A stretch of DNA of 64,000 nucleotides, from the NCBI RefSeq assembly GCF_034344865.1, contig NZ_CP133774.1, positions 1,612,001-1,676,000 on the forward strand, given 5' to 3'. Source of the DNA: Pseudomonas sp. 10S4. GTDB taxonomy: Bacteria > Pseudomonadota > Gammaproteobacteria > Pseudomonadales > Pseudomonadaceae. Shown here piece after piece: positions 1 through 64,000 of the stretch; the first letter of the stretch is position 1, and each line of letters starts with the position of its first letter. The notes under the pieces are model-generated. The model was given only the letters and a program-made list of their open reading frames with translations. It made no database searches and was not told the origin of the DNA. The position numbers and the translations under genes are program-made.

Positions 1-753
1 CTGCAACAGGCCCATGTCCAGCGACAGCAATTCGACGCCTTTCAGTACTTGCGGCACTTCACCGGCAGCGATGCGCGAGGCCAGGCCTTCGACGATGGCG
101 GTTTTACCGACGCCGGCTTCACCGACCACGATCGGGTTGTTTTTGCGGCGACGGGCGAGGATGTCGACCATCTGGCGAATCGCGCCATCGCGGCACAGCA
201 CCGGGTCGAGTTTGCCGTCACGAGCCTGCTGGGTCAGGTTGTGGGTGAAGCGCTGCAACAGCGATTCACCCGGCACAGCCGGTTTGCCGGTGGCCGGTTG
301 TTCTTTCTGGGACAGGGCGAATTCTTTCAGGCGCTCGATGTTCAGCTTGGCCAGCAATGACTGGTAGCGACTGCCGGCGTAGCGCATCGGGTTGCGCAGC
401 AGCGCGAGGATCAGCGCGGCTTGCTCGACCTGGCTCTGACCCAGTTCAAGGTTGGCCACCAACAAGGCGTCTTGCAGCCATTGCACCAGTTCCGGGGCGA
501 ACACCGGGTTGCGCGAAGCGCTGTGCTCAACCCGCGATTGCAGCGCGGCGCTCAGTTCACCGGCATCTACTTCGGCATCTTGCAGCGCGCGTGCGAGCAA
601 GCCTTGCGGGCGCTCCAGCAAGCCCAGCAGCAGGTCTTCGACGAGGATTTTGCTACCGCCACGGGCGACGCAACGTTCGGCCGAACTTTCCAGGTCACGA
701 CGGGTTTCGGCGTCCAGCGCCTGAATCAGTTGTTGCAGGTCTACGTTGATCAT
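1..753 (-). CDS. tssH: T6SS ATPase ClpV/TssH, N-terminal part (runs off window)
   Basis: The first 251 residues of an AAA+ disaggregase are visible; the rest lies left of the window. In the type VI system ClpV disassembles the contracted TssB-TssC sheath in the cytoplasm so it can be reused. The Clp N-terminal repeat domain occupies about residues 1-150, then a short linker, then the first AAA domain, with Walker A GEAGVGKT at residues 211-218 followed by AIVEGLA. It starts 13 bp after tssG ends, as expected at the end of a tssF-G-H run. The assignment rests on sequence and position; the second ATPase domain cannot be checked here. Confidence 0.93.
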
Positions 754-766
754 GGGTCATCTGTCC

Positions 767-1774
767 TTAATGAATTTTGCTGCCGAGGGTCACCACGCCG
801 TCCGCTTTTTCGCGGCCGAGCCAACTGGTCCACCCCAGGCGACAGGCGTTCTGCTCACCGATTCGCAGTTCGCGGATTTCTTCCTGGCGCAGGACCAGGC
901 GAATGTCGTAATCGAGCGGGTCACGCAGGGTGAACCGCACCAGCGCGCACAGCGGCTGGTAGCCGAAACCGATCGGCAGGAATTCGTGAAAGCGCAACCA
1001 GTCAAGCTCGCGGATGTGAATCCGGAACTTGCCGCTGCGGTCGCGCACGTGTTCGCCCATCACCAGGTCTTCGCCGAGCATGCTGTTGGCGCGACCGAGG
1101 CGATTGCGCTGCTCCTCAAGAATTTCCACGCGACGCTCGATGCACTGCTCGATGGTCAGTTCGGCGTGTTTGAAGTAGTAACGCAGCACCGCTTCGATCA
1201 GCGCTGCCGAGTGCGCCCGCAAGCTGAGCAAGCCGAGGTACGGCAACAAGCGTTTCCAGTTCAGTTCCTGAGCACGGCGGATCTCTTCACCACCCAGGCC
1301 GATCAGCGCAAACAGCTGCGAGGAAAACGGGTCGAGGGCGCCGCTCTGGAAGCTCGCGCGGTAGCGGTACTTCTGCCAGATCGGCAGCATCAGCCGTTGC
1401 AGGCGATGGTGAAACAGGTCGAGGAAGTTGCGGGTCGGGTTGCCGTCTTCGCTGTCGCCCAGGGCTTGTTCGCCGTAGAACGCCGGCAGCGGCGAGCCCG
1501 AGCCGACCAGGCCAATCAGGTTGAAACGCAGGCGCGCGCGCAGGTGGCCGTGCTCGGTGAAAAACTCCACGCGATCAACGTCACTGCCAGGGAAACCCAG
1601 GCTCGGGTTGGCCTGGAATTCCAGCTGGTCGTACAAATCGTCTTGGCTCAGGTGCGGGTGGGCCTCGCGCAGCCGGTCAACCACCAGCAGCACGGCCTGA
1701 AACAGCGAGTACTCGCGTATTCCTCGGGTCAGCCCGCTTAAAGCAGCGGCTGAAGGCCCATACGTGGTGTCCAT
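767..1774 (-). CDS. tssG: T6SS baseplate subunit TssG
   Basis: 335 residues, normal for TssG (VasB/ImpH), a wedge component that with TssF, TssE and TssK forms the T6SS baseplate on the cytoplasmic side of the inner membrane. Recognised from the family pattern: the early SLFQAV...HPHLSQ segment, the FLDLFHHRL stretch near residue 155, and the C-terminal GWTSWLG. The start overlaps the end of tssF by 37 bp, so the two are probably translated together. No transmembrane or signal segment is seen. Confidence 0.93.
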   Translation of the reverse strand: MDTTYGPSAAALSGLTRGIREYSLFQAVLLVVDRLREAHPHLSQDDLYDQLEFQANPSLGFPGSDVDRVEFFTEHGHLRARLRFNLIGLVGSGSPLPAFYGEQALGDSEDGNPTRNFLDLFHHRLQRLMLPIWQKYRYRASFQSGALDPFSSQLFALIGLGGEEIRRAQELNWKRLLPYLGLLSLRAHSAALIEAVLRYYFKHAELTIEQCIERRVEILEEQRNRLGRANSMLGEDLVMGEHVRDRSGKFRIHIRELDWLRFHEFLPIGFGYQPLCALVRFTLRDPLDYDIRLVLRQEEIRELRIGEQNACRLGWTSWLGREKADGVVTLGSKIH

Positions 1775-3525
1775 TGGTACACCTCTCCCTGTGTGCTTTT
1801 TACCCGCAGCTCGTGGTACGAATTGAGACTGGCGTAAAGCGCGAAAAACTCGTTAAGAACAGAAGCGAAAACGAACAGGTCGCCCTCGCCGATATACCCT
1901 TCCGGGTCGATGGTCAGCTCGGTGCGCAACCCGCGTACCGGCAGCCCTCGGTGCAGTCGATCGACGTGTTGGTGCTTGATCGACTTGAGCCCGCCCAGCA
2001 GGCGTTTGCTGACTTTTTCAGCGTGTTGGTCGTAGTAGCGCGGCAGGTCGTAGGTTTCGAGAATCACCTTCAACGCATTGACGTCGGCCAGGGACAGATA
2101 GTTAAGCGACATGTTGCTGATCAGCTTCCAGAGGAAGTCACGGTTCAGCGGCGGCGCATAGCTCGGGGTAGCCGGGGTGATATTGCGGAAACTCAGGAAC
2201 TCCGGCGTCTCTTCGCAGGCCTGGCTGATGTCGCCGAGCTTGAGCTTGCGCGGCAGGTTCTGGTTGGTGCACATCAGCTCGATCGACAGGGTTTCGTGGG
2301 CTTCGGTGTGGCGGATGCCGAAGCTCAGATACGTGTCGAGGCCGTCGTGCAACGAGGATGAACGCTGGCGAATGCTGTAGTGCGGACGGCTGTTGGGCAC
2401 GTCGAAACTCGGGTCGTGCTCGAAGGATTCGAACGGCACGTACTCCTGATAACCGAGGCCACCGGGCTTCCAGCCGGTAACGGTTTCCACGGAGAACACG
2501 CCACAGTTTTCCAGGTCGAATTCGGCCGGCAACAACAGGTATTCGTCTTGCTTGCCGTCGAGACGAATCGGCAACGCGTCGTGCTTGAACAGGTTGACGA
2601 TCGGCGTGCAATACAGCTTCACGTTGTCCAGGGTCGGACGCAGGCGCTGGATGCCGCTTTTACGAATATCGAAGCGCAACTCCAGACCGCGCACTTGCTT
2701 GAGGGTGTCTTCCGGCAGCGCCTTGAGCAGGTCCAGACCGTTGATATCGACGAACAGAAATTTGTCCTGGAAGGCGAAATACTCTTGCAGGTAGCGATAG
2801 CCGCGGAAGGTGTTCAGCGGATACGGGATCAACGCTTCTTCTTCGGCAAAACCCACCGGCTGCACGCGGTCGCCCGGCATCTTGAATGCCATCGGCGTGC
2901 CGTTGGCGCCGTTGATGGGCTTGCCGGCACCGTCCAGCGGGATCAGTTCGATCCCTTCCAGGTTGCGCAGCAGGCTCAGGTAAAGCATCTGGCTGATGTA
3001 GCGCTCGCCGGCGAAGTGCAGGCGCAAGCGGCTCAGCTCCAGTTCGCCGAGGTGACCGTCAGCACTCATCTCCAGACGCAAGCTCAACAACGAACCGTCG
3101 CCCTTCACCGAGTACGTCAGCGCAGCCAGGTCCAGCGGCAAGACTTCGGTCGGGTAGCAGGTGCGGAAGCGGCAACGCACGTCATCGATCGGCACGCTTT
3201 CCACTGGCGTGTCACGCTCAACCATCAGCGCAGGACCCGAACGTTTCAGCGGGTCAAACTGCAAAATGCTGAACGCCGGCAGCGGCCGCATGTAGTTGGG
3301 CCACAGCAGGTGCATCAGCGAATGGCTGAGCTCCGGCAGCTCGTCATCAAGCTTCTGGCGCAGGCGCCCGGTCAGGAAAGCGAAGCCCTCAAGCAACCGC
3401 TCCACGTCCGGATCCCGCCCGGCCTGACCCAGGAAAGGCGCCAACGCCGGGCTACGCTCGGCGAATCGACGACCTAACTGGCGAAGTGCGGTGAGTTCGC
3501 TTTGGTAGTAGTGGTTAAAGGACAC
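1738..3525 (-). CDS. tssF: T6SS baseplate subunit TssF
   Basis: 595 residues, full length for TssF (VasA/ImpG). The N-terminus is diagnostic: MSFNHYYQSEL, then FAERSPALAPFLG and DPDVERLLEGFAFL, followed by LMHLLWPNYMRPLPAFS. It is the other wedge protein of the T6SS baseplate and partners TssG, whose gene overlaps its 3' end. The start lies 24 bp downstream of the last gene of the accessory island, so island and structural genes probably share a transcript. No frameshift or odd composition was seen. Confidence 0.95.
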   Translation of the reverse strand: MSFNHYYQSELTALRQLGRRFAERSPALAPFLGQAGRDPDVERLLEGFAFLTGRLRQKLDDELPELSHSLMHLLWPNYMRPLPAFSILQFDPLKRSGPALMVERDTPVESVPIDDVRCRFRTCYPTEVLPLDLAALTYSVKGDGSLLSLRLEMSADGHLGELELSRLRLHFAGERYISQMLYLSLLRNLEGIELIPLDGAGKPINGANGTPMAFKMPGDRVQPVGFAEEEALIPYPLNTFRGYRYLQEYFAFQDKFLFVDINGLDLLKALPEDTLKQVRGLELRFDIRKSGIQRLRPTLDNVKLYCTPIVNLFKHDALPIRLDGKQDEYLLLPAEFDLENCGVFSVETVTGWKPGGLGYQEYVPFESFEHDPSFDVPNSRPHYSIRQRSSSLHDGLDTYLSFGIRHTEAHETLSIELMCTNQNLPRKLKLGDISQACEETPEFLSFRNITPATPSYAPPLNRDFLWKLISNMSLNYLSLADVNALKVILETYDLPRYYDQHAEKVSKRLLGGLKSIKHQHVDRLHRGLPVRGLRTELTIDPEGYIGEGDLFVFASVLNEFFALYASLNSYHELRVKSTQGEVYQWTPRMGLQPLL

Positions 3526-3549
3526 GGGTTACCTGCCTGGTATGAAATC

Positions 3550-3978
3550 TCATGAAAAAACTGTCCTGTAGAGCGCGACTGTCAGACCGGAAACCACGTA
3601 GCCGGCGATGAGCAGGTACGGTAAAAAAGCCAGCCAACCCACCATCATCGAGAACGCACCAAGGTTCCCCAGCAGCAAAAGCGCCAGTCCGCCGATCAAC
3701 CATGGCGCGGCGTAAAACGGAATGAACGTCAGCGGCGCATACCAGATTTTCTTCAGGATCTGGCGCTCGGTTAATGTGCTCAGCGCTCGCGTAGCCCACG
3801 TGGCAAATGCGAGATAGGACGGGATGCCGAACCAGAGGACGTAGATCGTCAGGAATTGCTTCCAGTCGGATACAGACGAGTACCCATCTGCCCGATCGAG
3901 AATCATCAGAACCACGAGCACGGCAATCGGCACCCAGAGGGCGGCCATCAGAAAGATGCGGCGACCAAGAGTGATCAT
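3550..3978 (-). CDS. Four-helix membrane protein, paralogue of the 5421-5852 protein; candidate T6SS immunity protein
   Basis: 142 residues with four hydrophobic segments (about 8-26, 43-62, 80-105, 113-138). It is clearly homologous to the 143-residue protein at 5421-5852: both carry WKQFL near residue 40, an IPFYAAPW motif near residue 89, and MV-WL-(A/Y)-PYLL-AGY near the C-terminus. The start overlaps the stop of the upstream gene by four bases (ATGA). No functional family was recognised. A tandem paralogue pair behind a PAAR/effector pair suggests immunity or orphan-immunity genes, which is inference. Confidence 0.7.
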   Translation of the reverse strand: MITLGRRIFLMAALWVPIAVLVVLMILDRADGYSSVSDWKQFLTIYVLWFGIPSYLAFATWATRALSTLTERQILKKIWYAPLTFIPFYAAPWLIGGLALLLLGNLGAFSMMVGWLAFLPYLLIAGYVVSGLTVALYRTVFS

Positions 3979-4196
3979 GCCGGGCGCACCGAGGAGTAAC
4001 AGGTGCCGGCGACTTCTATCGCGACCAGTGAAATCAGGACCATTAACGTCAGCCCGCGATGTAGCCGCGACTGGCGCAGCCGTTGACTGATGGCAGAGAT
4101 CACCAGCAGCAGGCTCACGATCGCGAGGCCGCCGAACAGGTCACTGTCAGCTACGTACATCAGGTAGCCGCGCATCTCTTCCGATACGTCAATCAT
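3975..4196 (-). CDS. Small two-helix membrane protein in the T6SS island
   Basis: 73 residues with two hydrophobic segments: about 21-38 (GGLAIVSLLLVISAI) and 49-64 (LTLMVLISLVAIEVAG). The ATG at 4196 is chosen over an in-frame TTG at 4202 because it forms an ATGA overlap with the preceding lipoprotein stop. Its own stop forms another ATGA overlap with the next gene. Such coupling argues that it is a real gene despite its size. No family recognised; a role in immunity or envelope modulation with its neighbours is only inferred. Confidence 0.6.
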   Translation of the reverse strand: MIDVSEEMRGYLMYVADSDLFGGLAIVSLLLVISAISQRLRQSRLHRGLTLMVLISLVAIEVAGTCYSSVRPA

Positions 4197-4588
4197 GGGC
4201 AAAAGACTCCATCCTTGAGTGTCCAGCTGCGCCGAGAGCTATCGCGCTCATGTTTGACGCCAAGCAGGGCGTAGCGCATGTCGTCAGCACTGACGAGGCG
4301 CGTGCGTTCAGATCCTTTGACGGTCAGGGAGTAGTTGCAACTGACTTGTACATCGACGTCTTCGCCATAAGACAGGTAGCTGGCGACTGCGACCCGCTCG
4401 CCCGGAGCGACGGTGCGCGCTGCCATCGGCGGTAACCAATTGGTGGCGTTCTGTGGTTCGACCTGCAGCGGCACGCCGCAGGTATTCACCAAGTCGATTT
4501 CGTTGATGTACTTGAGTTGAGTCGTGCAACCGGCCAGTAACAGGCAATCCACTGCCAACACAGACGCTATGAATGGACGAAGGTTCAT
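4193..4588 (-). CDS. Lipoprotein of unknown function in the T6SS island
   Basis: 131 residues. The N-terminus has a lipoprotein signal with lipobox LLAGC (Cys21), so the mature protein should be anchored to a membrane and face the periplasm. The remaining 110 residues look like a small beta-rich domain with three cysteines (Cys38, Cys83 and near-terminal Cys130). It is too short and too far from the tssK-L-M group to be assumed TssJ, and I do not recognise that family here. ATGA overlaps join it to the genes on both sides. A periplasmic immunity role is possible but unproven. Confidence 0.6.
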   Translation of the reverse strand: MNLRPFIASVLAVDCLLLAGCTTQLKYINEIDLVNTCGVPLQVEPQNATNWLPPMAARTVAPGERVAVASYLSYGEDVDVQVSCNYSLTVKGSERTRLVSADDMRYALLGVKHERDSSRRSWTLKDGVFCP

Positions 4589-4971
4589 AGGTGTGCCCCT
4601 CCTTTGTCTGGAGTCATGGGCAGGTACGAATCGACAGAGAGAAATTCGCCATCGGCGCTGTTGACCCGCGCCATCGTCAACGGTTTTCCATCAGGGGTCT
4701 GAAACCGCACCCAGCCCTCGCTTTGGATATCTCCGCTCTCGTATCGAACCTGCACGAAGTAATCCGGCGGATTGGATTGGCTGATCTCGATGAAGTAGCC
4801 GCCATCCTCTGCGCCACGCCATACCCCATCGGGGTGACCGGGCAGCACCGGCGTTGAAGGGTTGGAGGGACGCAGCGAGATGAACAGCGTCACCAGCGCG
4901 ATGATCGCCAACACACCGATGGCGCTCAGCACGTGATTGAGCCATTTCCAAACCCCCATCCAACGCGTCAT
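4585..4971 (-). CDS. Inner-membrane-anchored periplasmic protein of unknown function
   Basis: 128 residues. One N-terminal membrane anchor (about residues 12-30, LSAIGVLAIIALVTLFISL) is followed by a soluble domain of about 95 residues beginning near GVWRGAEDGGYFIEI, probably in the periplasm. The ATG at 4971 is preferred over an upstream in-frame ATG at 5016 because it overlaps the preceding stop as ATGA. The gene is coupled to its downstream lipoprotein neighbour in the same way. No family recognised. Confidence 0.6.
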   Translation of the reverse strand: MTRWMGVWKWLNHVLSAIGVLAIIALVTLFISLRPSNPSTPVLPGHPDGVWRGAEDGGYFIEISQSNPPDYFVQVRYESGDIQSEGWVRFQTPDGKPLTMARVNSADGEFLSVDSYLPMTPDKGGAHL

Positions 4972-5336
4972 GTCGCGCACCAGGTGCGAACATCGCGCTT
5001 GTCGAAGCCTGCACACTGATTGCGCTTGGCGATTGACCGATAAGGCTCGTCGGGGGTGTAGACGAAGTAGTAATAGCGGTGCGCGTCCTCGCCATAGAGC
5101 CAGTAGTTACTTGAGCCCTGGTTGATTTCGTAGGGTTCGAAGGTCCAGATCGACGATTCACGCGGGATGAAATTCACCCGGTCCGTCAGCAACATCAGGG
5201 CGTTGGAGAATGCCGGCGTCACCCAGGCCAGAGCCACCGCGAAAACCGAAACAGCCACAGCGAGTCCTTTGATCAGAGGATGTCTGAACGGTGCGCGAAG
5301 GGACGAAGTAAGTCGGCGGTGGTGGTAAAAGGACAT
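4968..5336 (-). CDS. Membrane-anchored protein of unknown function, first of an ATGA-coupled set
   Basis: 122 residues: a basic N-terminus (RRLTSSLRAPFRH), one hydrophobic segment at about 22-45, then an aromatic-rich domain (YWLYGEDAHRYYYFVY) ending with two cysteines (CAGFDKRDVRTWC). It is the first of five genes linked by ATGA overlaps that run to 3550. An 84-bp gap without a gene separates it from the upstream paralogue of the last gene in the set. No family recognised; it belongs to the T6SS cargo island by position only. Confidence 0.55.
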   Translation of the reverse strand: MSFYHHRRLTSSLRAPFRHPLIKGLAVAVSVFAVALAWVTPAFSNALMLLTDRVNFIPRESSIWTFEPYEINQGSSNYWLYGEDAHRYYYFVYTPDEPYRSIAKRNQCAGFDKRDVRTWCAT

Positions 5337-5420
5337 TTCTAGCTGCCTGGTATTGGATTCGTGTGTGTGTTCGCTTGTTTCGTGTCTACCGATCGCTGGT
5401 GCTGAGCCTGACTTCAGTTC

Positions 5421-5852
5421 TCAGCGGAAAAATCTTTTTATAACTTGATAAATAACCAGGGTGACAATCGAACAGAAATACCCCGCAACCAACAAATAAG
5501 GTATGTATGCCAACCATTCAACCATTAGCCTAAGACCAGCCAAGTGGCCACTGACTAAATAAATCACGCCGTACAAAAACCACGGTGCGGCATAAAAGGG
5601 TATAAAGATAACCGGAGCCCAACACGCGAGCCGGACAACTTCACGCTCGGTTTTCCGATCAATGACTCGCGATGCCCAAAATGCAAATATGAAATAGGCG
5701 CCCACGCCAAACGCCAATATAAACATATGAAGAAACTGCTTCCACCCTCCGATGGGTGTTGCAGGAGGTAATAGAGTATCCACAACAAATAACAGCGGCA
5801 ATAATATTGCAGGCATCCATACTGCCCACTTGAAATAGCTTGAATAATTCAT
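5421..5852 (-). CDS. Four-helix membrane protein, candidate immunity protein of the adjacent effector
   Basis: 143 residues with four hydrophobic segments; homologous to the 142-residue protein at 3550-3978 (shared WKQFL, IPFYAAPW and PYLLVAGY). The start at ATG 5852 is chosen because, once the upstream effector gene is read through its single-base error, its TGA overlaps this ATG as ATGA. A longer in-frame start at 6008 exists, but its added residues are read out of frame from the effector tail. Immediate coupling to a PAAR-linked gene makes this the best immunity candidate, and its location points to a toxin acting on membrane or periplasm (inference). Confidence 0.7.
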   Translation of the reverse strand: MNYSSYFKWAVWMPAILLPLLFVVDTLLPPATPIGGWKQFLHMFILAFGVGAYFIFAFWASRVIDRKTEREVVRLACWAPVIFIPFYAAPWFLYGVIYLVSGHLAGLRLMVEWLAYIPYLLVAGYFCSIVTLVIYQVIKRFFR

Positions 5853-6768
5853 TTTACAGCAGGCTCGTTTTGGGCATCTGGCAATGACTCTAAGTAGATG
5901 TATTTCCATCGTTCGTCGTTCGGATTCAACTTCAAGAAAAAGTCGTTCCACTCCGTTATTGGCCGCATGTCCAAACGGTTTTTGTTCAACTTTTTCTACG
6001 CAGTTCATTACCTAAGTTACCGCTGAAATTACCGCTATCGTCAATCTCCAAGCGAATCGCCGATTCAATCATTGGGTACGCACCCTCACCGGGCAAGGAC
6101 CAAGCAGCACCGCCTTTTCGAACATGAACACCGAGAAACACTGCCTTGCCAGAGACGTCAGAAATGAACGCCTCGCAGTTTGGAAAACCATCACCTTTAA
6201 TGTGAGTAGCGATATCAATGTACTTAGAAACGCGGTCGATCGTCAGCGTGATCTTATAGCTGACATCAAGACTCGGAACAAAAGTCTTGCCAGTCAGAGC
6301 TTTTGCCAGTTTTGAACCATAAAAAGCATGATTCTCCCCTGCATACTTTCCTTCAATTACTATTGTAGTGACTGCACCTTTCTCTGTTTTAACGGAGGGC
6401 GGACCGCCCCCTCTCGGCTTGAGTTCTCCGTCATAACGTACATGCTCACCATCCGCCATACCGGAATCGTTAGACTCAGTTTGAACAAAAAGAACTTCGT
6501 TAATAGCCGAGTTAAGAAAAAACTTATGCCAGATTCGCGAAGTTACTTCAGTACCTGCCACCCCTGACAGCCCACTTGGCTTTAAAGAATAACTCCTCGC
6601 ATCACCTTCAAAGAAAAAGCCAAACAACCCGAAGTTCTTACCCGGATGAAAAGACCGAATATTGATTTCGTAAGTGGCCAGTTTCGCCAATTTTACCGTT
6701 ACAACTTGCCCCTCATTACTATGAGAAGGTGTTGATGGAGCTTGGGCCAATAAGGCTTGATTAGGCAT
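5849..6768 (-). CDS. Putative T6SS effector linked to PAAR (single-base frameshift near the 3' end)
   Basis: As sequenced it stops after 260 residues at 5986. Adding one A to the run of five at about 5999-6003 restores a 306-residue reading frame whose added tail (PITEWNDFFLKLNP...DERWKYIYLESL) is protein-like and whose TGA overlaps the next ATG exactly. The start ATG shares eight bases with the end of the PAAR gene. The protein has no signal peptide or transmembrane helix and looks beta-rich. I do not recognise its family and see no catalytic motif. An effector role is inferred from position between PAAR and a membrane immunity candidate. Confidence 0.6.
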
Positions 6769-7279
6769 GAGCCACGCCCCCCGGTGTAATTAGCGAAATT
6801 TTGAGCATCTGGGATGACCGCCCTGTGGTAACGCACTTGGTGTGTCCTGTTGCGTCAGTCACACCTTCGTGAATCTCGCCGTTTGCTGTCTCTATTCGAT
6901 AGCCATAATTTGCAATTGGATTACCTTCATCGTCCCGCAAGACAAAAAAATCGTTGAAGATTCCAGGCATCGGCAACAGCGCCACAAACGGCACCGCCGA
7001 ATGCGAATTCCCAATAATCACGGTCCCGGCCCCCGCCGTGACCTTGTTGCCATGAGTCCCGACGGAATCAACGGTGGCCGCCGGTTTACCGTTAATCAAA
7101 ACGGTCGTGGCCAACCCGTCCGACATCGCACCACCACACGCCGAGGCATCGCCTTGGCGGGCGGCCGCGAGGCCGTCGAAGAAGACGTCGCCGGATCCGG
7201 CGGCGATCGGGTTGGTGCCGTGGCCGGAGACTGGGCAAGCGGTAGGGTCGGTGACGCGTGCTGCGGGTTTGCCGGACAT
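6761..7279 (-). CDS. PAAR-domain T6SS spike-tip protein with C-terminal extension
   Basis: 172 residues. Residues 1-95 form a PAAR domain (MSGKPAARVTDPTACP, repeated GD/GK-P-A turns, GSGDVFFDGLAA, VTAGAGTVIIGN), which caps the VgrG spike and carries cargo. Residues 105-165 (FFVLRDDEGNPIANYGYRI...GVTDATGHT) look like the transthyretin-like extension seen on some PAAR proteins, a probable docking module. Start ATG 7279 follows AAGGAG at seven-base spacing; a longer frame to 7429 only overlaps tssE. The downstream effector gene overlaps by eight bases, suggesting paired loading of that effector. Confidence 0.9.
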   Translation of the reverse strand: MSGKPAARVTDPTACPVSGHGTNPIAAGSGDVFFDGLAAARQGDASACGGAMSDGLATTVLINGKPAATVDSVGTHGNKVTAGAGTVIIGNSHSAVPFVALLPMPGIFNDFFVLRDDEGNPIANYGYRIETANGEIHEGVTDATGHTKCVTTGRSSQMLKISLITPGGVAHA

Positions 7280-7289
7280 ACGAGTCTCC

Positions 7290-7697
7290 TTAGTTGACCT
7301 TGACTTGACCGCTGCCATCCAGGCGCGCGGCGAAACTGACCTGACGCTTGACCCCCTCAACTTCCAGCAGGCCTTCGATGCTGAAGGACAGGCGAAGCTG
7401 ATCGTGATCACGCGGCAGGGAAATGACACGCACGTTGCTCAGGCGCGGCTCGTAGGCTTCGATAAAATTTTCGATGGCCAGACGGGCCTGACTCAGGGAG
7501 TCGTGCAGGCTCAGACGCATGTCATTGAGATCGGGTAGCCCGTAATCGGACAGCGTTTGCACGCTGCCCGCACGGGTGCTGAGCATCTTGGCCAGATGGG
7601 CAGCCACGGACGCCATGGCGGAGACCTCGCGGCTCCAGCCGACGCGTTTGTCCGCGTCGCCACCCAGGCGTTCGAAAAGGCTGCCGTATCCAGTCAT
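7290..7697 (-). CDS. tssE: T6SS baseplate protein TssE (gp25-like)
   Basis: 135 residues, usual size for TssE, the phage gp25/lysozyme-like wedge protein that nucleates sheath assembly on the baseplate. The N-terminus MTGYGSLFERL and the LSDYGLPDLNDM segment near residue 50 are typical; the latter is followed by the IENFIEAYEPRL helix and strand of the gp25 fold. It lies 13 bp after tssC and 10 bp before the PAAR gene. No anomalies seen. Confidence 0.93.
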   Translation of the reverse strand: MTGYGSLFERLGGDADKRVGWSREVSAMASVAAHLAKMLSTRAGSVQTLSDYGLPDLNDMRLSLHDSLSQARLAIENFIEAYEPRLSNVRVISLPRDHDQLRLSFSIEGLLEVEGVKRQVSFAARLDGSGQVKVN

Positions 7698-7710
7698 GAG
7701 TTAGCTCCGC

Positions 7711-9186
7711 TTACTCTTTGTCCAGCTTGCCAACCAGCGACAGGGTGAAATCGGCACCCATGTACTTGAAGTGCGGACGCACGTTCAGGCTCACGCGGTA
7801 CCAGCCAGGCTCGCCTTCAACATCGCTGACGATGATTTGGGCAGCGCGCAGTGGACGACGGCCACGGACTTCGGCGCTTGGGTTTTCCTGGTCGGCCACG
7901 TACTGGCGGATCCACTTGTTGAGTTCCAGCTCGAGGTCGGTACGTTCTTTCCACGAACCGAGTTGCTCACGCTGCAGCACTTTCAAGTAGTGAGCCAGGC
8001 GGTTGACGATCATCATGTACGGCAGTTGGGTGCCGAGCTTGTAGTTCAGCTCTGCTGCCTTGCCTTCTGCGCTGATGCCGAAGAACTTCGGCTTCTGCAC
8101 CGAGCTTGCGGAGAAGAACGCCGCGTTGTCGGAGCCTTTACGCATGGTCAGGGAGATGAAGCCTTCCTCGGCCAATTCGTATTCACGACGGTCGGAAACC
8201 AGAACCTCAGTAGGAATCTTGGTTTCGATTTCGCCCATGCTTTCGAAGTGGTGCAACGGCAGGTCTTCAACCGCGCCACCGCTTTGCGGGCCGATGATGT
8301 TCGGGCACCAGCGGAATTTGGCGAAGCTGTCGGTCAGCTTGGTGCCGAACGCGTAGGCGGTGTTGCCCCACAGGTAGTGCTCGTGGCTGTTGGCGACGGT
8401 TTCTTTGTACACGAACGATTTGACCGGGTTTTCTTCCGGGTCGTACGGGTTACGCAGCAAGAAACGCGGCACGGTCAGGCCAACGTAACGGGAGTCTTCC
8501 GACTCACGGAAGCTCTGCCATTTAGCGAATTGCGGGCCTTCGAAGTGATCTTTCAGATCCTTCAGGTCCGGCAGGCCGGTGAAGCTTTCCAGGCCGAAAA
8601 ATTTCGGGCCGGCAGCTGCAATGAACGGTGCGTGGGACATGCAGGCTACGCTGGACACGTACTGCATCAGCTTCACGTCCGGCGAGCTTGGGGACATGTA
8701 GTAGTTAGCGATGATCGCGCCAACCGGCTGACCACCGAACTGACCGTATTCAGCGGTGTAGATGTGCTTGTACAGGCCAGCCTGCATCACTTCCGGCGAA
8801 TCTTCGAAATCGTCCAGCAGGTCTTCTTTCGAGACGTTGAGGATTTCGATCTTGATGTTTTCACGGAAGTTGGTGCGATCGACCAGCAACTGCAGGCCAC
8901 GCCACGACGATTCCAGCGACTGGAAGTCCGGGTGGTGCAGGATTTCGTCCATCTGACGGCTGAGCTTGGCATCGATCTCGGCGATCATGCGGTCGACCAT
9001 GGCCTTCTTGACCGGCTCACCGTTGTTCTGCGGCTTGAGCAGCTCTTCGATGAACGCCGACACACCGCGTTTGGCGATGTCGTAGGCTTCGTCGTCCGGC
9101 GTCAGGCGGGTTTCGGCGATGATGCTGTCGAGAATGCTGTATTCGCCGCTCTCTTTGCTCTTTTGCTGTGCTGCGCTAGTGCTCAT
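7711..9186 (-). CDS. tssC: T6SS sheath large subunit TssC
   Basis: 491 residues, full length for TssC (VipB/ImpD). Diagnostic stretches are LSRQMDEILHHPDFQ and SLESSWRGLQLLVDRT near residues 95-125, and the C-terminal RPLRAAQIIVSDVEGEPGWY with HFKYMGADFTLSLVGKLD. With TssB it polymerises into the contractile cytoplasmic sheath whose contraction drives the Hcp tube outward. It follows tssB by 29 bp and precedes tssE by 13 bp. Confidence 0.97.
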   Translation of the reverse strand: MSTSAAQQKSKESGEYSILDSIIAETRLTPDDEAYDIAKRGVSAFIEELLKPQNNGEPVKKAMVDRMIAEIDAKLSRQMDEILHHPDFQSLESSWRGLQLLVDRTNFRENIKIEILNVSKEDLLDDFEDSPEVMQAGLYKHIYTAEYGQFGGQPVGAIIANYYMSPSSPDVKLMQYVSSVACMSHAPFIAAAGPKFFGLESFTGLPDLKDLKDHFEGPQFAKWQSFRESEDSRYVGLTVPRFLLRNPYDPEENPVKSFVYKETVANSHEHYLWGNTAYAFGTKLTDSFAKFRWCPNIIGPQSGGAVEDLPLHHFESMGEIETKIPTEVLVSDRREYELAEEGFISLTMRKGSDNAAFFSASSVQKPKFFGISAEGKAAELNYKLGTQLPYMMIVNRLAHYLKVLQREQLGSWKERTDLELELNKWIRQYVADQENPSAEVRGRRPLRAAQIIVSDVEGEPGWYRVSLNVRPHFKYMGADFTLSLVGKLDKE

Positions 9187-9215
9187 TGTGTTGGCTTCCT
9201 TGGCTGATAGAGGAC

Positions 9216-9719
9216 TCAGGCGTCCTGGGCTGCGGCGTTCAAGCCCAGCTCACCCAGTACGCGACCGCGGGATTCGTCGTCGGCGAGAACGCCTTCGATG
9301 GCTTTGCGGAACGCAGGCGCGTTACCCAGCGGGCCTTTGAGGGCCACCAGCGCGTCGCGCAGTTCCATCAGTTTTTTCAGCTCAGGCACTTGCTCAACCA
9401 GGCTGGCCGGGTTGAAGTCCTTCATCGAGTTGACGCGCAATTGCACGCCCAGCTCTTCAGTGCTGCCTTCTTCCTGAAGACGGTTCGGCACGCTCAGCGT
9501 CAGGCTCAGCTCTTGCTTGGCCAGCACTTCGTCAAACGTCATTTTGTCGATGCTGATCGGCTTGCGATCTTCGACTTTGCGTTCGTCCTTGCGGTGGGTG
9601 TAGTCACCGATTGCCAGTAGTTTCAACGGCAGTTCGATCTCTTCCTGTGCACCACCGGTGGCAGGTTTGAAGGTGACGTTGATGCGTTCCTTGGGGGCTA
9701 CCGAGCCTTCTTTGGCCAT
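9216..9719 (-). CDS. tssB: T6SS sheath small subunit TssB
   Basis: 167 residues, typical for TssB (VipA/ImpB). The pattern is MAKEGSVAPKERINVTF, then LPLKLLAIGDYT, and PVLxRxPISIDKxxFDEV written here as DRKPISIDKMTFDEVL; a conserved acidic C-terminal tail follows. The ATG at 9719 is preferred over 9785 because AAGGAG precedes it at the right distance and the family N-terminus begins there. It forms the sheath with TssC, encoded next. Confidence 0.95.
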   Translation of the reverse strand: MAKEGSVAPKERINVTFKPATGGAQEEIELPLKLLAIGDYTHRKDERKVEDRKPISIDKMTFDEVLAKQELSLTLSVPNRLQEEGSTEELGVQLRVNSMKDFNPASLVEQVPELKKLMELRDALVALKGPLGNAPAFRKAIEGVLADDESRGRVLGELGLNAAAQDA

Positions 9720-9751
9720 GGCTTTTCTCCTTGCGGTTGTGGCCCTGGGGC

Positions 9752-11309
9752 CTATTCGAGTACCACTTCGAGATCGAGGTGGCACAGCCTGCGATAAATC
9801 TCTTCCTTGCGTTCACGCACTGCATGGTTCTGCGGTAACAACTCGCAGCAGCTATGCAGCAAATGCAGCACTTCCAGCGCAAGATCGGGCTCCCAGGCGT
9901 TCAGGCCTGAGTCCTGTAATGTTTGGTCGAGGGTTTCGAGTTGGGTCCTGGCCAGTTCGTACTTCTTGGCCATGAAGCACAGCCGCGCCAGGGCGAACTG
10001 CCAGAAAAATCGCGCCCGCCCGCCTTGGGCGGCTTGCAGGCCCTGCTTGAGGATCTGCACGGCGGCCTTGAGGCCGTCCTTGCGCAAAATCGGCAGGACT
10101 TCTTCCAGGGCCACTTCCCAGGCCGGCTGGTTGTCGGCGACTTCAACCTTGCGCGGCGCACTGGCGCTTTGCAGGTGCGGCATGACGTTGGCGCTGACCC
10201 AGGCGCGGGTGGCCGGGTCGGCAAACGGCGCGCCGTCATGGAAACGCAATTCGATGATGCCAGGCAGGCGCTGAATCAAAAGCGCGAAGTGGATTTCCAC
10301 TTCGCGCATTGCCATCTCGGCATTCAGGCCCTGGAGACATTCCCAGACCATTCGCTGGCCATCGAACCAGAACGGCGCCTTCGCCAGGCTCGCCTCCAGT
10401 TCCACCAGCAAGTCCGCGTACTTGGCCTGGTCGTAACGGTCCTGATAGGCCTTGAGCTTGTCCGCCGGCAACCCGCGTAAAACGGTGATCTGCTCGGCGT
10501 TGCGCTCGGGCACCGCGTCGATGGGCAACCACAGCAGCGTGCGGTTGAGGCGCAGGGCGCGCAGGTCGGTGGCTTTCTGCTTGAGCCACCAGGCGCACAA
10601 CGGGCGGGCACTTTCCTGCTGGGCGCGCAGGGCCTTGTGGGCTTCTTTCTCGTTGTCGATCGGCGCGCCGGGGGTGAACAACTGCGTCGCCGCCTGCTTG
10701 ACCTGGGCGACTGCGGCACCGACCACGCCGGGTTCCGGCTGGTTATCGGCGGCGCGCTGCACCATGTTTTTCAAGCGGCGGGAGATTGGCAGCAGCAACG
10801 GCGCGTCGTCGCCCAGGTGTTCGGTGCAAGCGGCATCGAGACCTTCAAGGTGCTCCACCAACTGCCGGAACAGCGGTAACTGCTCTTTGATCGCGACGTT
10901 TTCGGTCAGCACCTGCTCAAGACGCGGCACCAACCAACTGATGGCAGCGGAGCGGGTGCGAGCCTTGTTCGGGTGAACTTCGGCCCAGTGATTTTCCGAC
11001 AAGTGGTGCAGCAAACCGAGGCCCGCCAGCAGCCCCTGGAAGGACTCGCGCTGGTACAACGCCCATGTCAGCCAGGCGCCAACCCGCAGAATCCTTGGAC
11101 TGGGTACGCAGCAGATTTTCACTGTTTTCACGGATTTTCAGCCAGTCGATCTGACCGGCTTCATGCATCGATTGGGCTTTGGCGAGCTCGCTTTCCAGGG
11201 CCTCATATTCGCTCGAAAAGCGAACATCCTCGCCCGCGAAATTCTCTTTGGAAACAGAGGCTTTTGCGAGTTCAAGGTAATGGGCGGAAAGTTTGCTTGA
11301 GTAGGACAT
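9752..11309 (-). CDS. tssA: T6SS protein TssA, interrupted by one extra base
   Basis: Two overlapping frames give an N-terminal 72-residue part (MSYSSKLSAHYLELAKA...ENSENLLRTQSKD) and a long C-terminal part. Removing one T at about 11095 joins them as TQSKDLRVGAWLTWALYQRE, a standard ImpA_N/TssA motif, giving 518 residues. TssA caps or primes the growing sheath at the baseplate; this variant has a long helical C-terminus (ending HLDLEVVLE). It is the first gene of the tssA-B-C-E run, 32 bp before tssB. The single error in an otherwise intact gene suggests sequencing error rather than inactivation. Confidence 0.88.
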
Positions 11310-11740
11310 CCATGACCTTTAATTAGGATTACAGTCACACGCCAATTGGTGTTCCAACAGCGGCGGACAGTATCAAAGAGCTGTGATGAGTCTCATCCAA
11401 TTGAGTTCGTGCTCTTTCAAGTGGGCGCATCGTACTCACGATGATGGCCACTAGCAAGCATCCGATTAAACAACAAGACGAACTGTTCTCTGTTTTGCGT
11501 AGGAGATATCCCTATATCTGTCAGGGGATCCCTTGCTCTCTGTTTAATATTTCATCTGCCAGCGTCCTGCCCCGTAACCATTGACCTAGAGCGGCTCCTG
11601 AAGTCCGGCATAACCCTTGGAGCTTCAGCCCTTGAAGCAGGTGCAAAGCATGACAAGAATAAAAAATGATAAATGTAGGAAATGTCTGAAAGGTTGCACT
11701 CATCAATGAACAAAGCGACGAACGACAACAGCCAATTAAA

Positions 11741-11768
11741 AAAGTGCCATCGTTCTGATGGCATTTTA
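11741..11768 (+). terminator. Possible rho-independent terminator
   Basis: A perfect 7-bp stem, TGCCATC / GATGGCA with a five-base loop, preceded by AAAAAAG and followed by TTTTATA. It could end a plus-strand transcript starting in the intergenic region, but no gene for it is evident. Confidence 0.45.
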
Positions 11769-11882
11769 TATAAAGGCGAATTCACAAAACGAAGGCGAGG
11801 ACAACTACGGCCATTCACTTTGTTTCCAGAGTGTATTAACCCGTCCCGGGTGTGCTTTATATAGAGAGCAAACGACGCCCAT

Positions 11883-11921
11883 AAAAAATGGGCCTCCGAC
11901 TTAATCGGCAGGCCCATTTTT
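11883..11921. terminator. Bidirectional rho-independent terminator downstream of HU
   Basis: A long inverted repeat, AAAAATGGGCCT / AGGCCCATTTTT, with an additional inner CCGA/TCGG pairing. It lies 40 bp past the hupB stop, and the U-run on either strand makes it usable in both directions. Confidence 0.85.
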
Positions 11922-11960
11922 CAATACGGTTCTCCCCGTTATTCAGGGAGTTCGCCGCAA

Positions 11961-12236
11961 TTATGGATTAACGCTGTCTTTCAACGACTTGCCTGGCTTG
12001 AACGCAACGGTGTTGCTGGCCTTGATTTTTACGGGCTCACCGGTTTGCGGGTTTTTGCCGGTGCGGGCACCGCGGTGACGTTGCAGGAAGGTACCGAAGC
12101 CCACCAGCGTGACGCTGTCCTTGCGGTGCAGAGCGCCGGTAATTTCTTCGAGAACAGCGTTGAGAACGCGGTTGGCCTGCTCTTTGGTGAGATCTGCTTT
12201 TTCAGCGATTGCAGCGGCGAGTTCTGGTTTACGCAT
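11961..12236 (-). CDS. HU-type nucleoid DNA-binding protein
   Basis: 91 residues, the normal HU/IHF length. The core signature GFGTFLQRHRGARTGKNPQTG (in two parts GFGTF and RTGKNPQTGE) and the ending VAFKPGKSLKDSVN are typical of HU. It compacts and bends DNA as a dimer. It is followed by a strong terminator, so it is probably a single-gene transcript. It corresponds by position to the HU-like gene beside the rubredoxin genes in P. aeruginosa. Whether it should be called HupB or a third HU paralogue cannot be settled from sequence alone. Confidence 0.92.
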   Translation of the reverse strand: MRKPELAAAIAEKADLTKEQANRVLNAVLEEITGALHRKDSVTLVGFGTFLQRHRGARTGKNPQTGEPVKIKASNTVAFKPGKSLKDSVNP

Positions 12237-12428
12237 TAGTGAAGCCCCTTTGACGGTTTTTTGTTGTTATGTCCGTGCTGTTCTCGTTGGAACAGCGCCC
12301 AAGGCGCCGCAGGTGCTCTACTCTGCGGCAGACGGGAGTGAGGATGGCACGCACCGAAGAGCCGCGCCAGTCTCGGCGCGACGTTTGTAGGGGCAAAAGC
12401 GGGGTGATTCCGACAGAACGACCGGTAT

Positions 12429-13577
12429 TTACGCCAGCAGGGCCGGAAGCTCTTTGTTCAAAGCGAGTTTTTCCATCACCGCCGCGCCTGTCAGGGCATA
12501 ACCGAGCAATTTGCCCGCACCATCACGGCATAGCACCTTGATGTCGGCGCCCTGCCCTTCAACGGTCCAGACGCCCTCAGCGCCCCGTGGTGGTGGCGAA
12601 ACTACCAACGGGCAGACCGGGGTTTTCACGGTGATCGGCATCGGGCCGTAGCTGACGGCGGTCGGGTTGCCGGCCAACGTTTGGGCCAGCGCTCTCGCAC
12701 AGCTCATCAGGGGCATCACGTACAACAGATTCAGCCCATCGACCTCGGCGCAGTCGCCCAGGGCGTAGATATTGGCGTGGGAAGTCTTGAGGTGACGATC
12801 GACCACCACACCGCGATTGACCTGCACGCCAGCCGCGGCCGCCAGATCGATGCGCGGACGCAGGCCGATAGCCGAGACCACCACATCGCACGGGATGACC
12901 TGGCCGTCGGACAGGTGCGCTTCCAGCCCCTCAGCCACCCGTTGCAGGCGATTAAGCACTGGCCCGAGGTGGAAGCGCGCGCCGAGGCTTTCCAGCCCGG
13001 CCTGGACCGCAGCGGCTGCTGCCGGGTGCAGCAGGGTCGGCATGACCTGTTCGCACGGCGCCACCAGTTGCACTTCGTAACCGCCGAGGATCAGGTCGTT
13101 GGCGAACTCGCAACCAATCAGGCCGGCCCCCAGCAGCAACACCCGACGTTTGCCGGCCGCGGCCGCACGAAAGCGTGCGTAGTCTTCCAGATCATTGATT
13201 GGGAACACCGCGTCAGCAGCGTCGCCTTCGATTGGCACGCGCACGGTTTCCGCGCCCCAGGCCAGGATCAGATCACGATAGATCACCGATTCCTCGCCGA
13301 TCCACAGGCGTTTGTGGCCCGGGTCAATGCCGCTGATGCGCGTGTGGGTGCGCACTTCGGCTTTCAACTGCTCGGCCATGGCGCCCGGTTCGGCCATGCT
13401 CAGGCCGTCGGCGTCTTTGTTTTTACCGAAGCCGGTGGAGAGCATCGGCTTGGAGTAGGAGCGTCCATCATCTGCGGTAATCAGCAGCAGCGGAGTTTCG
13501 CCATCGAGTTTGCGAAACTCCCGGGCCAGGTTGTAGCCCGCCAGGCCGGTACCGACGATCACGACAGGTGCGTTCAT
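12429..13577 (-). CDS. rubB: Rubredoxin-NAD(+) reductase
   Basis: 382 residues of a two-dinucleotide-binding-domain flavoprotein. The N-terminal FAD motif is [10 protein letters not shown] (residues 5-14); the central NAD(P)H motif is [15 protein letters not shown] near residue 147; the second FAD motif [12 protein letters not shown] lies near residue 270. It passes electrons from NADH to rubredoxin, the gene next upstream (stop-to-start gap of 20 bp), for example to alkane hydroxylase or oxidative-stress enzymes. No alkane hydroxylase gene lies in this window. Confidence 0.93.
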
Positions 13578-13597
13578 TCCTTACTCCTCTTTTTGTC

Positions 13598-13765
13598 TTA
13601 GTTGATTTCGATCATTTCGAAATCCATCTTGCCCACGCCGCAGTCCGGGCACAGCCAATCTGCCGGCACGTCCTGCCACAGAGTCCCCGGCGCAATGCCG
13701 TCATCCGGCCAGCCGTCAGCTTCGTTATAGATCAGGCCGCAGACCACACATTGCCACTTTTTCAT
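13598..13765 (-). CDS. rubA: Rubredoxin
   Basis: A 55-residue protein beginning MKKWQCVVCGLIYNEADGWP and containing both iron-binding pairs, CVVCG (Cys6, Cys9) and CPDCG (near residues 39-42). This is the classic one-iron rubredoxin fold, a soluble electron carrier. It lies directly upstream of the rubredoxin reductase gene on the same strand, so the two probably form an operon. The cysteine spacing leaves little doubt. Confidence 0.95.
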   Translation of the reverse strand: MKKWQCVVCGLIYNEADGWPDDGIAPGTLWQDVPADWLCPDCGVGKMDFEMIEIN

Positions 13766-13966
13766 TCAGTTACTTCCTCAGGATTCAGGCTTTTGCCGGC
13801 ACGAACGGTCGATGGGTACAGCGCAGCCGTCCGGCTCAGGGGCGTTTTGTACTGATCGAGCCCGGCAGATGCAAGCGTGTTCGGCGCAACGGCGGCCCGG
13901 TTCAATCAAAATCGCAGGCTGACATGGTAAGCTCACGGCCTCATTTGCTGCCAATAATGACTCACT

Positions 13967-14530
13967 GTGCCGCACTCAAAATCTCCCTGCCCGCCCGCGC
14001 CATGGCTGCTGCAAAGCCAATTGGCGCCCCGCCCCGACGCGTCTACCCTCGACTGGCTGTTCGACGAAGGCTCCCTGACACGGCGCCTGATCCGTTTATC
14101 GAATGACGGCTTCAGCGTCACGCCGTTGTTCGAGGGCTGGCAAGCGCTGCGCGCCGACGAATGTGCGGCGCTGGAGCTGGCCGAAGGCAGCGAAGGCTGG
14201 GTGCGCGAGGTGTATTTGCGGGGTCATGGCGAGGCGTGGGTGTTCGCCCGCAGCGTTGCATCGCGCAGCGCATTGCAAGGTGACGGCTTGCACATGGACG
14301 AATTGGGCAGTCGCTCATTGGGCGAATTGCTGTTTTGCGACCAGGCGTTTCAGCGCCGGGCGATTGAGGTTTGTCACTATCCTCAAGAATGGCTGCCCGC
14401 AGAGGTCCGGGCCCCTGAACTGTGGGGCCGGCGCTCGCGTTTCGACCGCGGTGCGCTGAGCGCGCTGGTGGCCGAGATTTTCCTGCCGACCTTGTGGCTC
14501 GCCACCCGCGCCCATCCGGAGAACTGCTGA
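13967..14530 (+). CDS. ubiC: Chorismate pyruvate-lyase UbiC
   Basis: 187 residues, normal for UbiC, which removes pyruvate from chorismate to give 4-hydroxybenzoate, the first step of ubiquinone synthesis. Family features: an early WLxxxGSLTRRL segment ([16 protein letters not shown]), [19 protein letters not shown] in the middle, and [10 protein letters not shown] near the C-terminus. The chosen start is a GTG. Its TGA overlaps the ubiA ATG (TGATG), so the pair is translationally coupled. It is divergent from rubA. Confidence 0.95.
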
Positions 14531-15419
14531 TGTACCAGAGCCTGCTCAAGTCCCTGAATCGCCTGAACCCGCGCACCTGGGACTTCATTCAGTTGACCCG
14601 CATGGACAAACCGATCGGTATTTACCTGCTGCTGTGGCCGACCCTTTGGGCGCTATGGATTGCCGGCAAGGGCTCGCCATCATTGGCCAACATCGTGATT
14701 TTCGTCCTCGGCGTGGTGCTGACCCGCGCCGGTGGCTGTGTGATCAATGACTGGGCGGATCGCAAAGTCGACGGCTACGTGAAACGCACCGAACAGCGGC
14801 CACTGGTGAGCGGCAAGATCAGCTCCAAAGAGGCCCTGATTTTTTTGCGGTGTTGATGGGCGTGAGTTTTCTGCTGGTGCTTTGCACAAACGCACCGACC
14901 GTCTGGCTGTCACTGGGTGGCTTGGCGCTGGCTCTCAGCTACCCCTTTATGAAGCGCTACACCTATTATCCGCAAGTGGTTCTAGGCGCGGCGTTTTCCT
15001 GGGGCATGCCGATGGCGTTCACCGCCGAGACCGGTGAATTGCCGGCGGCGGCATGGTTGCTATGGATTGCCAATCTGCTGTGGACCGTGGGTTACGACAC
15101 GTATTACGCGATGACCGACCGCGATGACGATTTGAAGATCGGGGTGAAGTCGACGGCGATTCTGTTTGGCGACGCGGACCGGGCGATCATTCTGACGTTG
15201 CAGGGTCTGGCGCTGGGTTGCCTGTTGCTGGCCGGGTCGAAATTCCAGCTCGGTGGCTGGTTCCACCTCGGTTTGCTGGCGGCGGCGGGCTGTTTTGCCT
15301 GGGAGTTCTGGTACACCCGCGGCAAGGATCGGATGCGCTGCTTCAAGGCGTTTTTGCACAACCACTGGGCCGGGCTGGCGATTTTCGTCGGGATTGTGCT
15401 GGATTACGCGTTGCGTTGA
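14530..15419 (+). CDS. ubiA: 4-hydroxybenzoate octaprenyltransferase UbiA, single-base frameshift
   Basis: Two frames together encode a complete 296-residue UbiA prenyltransferase, an integral membrane enzyme joining the polyprenyl chain to 4-hydroxybenzoate. The first part carries the substrate motif [15 protein letters not shown]; the second carries the other aspartate motif ([20 protein letters not shown]). The break is in a run of seven T at 14840-14846; eight T restores ALIFFAVLMG. An essential ubiquinone gene is unlikely to be broken, so a base-calling error is the likely cause. It overlaps ubiC. Confidence 0.92.
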
Positions 15420-15424
15420 CGCTC

Positions 15425-15500
15425 GAAAAGATCGCAGCCTTCGGCAGCGCCTACATAGGATCGTATTTCAATGTAGGCGCTGCCGGAGGCTGCGATCTTT
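15425..15500. repeat. Large inverted repeat (GATCGCAGCC family)
   Basis: Two arms of about 31 bp (AAAAGATCGCAGCC... and its complement ending ...GGCTGCGATCTTTT) around a short centre. It lies between the convergent ubiA and 15527-15904 genes, where it may end transcription from both sides. A related repeat lies at 27882-27980. Confidence 0.8.
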
Positions 15501-15526
15501 TAGCAGTTCAAATCAATGTACACAGA

Positions 15527-15904
15527 TCAATGCTTCGGCATGTGCCACATATCTTTGAAGCCTTCGCCCATCTTGTCACCCGGCTTTTTATCCTTCATGA
15601 AGGTGTACAGCGGTTTGCCGTCATAAGCCCACTGCATCATGCCGTCATCGCGCTTGATCGGCGCGAATTTGCCTTCGGCCTTGGCGTCTGCAGGGGCCAT
15701 CATTGGTGGCCACATCTTCATGCAATCACCGTTGCACATCGATTTGCCGCCCATGTCCTTGTCGAACGTATAAACCGTCATGCCTTTATGATCGGTCATC
15801 ATCCCGTCTTTCATCATCACCGGGTCGGCGGCGAACGCCATTGACGGCAAAGCCAGGGCAGCGGCCAACATCAGGGCCTTGAAGGAGAACGTGTATTGAG
15901 TCAT
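15527..15904 (-). CDS. Secreted protein with Lipoprotein_15-type repeats, methionine-rich
   Basis: 125 residues with a signal peptide ending near AFA-ADP (residue 25). The mature part holds two copies of the secreted repeat (GMTVYTFDKD...C.G.C...WPP and GKPLYTFMKDKKPGD), a known family of unknown function. It is rich in methionine and histidine (VMMKDGMMTDHKGM, WHMPKH), which might bind copper, but that is inference. It is divergent from phoB with about 150 bp between them. Confidence 0.8.
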   Translation of the reverse strand: MTQYTFSFKALMLAAALALPSMAFAADPVMMKDGMMTDHKGMTVYTFDKDMGGKSMCNGDCMKMWPPMMAPADAKAEGKFAPIKRDDGMMQWAYDGKPLYTFMKDKKPGDKMGEGFKDMWHMPKH

Positions 15905-15984
15905 GGAAACCTTCTCTTGTGGTTGTCAGGATTCGGACTTAGAGCTTAGCCCAGGTTCATGACAATCGCAGAGCGACTAAAATA

Positions 15985-16018
15985 CTGTCACACGACTGCA
16001 ATAATTCCGTTATCTAAT
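15985..16018 (+). promoter_or_regulatory. Pho-box-like site and -10 of phoB
   Basis: CTGTCACACGACTGCAAT (15985-16002) has two half-sites, CTGTCAC and CTGCAAT, at 11-bp spacing as in a Pho box (ideal CTGTCAT). It is followed after eight bases by TATCTAAT, a fair -10. Such a site would replace the -35 element and give PhoB autoregulation. Confidence 0.6.
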
Positions 16019-16055
16019 GCGGCGCAAGACAGTTAAATGACAAGAGGATTAAGGC

Positions 16056-16744
16056 ATGGTTGGCAGGAGCATTCTGATCGTCGACGACGAAGCGCCCATT
16101 CGCGAAATGATCGCCGTTGCGTTGGAAATGGCCGGCTATGACTGCCTGGAGGCTGAGAACTCCCAACAGGCCCACGCCATCATCGTCGACCGCAAGCCGG
16201 ACCTGATCCTGCTCGACTGGATGCTGCCCGGCACCTCCGGCATCGAGCTGGCCCGACGCCTCAAGCGCGATGAGCTGACCGGGGACATCCCGATCATCAT
16301 GCTCACCGCCAAGGGCGAAGAGGACAACAAGATCCAGGGCCTGGAAGTCGGCGCTGACGACTACATCACCAAACCGTTTTCCCCCGTGAGCTGGTGGCGC
16401 GCCTCAAAGCCGTGCTGCGCCGCGCCGGCCCGACCGATGGCGAAGCGCCAATCGAAGTCGGCGGCCTGCTGCTGGACCCGATCAGCCACCGCGTGACCAT
16501 CGACGGCAAACCCGCCGAGATGGGCCCGACCGAATACCGTTTGCTGCAATTCTTCATGACTCACCAGGAACGCGCCTACACCCGTGGCCAGTTGCTGGAT
16601 CAGGTCTGGGGCGGCAATGTCTATGTTGAAGAGCGCACCGTTGACGTGCACATCCGGCGCCTGCGCAAAGCCCTCGGCGATGCCTACGAAAATCTGGTAC
16701 AAACCGTGCGCGGCACCGGCTACCGGTTTTCCACCAAGGCCTGA
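16056..16744 (+). CDS. phoB: Phosphate response regulator PhoB, single-base frameshift
   Basis: Together two frames encode 229 residues, exactly the usual PhoB length. The receiver domain (residues 1-120) has the acidic pair DDE and phospho-acceptor Asp54 in LLDWMLPG; the C-terminal winged helix has RRLRKAL and VRGTGYRFS. The break is in a run of five C at about 16379-16384; six C restores [13 protein letters not shown]. PhoB activates phosphate-starvation genes when PhoR phosphorylates it; phoR follows after 38 bp. The error is most likely technical. Confidence 0.94.
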
Positions 16745-16782
16745 GCTGACCGCCCGGCTCGCTGACAAGGACGCATGTTTCC

Positions 16783-18105
16783 GTGAACCAAAACTGGCAT
16801 GGCACCCTGATTCGCCACATGCTGTTGCTGGTCACCGCCTGCCTGGTGATCGGCTTGATTACCGGCTACTACGGCTGGAGCCTCGCGGCGGGCCTGGGTC
16901 TTTACCTGGCCTGGACGCTCAAGCAGCTATCGCGCCTGCACGAATGGCTGCGCCTACATAAACCCGATGAAGCACCGCCCGATGGCTATGGCTTGTGGGG
17001 CGAAGTGTTCGACAGCATTTATCACCTGCAACGCCGCGACCAACGAGTGCGCGGGCGCCTGCAAGCGGTGATCGACCGGGTCCAGGAGTCCACCGCCGCG
17101 CTCAAAGACGCGGTGATCATGCTCGACAGCGACGGCAACCTGGAATGGTGGAACCGCGCCGCCGAGACCCTGCTCGGCCTCAAGACTCCGCAAGACAGCG
17201 GCCAACCGGTGACCAATCTGGTGCGCCATCCGCGCTTCAAGGAATACTTCGAGCAGGACAGCTACGCCGAGCCGCTGGAAATCCCTTCGCCGATTAATGA
17301 TCGCCTACGCATTCAGCTGTACATCACTCGCTACGGCAACAACGAACACTTAATGCTGGTACGCGACGTCACGCGCATCCATCAGCTGGAGCAGATGCGC
17401 AAAGACTTCATCGCCAACGTTTCCCACGAGCTGCGCACGCCGCTGACGGTGATCTGCGGCTATCTGGAAACCCTGCTCGACAACGTCGAGGACGTGAACC
17501 CGCGCTGGACCCGCGCCTTGCAGCAGATGCAACAGCAAGGTGGGCGCATGCAGACCTTGCTCAACGACCTGCTGCTACTGGCCAAACTGGAAGCCACCGA
17601 TTACCCGTCGGACAACCAGCCGGTGCCCATCGACGGCTTGCTGAAATCGATCAAGAGCGATGCTCAACAGTTGTCCGCGCAAAAGAATCAGCGCATCACC
17701 CTGGAAGCCGACCCGACGATCCTGCTCAAGGGCAGCGAAGCCGAATTGCGCAGTGCGTTCTCCAACCTGGTGTTCAACGCGGTGAAATACACCCCGGCCG
17801 AAGGCAATATCCGCATTCGCTGGTGGGGCGATGAACAAGGCGCGCACCTGAGCGTGCAGGATTCCGGGATCGGCATCGACAGCAAACACCTGCCGCGCCT
17901 GACCGAGCGCTTCTACCGCGTCGATTCCAGCCGCAACTCCAACACCGGGGGCACCGGCCTTGGGCTGGCGATCGTCAAACACGTACTGCTGCGCCATCGT
18001 GCGCGGATGGAAATCAGCAGCGTGCCGGGGCATGGCAGCACCTTTACCTGCCATTTCGCGCCGGCCCAGGTGACCAAAACCCGGGTTATCAGCGCGGCCG
18101 ACTAG
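16783..18105 (+). CDS. phoR: Phosphate sensor histidine kinase PhoR
   Basis: 440 residues from a GTG start. A short hydrophobic N-terminus (residues 10-45) anchors it to the inner membrane; a PAS domain spans about 95-200; the HisKA box has His215 in NVSHELRTPLT; the ATPase domain has an N-box (FSNLVFNAVKYTP), DSGIGID and GGTGLGLAIVKH. It has almost no periplasmic loop, as usual for PhoR, which senses phosphate through PstSCAB and PhoU. It is in an operon with phoB. Confidence 0.96.
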   Translation: MNQNWHGTLIRHMLLLVTACLVIGLITGYYGWSLAAGLGLYLAWTLKQLSRLHEWLRLHKPDEAPPDGYGLWGEVFDSIYHLQRRDQRVRGRLQAVIDRVQESTAALKDAVIMLDSDGNLEWWNRAAETLLGLKTPQDSGQPVTNLVRHPRFKEYFEQDSYAEPLEIPSPINDRLRIQLYITRYGNNEHLMLVRDVTRIHQLEQMRKDFIANVSHELRTPLTVICGYLETLLDNVEDVNPRWTRALQQMQQQGGRMQTLLNDLLLLAKLEATDYPSDNQPVPIDGLLKSIKSDAQQLSAQKNQRITLEADPTILLKGSEAELRSAFSNLVFNAVKYTPAEGNIRIRWWGDEQGAHLSVQDSGIGIDSKHLPRLTERFYRVDSSRNSNTGGTGLGLAIVKHVLLRHRARMEISSVPGHGSTFTCHFAPAQVTKTRVISAAD

Positions 18106-18228
18106 TACCGGCCAGCACTCGCCACTAGTCAATCCACATGTCAGCCGCTACATTGGCTGTCTTGTGCCTGCCCTTCAGGCACCGTATTTCCCCCTTATTT
18201 GAATACACGGAAACCGCAAAACTCCATC

Positions 18229-19568
18229 ATGGACCCATCCCCTGGCTTGACCCTCGCGACACTCTTCGCCGATTTCGGCATGATTCTTTTTGCTCTGATC
18301 CTGGTTTTGCTCAACGGATTTTTCGTTGCGGCGGAATTTGCCATGGTCAAACTGCGCTCGACCCGGGTCGAGTCCATCGCTGAAAAAACGGCTGGCGCGG
18401 ACACATCCTGCGCACCGTGCACAGTCAGCTCGATGCGTACCTCTCGGCCTGCCAGTTGGGTATCACCCTCGCCTCCCTGGGCCTGGGTTGGGTCGGCGAG
18501 CCGGCTTTCGCACACATCCTCGAACCGATGCTCGGTGCCGTCGGCGTGCAATCGCCGGAAGTGATCAAAGGCGTGTCGTTCTTTGCCGCGTTCTTCGTCA
18601 TTTCGTACCTGCACATCGTGGTCGGTGAGCTGGCGCCCAAGTCGTGGGCCATTCGCAAACCGGAGCTGCTGTCGCTCTGGACCGCCGTGCCGCTGTACCT
18701 GTTCTACTGGGCGATGTACCCGGCCATTTACCTGCTAAATGCCAGCGCCAACACGATCCTGCGAATCGCCGGCCAGGGTGAACCCGGCCCGCATCACGAG
18801 CACCATTACAGCCGTGAAGAACTGAAACTGATCCTGCACTCCAGCCGTGGCCAGGACCCGAGCGACCAAGGCATGCGTGTTTTGGCGTCGGCCGTGGAAA
18901 TGGGCGAACTGGAAGTGGTGGACTGGGCCAACTCCCGGGAAGACCTGGTGACGCTGGAGTTCAACGCGCCGCTCAAGGAAATCCTCGCGCTGTTCCGTCG
19001 CCACAAGTTCAGCCGTTACCCGGTGTACGACAGCGACCGTCAGGAGTTCGTCGGCCTGCTGCACATCAAGGATCTACTGCTGGAATTGGCCGCTCTGGAC
19101 CACATTCCCGAGTCGTTCAACCTGGCGGAGCTGACCCGCCCGCTGGAGCGCATTTCGCGGCACATGCCGCTGTCGCAATTGCTGGAACAGTTCCGCAAGG
19201 GCGGCTCGCACTTCGCCGTGGTCGAAGAAGCCGACGGCAACATCATCGGCTACCTGACCATGGAAGACGTGCTGGAAGTGTTGGTGGGCGACATTCAGGA
19301 CGAACACCGCAAGGCCGAACGCGGGATCCTCGCGTATCAGCCGGGTAAGCTGCTGGTACGCGGCGATACGCCGCTGTTCAAGGTTGAACGCCTGCTGGGC
19401 ATCGACCTGGACCACATCGAAGCCGAAACCCTCGCCGGGCTGGTCTACGAAACCCTGAAACGGGTGCCGGAAGAGGAAGAAGTGCTGGAAGTCGAAGGGC
19501 TGCGGATCATCATCAAGAAGATGAAAGGACCGAAGATCATTTTGGCCAAGGTGTTGATGCTGGATTGA
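18229..19568 (+). CDS. CNNM/CorC-type transporter-associated membrane protein, single-base frameshift
   Basis: Two frames join into 446 residues when the run of six A at about 18384-18389 is read as seven (giving ESIAEKNGWRGHILRTVHSQLDAYLSACQLG in the family's usual pattern). Domains: DUF21/CNNM membrane region with four hydrophobic segments (1-200), two CBS domains (about 220-340, KFSRYPVYD and VVEEADGNIIGYLTMEDVLE), and a C-terminal CorC/HlyC domain. Such proteins are linked to Mg2+/Co2+ efflux; the old hemolysin name is misleading. Start ATG 18229 is chosen over an upstream TTG. The order after phoR matches other pseudomonads. Confidence 0.88.
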
Positions 19569-19593
19569 TTGCAACACCGTTGGCGGGCGGGCT

Positions 19594-19749
19594 CTTGTGG
19601 CGAGGGAGCTTGCTCCCGCTGGGCTGCGAAGCGGCCCCTAAACCCCGCAGCCGCATAGATCCTGACACACCGCATTCATAGGCTTTGGGACGGCTTCGCC
19701 ATCCAACGGGGGCAAGCCCCCTCGCCACAGCAAGCCCCCTCGCCACAAT
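19594..19749. repeat. REP/REPIN pair
   Basis: Two oppositely oriented copies of a GTGGCGAGGGAGCTTGCTCCC-like palindromic unit (the second degenerate and partly doubled near 19711-19748) flank about 70 bp. They lie between convergent genes. Confidence 0.75.
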
Positions 19750-19764
19750 TTATCTACCTCGCGC

Positions 19765-20667
19765 TCACTGCTTGCCCAACGCAAAGTTGGGCAACGCGCC
19801 TACCGGTTGATTGAACTGGTACGGTATCGACACCAACCCCAAACCGGTATTGCGCTGCACCACAAAATGCAGGTGCGGCCCGCTGCTGTTGCCGGTGTTG
19901 CCCGATAGCGCCAACGCACTGCCGACCACCACCCGCTGACCTTCGCGCACGCTCACCGAGCCTTGCTTGAGGTGCAGGTACACGCCCATGGTCCCGTCAT
20001 CGTGCAACACCCGTACGAAATTACCTGACGGATCATTGCCACGGCCGTTCTGGTCATTCTCGGTTTTCACCACCATGCCGGCTCGCGCCGCAATGATCGG
20101 CGTGCCTTCAGGCATGGCGATGTCCAAGGCGTAGCGGTTCTTGGCGCCAAAGTGGCTGTATTGGCCATTGGCGCCCTGGCTCAAGCGAAACGGACCACCG
20201 AGCCACGGGAAGGGATAACGATAGCTCTGAGCGGCGCCTGAAGGGTCGCCCATGGAGTATTGGAAGCTCGGGGTATACACCAGCGGCTTGCCGCCGGTAA
20301 TCGCCGTCAGCAGCGCCAGCCGCGAGTTACTGCGCGCCGGCAAAACCCGGCGTATCGGCTGGCTCGGCGCCCCCTTGACGTTACTCAACCCGGCAAAGCT
20401 CAGCTCGACCTCCACCGGCGCATACAAGTCGTTGCGCACAAACACCACATCCACGCCCTTCTGCTTCTTGATGTCGAGGTACACCTGACGCTCAAGGTGC
20501 TCGACCATCCGGTCCCGAAAGACGAATACCTGAGAGCCTTTCGTGGGTTGGTCGCTGTAGGAGACCACGCCATTGGCATCGGTGGATTTGTAAATGGTCA
20601 TGGCCACAGCCGAGGTGGAGGCCATGAAAAGACCACAGAAAAACAGCAGGCGCGCGAGCATTGGCAA
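19765..20667 (-). CDS. Secreted M23-family peptidase with DUF4124 N-terminus
   Basis: 300 residues with a signal peptide (cleavage near AVA-M, residue 22). A DUF4124-type segment (MTIYKSTDANGVVSYSDQ) follows, then a linker, then the M23/LytM domain (about 165-285), with HLH-like GPHLHFVV as the second metal motif. The usual HxxxD motif reads RYALD here, a variant common in this subfamily as I recall, so catalytic competence is not certain. A role in periplasmic peptidoglycan remodelling is inferred. It is conserved in this position after the CorC-like gene in Pseudomonas. Confidence 0.85.
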   Translation of the reverse strand: MPMLARLLFFCGLFMASTSAVAMTIYKSTDANGVVSYSDQPTKGSQVFVFRDRMVEHLERQVYLDIKKQKGVDVVFVRNDLYAPVEVELSFAGLSNVKGAPSQPIRRVLPARSNSRLALLTAITGGKPLVYTPSFQYSMGDPSGAAQSYRYPFPWLGGPFRLSQGANGQYSHFGAKNRYALDIAMPEGTPIIAARAGMVVKTENDQNGRGNDPSGNFVRVLHDDGTMGVYLHLKQGSVSVREGQRVVVGSALALSGNTGNSSGPHLHFVVQRNTGLGLVSIPYQFNQPVGALPNFALGKQ

Positions 20668-20781
20668 GAGTCTGTCGAGGAAGGCCTGGGGAGGAGCCTA
20701 GCAGGTGCAATGGACCTGGGTAGTCGGCAGATGTTTCAAAATGGGGGACTTCAGGAAAGAGGTGTGGTGAATTTGATGGCC

Positions 20782-20851
20782 CCTTCGCGAGCAAGCCCGC
20801 TCCCACATTGGAATGCATTTCAAATGTGGGAGCTAGCTTGCTCGCGATAGC
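20782..20851. repeat. REPIN
   Basis: Inverted pair of the CGCGAGCAAGCCCGCTCCCACA / TGTGGGAG..CTTGCTCGCGA unit (arms about 24 bp), between the M23 peptidase gene start and the response regulator stop. Confidence 0.8.
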
Positions 20852-20871
20852 GGACTGGCAGGCGACGAAGA

Positions 20872-21825
20872 TTACGCGCCGGGAACGAAATGCTTCTGCG
20901 CCGTACCACGGGCAATCAGGCGGGAGATGTAGTCGAGCTTCTGTGCATCCTGATCGACAAAGCGAAAGGTCAGTTGCAGCCAGTCGCTGTCAGGTTTTTG
21001 CTCGTGGGCAACGATGGCGTGCAGGTAACCATTGAGGCGCGCGGTTTCGGCGTTGTCGCCCTGCTCCATGTCGAGCACAGCGCTTTCGAGGACTTGCGGC
21101 AGAATGTCGGCGCGCTTGACCACCAGCAGTGCTTCCTTGAGGCTCAAGGCTTTGATCACGCACGGCTGGGTGCCGCTCGACAGGCGCAACTGGCCCTGGC
21201 CACGACCGCCGCTATTGGTTGCCGCAGCAACCGGTGCCTTGACCGGCGGACTGTTGAGCAAACCACGGGACGGCGCAGCTGCAGGTGTCGGTGCGGCAAC
21301 GGCGACAGGCTTGGCGAACGGATTGACCGGGGCGGCCGATGGCGCTGCCACAGCGGCTTTGCCGCCGGTCAATGCGCTCAGGGAGTCGTTGCCGAATGCC
21401 GAGTTCATTTTGGTCGGGGCGCTGTTCATCAAGGTATCGAGCTTGCCGACCTTGTTCAGGGCCTGCTTGACCTTGGTCAGCAGTTGCTCGTTGGTGAACG
21501 GCTTGCTGACGTAACCGGATACGCCGGCCTGAATCGCCTGGACCACGTTCTCTTTGTCGCCACGGCTGGTCACCATCACGAACGGCATGGTCTTGAGGTT
21601 GTCTTGCTCGCGGCACCATGTCAGCAGTTCCAGGCCAGACATTTCCGGCATTTCCCAGTCGCACAGCACCAGGTCGAACGCTTCTTTGGCCAGCATCGCC
21701 TGGGCCTTTTTACCGTTGACGGCGTCTTCAGTCCGGATACCCGGGAAGTAGTTGCGCAGGCACTTTTTTACCAGGTCACGAATGAACGACGCATCGTCCA
21801 CGACCAACACACTGATCTTGCTCAT
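20872..21825 (-). CDS. Response regulator with unusual C-terminal output domain
   Basis: 317 residues. The receiver domain (1-125) has Asp10-Asp11, phospho-acceptor Asp56 in LCDWEMPEMSG, a Thr/Ser at VTSRG and Lys in SKPF. A long Ala/Pro-rich low-complexity linker (about 150-205) leads to a 100-residue C-terminal domain (LKALSLKEALLVVKRADILPQVLESAVLDMEQ) that I cannot assign; no helix-turn-helix is evident. By position it corresponds to the regulator beside phoU in P. aeruginosa. It may act by protein contact rather than DNA binding, but this is inference. Confidence 0.85.
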   Translation of the reverse strand: MSKISVLVVDDASFIRDLVKKCLRNYFPGIRTEDAVNGKKAQAMLAKEAFDLVLCDWEMPEMSGLELLTWCREQDNLKTMPFVMVTSRGDKENVVQAIQAGVSGYVSKPFTNEQLLTKVKQALNKVGKLDTLMNSAPTKMNSAFGNDSLSALTGGKAAVAAPSAAPVNPFAKPVAVAAPTPAAAPSRGLLNSPPVKAPVAAATNSGGRGQGQLRLSSGTQPCVIKALSLKEALLVVKRADILPQVLESAVLDMEQGDNAETARLNGYLHAIVAHEQKPDSDWLQLTFRFVDQDAQKLDYISRLIARGTAQKHFVPGA

Positions 21826-21945
21826 CCAACACCCCTATAAAAATCCCGGCAAGCATAACGCTGGCTGATGGCACATTGCCAAAACTCTTCAGTCACGCCG
21901 GGACTTTTCGTTCGCGGGTGCTGCGTTTTAATTCGACCTCACAAA

Positions 21946-21977
21946 CAAAAACGCCCGACCAAAAGGCCGGGCGTTTT
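21946..21977 (-). terminator. Rho-independent terminator of phoU
   Basis: Stem AAAACGCCCGGCC / GGTCGGGCGTTTT read on the minus strand with flanking T-run, 12 bp past the phoU stop. It ends the pst-phoU transcript. Confidence 0.85.
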
Positions 21978-21989
21978 ACTCAGGCAATC

Positions 21990-22751
21990 TTACTTATCGT
22001 CAGCTTTGCCCGGAACATTAGCGGTTTCACCACTTGTGCCTTCAACTTCTTCTTTCATCCGTTTGAGGCCCAGGTGACGCACGTCGGTGCCGCGCACCAG
22101 GTAAATCACCAGCTCAGAGATATTGCGCGCGTGGTCGCCGATCCGTTCCAGGGAACGCAGCACCCAAATGATGCTCAAGACCCGCGAGATAGAGCGTGGG
22201 TCTTCCATCATGTAGGTTGCGAGTTCACGCAGGGCGGTCTTGTATTCGCGGTCGATGATCTTGTCGTACTGGGCCACCGACAACGCCAGGTCAGCGTCGA
22301 AGCGAGCAAAGGCGTCTAGCGCATCGCGAACCATGTTGCGCACCTGGTCGCCGATATGGCGTACCTCGACGTAACCGCGCGGGGCCTCGCCTTCTTCGCA
22401 CAACTGGATGGCGCGACGGGCGATCTTGGTCGCTTCGTCACCGATGCGCTCCAGGTCAATCACCGACTTGGAGATGCTGATGATCAAACGCAAGTCGGAC
22501 GCTGCCGGCTGACGACGGGCCAGAATGCGCAGGCACTCTTCGTCGATGTTGCGTTCCATCTGGTTGATCTGGTCATCAATCTCGCGCACCTGCTGAGCCA
22601 GGCCGGAGTCGGCCTCGATCAGCGCGGTCACCGCGTCGTTGACTTGCTTCTCCACCAGCCCGCCCATGGCCAGGAGGTGGCTGCGCACTTCCTCAAGCTC
22701 GGCGTTGAACTGCGCGGAAATGTGGTGGGTAAGGCCTTCTTTACTAATCAT
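21990..22751 (-). CDS. phoU: Phosphate signalling protein PhoU
   Basis: 253 residues made of two PhoU three-helix repeats. The metal-binding signature E(R)IGDEATKIA lies near residue 104 and its counterpart LERIGDHARNISE near residue 205. PhoU links the Pst transporter to PhoR and shuts off the Pho regulon in phosphate-rich conditions. It is the last gene of the pst run and is followed by a terminator. The C-terminal tail (EVEGTSGETANVPGKADDK) is an ordinary variable extension. Confidence 0.97.
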   Translation of the reverse strand: MISKEGLTHHISAQFNAELEEVRSHLLAMGGLVEKQVNDAVTALIEADSGLAQQVREIDDQINQMERNIDEECLRILARRQPAASDLRLIISISKSVIDLERIGDEATKIARRAIQLCEEGEAPRGYVEVRHIGDQVRNMVRDALDAFARFDADLALSVAQYDKIIDREYKTALRELATYMMEDPRSISRVLSIIWVLRSLERIGDHARNISELVIYLVRGTDVRHLGLKRMKEEVEGTSGETANVPGKADDK

Positions 22752-22822
22752 GTTGGCGTCCTTGGAGCGTCCGGTAAGGTGCGGTGGACCGCAGCGTCAG
22801 TTCAGTGAACAACCACAGCTTC

Positions 22823-23669
22823 CTAGCCGTAGCGACCGGTGATGTAGTCTTCGGTCTGCTTCTTCGCCGGATTGGTGAACAGGGTGTCGGTGTCGCCAAA
22901 TTCCACCAGTTTGCCCATGTACATGAACGCCGTGTAGTCGGAAACCCGCGCGGCCTGTTGCATGTTGTGGGTCACGATGACGATGGTGAACTTCGATTTC
23001 AGTTCGTAGATCAGCTCTTCGACTTTCAAGGTGGAGATCGGGTCGAGGGCCGAGCACGGTTCGTCCATCAAGAGGATGCGCGGGGTCACCGCGAGCGACC
23101 GCGCGATGCACAGACGCTGCTGCTGCCCTCCGGAGAGTCCGGAACCGGGCGCGCGCAACCGGTCGCGCACCTCCTTCCAGAGCCCGGCCTTGGTCAGGCA
23201 GCTCTCGACGAGGAAGTCTTTCTCATCGTTGGAGGCACGCTTGCCGGTGAGGGTGAGCCCGGCGATGACGTTGTCGTAGATCGACATGGCCGGGAACGGG
23301 TTGGGCTTCTGGAACACCATGCCGATGCGTCTTGACGCGGCGTCGACGACGTCTTGCGTTCGGGGTCGGTAGATGTCCTCACCGTCGAGGAGGACTTCAC
23401 CGGCGAGGCTCGCGGACGGCCACGAGCTCGTGCATCCGGTTCAGGATGCGCAGGAACGTGGACTTGCCGCAGCCGGACGGGCCGATGAAGGCCGTCACAC
23501 GCTGTTTCGGGATGTTCATGCTGACGTCGTACAACGCTTGTTTGTCGCCGTAGAACAGGCTCAGGCCCGGCACTTCGATGGCCACGGTTTCCTGTTCGAG
23601 ACTCAGGCTCTGCTTATCGCGGCCCAGGGCCGACATGTTGATGCCGTGAGTATGTGTTTCGTGCTGCAT
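22823..23669 (-). CDS. pstB: Phosphate ABC transporter ATPase PstB, mosaic gene with one extra base
   Basis: Removing one G/C at about 23419-23421 joins two frames into 281 residues ([13 protein letters not shown]). Walker [10 protein letters not shown], signature LSGGQQQR, Walker B ILLMDEP and switch THNM are all present. The first 85 residues and the last 65 ([14 protein letters not shown]...ITGRYG) match Pseudomonas PstB. The centre, about 23040-23470, does not: [31 protein letters not shown] and [18 protein letters not shown] resemble actinobacterial PstB, and codons turn to CTC, GTC and GAG. Recombination or a chimeric assembly are both possible. It energises PstCA with the neighbouring genes. 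Confidence 0.88.
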
Positions 23670-23706
23670 GGGAGGCTCCCTGTGCTAACAAATTCGGTTC
23701 GGTTTT

Positions 23707-23792
23707 TGTGGGAGCGAGCTTGCTCGCGATGGCATCACTGCGGTTTCAACTTAAACCGCGTCGCCTGCATCGCGAGCAAGCTCGCTCCCACA
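23707..23792. repeat. REPIN between pstA and pstB
   Basis: Inverted pair TGTGGGAGCGAGCTTGCTCGCGA / TCGCGAGCAAGCTCGCTCCCACA about 40 bp apart, inside the pst run. It could attenuate or stabilise the mRNA between pstA and pstB. Confidence 0.85.
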
Positions 23793-23811
23793 TAGAAATC
23801 AGTGCTGCAAA

Positions 23812-25482
23812 TCAGCTATCCAGCGCTTTGTATTTTTCGCGCAGGTGGTTTCGAATCCACACGGCCGACAAGTTCAACGTGGCGATCACTAGCACCAGCA
23901 ACAGCGCCGTGGCGTACACCAATGGCCGTGCGGCTTCGACGTTCGGGCTCTGGAAGCCGACGTCATAAATATGGAAGCCCAAGTGCATGATCTTCTGGTC
24001 AAGGTGCAGGTACGGGTAGTTGCCGTCCACCGGCAGCGACGGCGCCAGTTTCACCACACCCACCAGCATCAGCGGCGCCACTTCACCAGCGGCACGCGCC
24101 ACAGCGAGGATCATGCCGGTCATCATCGCCGGGCTGGCCATCGGCAGCACGATCTTCCACAAGGTTTCAGCCTTGGTCGCGCCGAGGGCCAACGAGCCCT
24201 CACGCACGGTGCGAGGAATCCGCGCCAGGCCTTCTTCGGTGGCCACGATCACCACCGGCACAGCCAGCAGCGCCAGGGTCAGCGAGGCCCAAAGCAGACC
24301 CGGCGTACCGAAGGTCGGCGCCGGCAAGGCTTCGGGGAAGAAGATCCGGTCCACCGAGCCACCGAGTACGTAGACGAAGAAACCCAGACCGAACACACCG
24401 TAAACAATCGCCGGAACACCTGCCAGGTTGTTCACCGCGATGCGGATAATCCGCGTCAGGGTGTTCTGCTTGGCGTATTCACGCAGGTAAACCGCTGCCA
24501 GTACGCCGAACGGAGTCACGATCATCGCCATGATCAACGTCATCATCACGGTGCCGAAAATCGCCGGGAAGATCCCGCCTTCAGTGTTTGCTTCACGCGG
24601 GTCGTCGCTGAGGAATTCCCAGACCTTGCCGAAGTAGAAACTGACCTTGGTGAAGGTGCTCATGGCGTTCGGCTGATAGGCGTGAACCACCTTGCCAATG
24701 CCGATTTCGAGCTCTTTGCCGTTGGCGTCGCGAGCGGTCAGGCTGTCACGGTTGAACTGGGCGTGCAGGTCGGACAGGCGTGCTTCGATGTCTTGATAAC
24801 GGGCGTTCAGTTCAGCCTTTTCAGCGTCCATGTCGGCTTGAGCGGTGGCGTCGAGTTTACCGGCCAGTTCCAGTTTGCGACCGTGCAGACGGATGCGTTC
24901 CAGACCGGCGTTGATCGCGCCGATGTCGGATTTCTCAAGGCTCTTGAGCTGTGCTGCGAGCTTGTTGACGCGGTCCACACGGGCCTGTAACTCCGGCCAG
25001 GCAGCTTCGCCCTCGGCGATGACCTTGCCGTCCTGCTTGACGTTAACGAGGTAGCCGTAGAAGTTGCCCCACTCGCGACGCTCGATGGTCATCAACTCTC
25101 GCGGCGTCGTCTGGTTGGTCAGCCACTCGCCGACGATCCAGGTGAAGTCGTTGCCGTTCAAGTCACGGTTGCCGACCTTGATCAGCTCGCGGGTCATGAA
25201 TTCCGGCCCAACATCGGGCACCGGCAGGCCAGCGGTTTTCAAGCGCTCACGCGGCACTTCTTCTTTCTGCACCACTTCGCCGATGACCAGGTGATTGGCC
25301 TGGCCCGGTACGTCGTAGTTGGCGTGGATCAGGTCTGCCGGCCAAAAATGGCCCAGACCGCGCACGGCAATCACTGCCAGCAAGCCAATGGTCATGATGA
25401 CCGCGATGGACACCGCGCCACCGCTGATCCAGACGCCGGGGGCGCCGCTCTTGAACCATCCATTCAGGGAGTTCTGTTTCAC
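23812..25482 (-). CDS. pstA: Phosphate ABC transporter permease PstA, long form
   Basis: 556 residues, much longer than the 296-residue E. coli PstA. A first transmembrane helix (20-42) is followed by a 270-residue periplasmic insertion rich in charged coiled-coil-like sequence (about 165-250, RVDRVNKLAAQLKSLEKSD...). The C-terminal half is the canonical permease, with the inner-membrane loop REGSLALGATKAETLWKIVLPMASP that contacts PstB. The long form is usual in Pseudomonas. It works with PstC, PstB and PstS to import phosphate. Confidence 0.95.
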   Translation of the reverse strand: MKQNSLNGWFKSGAPGVWISGGAVSIAVIMTIGLLAVIAVRGLGHFWPADLIHANYDVPGQANHLVIGEVVQKEEVPRERLKTAGLPVPDVGPEFMTRELIKVGNRDLNGNDFTWIVGEWLTNQTTPRELMTIERREWGNFYGYLVNVKQDGKVIAEGEAAWPELQARVDRVNKLAAQLKSLEKSDIGAINAGLERIRLHGRKLELAGKLDATAQADMDAEKAELNARYQDIEARLSDLHAQFNRDSLTARDANGKELEIGIGKVVHAYQPNAMSTFTKVSFYFGKVWEFLSDDPREANTEGGIFPAIFGTVMMTLIMAMIVTPFGVLAAVYLREYAKQNTLTRIIRIAVNNLAGVPAIVYGVFGLGFFVYVLGGSVDRIFFPEALPAPTFGTPGLLWASLTLALLAVPVVIVATEEGLARIPRTVREGSLALGATKAETLWKIVLPMASPAMMTGMILAVARAAGEVAPLMLVGVVKLAPSLPVDGNYPYLHLDQKIMHLGFHIYDVGFQSPNVEAARPLVYATALLLVLVIATLNLSAVWIRNHLREKYKALDS

Positions 25483-25497
25483 AGACTTCTACCTTTC

Positions 25498-27786
25498 TTA
25501 AAGCGACGAGTATTTCTTGCGCAGACGCTGACGAATCAGTTCCGCGAGGGTGTTCATGACGAAGGTGAACAACAGCAGCACCAGCGCCGAGAGGAACAGC
25601 ACGCGGTAGTGGCTGCCGCCGACTTCCGACTCCGGCATTTCCACCGCAACGTTGGCCGCCAGAGTCCGCAAGCCTTCGAACAGGTTCATTTCCATGACCG
25701 GGGTGTTACCGGTGGCCATCAGCACGATCATCGTTTCACCGACCGCACGGCCCATGCCGATCATCAGCGCCGAGAAGATGCCCGGGCTGGCGGTGAGGAT
25801 CACCACACGAGTCATGGTCTGCCACGGCGTGGCGCCGAGGGCCAGGGAACCGAGGGTCAGACCGCGCGGCACGCTGAACACGGCGTCTTCGGCGATGGAG
25901 TAGATGTTCGGGATCACCGCAAAGCCCATGGCCAGACCGACCACCAGTGCGTTGCGCTGGTCGTAGGTGATGCCCAGGTCATGGGAGATCCACATGCGCA
26001 TGTCGCCGCCGAAGAACCAGGTTTCCATGTACGGGCTCATGTACAGCGACAACCAGCCCACAAACAGGATCACCGGGATCAGGATCGCGCTTTCCCAGCC
26101 GTCCGGCACTTTCAGGCGGATCGACTCAGGCAGGCGGCTGAAGACGAAACCGGCCACCAGGATGCCAATTGGCACCAGCATCAGCAGGCTGAAAATGCCC
26201 GGCAAATGTCCTTCTACATAAGGTGCGAGGAACAGGCCGGCGAAGAAGCCGAGGATCACCGTCGGCATTGCTTCCATCAGCTCGATCACCGGTTTGACCT
26301 TGCGGCGCAGGCTCGGCGCCATGAAGTAGGCGGTGTAGATCGCCGCGGCGACGGCCAGTGGCGCGGCCAGCAGCATGGCGTAGAACGCGGCCTTGAGCGT
26401 ACCGAAGGTCAGTGGCGCCAAGCTCATCTTGGGTTCGAAATCGGTGTTGGCGGCGGTCGATTGCCAGACGTATTTAGGCTCGTCGTAGTTCTCGTACCAG
26501 ACCTTGCTCCACAACGCGCTCCAGGAAACTTCCGGGTGTGGGTTGTCGAGCAGCAGCGGTTGAATCTTGCCACCCGCTTCGACGATCACGCGGTTAGCCC
26601 GTGGCGACAGCCCGAAAATGCCTTGGCCGTCGACCACCTGGTCTACCAGCAAGGTACGGTGGGCGGTGCTGTGGAACACGCCGAGCTTGCCGGAAGCGTC
26701 GAGAGCGACGAAACCTTTGCGACGCTCTTCGGCGCTGATTTCAACGATCGGCGTGGTGCCCATCTGGAAGGTGCGGATCTGCTTCAGGCGCAGTTCGCCA
26801 TCCGTGTCGCGGGCCATGAACCACTGGGCCAGGCCACCTTTGGAGTCGCCCATGATCAGCGAGATACCGCCCACCAATTGGGTACTGGCGGTGATTTGCG
26901 CTTCGCCGTCTTCAAGCAGTTTGTAGCGACCGTTGAGGCTCTTGTCGCGCAGGCTGAACACGTCGGCCTGGGCCCGACCGTTGATCACGTACAACCATTG
27001 CTGACGCGGGTCGACGAAGATGTTCTTCACCGGCTCGGTCATCTGCGGCAGATCAATGCGCTTCTGCTCGTTGGTGACTTCGCCGGTCATCATGTTTTCT
27101 TCGCTGGTCAGCGACAGCACATTGAGTTGCGAACCGGTGGAGCCGACCAGCATCAGTGTGGTGTCGGTGGCGTTGAGGCTGACGTGCTCCAGGGCACCGC
27201 CCGCTTCATTCAACGCAATCGGCGTCTCGCCGTACGGGTACTCGACAGCCGGCGAGATGGTTTTCTTGCCGTCCGGGTAGCTGACTTTATAGGTGTGACG
27301 GAACACCAGCGCCTGGCCGTTGGACAACCCTACCGCCACCAAAGGATGGCCCGGTTGGTCTTCGCCGATGGCGGTCACAGTAGTGCCGGCCGGGATCGGC
27401 AGATCGACGCGCTTGAGTTCGGCGCCACTGTCGATATCGAAGAACAATGCCTGGCCCTTGTCGGAAACCCGCATGGCGACCTGGTTCTGCTCTTCCAGGG
27501 AGATCATCAACGGCTTGCCGGCGTCTTGCATCCAGGCTGGCGTGATGGCGTCCTTGGCGGTCAGGCTGGCCCCCTGGAACAGCGGCGCAACCACGTAGGC
27601 AAGGAAGAAGAAGATCAGCGTGATCGCACCGAGAACAGCGAGGCCGCCGATGAGAACGTACCAGCGGGTCAGGCGATCTTTGAGCGCGCGAATGCGGCGC
27701 TTGCGTTTCAACTCAGGCGTATTGAAGTCAATTCGCTTGGGGGGATTGGTAGTCATGGGGGAATTGGCCAGATCATTCATGCGCAC
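25498..27786 (-). CDS. pstC: Phosphate ABC transporter permease PstC, long form
   Basis: 762 residues, more than twice E. coli PstC. After a cytoplasmic N-terminus and one helix (about 47-75) comes a 400-residue periplasmic region with repeat-like beta sequence (LFFDIDSGAELKRVDLP, LVAVGLSNGQALVFRH, LYVINGRAQADVFSL) suggestive of a propeller. The C-terminal 330 residues are the permease, with the coupling loop RGLTLGSLALGATPWQTMTRVVI. It is 15 bp upstream of pstA. The large outer domain may contact PstS or envelope partners, which is inference. Confidence 0.93.
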   Translation of the reverse strand: MRMNDLANSPMTTNPPKRIDFNTPELKRKRRIRALKDRLTRWYVLIGGLAVLGAITLIFFFLAYVVAPLFQGASLTAKDAITPAWMQDAGKPLMISLEEQNQVAMRVSDKGQALFFDIDSGAELKRVDLPIPAGTTVTAIGEDQPGHPLVAVGLSNGQALVFRHTYKVSYPDGKKTISPAVEYPYGETPIALNEAGGALEHVSLNATDTTLMLVGSTGSQLNVLSLTSEENMMTGEVTNEQKRIDLPQMTEPVKNIFVDPRQQWLYVINGRAQADVFSLRDKSLNGRYKLLEDGEAQITASTQLVGGISLIMGDSKGGLAQWFMARDTDGELRLKQIRTFQMGTTPIVEISAEERRKGFVALDASGKLGVFHSTAHRTLLVDQVVDGQGIFGLSPRANRVIVEAGGKIQPLLLDNPHPEVSWSALWSKVWYENYDEPKYVWQSTAANTDFEPKMSLAPLTFGTLKAAFYAMLLAAPLAVAAAIYTAYFMAPSLRRKVKPVIELMEAMPTVILGFFAGLFLAPYVEGHLPGIFSLLMLVPIGILVAGFVFSRLPESIRLKVPDGWESAILIPVILFVGWLSLYMSPYMETWFFGGDMRMWISHDLGITYDQRNALVVGLAMGFAVIPNIYSIAEDAVFSVPRGLTLGSLALGATPWQTMTRVVILTASPGIFSALMIGMGRAVGETMIVLMATGNTPVMEMNLFEGLRTLAANVAVEMPESEVGGSHYRVLFLSALVLLLFTFVMNTLAELIRQRLRKKYSSL

Positions 27787-27881
27787 ACCCTAGCGATCCT
27801 GTATGACAGAAAGATGACAATGCAGTGACGCAACAAATCCGCCGCCGGTGGGAACTGGCAGAGGATCGAAAAATTGGGGGC

Positions 27882-27980
27882 GTAGGAGCTGCCGAGGAGA
27901 CCGAGGCTGCGATCTTTTGATCTGGCTTTATAACTGCAAGATCAAAAGATCGCAGCCTCGGTTCCCTCGTCAGCTCCTAC
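27882..27980. repeat. Long inverted repeat between pstS and pstC
   Basis: Outer arms GTAGGAGCTG / CAGCTCCTAC and inner arms CCGAGGCTGCGATCTTTTGAT / ATCAAAAGATCGCAGCCTCGG, with about 20 bp between. It belongs to the same GATCGCAGCC family as 15425-15500. On the pst transcript it could form a strong hairpin after pstS. Confidence 0.85.
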
Positions 27981-28012
27981 ACAGGTCCGGGGCGTGCCCT
28001 GAACCTAGGGTG

Positions 28013-29013
28013 TTACTTCTTTGCGACTTCGGCGCCGCCTTCAGCCAGACCCAGGTCAGCCAGTGCTTTTGCAGCAACTTTGGCCGGCAGTGGGATGTAG
28101 CCGTCTTTCACTACAACTTCCTGGCCCTGTTTGGACAGAACCAGTTTCACGAACTCGGCTTCCAGCGGGGCCAGAGGCTTGTTCGGGGCTTTGTTGACGT
28201 AAACGTAGAGGAAACGCGACAGCGGGTATTTGCCGTTCAGTGCGTTTTCTTCGCTGTCTTCGATGAACTCAGTGCTGCCTTTCTTCGACAGAGCAACAGT
28301 TTTCACGCTAGCGGTTTTGTAGCCGATGCCCGAGTAACCGATGCCGTTCAGCGAAGAGCTGATCGACTGCACGACCGAAGCCGAGCCTGGTTGTTCGTTG
28401 ACGTTTGGCTTGTAGTCGCCTTTGCACAGGGCTTCTTCTTTGAAGTAGCCGTAGGTGCCGGATACCGAGTTACGACCGAACAGTTGAACCGGCTTGTTGG
28501 CCAGGTCACCGGTCACACCCAGGTCGCCCCAGGTTTTGACTTCGGATTTAGCGCCGCACAGACGAGTGGACGAGAAAATCGCGTCGACTTGTTCCATGGT
28601 CAGGTGCTGGATCGGGTTGTCTTTGTGCACGAACACCGCCAGGGCGTCCACGGCAACCGGGATAGCGGTTGGCTTGTAGCCGTACTTCTGCTCGAAGGCA
28701 GCCAGTTCGGTGTCCTTCATTTTGCGGCTCATCGGGCCCAGGTTAGAGGTGCCTTCAGTCAACGCAGGTGGCGCGGTGGCGGAGCCAGCGGCCTGAATCT
28801 GGATGTTTACGTTCGGGTATTCTTTTTGTAGTTCTCAGCCCACAGGGTCATGAGATTGGCCAGGGTATCGGAGCCGACGCTGGACAGGTTGCCCGACACA
28901 CCAGTGGTCTTGGTGTAGCTCGGGATCGACGGGTCAACAGCGGCGAACGCGTTGGCGGTCGCAACGCCAGCAGCGACAAAAGTCATTGCCGCCATCAAAC
29001 GCTTCAGTTTCAT
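28013..29013 (-). CDS. pstS: Periplasmic phosphate-binding protein PstS, single-base frameshift
   Basis: Two frames join into 333 residues when the run of five T at 28823-28827 (A on the coding strand) is read as six, restoring [27 protein letters not shown] signal peptide ends at ANAFA-AVD (about residue 25). The binding-site loops [14 protein letters not shown] and [12 protein letters not shown] are intact. PstS delivers phosphate to PstC-PstA. It is the first gene of the pst run, preceded by a Pho-box-like site. The break lies in a homopolymer of a conserved gene, so an error is likely. Confidence 0.95.
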
Positions 29014-29077
29014 GCCTTACTCCTAGCAGATAGGGTGTGTTAAGTCGGGGCCAAGTATCAGCAGGCCGTGTGAACAC

Positions 29078-29109
29078 TCTATGGCTGAAATATGACAATT
29101 GGATGAAAG
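29078..29109 (-). promoter_or_regulatory. Pho box and -10 upstream of pstS
   Basis: On the minus strand CTTTCATCCAATTGTCAT (29109-29092) has two direct half-sites, CTTTCAT and TTGTCAT, 11 bp apart, close to the PhoB consensus. A weak -10 (CATAGAGT) follows about 9 bp later, and the pstS start lies about 80 bp downstream. Confidence 0.7.
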
Positions 29110-29150
29110 GCCAGCATTCGGCGTGTTGCAGGATAATTCGTGTCGCCTTC

Positions 29151-29226
29151 ATCGCGAGCAAGCTCGCTCCCCCAAGGCTCTGCGGCGAACACAGATCCTA
29201 TGTGGGAGCGAGCTTGCTCGCGATGA
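29151..29226. repeat. REPIN
   Basis: Inverted pair ATCGCGAGCAAGCTCGCTCCC / GGGAGCGAGCTTGCTCGCGAT between the pstS promoter and the MFS gene stop. Confidence 0.85.
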
Positions 29227-29255
29227 GGCCAGTACAGTCGGCGCAAGAAGCCGCC

Positions 29256-30554
29256 TTAACGCCCCTTCTTCCAAAGATAAGCACCCACCAAAATCCCGAC
29301 TCCACAAATGATCGCCACATAATAAGCAGGCCCCATCGGGCTTTCCTTAAGCAGCAATGTCACGATCATCGGGGTCAACCCGCCGAAAATCGCGTAGGCC
29401 AGGTTGTAGGAGAACGACAGCCCGCTGAAACGCACCACCGCCGGGAAGGCTTTGACCATCACATACGGCACCGCGCCGATGGTGCCGACCAGCAGACCGG
29501 TCACGGCGTACATCGGGAACAGCCATTCAGGGTGGTTGAACAGGCTGTGGTAGAAGGTCCACGAACTCAGCAACAACAATGCGCTGCCGAACACAAACAC
29601 CCGGCCCGCGCCGAAGCGATCCGCCAGCGCGCCGGACGCTACGCAACCCAGGCTCAGGAACACGATTGCCAGGCTGTTGGCCTGCAACGCAATGGTCGGG
29701 GTGAAGTGGTAAACGGTCTGCAGCACGGTCGGAGTCATCAGGATGACGACGATGATGCCGGCCGACAGCAGCCAGGTCAGCAGCATGGAAATCAGAATCG
29801 CGCCACGATGGTCACGCAGCACCGCGCGCAGCGGCACTTCTTCGGCCAGGGCCTTGCGCAGTTGCAGCTCGGCGAACACTGGGGTTTCGTGCAACCAGCG
29901 ACGCAGGTAAACCGAGAACAGGCCGAACACACCGCCCAGTAGGAACGGAATCCGCCAGGCGTAATCCGCCACTTCCACCGGGGTGTAAATGCTGTTGATC
30001 GCCGTGGCCACCAACGAACCCAACAAGATACCGGCCGTCAGACCGCTGGTCAGGGTGCCGCAGGCGTAGCCGATGTGCCGCTGCGGCACGTGTTCGGAAA
30101 CGAATACCCAAGCGCCGGGCACCTCACCGCCAATCGCTGCGCCCTGGATCACTCGCATCACCAGCAACAGGATCGGCGCCCACATGCCGATCTGCGCGTA
30201 CGTTGGCAGTAAACCCATGATCAGGGTTGGCACGGCCATCATGAAAATGCTCAGGGTGAACATCTTCTTGCGTCCCAGCAGGTCGCCGAAGTGCGCCATG
30301 ACAATGCCGCCCAATGGACGCGCCAGGTAGCCGGCGGCGAAAATGCCGAAGGTCTGCATCAGCCGTAGCCACTCGGGCATGTCGGCCGGGAAGAACAGCT
30401 TGCCAACCACCGCGGCGAAGAACACGAAGATAATGAAGTCGTAGAACTCCAACGCGCCGCCCAGGGCAGACAGCGACAAAGTCTTGTAATCGTTGCGGGT
30501 CAACGGACGTGCGGACTGGGTTGGCTGCGCAGTGCTCGAGGGCGCTGTGGTCAT
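29256..30554 (-). CDS. MFS transporter, metabolite:H+ symporter type
   Basis: 432 residues with about 12 hydrophobic segments. The loop 2-3 motif is GDLLGRKKMF and its counterpart in the second half GALADRFGAGRVF; ALEFYDFIIFVFFA in the first helix is typical of the MHS branch (ProP/ShiA/KgtP relatives). The substrate cannot be told; an organic acid or compatible solute is likely. Start ATG 30554 (MTTAPSSTAQP) is preferred to upstream in-frame ATGs because homologous proteins begin just before NDYKTLSLSALGG. It lies beside the pst locus as in P. aeruginosa. Confidence 0.88.
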   Translation of the reverse strand: MTTAPSSTAQPTQSARPLTRNDYKTLSLSALGGALEFYDFIIFVFFAAVVGKLFFPADMPEWLRLMQTFGIFAAGYLARPLGGIVMAHFGDLLGRKKMFTLSIFMMAVPTLIMGLLPTYAQIGMWAPILLLVMRVIQGAAIGGEVPGAWVFVSEHVPQRHIGYACGTLTSGLTAGILLGSLVATAINSIYTPVEVADYAWRIPFLLGGVFGLFSVYLRRWLHETPVFAELQLRKALAEEVPLRAVLRDHRGAILISMLLTWLLSAGIIVVILMTPTVLQTVYHFTPTIALQANSLAIVFLSLGCVASGALADRFGAGRVFVFGSALLLLSSWTFYHSLFNHPEWLFPMYAVTGLLVGTIGAVPYVMVKAFPAVVRFSGLSFSYNLAYAIFGGLTPMIVTLLLKESPMGPAYYVAIICGVGILVGAYLWKKGR

Positions 30555-30654
30555 GGCAAGGGCTTCTCTTATAGTCGGATCTGCAACCCCAACAACGCTG
30601 GCGGAGGCTTGGGCAGGTTCGGCACGATAGCAAATTGTTCGAAAAAGCACATAG

Positions 30655-30918
30655 AGGTGCTTATTTGACGGTCAAAATGAGAACCCGACGGTCGTCTCGG
30701 AGTCTACCGACCGATATACTCGCAACCTTGCACCTGCTTGTAAGGGGTTGCTGTGCGAAAACGTCGTTGGCACCTGTCAGCCGATTTCGCAGAGTTTCCC
30801 TTTAGGCGCCTTACGAAAAACGTGACGAACGTAGTATGTTCGGGCTGAATCGTTTTTCCCGAAGACGGCTATTCACCTGAAGTACCAATGAGAGTCACGG
30901 GTCAGAGGCACCCCCGGC
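30655..30918. other. Divergent intergenic region, no gene seen
   Basis: 264 bp between the divergently transcribed MFS and thioesterase genes. It must carry promoters for both. No RNA gene, repeat or strong hairpin was recognised. Confidence 0.5.
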
Positions 30919-31323
30919 ATGATAGAGCTCGAACAAGAAGATCCAATCCCGCAAGGCGACCTCGCCCTGCAAATCACCGCGCTCCCGCGTGAAACCAACG
31001 GCTTTGGCGATATTTTCGGCGGCTGGCTGGTGGCGCAGATGGATTTGGCTGGCACCGCAATGGCCAGCAAAGTCGCCGGTGGCCGCGTGGCGACCGTTGC
31101 AATCGACCGCATGGCATTTCTGGTTCCGGTGGCGGTGGGCGCTCAGCTCTCCTTCTATACCCAGGCCCTGGAAATCGGCCGCAGCTCGATCCAGATGATG
31201 GTCGAGGTCTGGAGCGACGACCCGCTGTCCAGTGAGTGGCGTAAAGTGACTGAAGCCGTATTCGTATTCGTCGCCATCGACGGCAGCGGCCGCACTCGCT
31301 CGGTTCCACCACGCGCGCGTTAA
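30919..31323 (+). CDS. Acyl-CoA thioesterase, YciA-like hot-dog protein
   Basis: 134 residues forming one hot-dog domain. The family motif NGFGDIFGGWLVAQMDLAG (near residues 28-46, in place of NxxGxxFGG) holds the acyl-CoA site and catalytic Asp; VAIDRMAFLVPVAVG follows. It hydrolyses acyl-CoA thioesters in the cytoplasm; chain-length preference cannot be read off. It is followed after 57 bp by the mutarotase gene on the same strand. Confidence 0.88.
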   Translation: MIELEQEDPIPQGDLALQITALPRETNGFGDIFGGWLVAQMDLAGTAMASKVAGGRVATVAIDRMAFLVPVAVGAQLSFYTQALEIGRSSIQMMVEVWSDDPLSSEWRKVTEAVFVFVAIDGSGRTRSVPPRAR

Positions 31324-31380
31324 ACGCGCAGACCGTTTTGCGGTCCATAGCCGTCATTGTTCCTGATTGAGAGTTGCCCC

Positions 31381-32280
31381 ATGAGCACGCCCAACGTTGA
31401 AGCCGTCAAACTGGATGAACTGAACTGCTGGCGTATTCGCCACGGTCAGGCCGAATTGCTGGTGGCCCAGCAAGGCGCGCACATCCTCAGTTATCAGTTG
31501 GCCGGGCAACCGCCGCTGATCTGGCTCAACGACGAGGCCGTGTTCAAGACCGGTAAAAGCATCCGCGCCGGCGTGCCGGTGTGTTGGCCGTGGTTCGGCA
31601 ACTTTGATCGCAACCCGCAAAGTGTCAAGACAATGCGCGTCAGCAATGAACCGGCCGGCGCCCATGGTTTTGTCAGGGCGATGGATTGGGAACTGGGCGG
31701 CATCGAAGCTGAGGGTGAAAGCCTGAAGGTCGAATTCGTCCTGCCCTACCCCGAAGGTGGTTTTGCGGGCTGGCCGCATCAGGTGGATTTGACGTTGAGC
31801 ATTCGTCTGGATGAGCAACTGCACATCAGCCTGACCAGCCACAACCGCGGCGCTGAATCCGTGTCGATCAGCCAGGCGTTGCACAGCTACTTCGCCGTCA
31901 GCGACGTGCGCAACGTGCATGTTGAGGGGCTGGAAGGCTTGAGCTATATCGATACGACTAAAGACTGGACCACGACCACTCAGGCCGGCGATCTGGTTTT
32001 CACCGGCGAGACTGACCGTATCTACCTCAATACCCCGGCTAAGCTGAGCATTGTCGATCCGACCTGGGAACGCCGCATCGAGCTGACCAGCAGTGGTTCA
32101 CGCTCGACAGTGATCTGGAACCCGTGGATTGATCGCGCAGCAGCGTTCAGTGACATGGCCGACGATGGCTGGCAGCGCATGCTGTGCATCGAGACGGCGA
32201 ATGTGATGGACGATGTGGTGACCTTGGCGGCGGGTGCGAGTCATACCCTGGGCGTCAGCATCGGCAGCAAGCCGCTTTAA
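31381..32280 (+). CDS. D-hexose-6-phosphate mutarotase (YeaD-like)
   Basis: 299 residues of the aldose-1-epimerase superfamily, subgroup YeaD. Features: QGAHILSYQLAG near residue 30, GVPVCWPWFG near residue 65, HGFVRAMDWEL near residue 97, and the catalytic Glu in the late MLCIETANV motif. It interconverts the anomers of glucose-6-phosphate. The start ATG at 31381 (MSTPNVEAV) is preferred over an in-frame upstream start. A REPIN separates it from the convergent DUF3299 gene. Confidence 0.9.
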   Translation: MSTPNVEAVKLDELNCWRIRHGQAELLVAQQGAHILSYQLAGQPPLIWLNDEAVFKTGKSIRAGVPVCWPWFGNFDRNPQSVKTMRVSNEPAGAHGFVRAMDWELGGIEAEGESLKVEFVLPYPEGGFAGWPHQVDLTLSIRLDEQLHISLTSHNRGAESVSISQALHSYFAVSDVRNVHVEGLEGLSYIDTTKDWTTTTQAGDLVFTGETDRIYLNTPAKLSIVDPTWERRIELTSSGSRSTVIWNPWIDRAAAFSDMADDGWQRMLCIETANVMDDVVTLAAGASHTLGVSIGSKPL

Positions 32281-32282
32281 AA

Positions 32283-32347
32283 GCTTCGCGGGCAAGCCTC
32301 GCTCCTACGGATCACACGGACCTGTAGGAGCGAGGCTTGCCGGCGAA
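32283..32347. repeat. REPIN (TAGGAGCGAGGCTTGCC family)
   Basis: Inverted pair CGCGGGCAAGCCTCGCTCCTAC / GTAGGAGCGAGGCTTGCCGGCG between convergent genes; a possible shared terminator. Confidence 0.85.
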
Positions 32348-32362
32348 TCGATCTAACAAACG

Positions 32363-32899
32363 CTACAAATCCGACTCTTTAACCGCCCGCACCTTCGCCG
32401 CATCCAGCGCATACGCCGCGTCAGCCAGGTCGTTATTGACCTTCTCGACCTTCAACGTGCCGGTGACCCACAGCGGCGTGTAGATGTCGTCCAGCTTCAA
32501 GCCTTTGGGATAACGCACCAGCACCAACTGGTTTGGTGGCGGTGGCGGCACGTGGATGCAGGCGCCCGGGTACGGCACCAGGAAAAACAGCGTGCTGCGG
32601 CCCTTGGCGTCGGTTTCCAGCGGCACCGGATAACCACCGATGCGGATGTTCTTGTCGTTCATCGACGGCACGGTTTTGGTCGAGTACATCACCGCCGGCA
32701 AGCCCTTGCTCTGCTTCATGCCACCCTTTTGGGTAAAGGTGCCATTGCCTTCGGGGGAGTTGTGATCGATTTCGGGCATGTCCTCGAGGGCTTTCTGGTC
32801 CGACTTGGGCATCAGTTCCAGCCAGTCGGTTTCCGGCAGGTCGCCGGCATGGGCAAGGCCCGAGCCCAGGAATAATAGGGTCAACAAAAGACGGCGCAT
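32363..32899 (-). CDS. DUF3299 periplasmic protein
   Basis: 178 residues with a signal peptide (MRRLLLTLLFLGSGLAHAG, cleavage near residue 18). The mature part has the DUF3299 features: ETDWLELMPKSDQKALEDMP, VRIGGYPVPLE written here as IRIGGYPVPLETDAKG, a LVPYPGACIHVPPPPPNQLV core with one Cys, and VTGTLKVEK. The family has no settled function; an envelope role is likely. ATG 32899 is chosen over an upstream in-frame ATG at 32962 because the signal peptide begins there. Confidence 0.85.
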   Translation of the reverse strand: MRRLLLTLLFLGSGLAHAGDLPETDWLELMPKSDQKALEDMPEIDHNSPEGNGTFTQKGGMKQSKGLPAVMYSTKTVPSMNDKNIRIGGYPVPLETDAKGRSTLFFLVPYPGACIHVPPPPPNQLVLVRYPKGLKLDDIYTPLWVTGTLKVEKVNNDLADAAYALDAAKVRAVKESDL

Positions 32900-32987
32900 T
32901 GAAATGCTCGACAAAGGAAAGGATGGCGTAATAGCGAGCATTCTAGCCCTCTGCGCGTGCACCGAGCAGAGGGCTTTGTCGCTTGAA

Positions 32988-33233
32988 TCAGCTCTTTTTG
33001 ATCAAGCCGTAAATCACCAGCAAGATGATCGCACCCACCAGCGCGCCGATGAAGCCTGCGCCCTGACCCGCATGGTAAATGCCCAGAGCCTGGCCGCCGT
33101 AAGTAGCCGCCAGCGAACCGCCGATACCGAGCAGGATGGTCATGATCCAGCCCATGCTGTCATCGCCCGGCTTCAGGAACCGAGCCAACAGGCCGACGAT
33201 CAAGCCGATAAAGATGGTTCCAATAATTCCCAT
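32988..33233 (-). CDS. GlsB/YeaQ/YmgE-type small membrane protein
   Basis: 81 residues, three hydrophobic segments and the typical glycine pattern: MGIIGTIFIGLIVGLLARF, a LKPGDDSMGWIMTILLGIGGS loop, and a C-terminal GALVGAIILLVIYGLIKK helix. The family is widespread (transglycosylase-associated protein) and often stress-induced; its molecular role is unclear. ATG 33233 is used; the longer frame to 33308 lacks the family N-terminus. Confidence 0.88.
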   Translation of the reverse strand: MGIIGTIFIGLIVGLLARFLKPGDDSMGWIMTILLGIGGSLAATYGGQALGIYHAGQGAGFIGALVGAIILLVIYGLIKKS

Positions 33234-33352
33234 GGCATTTCCCTCTGATTGATTTGGTGAGACAGGACACCTGGCACAAAGCCTAGTCAGACTTTGGCAT
33301 CCTGCCATCAGAGAACGGCGGACACTGAAGGTTCCGCCGCTGCCACATGAAA

Positions 33353-34435
33353 CTATTCGGCGATGAGCGCTTCGACCTTGAGGATCTGCGCCGCCAGCGT
33401 CTCACGGTCTGCACAACGCAGATTGGCGTGACCGACCTTGCGACCGACCTTGAATGCCTTGCCGTAGTGGTGCAGGTGGCAATCAGCAATGGCGATCACT
33501 TTCTCTACCGGCGGAACCACACCGATGAAGTTGAGCATCGCGCTCTCGCCGACCTTGGCCGTCGAACCCAGCGGCAAACCGGCAACGGCCCGCAGGTGGT
33601 TTTCGAACTGGCTGCACTCGGCGCCTTCAGTGGTCCAGTGCCCGGAGTTGTGCACACGCGGGGCGATTTCGTTGGCCTTGAGACCACCGTCGACTTCAAA
33701 GAACTCGAACGCCATCACGCCGACGTATTCCAGCTGCTTGAGCACACGGCTGGAGTAATCCTCAGCCAAGGCTTGCAGCGGGTGATCGGTGCTGGCTACG
33801 GACAACTTGAGAATGCCGCTGTCGTGGGTGTTGTGAACCAGTGGATAAAACTTCGTTTCACCATCGCGAGCACGCACGGCGATCAGCGAGACTTCACCGG
33901 TGAACGGCACGAAGCCTTCCAGCAGGCAGGCGACGCTGCCGAGTTCGGCGAAGGTGCCGACCACGTCTTGCGGTTTGCGCAGGACTTTCTGACCCTTGCC
34001 GTCGTAACCCAGGGTGCGGGTTTTCAACACGGCCGGCAGACCGATCGAAGCCACGGCAGCGTCCAGATCCGCTTGCGATTGAATGTCGGCGAACGCCGGG
34101 GTAGGAATCCCCAGGTCCTTGAACATGCTCTTCTCGAACCAGCGATCACGGGCAATGCGCAGGGCTTCGGCGCTCGGGTAGACCGGGACGAACTGCGACA
34201 GGAACGCCACGGTTTCGGCCGGGACGCTCTCGAACTCGAAGGTCACCAGATCGACTTCATCGGCCAGTTGACGCAAGTGGCCCTGATCGCCGTAATCGGC
34301 CCGCAGATGCTCGCCCAACGCGGCTGCGCAAGCATCAGGCGCCGGGTCCAGGAAAGCGAAGTTCATGCCCAGCGGAGTACCCGCCAGCGCCAACATGCGG
34401 CCCAACTGGCCGCCACCGATTACACCGATCTTCAT
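33353..34435 (-). CDS. purK: N5-carboxyaminoimidazole ribonucleotide synthase PurK
   Basis: 360 residues, an ATP-grasp enzyme that carboxylates aminoimidazole ribonucleotide using ATP and bicarbonate in purine synthesis. Visible: MKIGVIGGGQLGRMLA nucleotide-binding start, TRTLGYDGKGQ lid loop, and APRVHNSGHWT near residue 260. It follows purE by 11 bp, and the PurE product acts on its product. ATG 34435 matches the family N-terminus. Confidence 0.97.
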   Translation of the reverse strand: MKIGVIGGGQLGRMLALAGTPLGMNFAFLDPAPDACAAALGEHLRADYGDQGHLRQLADEVDLVTFEFESVPAETVAFLSQFVPVYPSAEALRIARDRWFEKSMFKDLGIPTPAFADIQSQADLDAAVASIGLPAVLKTRTLGYDGKGQKVLRKPQDVVGTFAELGSVACLLEGFVPFTGEVSLIAVRARDGETKFYPLVHNTHDSGILKLSVASTDHPLQALAEDYSSRVLKQLEYVGVMAFEFFEVDGGLKANEIAPRVHNSGHWTTEGAECSQFENHLRAVAGLPLGSTAKVGESAMLNFIGVVPPVEKVIAIADCHLHHYGKAFKVGRKVGHANLRCADRETLAAQILKVEALIAE

Positions 34436-34446
34436 CGTCAACAACC

Positions 34447-34938
34447 TCAGGCGATGCGTGGGTCTGGATTGTCCAGGACGCTGTCTGTCTGCTCAGCACG
34501 GAAAGTTTTCAGCACCGCGTGGAACTGCGGGTGCTTGGCGCCGAGGATGCTCGCCGACAACAAAGCGGCGTTGATCGCACCGGCCTTGCCGATGGCCAGG
34601 GTCGCAACCGGAATGCCCGCAGGCATCTGCACGATGGACAGCAGCGAATCGACACCCGAGAGCATCGACGACTGCACGGGCACGCCCAGCACCGGCAGAT
34701 GGGTCTTGGCCGCACACATGCCTGGCAGGTGGGCCGCGCCACCGGCACCGGCGATGATCACCTCGATGCCACGCGCCTCGGCCTCTTCGGCGTACTGGAA
34801 CAGCAGGTCCGGGGTGCGGTGGGCAGAGACCACTTTCACCTCGTAAGGAATGCCGAGCTTTTCCAGCATATCGGCGGTGTGGCTAAGGGTGGACCAATCG
34901 GACTTGGAGCCCATGATCACGCCAACCAGTGCACTCAT
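34447..34938 (-). CDS. purE: N5-carboxyaminoimidazole ribonucleotide mutase PurE
   Basis: 163 residues, class I PurE. The nucleotide-binding GSKSDWST (residues 10-17), SAHRTPD near 43-49 with catalytic His, and [11 protein letters not shown] near residue 74 are all intact. It moves the carboxyl group of N5-CAIR to C4 to give CAIR. It is the first gene of the purE-purK pair. A hairpin with T-run lies about 40 bp before its start and may attenuate the transcript. Confidence 0.97.
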
Positions 34939-34975
34939 CGTCGTGCCTCTTCTCTCTGGGCGCCCGCAGGCGCGT

Positions 34976-35010
34976 CAAAAACAACAAGCCACGCAGAAAT
35001 GCGTGGCTTG
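34976..35010 (-). terminator. Hairpin with T-run upstream of purE
   Basis: Stem CAAGCCACGCA / TGCGTGGCTTG with a TTTC loop, followed on the minus strand by TTGTTTTTG. It may terminate the upstream LysR transcript or attenuate purE, whose start lies 38 bp further on. Confidence 0.7.
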
Positions 35011-35169
35011 ATTGTACGAAAAATGGCCGGACGAACCGGCCGAAGGCCGCGCAGTATACCTCAATGAAGCAGATAAACAGCCCCCGAGACGACCATCTGT
35101 CATACGGCGCAAAGTGCCGGTTTTATTGACTCGAAGGTCAGTGAAAAAGCTGCCATCACACGCTGCTCT

Positions 35170-35239
35170 TGTAGGAGCCAGGCTTGCCGGCGAAGGCGAT
35201 CTCACGGACGCCTTCGCCGGCAAGCCTGGCTCCTACAAA
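35170..35239. repeat. REPIN
   Basis: Perfect inverted pair TGTAGGAGCCAGGCTTGCCGG / CCGGCAAGCCTGGCTCCTACA just past the LysR stop. Confidence 0.85.
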
Positions 35240-35242
35240 ACA

Positions 35243-36160
35243 TCATTGACCGGTTGTGCCCTGCGCTGCGCCGCCTTCAAGCTTACGCCACAACAACCGC
35301 ACGTTCGCCTTACGCACCAGCGCGCAGCGGTACAGGCGAATCTCCAGCGGTACATGCCATTGCGGGCCGCCGCACACCACCAGCTCACCGCGCGCCAGTT
35401 CTGCGCGCACACACAGCTGCGGCACCCAGGCAATGCCCAGTCCTTCCAGCGCCATGCTTTTCAGGCTGTCGGCCATGGCGGTCTCATAGATAGTGGTAAA
35501 GCGCAGGGCGCGCTGGCGCAGCAACATGTTCACCGAGCGCCCGAGAAACGCACCGGCGCTATACGCCAGTAACGGCACGCTGGCCTCGCCCTCCAGATCA
35601 AACAGCGGATTGCCTTCGGTCTCCGCCGCGCACACCGGCAGCATTTCAGTCTGGCCAAGGTGCAGGGACGGGAAGATCTCCGGATCCATCTGCATCGCCG
35701 CGTCCGGGTCGTAGAACGCCAGCATCAGGTCGCAGCCACCTTCACGAAGCGCGTGCACGGCGTCGCCGACGTTGGTCGCCACCAGGCGCGTGGCAATGTT
35801 CAGGCCTTCATTACGCAACTGCGCGATCCAGCGCGGAAAGAAACCCAGCGCCAGCGAGTGAGCCGCCGCCACCTGCATCACTTCGCCCTGCCCGCCTTCC
35901 AGGTGATGGAGATGGCGCAGCACTTCGCCGAGCTGCTCGACCACCGTCCGCGCGGTAACCAGAAACAACTGCCCCGCCGCCGTCAGCTCGACTGGTGTGC
36001 GCGAGCGGTTGACCAATTGCAGCCCCAGCGCGGCCTCAAGGCTGCGGATTCGCCGGCTAAATGCAGGCTGGGTCACGAAGCGTCGCTCGGCAGCCTGGGA
36101 GAAACTGCGGGTCGCGGCCAGGGCACTAAAGTCCTCCAGCCATTTGCTTTCCAGATTCAT
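35243..36160 (-). CDS. LysR-family regulator, HypT-like
   Basis: 305 residues. The N-terminal helix-turn-helix (residues 4-62: LESKWLEDFSALAATRSFSQAA, TQPAFSRRIRSLE) and C-terminal effector domain are complete. The WLEDF opening, AAHSLALGFFPRWI and the GIAWVP segment resemble E. coli HypT (YjiE), a hypochlorite-responsive regulator; whether its methionines sense oxidants here is unknown. It is divergent from aspA, with a 180-bp shared region, as in other pseudomonads, so it may control aspA. ATG 36160 (MNLESKW) is chosen over an upstream start. Confidence 0.85.
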   Translation of the reverse strand: MNLESKWLEDFSALAATRSFSQAAERRFVTQPAFSRRIRSLEAALGLQLVNRSRTPVELTAAGQLFLVTARTVVEQLGEVLRHLHHLEGGQGEVMQVAAAHSLALGFFPRWIAQLRNEGLNIATRLVATNVGDAVHALREGGCDLMLAFYDPDAAMQMDPEIFPSLHLGQTEMLPVCAAETEGNPLFDLEGEASVPLLAYSAGAFLGRSVNMLLRQRALRFTTIYETAMADSLKSMALEGLGIAWVPQLCVRAELARGELVVCGGPQWHVPLEIRLYRCALVRKANVRLLWRKLEGGAAQGTTGQ

Positions 36161-36340
36161 CACGCCCTCCCGGACACGCACCAACTTAGGTCACACGCTC
36201 GCCGCACACGCGACGTCACATGGGTATTATGCCGAATGTGCATAGGCTAGTGCTTAACAGCATTGGCCCAAAATTCTTCACAAGCCTAGCATTTGCAGCG
36301 TTCCGGCACAGACCGGGTCCATATCGAGATGATTTCTATC

Positions 36341-37764
36341 ATGTCCTCCGCTGCATCTTTCCGCACAGAAAAAGACCTGCTTGGCGTACTCGAAGTACCC
36401 GCTCAAGCGTATTACGGCATCCAGACCCTGCGAGCGGTGAACAACTTCCGTCTCTCCGGCGTCCCGATTTCGCACTACCCGAAGCTGGTTGTCGGCCTGG
36501 CCATGGTTAAACAGGCCGCCGCTGACGCCAACCGCGAGCTGGGTCATCTGAGCGAAGCCAAGCACGCTGCCATCAGCGAAGCCTGTGCACGTTTGATCCG
36601 CGGCGATTTCCACGAAGAGTTCGTGGTAGACATGATTCAAGGCGGCGCTGGCACTTCGACCAACATGAATGCCAACGAAGTCATCGCCAACATCGCGCTG
36701 GAGGCCATGGGTCACCAGAAGGGCGAATACCAATACCTGCACCCGAACAACGACGTGAACATGGCGCAGTCGACCAACGACGCCTACCCGACGGCGATCC
36801 GTCTGGGCCTGTTGTTGGGTCACGACGCGCTGCTGGCCAGCCTCGACAGCCTGATCCAGTCGTTCGCCGCCAAGGGTGTAGAGTTCAACCACGTCCTGAA
36901 AATGGGCCGTACCCAGCTGCAAGACGCCGTGCCGATGACCCTCGGCCAAGAATTCCGCGCCTTCGCCACTACCTTGAGCGAAGACCTGGCACGCCTGAAG
37001 ACTCTGGCTCCTGAGCTGCTGACCGAAGTAAACCTGGGCGGCACAGCGATCGGTACCGGCATCAACGCCGACCCGCGTTACCAGCACCTGGCTGTTCAGC
37101 GCCTGGCCCTGATCAGCGGTCAACCGCTGGTGCCAGCCGCCGACCTGATCGAAGCCACCTCTGACATGGGCGCCTTCGTGCTGTTCTCCGGCATGCTCAA
37201 GCGCACTGCGGTCAAGCTGTCGAAGATCTGCAACGACCTGCGCTGCTGTCCAGCGGCCCACGTACCGGCATTAACGAAATCAACCTGCCAGCGCGTCAGC
37301 CAGGCAGCTCGATCATGCCAGGCAAGGTCAACCCGGTTATTCCGGAAGCGGTTAACCAGGTAGCGTTCCAGATCATCGGTAACGACCTGGCCCTGACCAT
37401 CGCGGCCGAAGGCGGCCAACTGCAACTGAACGTGATGGAGCCGCTGATCGCGTTCAAGATCTTCGACTCGATCCGTCTGCTGCAACGCGCCATGGACATG
37501 CTGCGCGAACACTGCATCGTCGGCATCACCGCCAACGAAGAGCGCTGCCGCGAACTGGTCGAACACTCGATCGGCCTGGTCACCGCACTGAACCCGTACA
37601 TCGGCTATGAAAACGCCACCCGCATCGCCCGTATCGCCCTCGAAAGCGGCCGCGGCGTGCTGGAACTGGTGCGCGAAGAAGGCTTGCTCGACGACGAAAT
37701 GCTCGCCGACATCCTGCGCCCTGAAAACATGATTGCTCCGCGTCTGGTCCCGCTTAAGGCTTGA
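36341..37764 (+). CDS. aspA: Aspartate ammonia-lyase, single-base frameshift
   Basis: Two frames give 474 residues, the normal length, if one C is added at about 37240-37245 (CTGCGCCTGCTG), restoring NDLRLLSSGPRTGINEINLP. Signature SSIMPGKVNP lies about 25 residues further on, and the substrate loop GGAGTSTNMNANEV near residue 101 is intact. It converts aspartate to fumarate and ammonia. ATG 36341 gives the family start MSSAASFR; an in-frame ATG at 36329 is possible. A terminator follows at 37849. The genes around it also use aspartate, asparagine or alanine. Confidence 0.93.
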
Positions 37765-37848
37765 TCGAACGCCCGGCTCTTGCTCTCTTAACGAAGAGCA
37801 TGGAGCCATGCTCACCAGGTCGAGGGACTAGACACCTCTCACCTTTTG

Positions 37849-37883
37849 AGGGCTTGGGGATTTATCTCCAAGCCCTTTTTTTA
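37849..37883 (+). terminator. Rho-independent terminator of aspA
   Basis: Stem GGGCTTGG.GA / TCTCCAAGCCC with a short loop, followed by seven T, 85 bp past the aspA stop. Confidence 0.9.
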
Positions 37884-37925
37884 ACTCTTTGGCAGCAACA
37901 GACAGAATGCCTGGAAGCTGAAAAA

Positions 37926-38014
37926 TGTGGGAGCGGGCTTGCTCGCGAAAGCGGTTGGTCAGGCACATCGATGCAAGATGTGCCGCCATCTTCGCGAGCC
38001 GGCTCGCTCCCACA
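37926..38014. repeat. REPIN
   Basis: Inverted pair TGTGGGAGCGGGCTTGCTCGCGAA / TTCGCGAGCCGGCTCGCTCCCACA with about 40 bp between. Confidence 0.85.
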
Positions 38015-38019
38015 TGAAA

Positions 38020-38319
38020 CAGTTTTCACATAAGCCCGACGCCGGTAACGTCGGGTGTTTCAAAGCTTCGTTTCGTCGCTTGCACCACAATCGTGCAGAC
38101 GGGCACCGCACTGATAGGTATAGTGCCGCCCCTCTTCGCGTGAGCGGTCGTCGGTAACGAGGCCATAACCCATGCGAAACCCGACCTAATAACAACCCGC
38201 GATATGGAGAATCTGGACGAACCTTCGCCTCACCTGTTATGCCCCGCGCAAACCGGTGTAACGCGATATTTCTACCCCTCCAGCATTTGCTTAAACAAAA
38301 AAATAGCGAGGAATAATCC
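38020..38319. other. Leader region upstream of the AGCS symporter
   Basis: 300 bp without a gene. It begins with a hairpin CCCGACG / CGTCGGG (38035-38055) followed by TGTTT, which could be a weak terminator. The rest should hold the symporter promoter and 5' leader; a clear ribosome site GCGAGGA lies nine bases before its ATG. I could not match a known riboswitch by eye. Confidence 0.4.
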
Positions 38320-39771
38320 ATGCTCGAAGTCATCAACGACTTCCTCTCAGGGAAAGTACTGATCGTGCTCATTGTCGGGCTCGGTAGCTACTTCACGATC
38401 CGATCGCGTTTCGTACAATTGCGCCACTTCTTCCATATGTTCGCCGTGTTCCGCGATAGCCTCAAAAGCAGCGCCGGTCAACTCAGCTCGTTCCAGGCCC
38501 TGATGCTCAGCCTGGCTGGCCGCGTCGGTGCAGGCAACATCGCCGGTGTCGGCATCGCCGTGACCCTCGGTGGGCCAGGTGCGGTGTTCTGGATGTGGGT
38601 GACCGCGCTGGTCGGCATGTCCAGCAGCTTCTTCGAATGTTCCCTCGGCCAGCTCTACAAACGCTGCGACTCCGACGGCACCTACCGTGGCGGCCCGTCC
38701 TATTACATCCAGCACGGCCTGCAGAAACGCTGGTTGGGGATGATCATGGCGTTCCTGCTGCTGATCACCTTCGGCTTCGCCTTCAACGGCCTGCAATCCC
38801 ATGCCGTGACCCACTCGCTGCAGAACGCATTCCAACTCGACCCGACGTACACCGGGGCGGCGCTGGCAGTGTTGCTGGGCCTGGTGTTCATCGGTGGCAT
38901 CAAGCGGATCGCCAAGGTTGCTGACCTGCTGGTACCGGTGAAAACCCTGGTGTACATCGGCGTGACCATCTACGTGATCGTGCTGCAATTCGACCACGTG
39001 CCGGGCATGCTGATGACCATCGTCAAAAGTGCCTTCGGTCTCGACCAGGCCTTTGGTGGTTTGATCGGCAGCGCCATCGTTATGGGCGTGAAGCGTGGCG
39101 TGTTTGCCAACGAAGCTGGCCTGGGCAGTGCGCCTAACGTGGCAGCCGTCGCGTCGGTCGAGCACCCGGTTGCTCAAGGCGTGGTTCAGGCGTTCAGCGT
39201 GTTCCTCGACACCTTCGTGATCTGCACCTGCACCGCGCTGCTGATCCTGCTGTCGGGCTTCTACACCCCGGGCTTCGAAGGCGACGGCATTGCCCTGACC
39301 CAGAACTCCCTGGCCGCTGTGGTCGGTGACTGGGGCCGCAGTTTCATCTCCATCGCCCTGTCGTTGTTCGTGTTCACCTCGATCCTCTACAACTACTACC
39401 TGGGCGAGAGCAACCTGCGCTTCCTGATCGGTGAAAACCGCGCAGCGCTGATCGGCTACCGCGCACTGGTACTGGTGTTGATCTTCTGGGGTGCCATCGA
39501 GAACCTCGGTACGGTGTTCGCCTTCGCCGACATCACCATGAAGATGCTGGCGTTCGTGAACCTGATCGCGCTGTTCCTGCTGTTCAAGATCGGCATGCGC
39601 ATCCTGCGTGACTACGATGACCAGCGTGCTGCCGGCATCAAGACCCCAGTGTTTGATTCGAGCAAGTTCCCGGATCTGGACCTGGACCTGAAAGCCTGGC
39701 CCGCCAACCCGCCAGCCGCTGCCACCAAGGCCGAAGCTGAGCAGCAAGGCGTGACCGCAGCGCAACGCTGA
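38320..39771 (+). CDS. Amino-acid (alanine/glycine):Na+ symporter, AGCS family
   Basis: 483 residues with about 11 hydrophobic segments. The AGCS signature is seen at residues 58-85 (FQALMLSLAGRVGAGNIAGVG, slightly varied from the usual ALAxRVGxGNI), with GGPGAVFWMWVTALVGMSS following and KRGVFANEAGLGSAPNVAA near residue 255. It imports alanine or glycine with sodium at the inner membrane; exact substrate unknown. It sits between aspartate lyase and asparaginase genes, consistent with amino-acid use. The C-terminal 50 residues are a hydrophilic tail. Confidence 0.9.
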   Translation: MLEVINDFLSGKVLIVLIVGLGSYFTIRSRFVQLRHFFHMFAVFRDSLKSSAGQLSSFQALMLSLAGRVGAGNIAGVGIAVTLGGPGAVFWMWVTALVGMSSSFFECSLGQLYKRCDSDGTYRGGPSYYIQHGLQKRWLGMIMAFLLLITFGFAFNGLQSHAVTHSLQNAFQLDPTYTGAALAVLLGLVFIGGIKRIAKVADLLVPVKTLVYIGVTIYVIVLQFDHVPGMLMTIVKSAFGLDQAFGGLIGSAIVMGVKRGVFANEAGLGSAPNVAAVASVEHPVAQGVVQAFSVFLDTFVICTCTALLILLSGFYTPGFEGDGIALTQNSLAAVVGDWGRSFISIALSLFVFTSILYNYYLGESNLRFLIGENRAALIGYRALVLVLIFWGAIENLGTVFAFADITMKMLAFVNLIALFLLFKIGMRILRDYDDQRAAGIKTPVFDSSKFPDLDLDLKAWPANPPAAATKAEAEQQGVTAAQR

Positions 39772-39880
39772 TCGGTAAAAACCGGGCGCATCCCCTGCGC
39801 CCGGCGTGACACAACGTGCGGCCGGCGTCATGCTCGGTCGCAGGTTGTTTTGGTGTGAAGCTGTAAGACCGCATCGCGGC

Positions 39881-39920
39881 CGTCGCGAGCAAGCTCGCTC
39901 CCACACAGGCTCGCTCCCAC
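39881..39920. repeat. Single REP unit
   Basis: GTCGCGAGCAAGCTCGCTCCCACA followed by a partial second copy of the right half, immediately upstream of the asparaginase gene. Confidence 0.6.
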
Positions 39921-39938
39921 CGTTCTCGGAGAACCCCC

Positions 39939-40943
39939 ATGAATTCCTCGACCTATCCTGCCGCCCAGCACGTCATGGTGCTCTACACCGGTGGCACCAT
40001 CGGCATGCAAGCCAGCGCCAACGGCCTGGCCCCGGCGTCCGGTTTCGAAGCGCGGATGCGCGACTACCTGCACAGCCAGCCTGAACTGGTGGTGCCGCAG
40101 TGGCGCTTTCGCGAGATGAGCCCGCTGATCGACAGCGCCAACATGACCCCGAGCTACTGGCAGCAACTGCGTGAAGCAGTGGTCGATGCCGTGGATGTGC
40201 AGGGCTGTGACAGCGTGCTGATTCTGCACGGCACCGATACCCTCGCCTACAGCGCAGCGGCCATGAGCTTCCAATTGCTCGGCCTGCATGCCCGCGTGTG
40301 CTTTACCGGCTCGATGCTGCCAGCCGGCGTGACCGACAGCGATGCCTGGGAAAACCTCAGCGGTGCGCTGGTTGCTCTGGGCCATGGCCTGGCGCCGGGC
40401 GTTCATTTGTACTTCCACGGCGAACTGCTGGACCCGACCCGTTGCGCGAAGGTACGCAGTTTCGGGCGTCATCCGTTCAAGCGTCTTGAGCGTCAGGGCG
40501 GCGGCGTGAAGGCAGCTTCGATGCCGGCATCGCTGACCTACAACCAGCCCAAACAGTTGGCGAACGTCGCGGTACTGCCGCTGTTCCCCGGCATCAGCGC
40601 CGAAGTGCTGAGCAGCCTGCTCGATAGCGGCATTCAGGGCTTGGTGCTGGAATGCTACGGCAGCGGTACCGGGCCGAGCGACAACCCTGAGTTTCTCGCC
40701 GCTCTGGAACGGGCGCGGGACAACGGTGTTGTGGTGGTCGCGGTGACGCAGTGCCATGAAGGTGGCGTCGAGCTGGATGTTTACGAGGCGGGGAGCCGCT
40801 TGCGTGGTGTTGGTGTGTTGTCCGGTGGCGGCATGACTCGCGAGGCTGCGTTCGGCAAATTGCATGCGTTGCTGGGTGCCGGGCTGGATAACGCTGAAGT
40901 GCGTCGTCTCATAGAGCTCGACCTCTGCGGCGAACTCAGCTGA
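39939..40943 (+). CDS. Type I L-asparaginase
   Basis: 334 residues of the asparaginase/glutaminase family. Active-site threonine lies in YTGGTIGM (Thr17-Thr20) and the second catalytic set in HGTDTLAYSA near residue 94. No signal peptide, so it is probably the cytoplasmic, low-affinity type I (AnsA) enzyme that turns asparagine into aspartate and ammonia. Its product could feed the nearby aspartate ammonia-lyase. A strong GTTCTCGGAGAA purine-rich stretch precedes the ATG. Confidence 0.92.
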   Translation: MNSSTYPAAQHVMVLYTGGTIGMQASANGLAPASGFEARMRDYLHSQPELVVPQWRFREMSPLIDSANMTPSYWQQLREAVVDAVDVQGCDSVLILHGTDTLAYSAAAMSFQLLGLHARVCFTGSMLPAGVTDSDAWENLSGALVALGHGLAPGVHLYFHGELLDPTRCAKVRSFGRHPFKRLERQGGGVKAASMPASLTYNQPKQLANVAVLPLFPGISAEVLSSLLDSGIQGLVLECYGSGTGPSDNPEFLAALERARDNGVVVVAVTQCHEGGVELDVYEAGSRLRGVGVLSGGGMTREAAFGKLHALLGAGLDNAEVRRLIELDLCGELS

Positions 40944-40957
40944 CACCTCACCGCCCT

Positions 40958-41031
40958 TGTAGGAGCGAGGCTTGCCCGCGAAGGCGTCCTTGAAAACGCC
41001 AAAAGCTTCGCGGGCAAGCCTCGCTCCTACA
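40958..41031. repeat. REPIN (TAGGAGCGAGGCTTGCC family)
   Basis: Inverted pair TGTAGGAGCGAGGCTTGCCCGCGA / TCGCGGGCAAGCCTCGCTCCTACA about 25 bp apart. Confidence 0.85.
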
Positions 41032-41092
41032 GGTCCGGGGCCCCAGGCATATAACTTGCTGTCTTCCAGTCACCCCAAGGCTGGAATCCTCC

Positions 41093-42085
41093 ATGCTCCA
41101 CTCCCACCTCACCACCCTCAACGCCGTCTCCCTGGTGCTCAACACCTTCAAGGCCGAAGGCCTGTCCAGCGAAGCACTGCTGGCGGGAAGCGGCATCAGC
41201 GCGGCGGATCTAAGCCGGGCGGACACGCGGATCACCACCAATCAGGAGATGCAGGTTTGCGCCAACGCGGTCGCGTTCAAGCGTGACATAGGCCTGGAAC
41301 TCGGTCGGCGGATGCACGTCTCGTCCTACGGCATGCTCGGTTATGCGCTGCTCACCAGTGCCACCTTCGGTGACGCTTTACGTTTGGCGATACGTTATCC
41401 GGCGCTGTTGGGAACACTTTTCGAGCTGAGTCTTGAGGACGATGGCGAGCGTGTCTGGTTCGTCGCTGCGGATTATCGGGAAAGCCCGGCGATGGCGGTG
41501 TTCAACGCCGAGTTCTGCCTGGTTTCACTGAAAGTCATCTGCGACGACCTGCTCGGGCACCCACTGCCGCTGCGGGCTGCGCGCTTCGAACACACTGCAC
41601 CGGATTATCAGGCGACCTACGCCGAACACTTCGACTGCCCGCTGAACTTCGAGGCTCCGGACAACGCGTTCGCCTTCGACCGACGCTGGCTCGACCAGCC
41701 CTTGCCACTGGCCGATGTCATCACCCATCAAGCCATGGCCGAACGCTGCCGTAAGCAGAACACCGAGTTCACCGGACGTCAGGCGTGGCTGGGGCGGATT
41801 CGTCAGTTGCTCAGCGCACAGCTGAACGCGGCGCCGGGGCTTGAGGGGTTGGCCGAGCAGATGAAGTGTTCGGCGCGGACTTTGCGCCGGCATCTGAAGG
41901 ATCTGGGCTGCAGCTATCAGGAATTGCTCGATGAGCTGCGGTTCGAGCAGGCCAAGCAGATGCTCTGCGAGGATCAATTGCCGATCTATCGGATTGCCGA
42001 GGCGTTGGGGTTCAGCGAGACCGCGAGTTTCCGGCATGCGTTTGTGCGCTGGAGTGGTGTGGCGCCCAGCCAATTCCGCCCGTAA
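41093..42085 (+). CDS. AraC-family transcriptional regulator
   Basis: 330 residues with the arabinose-binding-type N-terminal domain (Arabinose_bd, about 20-205) seen in OruR/ArgR-like regulators, and a C-terminal double helix-turn-helix (about 230-330): AEQMKCSARTLRRHLKDLGCSYQELLDELR and YRIAEALGFSETASFRHAFVRWSG. It precedes the acetylpolyamine hydrolase gene after 260 bp on the same strand, so it may control it, but a REPIN lies between and the target cannot be read from sequence. Confidence 0.88.
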   Translation: MLHSHLTTLNAVSLVLNTFKAEGLSSEALLAGSGISAADLSRADTRITTNQEMQVCANAVAFKRDIGLELGRRMHVSSYGMLGYALLTSATFGDALRLAIRYPALLGTLFELSLEDDGERVWFVAADYRESPAMAVFNAEFCLVSLKVICDDLLGHPLPLRAARFEHTAPDYQATYAEHFDCPLNFEAPDNAFAFDRRWLDQPLPLADVITHQAMAERCRKQNTEFTGRQAWLGRIRQLLSAQLNAAPGLEGLAEQMKCSARTLRRHLKDLGCSYQELLDELRFEQAKQMLCEDQLPIYRIAEALGFSETASFRHAFVRWSGVAPSQFRP

Positions 42086-42095
42086 CAAACCGCCC

Positions 42096-42184
42096 TTGTA
42101 GGCGCGAGGCTTGCCCGCGAAGCTTTTGGCGCTCTCGGGGACGCCTTCGCGGGCAAGTCGAATCGTCGCACCGCTCGCTCCTAC
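42096..42184. repeat. Degenerate REPIN
   Basis: Two inverted copies (TGTAGGCGCGAGGCTTGCCCGCGA and a split right half ending GCTCCTAC) with an 18-bp insertion in the second copy. The 160 bp after it up to 42344 hold no gene and presumably the promoter of the next operon. Confidence 0.65.
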
Positions 42185-42344
42185 GGGTTCTGCGTTATTT
42201 GGGGGCGTTGCAGCGCCAATAAGGGGCGAATTTCGGTCAAACCTTTTGGCCATATAAATCCCCTTTTGGCCTTTCCTGCCGTTCTCCCAAACGCTGCGCC
42301 CCGCAAGACTGTGTTCAACCGAATCAGCCTGCGGAGAACAAGAA

Positions 42345-43376
<1,032 letters not shown>

Positions 43377-43388
43377 GGAATTAGAACA

Positions 43389-44489
43389 ATGAACAGACTC
43401 AAGCGTTTTATCGCACCAGCGCTTTGCGCCACGGTGCTCAGTGGTGCCGTTCACGCAGAAGACCGAACGTTGCGCGTCTACAACTGGTTCGACTACATCA
43501 CCCCAAAAGCCCTGGAAGACTTCAAGGCCCAGAACACCCAGACCAAACTGGTCTACGACATCTTCGACACCAACGAAGCGCTGGAAGCCAAGCTGCTGAC
43601 CGGTAACTCCGGCTACGACGTGGTGGTGCCGTCCAACGTGTTCCTCGCCAAGCAGATCGAAGCCGGCGTGTTCCAGCCGCTGGACCGCAGCAAGCTGGCG
43701 AACTGGAACCACCTCGATCCCAAGCTGATGAAGCTGATCGAGGCCAACGACCCCGGCAACAAATTCGCCGTGCCGTACATGTACGGCACCATCCTGATCG
43801 GCTTCAACCCGGACAAGGTCAAGGCTGCGCTGGGTGCCAATGCGCCGGTCGACAGTTGGGACCTGATCTTCAAGGAAGAAAACATCAGCAAGCTCAAGCA
43901 GTGCGGCGTCGCCCTGCTCGACTCGCCGTCGGAGATCCTGCCGCTGGCCCTGCAACACCTCGGCCTGGATCCGAACAGCAAGAATCCGGCGGACTACGCC
44001 AAAGCTGAAGCGCTGTTGATGAAGATCCGTCCGTACATCACCTACTTCCACTCGTCCAAGTACATGGCCGACATCGCCAACGGTGACATCTGTGTCGCGG
44101 TCGGTTATTCCGGCAGCTTCTCCCAGGCCGCCAACCGCGCCAAGGAAGCCAAGAACGGTGTCGTCGTCGACATGCGCTTGCCGAAAGAAGGCGCGCCGAT
44201 CTGGTTCGACATGCTCGCGATTCCTAAAGGGGCGAAAAATCCGGAAGACGCCTACACCTTCATCAACTACCTGCTGCAACCGCAGGTGATTGCGCCGGTC
44301 AGCGATTTTGTCGGCTACCCGAACCCGAACAAGGACGCCACCGAATTGGTCGACCCAGCGATCCGCAACAACCCGAACCTGTACCCGACCGAGTCGGCGA
44401 TGAGCACGCTCTACACCCTGCAACCGCTGCCGCGTGATGCCGAGCGCGCGCGGACCCGGGCCTGGACCAAGATCAAATCCGGGACCTGA
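43389..44489 (+). CDS. Periplasmic polyamine-binding protein (PotF/SpuD type)
   Basis: 366 residues with a signal peptide ending SGAVHA-EDRTL (residue 24). Typical PotF features: LRVYNWFDYI right after the signal, SGYDVVVPSN near residue 77, VPYMYGTILIGFN near residue 128, and VVVDMRLPKEGAPIWFDM with the substrate-contacting acidic and aromatic residues. It binds putrescine, spermidine or an acetylated relative. It is in an operon with the acetylpolyamine hydrolase; no permease genes follow, so it must share those of another polyamine transporter or serve sensing. Confidence 0.92.
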   Translation: MNRLKRFIAPALCATVLSGAVHAEDRTLRVYNWFDYITPKALEDFKAQNTQTKLVYDIFDTNEALEAKLLTGNSGYDVVVPSNVFLAKQIEAGVFQPLDRSKLANWNHLDPKLMKLIEANDPGNKFAVPYMYGTILIGFNPDKVKAALGANAPVDSWDLIFKEENISKLKQCGVALLDSPSEILPLALQHLGLDPNSKNPADYAKAEALLMKIRPYITYFHSSKYMADIANGDICVAVGYSGSFSQAANRAKEAKNGVVVDMRLPKEGAPIWFDMLAIPKGAKNPEDAYTFINYLLQPQVIAPVSDFVGYPNPNKDATELVDPAIRNNPNLYPTESAMSTLYTLQPLPRDAERARTRAWTKIKSGT

Positions 44490-44511
44490 TTATCCTCACA
44501 CTGCTGTGTTG

Positions 44512-44537
44512 AAGACCCGCCCGCGCGGGTCTTTTTT
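44512..44537 (+). terminator. Rho-independent terminator of the polyamine operon
   Basis: Stem AAGACCCGC / GCGGGTCTT with a CCGC-rich loop and six T, 25 bp past the stop of the binding-protein gene. Confidence 0.92.
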
Positions 44538-44616
44538 ACAGGCGATAAATAATTACCGCCTCAATCAGCGTCGCGTTTCTTACCGTGGCTCAACCCTCGG
44601 TCAAAAGGAAACGACC

Positions 44617-47600
44617 ATGACGCAAACATCCACACCCGCCCCGAAAAACGCCTCGAAATTGCTTCAGGGAAAAATCAGCCTGATCATTCAGACCAGCGAA
44701 GGTCCCAGCCTCGATGAGGCGGCCGCCAAGCTGTTACGCGACACCTTGAAGCAACAGTATCCAGAGCTGGACATCGATCCTGACCGCACGTTGCTCGTCA
44801 CGCCGCAATGGAAACAGACAAGCGAACAATTCATCGGCATCGCCCCGAAAATCGAGAGCCTGACCGACGCGTTACTGAGCCAGAGCCAGTCCGGGCAAAT
44901 CGCCAACTTCACCGAAGGCGAACACTTTCTGACACTGGCACCGCTGACCATTCCGCCGATACAACTGGCCGTCAGCATCGAAGAGATTGCCAACATACTG
45001 AACGATTATGCGCCGCTGCTGTACATCGAGTTCCAGCAACGGCAACTCGATTACTGGAACGAATCGCTCGTCGACAAACCCCGTTGGCACGTACTGAGCA
45101 ACACGCTGAAAAACGCCTTGAACCTCGAACAGGTCAACGGCTGGACGGCTGATCAATGCGCGGTGGCCCGAGCCGTTTTCGCGCACCCGGCCAAGACGGA
45201 ACGAGCTAAAGCCAATACCACGATCCCGGGCATCCAGGCCTGCCTGATTGATATTGACTACAACAAACCGGACAACACCGGCCACCTTCTGCTGGGTGGC
45301 GCGATCGTCCTTAAAGCCACGCACAATCAGCAGGACATGCTGTTGCTGTACAGCATCGAAGGGGGCTACGAAGCGTTCGATTCCATGGACAAACTGGGCG
45401 CTTCCCTGCCTGCGCGAATGAACATGGAGAACTCCGGGGAGTCCTTTCAATGGCGTTTGTTCGAGCCTGATGGCGACATTTTCGACTACATGGCCTGGGC
45501 ACTGGTTGCCGGCCAGATAGAGGCTCTTGCAGCACTCGATTCATCCAACTCTGCCTCGACAAGGCAAATTTTTTCACCTGCACAGGCCGGCGACGCCAGT
45601 CGTTTCAGTGCAGAGGAAAAAGAGCGCATCAAGCAACTCAAGAGCGCTGTTCCCGACTGGCTCTCGAATGCCTCGGCAACCGACCTGCAGGACTACGGCC
45701 ACTATCTGTCGAACCAGGGCAAGCTGCGCAACGCCTCAGAGTTCAGCGACATCCAGCTGATCACTCCTTATGCCCAGGAACAAATGCGCAACGCGATCAT
45801 CGCGGACAGACGCGTGAATCACGGCAACGATGCTGCCGGACTGCCGCTTGATGAATTGCAGATCACCATCACCAACAGCATGACGGCTGGCGCCTTTACC
45901 CTGCCCAACCCACACGACATTTACGTCGAAAGCCTGGGTCAATTCGGCCTGCAAAACGTCGCGCCGTACAAGGCCGAATTGAAGTTCAAGAACAACCATG
46001 CATGCCCCGAGTGGCTCACCATTGCCTACCTCAACAAAATGGCAGAGCAGGTCAACATTGGTAAAACCTACCCGGCGCTGCTGAAGAAAAAGCTGATCGA
46101 TGACAGGGCTCAAGCCCTGCTTCATCAACAACGCTATGTCAGCCTGCTGCCCGACCTGCTCAAGCTCAAGGCCCTGGAATGCAAACTGCAGAACGAGGGC
46201 GGGATCGACGACGTTGGCTATCGCTATGTCTGCGAGGTAATGGATATCGCCCAGGGGCAACCGCGCAAGGACCCGCTCGACCTCGTCATTCGCCCTCTGA
46301 AGTTTGTCCCCAGGTATCGCCTGCTGTCGGGCGGCGATACCGTGGCCAACATGTTCATCATCGGGCCACGACACCCACGCGGCGGCCCATGCCTGCTCTA
46401 TCGCCCGGCGCTGGAAGATCCGTTGCTACAGTTCCCTTCGCTGCAGAACATGATTTACGCCATGCACCAGCCTGGCGAACTTCGAGATTCGGTGCTGGCC
46501 TGGTTACCGACGTCAGCGCTCAGTTTCGAGTATTCACAGTACGTATTTCCTGTCGGCCTGCCTTCGCCCTGGCTAACGACAGCCTCGGGCATTGAACTGC
46601 TGTTGAACCTGGATCTGAGCGGCCCGATTGGCATTGGCACCGAGGAGGTCACCGGCGATCTGCTGACCACGTTGTTCATCAGCAACGCCCACACACTGGT
46701 GGAACAGGCTGACCGCCAGTCCCAGTCCAATGGCGAACGCCGCTGGGAGCTGCTGCGTGACAGCGGCTGGGCCATCTTCAGTGTCGCGTCGACCTTTTTG
46801 ACCGGCCCGGTAGGCACCGCTGCGTGGGCCTGGCAAAGCATCGAACAGCTACAGCAAGGACTTGAGGCCCATGAGCGTGGAGACAGCCTGGTGGAGTGGA
46901 CATCCCTGGGCGACGTACTCATGACGTTGGGCATGATCCTGATTCATCAGGCCGGCAAGCGCGCTACGGCAGATATCGAGCGTTTACGCGGCAGGCAAAA
47001 AAATGGCCCGCATCCGTCACCGCTGAGCGCCCATTACCCGCGCCTGCTGCAACCACCATGACGCTGGACGCTACCGTGCTTTCCGGGGAGTTGCCTGCCT
47101 CACACGCAACGGCACTGGAAGCGGGAGAGTCAGTGCCGCGGCGCACCCCCACCGCCCTGGGGGTATACCTGGATAGTGTGAAGGTCAGCCCGCCAAACCT
47201 GACCGACAAGGAGTTGGGCGTCCTCTATGACAAGCCGCCGCACCTTTATCAGCTCAACGAAAAACAGTATGCCAAGGTCGCCAATCGCTGGTTCCAGGTG
47301 CGGATCAATAACGATGAACAGGTGCAGATCGTCAATCCGAAAAATCCTGTACGCAGCGGCCCGCTGTTAACGCATGACCGAAAGGGCAACTGGTATGTGG
47401 ACACGCGACTGCGACTGCGTGGTGGCGGACTGAAAAGCCGCCTCACCGCGCTCCGGCTGGATAAGGAGCAGAAGAAAGCGGCCTTGTACGAAAAGGTGAA
47501 GGCCTTCAAAAGTCAGGAAAACGCCACGGCGGTCGAAGTTGCACGCCTGCGCGATAACATGATGCAAGCCACTGGTGATGACTTCAACGCCCAGACCGCG

Positions 47601-49187
47601 CTCTTTACCGACAAGCTCGAAACACGGATCGAAAACTATCGAGAAGCCATCGGGCAACTGAACGAATGGCGCGCACTCGGCGGTACAACCGGTTACAGCT
47701 ACGATCTGTTGCGCCTGACGACCCAGATGGAAAAGCACCTGACCTTATGGTTCGCGGTCAAGACCCAGGAGTACTCGGCCGCGATCGTAACGTTGCTGAG
47801 CAACGATGCGATCAACACCGGGCTAGCGGTAGGCGGCAATACTGAGGCCATTGAAAAGACCGTTGAATTGAGCCAGGCCATCAGCGAACGGGTCGCGCTG
47901 GCCAATAACGCCGTGGCCGACCTCAAAGTACTGGGCAAAGCCTCACGCGAAGCAATCCGGGCCATCCAGAAACTGCTGCCTACCTACAGCCCTCTGGATT
48001 ACAAGGCCAACGAAATCGGCATGGCGTACGAACTGTGTGTACAAGAACAGGCCGGGACGCAAATGCCACAAGCACGCCAGGCCGTGGCGGACATCGTCGT
48101 TGAAGCCGCAGAGGCCAGCCAGGAACTCACCGACATCCTGCTTGAATCCAGCAAGGGCCAGACCACCCAGCAACGCGTCACGGCGGTGACCCGGCTCACG
48201 GACGTCTTTGCCGACACCCTTCAGCGGATCGACGACCTGCCCACTCAATACCCCAACATGACTCACCCCAAGGCATTGGCCCGTTTGCAAACACTGATCA
48301 AGGAGTTCCAGGAGCACGCCCAGGAAATGCTCTACGACTTGCTGCCCGAAAGTGAACAGCCGATTGCACCGAGCCGTTCCACTTCTCCGGTTGCCGGCTC
48401 GTCGCGCCCTCAGGCCAAGGTGACGAAGACCCGTCCACGAGATCCAGCGCCTTCGGATGAGCAAAAAGTCGAGGTGCCAGCCTTCAAGAAGCTGGTTCCC
48501 AAAACCAAGCCACCTGGCTCGCCGGTCAGGGACGACCTTGACGTCATCAGAGACGGGTTGGAGCTCAACCTGGAACTGGAGCATTTCATTACCCGCATCA
48601 GCAAGGATGCGGAACGGGCAAACAACATTCCCGCTGACAGGCAGCATGAGTTCGATTCGCAGGCACTCAAATACGAAAAAGAGGCGGCAGCGGTCGATAC
48701 CGCGGTGACGAACATTCGTGCGGCCACCGGCACGCCACCTCCCGTCGCGACCCTGAGTAAGGAATTACGAAGTGCTGCCGTCCGTCTTCGAGCCACCGGT
48801 ATCAGTGTCCGTGCGTCAATGCTCAAGAAGCGCAAACCTCGTCTGGAGTACCTCCAGTGGTTGCATGAGAACGGTCAGGTCAGGCTGGTCCGCAACAAGG
48901 AGGGGCGTATCAAGACAAAAGGTAAGGGAGACTATTTCCAGGAGTACCAGATACTCGACATTGCTCGCAACGATCAGCCGCTGTGGTTGGCGCATTTTCA
49001 CTACGACGCCGCCGACAGCCCTGCCGCCGAACCCACTGCGGCTCATTTAAAAGTCGCGGACAGTTACCTGGACACGCTTGATATGGAGCTTAAAGGGCAA
49101 CTACTTGAGCTTGAACCGAGGGATTACGTGGTTCGCCGGATCACTGATCCGGCTATACGCTCATTGTTTCTCGCACTGGAACCCTAG
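44617..49187 (+). CDS. Large dermonecrotic-toxin-like protein (DUF6543 type), single-base frameshift
   Basis: As sequenced the gene is split at a run of seven A (46997-47003); eight A restores RQKKWPASVTAERP and one frame of 1523 residues from the ATG at 44617, which has GGAAACGACC upstream. The N-terminal 800 residues resemble proteins annotated in pseudomonads as dermonecrotic-toxin-domain (DUF6543), with two hydrophobic stretches near 715-740 and 775-800. The C-terminal half is charged, helical and has a Pro/Ser linker near 1260-1300. No catalytic motif was recognised. It stands alone after a terminator, without a visible immunity gene. Confidence 0.75.
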
Positions 49188-49220
49188 GAACAAAAACCGG
49201 GTGGCCCGGGTGATCAAAGC

Positions 49221-50780
49221 CTAGCGGCACCAGGCGCTACGCAACCGAATCAGCGCCGACTCGATCGCCGCCTCCGGCACGGCGGCGAACCCCAGTACCA
49301 GCCCGGCACGCTGATCCGCTGGCCGGGTCGAGTCGGGCAGCCAATAGCTGCTCAGCGCGTTGATCTCGACGCCCACCGCCTCGGCTTGCGCCACCAGTTC
49401 CCGCTCGCGGGCCAAGCTCTCGACCGAAACCGTCAAATGCAGCCCTGCCGCCACGCTGGGCAGGCTGCCCACACCGGGGATGTCTTTTGGCCAACCAGCC
49501 AGCAGTGTATTGCGCCGACTTAGAGCGGCTCGGCGCATACGGCGAATGTGCCGCTGGAAATGCCCGGCGGCGATGAACTCGGCCATCACAGCCTGGGTGC
49601 TGACTTCCGAATGACGCACATCCACCGCACGCCGACGGGAAAACGCATCCACCAGGCCCGGCGGTAATACCAGGTAACCCAATCGCAATGCCGGGAACGC
49701 CACTTTACCGAACGTCCCGACGTACAACACCCGCCCCTGCCGATCCAGTGCTGCCAATGGGGCCAAAGGTGCGCCGCTGTAGCGGTACTCGCCGTCGTAA
49801 TCGTCTTCGACGATCCAGCCTTGGGTGCGCTCGGCCCACGCCAACAACTCGAGCCGCCGCGCCAGGCTCATGATCACACCGGTCGGGTACTGATGAGACG
49901 GGGTGACATAAGCCAGTCGGCAATCGGTCAACCCGTCCAGCTCGGCGCAATTGATTCCCTCGCTGTCCACCGATACACCGTGCAGTCGGCCACCCGCCAC
50001 AGCAAAGGCATGACCGGCTGCCCGGTACCCCGGATTCTCGATTGCGACCCCGTCGCCCGGCTCCACGAGCAGCTGTGCACAAAGGCTAATTCCTTGCTGT
50101 GCGCCACTGGTGATCACAATTTGCTCAGCCGAGCACTGCATGCCCCGCGAACTGCGCAAATACGCGGCAATCATCCCGCGCAATCGCGCATCACCGGCCG
50201 GATCGCCATAACACAGCTGCTGTAAATCCGGTTTTCGCCAGAAAGCCGCGTTCAGCTTGGCCCATACCTCGAACGGAAACAGATCGAACGCCGGCACTCC
50301 CACCCGAAAAGCCTTCGGCGGACCGCTCGGCGGCTTGGCCAAATGGTTCTTTTCAACGCGCTCCAGCGCACCGCTGTGGATAACTTTACTGGATGGAATC
50401 ACAGGTAAATCCAGCCAATTTGTGGATAAGGCTGTGGATAACCCTGTTGAAAACCCTGTGGATACTTTTGTGGATAGTTTTTTTGCCGGCAACGCGGCTT
50501 GAGGCAATTGCGCGACATAAGTCCCATCGCCCACCCGTCCTTCGATAAAGCCTTCGGCATAGAGCTGATCGTAGGCGCGGACCACGCTGTTACGGGAAAT
50601 CGATAACGCCGCCGCCAAGTCACGACTGGCCGGCAATCGCGTGCCACTGGCCAGTCGCCCGTCGAGCACCCGCACCCGCAACGCCTGATAGAGCTGACGA
50701 CTCAAGCCCTGGCGGCGATCGAGTTCGATGCCGGCCGGGTTGAAGGACAGGGACAGTGGTTCGCTGGTCATTGCCTGCAC
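49221..50780 (-). CDS. MocR-type regulator (GntR HTH fused to aminotransferase domain)
   Basis: 519 residues. The GntR winged helix spans about 20-90 (RQLYQALRVRVLDGRLASGTRLP, ALSISRNSVVRAYDQLYAEGF); the fold-type-I aminotransferase domain spans about 170-510, with the PLP-lysine region YVGTFGKVAFPALRLGYLV near residue 365. Between them, about residues 100-130, is an unusual STKV/STGF/STGL/STAL/STNW repeat encoded by a DnaA-box-like array. It resembles PdxR/GabR regulators that sense vitamin B6 or amino acids. It is divergent from the paiB-like gene, its probable target. Confidence 0.9.
   Translation of the reverse strand: MQAMTSEPLSLSFNPAGIELDRRQGLSRQLYQALRVRVLDGRLASGTRLPASRDLAAALSISRNSVVRAYDQLYAEGFIEGRVGDGTYVAQLPQAALPAKKLSTKVSTGFSTGLSTALSTNWLDLPVIPSSKVIHSGALERVEKNHLAKPPSGPPKAFRVGVPAFDLFPFEVWAKLNAAFWRKPDLQQLCYGDPAGDARLRGMIAAYLRSSRGMQCSAEQIVITSGAQQGISLCAQLLVEPGDGVAIENPGYRAAGHAFAVAGGRLHGVSVDSEGINCAELDGLTDCRLAYVTPSHQYPTGVIMSLARRLELLAWAERTQGWIVEDDYDGEYRYSGAPLAPLAALDRQGRVLYVGTFGKVAFPALRLGYLVLPPGLVDAFSRRRAVDVRHSEVSTQAVMAEFIAAGHFQRHIRRMRRAALSRRNTLLAGWPKDIPGVGSLPSVAAGLHLTVSVESLARERELVAQAEAVGVEINALSSYWLPDSTRPADQRAGLVLGFAAVPEAAIESALIRLRSAWCR
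50375..50477. repeat. Cluster of DnaA-box-like nonamers with 12-bp periodicity
   Basis: TGTGGATAA (complement TTATCCACA, the perfect DnaA box) occurs at 50375, 50421 and 50433; TGTGGATAC at 50457 and TGTGGATAG at 50469 differ in one base, and TGTTGAAAA at 50445 keeps the register. The units at 50421-50477 repeat every 12 bp. They encode the Ser-Thr repeat of the MocR linker on the minus strand. Confidence 0.85.
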
Positions 50781-50875
50781 CTATAAAGAATGGACCTATG
50801 AAATTGGTCGGTAATGGCTCTTACAACAGACCAATAGCCTGCCTAGGATGAAGACATTCGCCAAGGGAAATTTCC

Positions 50876-51499
50876 ATGTATACGCCAAGCGCTTTTGCCA
50901 TCGACGATTTGCAGGAACTGCATCAGCAGATACTCGCCACCCGCCTCGCCGTGCTGGTGACCCATGGTGAACAAGGCCTGCAAGCCAGTCATATCCCGCT
51001 GCTGCTGGACGCCGAGCAAGGCCCCAATGGCACCCTTTACGGGCACCTGGCCAAGGCCAATCCACAATGGCAGGAACTGCAAAACGGTGCCGAGGCGCTG
51101 GTGATTTTTGCCGGTGCCGATGCTTACGTGAGCCCGGGGTTTTACCCGAGCAAAGCCGAGCACGGCAAAGTCGTGCCGACCTGGAACTACGTCGCCGTGC
51201 ACGCTTACGGCAAGGCTGAAGTGTTCAACGATGCCCATCGCCTGCGCAATCTGGTCAGCGCCCTGACCGATCGCCACGAAGCGAGCCGTGCCAAGCCCTG
51301 GAAAGTCGACGACGCCCCCGCCGACTACATCGACGGCATGCTCAAGGCCATCGTCGGTTTCGCCTTGCCGATCGAGCGCCTGGAAGGCAAACGCAAACTG
51401 AGCCAGAACCGTAGTGCCGCAGACATCGCCGGTGTGCGCGAAGGGCTTGCTGCCAGCCCCGACATGCAGGACCAGGCCCTCGCCCACTTGATGCGTTAA
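50876..51499 (+). CDS. FMN-binding PaiB-like protein
   Basis: 207 residues of the PaiB (FMN-binding negative transcriptional regulator) family: MYTPSAFAIDD start, HIPLLLD near residue 39, a GADAYVSPGFYPSK loop near residue 82, and TWNYVAVHAYG near residue 104. The fold is a split-barrel flavin-binding dimer; its molecular role outside Bacillus is unclear. It is divergent from the MocR gene with a 95-bp promoter region and is followed by two GNAT genes at 9- and 18-bp spacing, so the three form an operon. Confidence 0.9.
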   Translation: MYTPSAFAIDDLQELHQQILATRLAVLVTHGEQGLQASHIPLLLDAEQGPNGTLYGHLAKANPQWQELQNGAEALVIFAGADAYVSPGFYPSKAEHGKVVPTWNYVAVHAYGKAEVFNDAHRLRNLVSALTDRHEASRAKPWKVDDAPADYIDGMLKAIVGFALPIERLEGKRKLSQNRSAADIAGVREGLAASPDMQDQALAHLMR

Positions 51500-51508
51500 G
51501 GAATGAAC

Positions 51509-51955
51509 ATGAGTCAGATCGAGATTCGCCAGGTCACCACCGACGACCACGCTGCCTGGTTGCCGCTATGGCAGGCCTACTTGAGCTTCTACAACACCGA
51601 GTTGCCCGAAGCCGTCACCCAAAGCACCTGGCAGCGCATGCTTGACCCAAGCGAAACCACCCACTCCGCCCTCGCCTGGGCCGATGGCAAAGCCGTGGGG
51701 ATGGTGAACTTCATCTACCATCGCTCGAACTGGAGCATTGAAAACTCTTGCTACCTGCAAGACCTGCTGGTCGTCCCCGAAACCCGTGGCACCGGCGTCG
51801 GTCGGCAGTTGATCGAATTCGTCTACGCCACCGCCAAGGCGGACGGTTGCTGCAAGGTTCACTGGTTGACCCACGAAACAAACGCCACCGCGATCCAGCT
51901 CTACGAGCGCATCGCCGAACGCCCTGGTTTCATCCAGTTTCGCAAAGCCCTTTAA
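51509..51955 (+). CDS. GNAT-family N-acetyltransferase
   Basis: 148 residues, one GNAT domain. The acetyl-CoA loop is LLVVPETRGTGVGRQLIEFV (residues about 84-103), and the C-terminal HWLTHETNATAIQLYERIAERPGFIQF is typical of small-molecule or amino-acid acetylases. Start ATG 51509 is favoured over 51503 because AAGGA precedes it at seven bases. It is the second gene of the paiB-like operon. Substrate not predictable; polyamine acetylation (PaiA-like partner of PaiB) is a possibility. Confidence 0.87.
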   Translation: MSQIEIRQVTTDDHAAWLPLWQAYLSFYNTELPEAVTQSTWQRMLDPSETTHSALAWADGKAVGMVNFIYHRSNWSIENSCYLQDLLVVPETRGTGVGRQLIEFVYATAKADGCCKVHWLTHETNATAIQLYERIAERPGFIQFRKAL

Positions 51956-51973
51956 GGTTCAAGGAGAACAACA

Positions 51974-52645
51974 ATGACAACTTCACTCGCGGACTGGAAA
52001 GGCGCCCCGGCGCCCTCGGTTCAACTGATCGAAGGGCGTTTCATTCGCCTGGAAAAACTCGACCCGGCGCGTCATGCCGATGGCTTGTTCAAAGCCCTGC
52101 AGGGCCCGGGTGCCGATCCGAAACTCTGGGATTACTTGCCTTACGGTCCGTTCCCGGAGCGCAGCGTGTTCAACGATTGGCTGAACAACCACGCGGCCAA
52201 CAGCGATCCGTATTTCTTCGCGGTGATCGACCGCGCCAGTGGCGATGTGCAAGGCATTCTCAGCCTGATGTCGATTGTTCCGGCCCAGGGCCGTATCGAA
52301 ATCGGCCACGTGACCTTCGGCGCACCGATGCAGCGTTCGCCAAAAAGTACCGAGGCGGTTTACCTGCTGGCCAAAGAGTCGTTTGCCATGGGTTACCGAC
52401 GCCTGGAGTGGAAGTGCAACAACGGCAACGCCCGCTCCAAATATGCGGCCGAGCGTTTGGGTTTCAGTTTTGAAGGTGTGTTTCGCCAGCACATGGTCGT
52501 GAAGGGACAGAACCGCGATACCGCGTGGTACTCGATTCTGGATTCGGAATGGCCGGTGGTTGGCGCTGGGTTTGAGCGGTGGCTTTCGGATGAAAACCAG
52601 ACAGATTCGGGGCAGGTGAAAACCCTGGCTGAGTGCCGCGGGTAA
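51974..52645 (+). CDS. GNAT-family N-acetyltransferase, RimJ/RimL type
   Basis: 223 residues. The RimL-like acetyltransferase core includes LIEGRFIRLEKLDPARHADGL at the start, a GVAGR-like loop replaced by IEIGHVTFGAPMQRSPKSTEAVYLL near residue 100, and YRRLEWKCNNGNARSKYAAERLGFSFEGVFR, which is diagnostic. Closest themes are acetylases of ribosomal-protein or aminoacyl substrates, but many act on small molecules. Third gene of the paiB-like operon, with AAGGAGAACAAC before its ATG. Confidence 0.88.
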   Translation: MTTSLADWKGAPAPSVQLIEGRFIRLEKLDPARHADGLFKALQGPGADPKLWDYLPYGPFPERSVFNDWLNNHAANSDPYFFAVIDRASGDVQGILSLMSIVPAQGRIEIGHVTFGAPMQRSPKSTEAVYLLAKESFAMGYRRLEWKCNNGNARSKYAAERLGFSFEGVFRQHMVVKGQNRDTAWYSILDSEWPVVGAGFERWLSDENQTDSGQVKTLAECRG

Positions 52646-52667
52646 ATCTTTGGCGTCTGGACGGACG

Positions 52668-52766
52668 CCTTCGCGAGCAAGCCCGCTCCCACATTGGTTA
52701 TGTGATTGATCACCACATTTGTGGTCAACCGAAAACCCCTATAGGAGCGAGGCTTGCCCGCGAATG
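52668..52766. repeat. REP units
   Basis: A CGCGAGCAAGCCCGCTCCCACA unit (52671-52692) and, 50 bp on, a unit of the other family TAGGAGCGAGGCTTGCCCGCGA (52742-52763). Two different families side by side between convergent genes. Confidence 0.75.
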
Positions 52767-52769
52767 GCT

Positions 52770-53684
52770 TCACGCCAATTTCTGGGCAAGCACCGCAATA
52801 TGCTCCGGCCCAATCCCGCAGCACCCGCCCAAATGACTGGCCCCACGCTTCTGCCAATCGATGGCCCAGTGCAGGTAACCCGGTGGGTCCAGATCCTCGC
52901 GCAATGGGTCGAGCCCGTCGTTGGCCGTCGCCTCTTTCGGTTGCGGCGGGAAGGCATTGGCGTACGCGCCGATATGAATGTTCACACCCAACCGCTCAAA
53001 CGTTTCCCGCGCCGCATCAATCGCCGCGCCGATCACTTCTGGCTGGCTGCAGTTGAACAGCAACGTTTCGACGCCCAGCTCAGCCGCCACTGCCGCCGCC
53101 TCGGCCACCGGCTCACCGGAACGCAAACGCGGCACCTCGTCGGTGTCTTCATCCTTCAAGGTAAACGACAGCCAGAACGGCTTGCCGTCCTTTGGCAGAC
53201 CCGCGTGGATCGCCCGCGCCTCGACGATTGAGCTCTGGGTTTCCGCCAGCCACAGGTCAACGTGCGGCGCGAGCCCCTTCACCAGTGGCGTCAGTAACTC
53301 GGTGACGCGCTCAGCGTCGAACAAGTCCGGCCGGTAGGAGCCAAACAGCGGCGGTAATGAACCGGCCACGCGTACCGGTTTGCCGGCAGCCTCGACTGCA
53401 CGCCGCGCCAACTCACCGGCCAACGCTGCAAGCGCCTGACCCTCAGCGGCAAAACGCTCTTCGCCAATATGGAACGGCACCACCGCATAACTGTTGCTGG
53501 TGATGACGTTCGCGCCGCTTTCGATATAAGCCGCGTGCACCGCTTCGACCGCTTGCGGCGCTTCACTCAAGGCCAGCGCCGACCACTCGGGCTGCCTGAA
53601 CGGCGCCCCAGCACGTTGCAGCTCACGGCCCATGCCGCCGTCCAGAATTATTGTGCTTCCTGCGCCCATATGCTTTTCACTCAT
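52770..53684 (-). CDS. Homocysteine S-methyltransferase family protein
   Basis: 304 residues from ATG 53684 (in-frame alternatives 53705 and 53669). A methyltransferase TIM barrel: ILDGGMGREL at the N-terminus, the first zinc Cys in LLFNCSQPEV near residue 220, and the paired zinc Cys in HLGGCCGIGPEHI near residue 285. It resembles MmuM, which makes methionine from homocysteine and S-methylmethionine. It is divergent by 96 bp from an amino-acid ABC binding protein and permease, suggesting a shared uptake and use pathway (inference). Confidence 0.88.
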   Translation of the reverse strand: MSEKHMGAGSTIILDGGMGRELQRAGAPFRQPEWSALALSEAPQAVEAVHAAYIESGANVITSNSYAVVPFHIGEERFAAEGQALAALAGELARRAVEAAGKPVRVAGSLPPLFGSYRPDLFDAERVTELLTPLVKGLAPHVDLWLAETQSSIVEARAIHAGLPKDGKPFWLSFTLKDEDTDEVPRLRSGEPVAEAAAVAAELGVETLLFNCSQPEVIGAAIDAARETFERLGVNIHIGAYANAFPPQPKEATANDGLDPLREDLDPPGYLHWAIDWQKRGASHLGGCCGIGPEHIAVLAQKLA

Positions 53685-53780
53685 AAGCTTATGAAAATAA
53701 CTCACTATCAGAGTCGTTCTTATAACTATTTAATACGCACCATTCGGTTAATAACAACCATTATTTATCAGGGATCGACT

Positions 53781-54602
53781 ATGAAAATCCAACCGCTACT
53801 GGCCTTGGGCCTGACGATTCTGGCTGCCTCTACCCAAGCCTTTGGCGGCGCCACGCTGGATCGCGTCGAGCAAAAGAAAGAACTGGTGGGCGTGCTGATG
53901 GAGAGTTATCCACCGTTCTCGTTCCTCAATGACCAGAACCAGCTCGACGGTTTCGACGTCGATGTGGCGAAAGCCGTGGCCGAGAAACTCGGGGTGAAAC
54001 TGCGCCTCGAAACGCCGTCCTGGGACGTGATTGCCGCCGGCCGCTGGAGCGGTCGCTACGACATTTGCATCTGCTCCATGACCCCGAGCAAGGCCCGCGC
54101 CGAAGTCTTCGACTTCCCGGTGGAGTATTACGCCTCGCCGGCGGTGATCGTGGTCAACGCCAAGGATGACCGCATTCACAACGCCAAGGACCTGAGCGGC
54201 AAGAAAGTCGGCCTCACCAGCGCCTCCAGCTACGAAATCTACCTGAACAAAAACCTGGTGATCGAAGGCGCCGAGGACACGAAATTGCAGTACCCGTTCG
54301 AGGACGTGCAGATCGCCCCGTATGACACCGACAACGTGGCATTCCAGGATTTGGGCCTGGGCGCTGGCGTGCGACTGGACGCGATCCTCACCAACCTGGT
54401 GACCGCACAACCGCGCCTGAACGAAGACAAACGCTTCAAGCTGGCCGGCGACCCGCTGTACTCGGAGCCGAACTCGGTGGCCATCGAAAAAGGCGACGCC
54501 CAGTGGGACGGCAAGGTGCGTGAAGTCTTTGCCCAACTGAAACAGGACGGCACGCTGAGCAAGCTCTCGCAAAAATGGATCGGCGCCGATATCAGCAAAT
54601 GA
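53781..54602 (+). CDS. Periplasmic amino-acid-binding protein of an ABC transporter
   Basis: 273 residues with a signal peptide (MKIQPLLALGLTILAASTQAFGG). SBP family 3: LVGVLMESYPPFSFLNDQNQLDGFDVDVAKAVAEKLG near the N-terminus, then DICICSMTPSKARAEVFDFPVEYY, where the arginine of RAEVFDF normally binds the amino-acid carboxylate. It delivers an amino acid or analogue to the permease encoded next (ATGA overlap). No ATPase gene follows. The gene start is ATG 53781, after GGGA. Confidence 0.92.
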   Translation: MKIQPLLALGLTILAASTQAFGGATLDRVEQKKELVGVLMESYPPFSFLNDQNQLDGFDVDVAKAVAEKLGVKLRLETPSWDVIAAGRWSGRYDICICSMTPSKARAEVFDFPVEYYASPAVIVVNAKDDRIHNAKDLSGKKVGLTSASSYEIYLNKNLVIEGAEDTKLQYPFEDVQIAPYDTDNVAFQDLGLGAGVRLDAILTNLVTAQPRLNEDKRFKLAGDPLYSEPNSVAIEKGDAQWDGKVREVFAQLKQDGTLSKLSQKWIGADISK

Positions 54603-55435
54603 CTTCTTTCCCAAAACCTCCCCAGCCACCGCAACCGGTAGCTGAGTCGCGGCTGCAACGGATCTTCGGTTTCCGCACGCGGCTGTACCTGACCTGGGCG
54701 GCGATGCTCGGCTTGTTCGCCAGTTTTTTCCTGAGCTTCGACCTGAAGTTCTCGATCATCCTCGACAAACTGCCCAACCTCGTCGGCCTGCACCTGGCGC
54801 CCAATGGCTTCTTGCAAGGGGCGGCGCTGACGTTGTTTCTGTGCCTGTGCTCGATCGTCGCCTCGTCGCTGCTGGGTTTCATCACCGCACTGGCACGGTT
54901 ATCGAAGAGCGCCGTGGCGTTCGGGATTGCGAGTTTCTACGCGTCGTTCTTTCGCGGCACGCCGCTGCTGATCCAAATCCTGCTGATCTACCTCGGCCTG
55001 CCGCAACTGGGCATCGTGCCGGGCGCCGTTGCCGCCGGGATCATCGCCCTGTCGCTGAACTACGGCGCTTACCTGAGCGAAATCTTCCGCGCCGGCATCC
55101 TCGGCGTCCCCCATGGCCAACGCGAGGCGTCCCTGGCCCTGGGCATGCGCGAAACCGTAATCTTCTGGCGCGTCACCCTGCCCCAAGCCATGCGCACCAT
55201 CATCCCGCCGACCACCAACCAATTCATCTCCATGCTCAAGGACTCGTCGCTGATCTCGGTGATGGGGGTTTGGGAGGTTATGTTTTTGGCGCAGTCGTAT
55301 GGGCGCTCGAGCTATCGGTATATCGAGATGCTGACCACAGCGGCGGTGATTTATTGGGTGATGTCGATTGGGCTGGAGCTGATTCAGGCGAGGATGGAGC
55401 GGCATTATGGGAAGGCGTATTTGAGCCGTTCATAG
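54599..55435 (+). CDS. Amino-acid ABC transporter permease
   Basis: 278 residues of the HisM/GlnP permease family with five or six hydrophobic segments. The ATPase-coupling loop reads ILGVPHGQREASLALGMRETVIFWRVTLPQAMRTIIPP near residues 170-205, and SFFRGTPLLIQILLIYLGLPQ near residue 120 is typical. The ATG at 54599 overlaps the upstream stop (ATGA). A 60-residue N-terminal extension precedes the first core helix. With only one permease and no ATPase gene, it must form a homodimer and borrow an ATPase, or the ATPase lies elsewhere. Confidence 0.92.
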   Translation: MTSFPKPPQPPQPVAESRLQRIFGFRTRLYLTWAAMLGLFASFFLSFDLKFSIILDKLPNLVGLHLAPNGFLQGAALTLFLCLCSIVASSLLGFITALARLSKSAVAFGIASFYASFFRGTPLLIQILLIYLGLPQLGIVPGAVAAGIIALSLNYGAYLSEIFRAGILGVPHGQREASLALGMRETVIFWRVTLPQAMRTIIPPTTNQFISMLKDSSLISVMGVWEVMFLAQSYGRSSYRYIEMLTTAAVIYWVMSIGLELIQARMERHYGKAYLSRS

Positions 55436-55512
55436 GAGCCGAGCTTGCTACGGACGACGATCCGGCGATGACAGTCTCACGAACGCCATCGCCGGCAAGC
55501 CGCGCTCCCACG
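55432..55512. repeat. Degenerate REPIN
   Basis: Divergent inverted pair TAGGAGCCGAGCTTGC / CGCCGGCAAGCCGCGCTCCCAC overlapping the permease stop. The next 110 bp up to 55625 hold the autotransporter promoter region and no gene. Confidence 0.6.
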
Positions 55513-55625
55513 AGTGACGGACACTCGGAAACATCTGCAAACGATTTCATTTCCCAAAGCCATATTTCTGTAAAACCCCTCCGCTATACCAGACGGCCCG
55601 CTTATAACAAAAAGGCTGTCCACCC

Positions 55626-58583
55626 ATGCCCTTCTCGCCCCAACGCCTGGCGCTCTCTATCGCCCTGCTGATCAGCGCCAGCGCCGTCCATGCCAAAACC
55701 GTGCAGATCGACACCGCCACCACGACCGCGCAAACCCTCGGCGGTAGCGACACCCTGATGATCTCCGCCCCCGGCAGCATCACCAACAGTGGCAAGGCCG
55801 TGAGCCTGAAGGACAGCACCAGCGGCGCAGGTGTGGTGGTCGATAACTCGGGCAAGATCGTGTCCACCGGTGGTCGGGCGATCGACAGCAGTGGCGACTT
55901 GACCCAGGCGCGCAACTACAGCATTTACAACCGCAGTGGCGGGCAGATCCTTGGTTTCAACGATGCACTGCGTATCGACAGCAACTTCGCCAGCGGCAGT
56001 CTGTTGATCGATAACAGCGGCACCATCCGCTCCACCACTGGCCAAGGCCTGGACCTGGATGCCCTGCGCAGCGCCAGCGTGAAAACCACCATCATCAACC
56101 GCGCGGGCGGGCTGATTCGGGGGACGCCAGCGACGGCATGAAGACCGGCGCCAACGCGACGATTACCAACTATGGCGAGATCTCCACCGGCGACTCGCAT
56201 AACGCCAACGAGAAGTTCGACGGCATCGACATTGATACAGCGACCGGCGTGACGGTGACCAACTACGGCACCATTTCCGGCGGACGCCACGGCATCACCA
56301 CCGACCTTGGCGCCACACTGGTCAACTACGGCCAGATCACTGGGCGCAACGGTTCGGGTTTCGGTTCCGATGGCGACGGCACGGTGATCAACCACGGCAC
56401 GATTACCGGCGCCTATTCGGGGCTGCAACCCAACGGTGACGGCGATGGTGTGGACATCGACAACATCGCCCACATTGAAAACTACGGCACCATTCAAGGC
56501 GTCGGCGCGGGTGGTGTGGACAAGGGTGGTTTCGCCAACGGCAGTGAAGGCATCGCGCTGGGTGGCGGCTATATTTTGAACGCCAAAGGTGCGCTGATCA
56601 GCGGCGCGAACAGCGCGATCCTGGTGGACGACGGCAGCGGTGGTTCAGGTGTGGCAGCGACCACCCTGGAAAACTACGGCACGATTCAGGGCCTCGACGG
56701 TTTCGGTGTGAAATTCGTCGGCGAGTTTGCCGACAACGTGATCAACGGCGGCACCATCAGCAGCAGCAACGGCCTGGCGCTGGACCTGGGCGGTGGCAAC
56801 GACAGCCTCACCTTACGCAACGGCAGCCGCTTTGTCGGCATGGTTGATGGCGGCACCGGTTATGACCGCGTGGTGATGGATGACGTGGCAGGCGGTAGTT
56901 TCGGCGCCAGTCACAATTTCGAATGGCTGGAGGTCAAGCAAGGCGTCTGGACGCTGACCGGCAGCGGTGATTTCAGTCGACGGCGGCGCGGTGCGCAATG
57001 GCGCGACGCTGATCAACCAGGGCGGCATCGCCGGCAGCCTGACGGTGGACGCGGGCGGTGTGTATGCCGGCGGCGGTTCGGTGGGTAATCTGCTGGTCAA
57101 CGGTACGTTGCAGACCAATACGCAACTCGGCACCGCGACCGTCGTTCACGATTTGACCTTCGGCAGCGGCGGCATCCTGGCTTACGGCGTGAATGCAGAT
57201 GGCAGCAGCGCCCCGGTGGTGGTCGGCGGCACCGCCAATCTGAATGGCGCGACCCTGGCGGTGAACCCCGGCAGCGGCACCTATCCATGGCAAAGCAATT
57301 ACACCGTACTGCAAGCCGCGAGCATCAACGGCACGTTCGGCAAGGTTACCAGCGACTACGCGTTCCTAACGCCGACTCTCGCTTACACCCCGACTCAGGT
57401 CGATCTGACCTACACCCGCAATGACATCGCCTTCAACCAGTTCGCCGCCACCGGCAACGGCAGCAACGCTGCCAACAGCCTGGCCTCGATGGGCAGAAAC
57501 AGCGCGCTCTACAACGCATTGCTCAACACCACCAACACCACGGCGGGCGCGGCCATCGAGCAACTGGCCGGCGCCAGCAACGCCAACCTGACCAGCGCGA
57601 CTCTCAGCGCCAGCAGCCAGATCGGCGGCAGCATGCTCTCGGCGATGCGGCAAATGGGCGGTGGCGCAGGCTTGCTGATGGGTCTTGATCAACGGGATAC
57701 GCCCGTTCTCGCTTCCACCGGAGTTCCGTCTGAAGCGCGCAACCTGAATGACCCGAACGCCCAAGGTCGTGTGTGGCTGCAAGCCATCGGCGGCTACGGC
57801 AAAATCGACGGCGAACATGGCAACAGCGGATTGGAACAACGCTCGAAAGGCAGCGTGCTCGGCGCTGACTGGGCATTCAACCCGCAATGGCGACTGGGCG
57901 TGCTCGGTGGTTATTCGAGAACCGATCTGGATGCCACCGGCGTCGACGGCAATCTCGAGAGCTGGCATGCCGGCGTCTACGCGCTACGCCAAAGTGGCCC
58001 GTTCGCGCTGCGCCTCGGTGCGGCCTACAGCGGCCATCAAGGCGAAAGCAAACGCACCGTCGCGTTCAACGGTTTCAATGATCGACCAAAAGGCGATTAC
58101 GACGCCAACAGCCAACAAGCCTTCGCCGAATTGGGTTACGCGCTGGGCAGCGGTCGACTCAGCGCCGAACCCTTCGCCAACCTCGGCTACCAGCGCTATC
58201 ACCGCGACAGCTACCAGGAAAAAGGCGGCGTCGCCGCGTTGCAGGTTGACGCGCAAACCCAGGACAACTTCAGCAGCACCTTCGGCGTACGCCTGGCGCA
58301 CCTGAGCACGCTGGAAAACGGTATGAGCCTGACCCCACGCTTGAGCACTGGCTGGAAGCATACGTATGGCGATGTCAGCAGCTCGACGCGCCAGGCGTTT
58401 GTGGTGGGTGGCACGGCGTTCAGTGTCGATGGCAGTTCACTGGATAGGGACAGCCTGGTGCTGGAGGCCGGGTTGGATCTGGGGATTTCTGCGCGTCATA
58501 GCGTGGGGATTGCCTACAGCGGCGAGATCGGCAGTAACAGCCGCAATCATGGGTTGATTGGGCAGTGGCAGATGAGATTCTGA
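55626..58583 (+). CDS. Autotransporter (type Va), two single-base frameshifts
   Basis: Three overlapping frames join into 985 residues if one G is added to the five at 56117-56121 (GLIRGDASDGMKTG) and one T removed at about 56971 (GDSVDGGAV); the two cancel in length. Signal peptide to about residue 23 (SAVHA-KT). The passenger (25-560) is a beta-helix of Gly/Asn-rich repeats (ITNYGEIS, VTNYGTIS, LVNYGQIT, VINHGTIT, ENYGTIQG). The C-terminal 12-strand barrel (about 700-985) ends IGQWQMRF with the terminal Phe. The passenger should be exported to the cell surface; no catalytic triad was seen, so adhesion is the likely role. Confidence 0.87.
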
Positions 58584-58783
58584 GTTTTCGCCAACGGAAG
58601 CGTCTGGGATTGCTGTAGGGAAAAACGTCTGATGGCCGGGTGAAACGGAGGGTGGTCGAAGCCCACCGTTGATTCGGCTACAAGCGGTGTTTCTACGCCC
58701 TTCGAAACGCCCGGAAATGCCCGGCATCCCGAAACTGGATCGACTTTTACAGTTTGGCCTCACCCCAAAAGAGGCTGAACCCT

Positions 58784-61126
58784 ATGTCCGATCAACACAA
58801 ACTCCGACCACAACACCTCGCACTGGCCATTGCGCTAGCGTTGGGATGCGCTGAATTTTCAAACGCTCAAGAGTTGTCTGTTAACACCGAACCGCCTGCC
58901 CTCGCCGATGCAAAGGAGCTGCCGAGGATTGAGTCAAAGCGCGATCCGATTGCCGTTCTTCAAACCTTCACGAACGCTGAAGACACCGTAACCAAAGTGG
59001 TCGACTCACCTCAGAACGTTATAAAAGGAACAGACGCCAACGACCTCATCATCCTGAGGAAGGGCGGCAGCTTCAAAGGGCGGGCTGATGGCGGTGGTGG
59101 AATCAACGTCATCCGTCTTGATGACTCCGACGGTGGCGAACTGGGAGACACACGGAACTTCAACGGCCTATACAGTTCGCAGGGCTCATGGACACTGACC
59201 AGCAAGGGAGACTTCAAAGAAGGTGTGGTGGTGTTGAATGACGGCATCCTGACCAACAATGGGAAAATCCTGGGTCGCGCGATTGCGATCGGACAGCTCT
59301 TCAATAGAGGCGACATAAGTGGCCACGTGGACGTTGAAGAGAGCGGTACTTTCACAGGCTCTGGCACCGTCGGCAGCCTGGGAGTAAACGGTCTGCTCAA
59401 CGTCGACAGAATGCACGGCGCCCCGAAGATCAAAGGTAACTTGAACCTAACCGAGACAGGCGTATTGGCCTACGAGGTCAACCCCGATGGTCGGGGAGAA
59501 ACGATCAAGGTTGGAGGCACTGCCAGCCTGGGCGGTTCCACACTGAAAATCGTTGCTGTACCGGGTGAATACCCGCTGAGCAGCCAGTACACAATCATCG
59601 AAGCTAAAAAGGTCGAAGGCGAGTTCGGTAAGGTCCTCAACGACTTGGCTTTCATGACCCCGACCCTGCAATACAACCAAAAGAACGTCGGCCTGACCTA
59701 TGCTCGTAACGAAGTGCCTATCGAGAGTCTCGCCACTTCCAACAACGGACTGGAGTTCGCCAAAAACATCACCGAGCCACAACACATCCCCGAAGCTCAA
59801 GTGCCTTCTGACAGCGTGAACACCGACGTCGCCGAAGTGACGCCAACCTTTAACACTGACGCTCCTGCGCCAGCTCCGGAACCAATCATCTTCGCGGATA
59901 CTTCCGGTGCGGTGCCACAACCCTCAACCGTTGCCGACGCTTCTGGTACTGCGCAACAACCATCCGCAGTCACTGACACTTCCGGTACCGCGCAACAACC
60001 ATCCGCAGTCACTGACACCTCCGGCGCAGTTCCAAAGCCGTCGACTACCGCAAACACTCCCGCCACCGCTCAAAAACCATCCACCCCGAATGCCGCCATC
60101 GCCGCCCTGCTCGCCTCCAACAAAGCCACCGCCGCACGGGCCATCGAACAACTGGCCGGCGGCAGCAATGCCAATCTGGCCAACGCCACTCTCAGCAGCG
60201 TCAGCCCGGTGAGCAACAGCATGCTGTCGGCCATGCGCCAATTGGACAGCAGCGACCTCAATGGTAAAAGCGGAGCGCCACGTCTGGCGGCGGGCAGCGA
60301 AGCCACTGGCAGGGTCTGGCTACAGGCGCTAGGCAACGGCGGCACACTCGATCGCGGCCAAGGCAGCAGTGCCCTGCAACACTCCACCAAAGGTATGGTG
60401 CTGGGCGCAGATTGGGCACTCGATGAGCAATGGCGTGTGGGCGTGATCGGCGGACAGTCGCAAACGCGAATGGACGGCAGCCAACTGGACGGCGACCTCG
60501 ACAGTTGGCACCTGGGCGCTTACGCCTTGCGCCAAAGCGGTCCGCTGGCATTGCGCCTGGGCGCGACTCACAGCAGCCATGATGGCAGCACCAAACGCCG
60601 GATAGCGTTCAACGGTTTCAGTGATCGCCCAAAGGGCAGCTACGACGCCACCACTCAACAAGCCTTTGCGGAGCTCGGTTACAACCTCGCTAGCGGCGAC
60701 TTCAGCGCCGAACCCTTTGCCAATCTTGGTTACCAGCGCTATCAGCGCGACAGCTATACCGAGAAGGGCGGCGACGCCGCACTGCAAGTCCACGGGCAAA
60801 CGCAAAATAACTTCAGCAGCACTTTTGGCCTGCGCCTGGCGCAGCTCAATTCCCTGGATAACGGCATGCAACTGACGCCGCGATTCAGCGCCGGCTGGAA
60901 ACACACCTACGGCGATGTCGACAGCAGGACTCATCAACGACTGGTCACCGGCGGCAGGACTTACACCGTCGAAGGTGCCGCGCTGGATCGTGACAGCCTG
61001 ATGCTCGATGCGGGGCTGGATCTGGCGGTTTCGGCCCGGCATACGCTGGGTGTCGGTTACAACGCAGAAGTCGGTAATGACAGCCGCAGCCATGGCGTAA
61101 TGGGCCAATGGCGGATGGCGTTCTAA
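58784..61126 (+). CDS. Autotransporter (type Va), short passenger, paralogue of the upstream gene
   Basis: 780 residues, one intact frame. Signal peptide to about NAQE (residue 29). The passenger is much shorter than in the upstream paralogue and shares with it the stretch SGTFTGSGTVGSLGVNGLLN...GVLAYEVNPDGRGE and EGEFGKVLNDLAFMTPTLQYN. A five-unit, 13-residue Pro/Thr-rich repeat (DTSGAVPQPSTVA type, bases 59897-60091) links it to the AIEQLAGGSNANL segment and the barrel, which is highly similar to the neighbour's and ends GQWRMAF. ATG 58784 is preferred over an upstream TTG. The pair looks like a tandem duplication with different passengers. Confidence 0.87.
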   Translation: MSDQHKLRPQHLALAIALALGCAEFSNAQELSVNTEPPALADAKELPRIESKRDPIAVLQTFTNAEDTVTKVVDSPQNVIKGTDANDLIILRKGGSFKGRADGGGGINVIRLDDSDGGELGDTRNFNGLYSSQGSWTLTSKGDFKEGVVVLNDGILTNNGKILGRAIAIGQLFNRGDISGHVDVEESGTFTGSGTVGSLGVNGLLNVDRMHGAPKIKGNLNLTETGVLAYEVNPDGRGETIKVGGTASLGGSTLKIVAVPGEYPLSSQYTIIEAKKVEGEFGKVLNDLAFMTPTLQYNQKNVGLTYARNEVPIESLATSNNGLEFAKNITEPQHIPEAQVPSDSVNTDVAEVTPTFNTDAPAPAPEPIIFADTSGAVPQPSTVADASGTAQQPSAVTDTSGTAQQPSAVTDTSGAVPKPSTTANTPATAQKPSTPNAAIAALLASNKATAARAIEQLAGGSNANLANATLSSVSPVSNSMLSAMRQLDSSDLNGKSGAPRLAAGSEATGRVWLQALGNGGTLDRGQGSSALQHSTKGMVLGADWALDEQWRVGVIGGQSQTRMDGSQLDGDLDSWHLGAYALRQSGPLALRLGATHSSHDGSTKRRIAFNGFSDRPKGSYDATTQQAFAELGYNLASGDFSAEPFANLGYQRYQRDSYTEKGGDAALQVHGQTQNNFSSTFGLRLAQLNSLDNGMQLTPRFSAGWKHTYGDVDSRTHQRLVTGGRTYTVEGAALDRDSLMLDAGLDLAVSARHTLGVGYNAEVGNDSRSHGVMGQWRMAF
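59897..60091 (+). repeat. Five tandem 39-bp repeats in the autotransporter linker
   Basis: Five 13-codon units starting DTSGAVPQ, DASGTAQQ, DTSGTAQQ, DTSGAVPK, NTPATAQK. Units 2 and 3 are almost identical at DNA level. They code for an extended Pro/Thr/Ser stalk and are likely to vary in number between strains. Confidence 0.85.
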
Positions 61127-61151
61127 AACAAAGAGCGTGAGCGATTGAGCG

Positions 61152-61241
61152 GACGCCTTCGCGGGCAAGCCTCGCTCCTACGGGTTTTGCGTCGATGCGC
61201 GACAATAAACCGTAGGAGCGAGGCTTGCCCGCGAAAGCGTC
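61152..61241. repeat. REPIN (TAGGAGCGAGGCTTGCC family)
   Basis: Long inverted pair GACGC..TCGCGGGCAAGCCTCGCTCCTACGG / CCGTAGGAGCGAGGCTTGCCCGCGAAAGCGTC with 28 bp between, in the gap between convergent genes. Confidence 0.85.
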
Positions 61242-61276
61242 AGCCCAGACAGCACTCTTCTCCCGGATTCACAGGC

Positions 61277-61301
61277 AAAAAAAGGGGAGCACATGCCCCC
61301 C
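61277..61301 (-). terminator. Rho-independent terminator of pycB
   Basis: On the minus strand GGGGGGC-ATGT-GCTCCCC followed by seven T, about 33 bp past the pycB stop. Confidence 0.85.
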
Positions 61302-61333
61302 GAGGTTTAAAGCGGTGTATCGAGACTGTTATC

Positions 61334-63144
61334 TCAGCCTTCGATCTCAATCAGGATTTCGCCCGGGTTCACCCGGTCGCCCTTGGCCACGTGGATGGCG
61401 GTGACCTTGCCGGCGATGGCCGCCTGGACTTCGGCTGTTCCATCTTCATGGCTTCGGTGATCAGCACGGCTTGCCCGGCTTTCACGGTGTCGCCTTCCTT
61501 GACCAGCACATCGACGATGTTGCCCGGCATGGTGGTGCTGACGTGGCCCGGTGCCGTGGCTTGTTTGCGCTTGCTGCTGCCGCCGCTGACGAATTCGTTG
61601 AGCGGTTCGAACACCACTTCTTCCGGCATGCCGTCGATGGTCAGGTAGAAGTGACGCTTGCCTTCAGCCTTGACGCCGACACCGGTGATGTCGACGCGGT
61701 AGGTTTCGCCGTGGACATCGATGACGAACTCGGTCGGTACGCCTTCGCCGCCGGCCGAAGCCACGCTACCGGCTTCAGGAATCGGCAACAGCACTTCCGG
61801 TGTCAGGGTGCCGGCGTTGCGTTCTTCGAGGAACTTGCGACCGATGTCCGGGAACATGGCGTAGGTCAGCACGTCTTCTTCAGACTTGGCGACCGCACCG
61901 ATTTCGGCACGCAGCTTGGTCATTTCCGGCTTGAGCAGGTCGGCTGGACGAACGTCGATCACCTCTTCGCTGCCGATGGCCTGGCGACGCAGTTTTTCGT
62001 TCACGATACCCGGCGCTTTGCCGTAACCACCTTGCAGATAAAGCTTCACTTCGTTGGTGATGGTTTTGTAGCGCTCGCCGGCCAGCACATTGAAGAACGC
62101 CTGGGTGCCGACGATCTGCGAGGTCGGCGTCACCAGCGGCGGGAAGCCGAGGTCTTCACGAACCCGCGGGATTTCGGCCAACACTTCGCTCATGCGGTTC
62201 AGTGCGCCCTGCTCTTTCAGCTGGTTGGCCAGGTTGGAAATCATCCCGCCCGGTACCTGGTTGACTTGCACACGGGTGTCGACGGCGGTGAATTCGCTTT
62301 CGAACTGGTGGTACTTCTTGCGCACGGCATAGAAGTACAGACCGATCTCTTGCAGCAGTTCCAGGTTCAGGCCGGTGTCGAACTCACTGCCTTTAAGGGC
62401 GGCGACCATCGATTCGGTGCCTGGGTGACTGGTGCCCCAAGCGAAGCTGGAGATCGCGGTGTCGATGTGATCGGCACCGTTTTCGATGGCCTTGAGTTGG
62501 CACATCGCGGCCAGGCCAGCAGTGTCGTGGGAGTGGATGAACACTGGCAGCGATTGCTCGCTTTTCAGTGCCTTGACCAGTTCGCCAGTGGCGTACGGGC
62601 GCAGCAGCCCGGCCATGTCCTTGATCGCCACCGAGTCGCAACCCATGGCTTCCATTTGCTTGGCTTGCGCCACGAACGCCCCAATGGTGTGCACCGGGCT
62701 GGTGGTGTAGGCGATAGTGCCCTGGGCATGTTTGCCGGCGGCTTTCACCGCTTCGATGGCCACGCGCAGGTTACGCACGTCGTTCATCGCGTCGAAGATG
62801 CGGAACACGTCGATGCCGTTGACCGCTGCTTTAGCGACAAAGGCTTTAACCACGTCGTCGCTGTAATGGCGGTAGCCCAGCAGGTTCTGGCCACGCAGGA
62901 GCATTTGCAGGCGTGTGTTAGGCAGCGCCGCGCGCAGTTGGCGCAAACGCTCCCACGGGTCTTCCTTCAGGAAGCGTACGCAGGCGTCGAAAGTCGCGCC
63001 GCCCCAGCATTCCAGCGACCAGTAGCCGACTTTGTCGAGCTTATCGCAGATCGGCAGCATGTCTTCGGTGCGCATGCGGGTGGCGAGCAGCGATTGGTGG
63101 GCGTCGCGCAGGATGGTGTCGGTAACGAAGATTTTCTTGGTCAT
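61334..63144 (-). CDS. pycB: Pyruvate carboxylase subunit B (biotin-carrying), single-base frameshift
   Basis: Adding one A to GAACAGCC at about 61439 restores the tail EAMKMETAEVQAAIAGKV...GEILIEIEG and a 603-residue protein. Domains: carboxyltransferase TIM barrel (about 5-280, TILRDAHQSLLATRMRTEDM, FRIFDAMND, HSHDTAGLA), PYC/OADA conserved domain (about 290-460), and biotinyl domain (about 530-603) with the biotin lysine in EAMKME. Often named OadA. It carboxylates pyruvate to oxaloacetate with subunit A, encoded 11 bp upstream. ATG 63144 follows GAGGAATATTCC. Confidence 0.95.
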
Positions 63145-63155
63145 TGGAATATTCC

Positions 63156-64000
63156 TCACAGGCCTGCGTGGGCGGCGATGGCGGCGGCGATGGCCAGGGC
63201 CAGCTCTTCGGGTTTGCGCTTGATCGAGTAGTTGGTCAGTTCAGGGTGGCTTTCAACGAAGCTGGTGTTGAACTGGCCGCTACGGAATTCCGGGTTACGC
63301 AGGATTTCCTGGTAGTACGCGGCGGTGGTCTTGACCCCTTGCAGACGCATGTCGTCGAGGGCACGCAAGCCACGGTCCATTGCCTCTTCCCAAGTCAGCG
63401 CCCACACCACCAGTTTCAGGCACATGGAGTCGTAGAACGGCGGGATGGTGTAGCCGGTGTAGATCGCCGTGTCGGTACGAACGCCAGGACCGCCGGGTGC
63501 GTAGTAACGGGTGATCTTGCCGAAGCTCGGCAGGAAGTTGTTTTTCGGGTCTTCGGCGTTGATCCGGAATTGCAGCGCGAAACCGCGATGCTGGATGTCT
63601 TCCTGTTTCACCGAAAGCGGCAGGCCGGACGCGATGCGGATCTGCTCACGCACAATGTCGATGCCGGTGATTTCTTCGGTGATGGTGTGTTCCACCTGCA
63701 CCCGAGTGTTCATCTCCATGAAGTACACCTCGCCCTCGGCGAGCAGGAACTCCACGGTACCGGCGTTCTCGTAACCCACAGCCTTGGCCGCACGCACCGA
63801 CAGGTCGCCGATGTAGGCGCGCTGTTCCGGGGTCAGTTGCGGGCTCGGGGCGATCTCGATCAGCTTCTGGTTGCGGCGCTGAATCGAGCAATCACGCTCG
63901 AACAGGTGCACGACGTTGCCAAAGCTGTCGCCGAGGATCTGCGCTTCGATGTGTTTCGGATTGACGATGCACTTTTCCAGGAACACTTCCGCCGAACCAA
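63156..64000 (-). CDS. pycA: Pyruvate carboxylase subunit A (biotin carboxylase), C-terminal part (runs off window)
   Basis: The last 281 codons of the biotin carboxylase subunit; the N-terminus lies right of the window. Seen: the ATP-grasp part SAEVFLEKCIVNPKHIEAQILGD, ERDCSIQRRNQKLIE, the catalytic loop MEMNTRVQVEHTITEEITGIDIV (Glu and Asn ligands of Mg-ATP), and the biotin carboxylase C-domain with GFALQFRINAEDP and PPFYDSMCLKLVVWA. It carboxylates biotin on the partner subunit using ATP and bicarbonate. It is in an operon with pycB. Confidence 0.95.
   Translation of the reverse strand, partial: GSAEVFLEKCIVNPKHIEAQILGDSFGNVVHLFERDCSIQRRNQKLIEIAPSPQLTPEQRAYIGDLSVRAAKAVGYENAGTVEFLLAEGEVYFMEMNTRVQVEHTITEEITGIDIVREQIRIASGLPLSVKQEDIQHRGFALQFRINAEDPKNNFLPSFGKITRYYAPGGPGVRTDTAIYTGYTIPPFYDSMCLKLVVWALTWEEAMDRGLRALDDMRLQGVKTTAAYYQEILRNPEFRSGQFNTSFVESHPELTNYSIKRKPEELALAIAAAIAAHAGL

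Follow-up and report, generated by a model that had tools for sequence, protein, structure and literature searches.

The pstB gene of Pseudomonas sp. 10S4 appears in its genome record with ends typical of Pseudomonas and a centre resembling PstB of actinobacteria, which raises the question whether DNA was exchanged between two phyla or whether the sequences of two organisms were mixed on the way to the assembly. The gene lies in a stretch of 64,000 nucleotides, called the window here, to which all coordinates refer unless the contig is named. As set out below, the mosaic is real in the sequence but almost certainly not in the organism.

Ends and centre of pstB

The 10S4 genome consists of a single contig of 7.27 Mb that is 99.55% complete and 1.23% contaminated according to marker genes. 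Its pstB occupies 847 bases on the minus strand (22823-23669), compared with 834 bases in G679, a genome of the same species in which the gene is intact with 277 codons. Because its frame breaks in between, the 10S4 gene was listed as one open frame at 23397-23669 and another at 22823-23320. In a profile search, the PstB family TIGR00972 was the top family for both pieces (253.6 and 69.5 bits). In a search of the whole genome the two pieces scored 275.4 and 66.9 bits, and no intact protein, neither these pieces nor any other, reached the curated cut-off of 343.2 bits. A second intact pstB was sought in the genome and none was found, the next ABC ATPases scoring at most 235.1 bits; a genome search for a second copy of the foreign stretch returned short ABC-ATPase matches only. 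To our knowledge, pst genes are not generally essential.

The outer parts of the gene are those of the species. The 5' part (23487-23669, minus strand) equals G679 pstB at 183 of 183 bases and the 3' part (22823-23037, minus strand) at 215 of 215, thus 398 of 398 in all. In windows of 60 bp, the ends had a mean identity of 0.88-0.95 to ten close Pseudomonas genes, namely those aligned out of 24 pstB genes of the same genus, while between 23040 and 23459 the mean identity to these ten fell to 0.42-0.78 in all 13 windows. The ten genes share 0.87-0.96 identity among themselves over that stretch. Of 927 bins in which the window was set against two relatives, the three that were most specific to 10S4 lie in the pstB centre. 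At an E value of 1e-25 or better, the central stretch was present in one of 398 Pseudomonas genomes searched, which was 10S4 itself; it was not found in the other 397, and the same-species genome G679 lacks it.

Outside clusters of at least eight events, 10S4 and G679 differ at 2.43 sites per kb over 51.8 kb aligned. Two of the 13 difference clusters listed make up the pstB centre (23066-23303 and 23326-23456). Other clusters in the window were seen at 10706-10787, 39410-39925, 43046-43319, 49259-49419, 54479-54587, 55432-55478 and 58424-58624, and these may reflect variation between strains or the ends of alignments.

The original prediction of a mosaic with Pseudomonas ends and an actinobacterium-like centre is therefore borne out by the ends identical to G679 and by the match of the centre to Cryobacterium described below. 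Its account of the boundaries needs revision. Ends of 85 and 65 residues had been proposed; the clean ends comprise about 61-71 and 71-80 codons, ranges that vary with the position of the switch inside the shared stretches. The centre, placed at about 23040-23470, diverges over 23066-23456 (minus strand), with the frame broken inside it. The switches fall within two stretches common to donor and Pseudomonas genes, as had been foreseen for conserved parts of the gene. The first switch point lies in 30 bp (23457-23486, minus strand) in which every base is found both in the donor and in one or more of six Pseudomonas genes, and which we take to be the Walker A region; the second lies in 28 bp (23038-23065, minus strand) delimited by base-by-base alignment, presumably the region from Walker B to the D-loop.

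Donor of the centre and blended bases

A protein search, in which scores were computed for the 8000 candidates with most words in common and the best 120 were listed, pointed to a specific actinobacterial source. Residues 1-88 of the downstream frame matched a Cryobacterium PstB best, at 95% identity. The best matches of the protein encoded by the centre were actinobacterial, and the four named organisms among the best eight were all Cryobacterium (91-95% identity), a genus of the Microbacteriaceae within the Actinomycetota. Among the 120 best matches listed, one named organism outside this phylum was noticed, a Chloroflexi MAG at 60% identity. The original prediction would have failed had Pseudomonas pstB genes been the best matches of the central segment, and this was not the outcome. 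PstB centres that are 79%, 70% and 66% like the query occur in three public records bearing the title Bifidobacterium breve MAG; they differ so much from one another that these titles may be wrong.

At the DNA level, the best match to the centre was 86% among 398 genomes from the family of an Agromyces genome, and in 57 genomes of the genus to which this match belongs, G451 reached 98% identity over 436 bp. We assign this genus to Cryobacterium because of the organism names of the best PstB protein matches. The stretch 23039-23486 holds all 441 G451 pstB bases in order, with no substitution, no base lost and seven extra bases. As G451 differs from three relatives of its own genus at 18, 19 and 24 of these 441 sites, the donor must be the species of G451 or one very near to it.

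The seven extra bases also correct another part of the original prediction, which had assumed a single-base error beside the centre; the frame break lies inside the foreign part, and the peptides quoted for the centre are therefore not all in one frame. In a three-way alignment of 449 centre bases, 287 were shared, 145 matched the donor only, nine Pseudomonas only and eight neither, the last two counts varying with gap placement. Six of the seven extra bases fall in a patch at 23326-23372 (minus strand), whose limits were set after the alignment had been viewed and which scored 13.58 against 24 Pseudomonas genes, compared with 6.21 for the donor alone. None of 2000 random sets of six insertions reached this score (mean 5.94, maximum 12.17), and by longest common subsequence one of 2000 attained the observed value. 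The patch thus reads as complete donor sequence plus six extra Pseudomonas-like bases resembling leftovers of the host, as a consensus of two read populations could leave them. Gene conversion between phyla would be expected to leave a clean donor tract, whereas this one carries seven extra bases, six of them recipient-like as a group.

Similar patches and frame breaks in the assembly

The first other protein gene family checked for foreign patches was EF-Tu. In alignment columns 120-990, the second tuf copy, 0.59 Mb from pstB, is 0.87-1.00 like the copy of one relative, and in columns 990-1080 it is identical to the donor. At contig positions 1044774-1045068, it holds 281 of 281 donor bases within 295 bases, with no mismatch and 14 extra bases. 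These shift the sequence towards the gene of the relative (63 for 10S4 and 36 for the donor), and none of 1000 random controls did so to this extent (maximum 42).

The groEL gene, 1.3 Mb from pstB, is split between residues 273 and 283, inside a stretch of 106 bp (contig approximately 333951-334056) that is 96% identical to the donor groEL, with two gaps (two extra bases) and two mismatches. At this place the groEL of a relative matches the donor over only 56 bp, at 95%. As judged from its sequence, the groEL patch is shorter and less clean than those of pstB and tuf. The rpoC and rpoB genes also contain difference clusters relative to the same species (contig 1051544-1051612 and 1054697-1054905), and parts of these genes resemble the donor more in 10S4 than in the same-species genome (91% vs 81% for rpoC, 84% vs 76% for rpoB), exact identity being absent from both. 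A further 62 bp (contig 1041105-1041166) are identical to the donor, which may be ordinary conservation because a relative has 93.5% identity there.

Comparison of the first tuf copy and of atpD showed no foreign patch, and a 20-kb donor stretch around pstB gave no other near-identical match in the 10S4 stretches compared; the artefact argued for below is patchy for these reasons. In the tuf region, four of seven difference clusters were without a match in the donor stretches compared, which may lack the right gene. Six 16S copies spanned the full model, scoring 1499.5-1520.4 bits. Thirty DNA dips were recorded over the 264 kb surrounding the window, where pstB was one of the 14 largest local drops listed relative to G005 (130 genes measured); of the others, seven start within the first 20 alignment columns, two lie in split genes and four remain.

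The assembly is also rich in frame breaks. Of the window genes, 40 are intact in both G005 and G679, and 10S4 splits seven of them, with 26 intact, three partial and four not found, compared with no split in G679 among the 31 genes intact in G005 and 10S4, and none in G005 among the 39 intact in G679 and 10S4, six of which have an internal stop in G005. With G005 and G016 as references, split genes numbered 7/38 in 10S4, 0/40 in G005 and 2/40 in G016. Over 264 kb, 15 of 136 G005 genes were split in 10S4, and three of 137 in the reverse test. Net indels were present at all 18 break points examined, with a run of at least three equal bases involved at five. An error-rich consensus, as from a low-depth long-read assembly, would be the natural reading. 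Frame changes also split six window genes other than pstB, all of them intact in both G005 and G016, at approximately 11090, 14843, 16383, 18387, 28825 and 37243, probably as a result of sequencing errors; the gene at 16383 is presumably that of the phosphate regulator PhoB, considering its position and size. A gene that has 987 codons in G005 is represented in 10S4 by three frame pieces at approximately 55626-58580.

Origin of the mosaic

Given the like patches in other conserved genes of this genome, we interpret the pstB centre as a data error and not as a gene swap between phyla. The sequences make it highly probable that Cryobacterium reads overwrote, or were merged into, the consensus sequence of conserved Pseudomonas genes. 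The findings are those expected of a chimeric consensus: a second organism at species-level identity (441/441), blending of host bases in pstB and tuf, recurrence in tuf copy 2 and, in a less clean form, in groEL, and a centre confined to one of 398 genomes. The contig itself never passes over into a second genome: a conserved stretch was overwritten, and the sequence flanking it is Pseudomonas at either end. Counted against this interpretation are the marker-gene contamination of only 1.23%, the patchiness noted above, the eight of 449 centre bases that match neither parent, and the two mismatches and two extra bases in the groEL patch.

The course of events may have been as follows. Cryobacterium would have been present alongside Pseudomonas in the sample or the read set, and its reads would align to the Pseudomonas draft wherever stretches are conserved enough. 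A consensus or polishing step would then rewrite the Pseudomonas sequence to that of Cryobacterium at these stretches, and Pseudomonas bases that had no counterpart among the Cryobacterium reads would stay, leaving a complete donor stretch with strays and a broken frame. Rewriting would stop where both genes have about 30 identical bases in common. The consensus or polishing step would thus be at fault, the foreign reads would come from the same sample or run, and the true pstB of the strain is presumably ordinary.

The same mixed reads might instead have led the assembler itself to cross over in the assembly graph at shared stretches. The position of both switch points in shared stretches of 30 and 28 bp agrees with such an event, which we nevertheless consider unlikely, as a clean switch in the graph would not leave extra Pseudomonas-like bases in the donor stretch of pstB and tuf.

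Much less probable still is a true conversion across phyla, in which DNA of a co-resident Cryobacterium recombined at the two shared stretches and the frame was lost afterwards. An exact foreign sequence between two shared stretches would suit it, and recombination for which homology at one end serves as the anchor has been described (PMC3240628). It does not account for recipient-like bases scattered through an otherwise unchanged donor stretch, nor for like scars in tuf and groEL, where breaking an EF-Tu copy and GroEL would come at a cost; the frameshift-rich assembly and the absence of the pstB patch from the same-species genome also argue against it. The likeness to homology-facilitated illegitimate recombination (PMC3240628) lies in foreign DNA joined at stretches of identity, whereas such recombination would not be expected to blend single bases of host and donor or to scar a number of unlinked conserved genes alike. 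A literature search found nothing under short-patch double illegitimate recombination, and nothing joining Cryobacterium with Pseudomonas, PacBio and co-culture. That the centres of pstB, tuf and groEL were really and very recently replaced from Cryobacterium, joined at about 30 identical bases, has only a very slight chance of being true. The least probable origin is a chimeric molecule of library preparation that entered the assembly, for although template switching is expected to place switch points in shared stretches, single molecules are outvoted at normal depth, and the extra bases and the recurrence would stay unexplained.

An artefact of mixed reads had been favoured over gene conversion from the outset, and the exact but blended donor sequence, the same-species flanks, the absence of the centre from the 397 other Pseudomonas genomes searched and the tuf and groEL scars uphold this preference. 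No biological mechanism needs to be proposed. Errors of related kinds are known. Long-read assemblies suffer from indels that fragment genes (PMC12007338, PMC8011154), and 10S4 resembles them in that small indels split many genes of a genome that is otherwise contiguous; errors of this kind would not introduce foreign sequence, unlike what is seen in 10S4. Contamination and chimerism, as addressed by GUNC (PMC8201837) and FCS-GX (PMC10898089), likewise put sequence of another lineage into one genome record. According to their descriptions, the tools assess genes or stretches by lineage, whereas the foreign pieces of 10S4 measure about 100-450 bp, lie within single genes and are blended with the host.

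An apparent example of recombination between phyla, striking but false, is thus removed. The contamination of 10S4 lies within single conserved genes, as patches of roughly 100-450 bp, and would mislead phylogenies or scans for horizontal transfer that include its pstB, tuf or groEL. Screening for the signature, a complete donor stretch with stray bases like those of the host, is simple.
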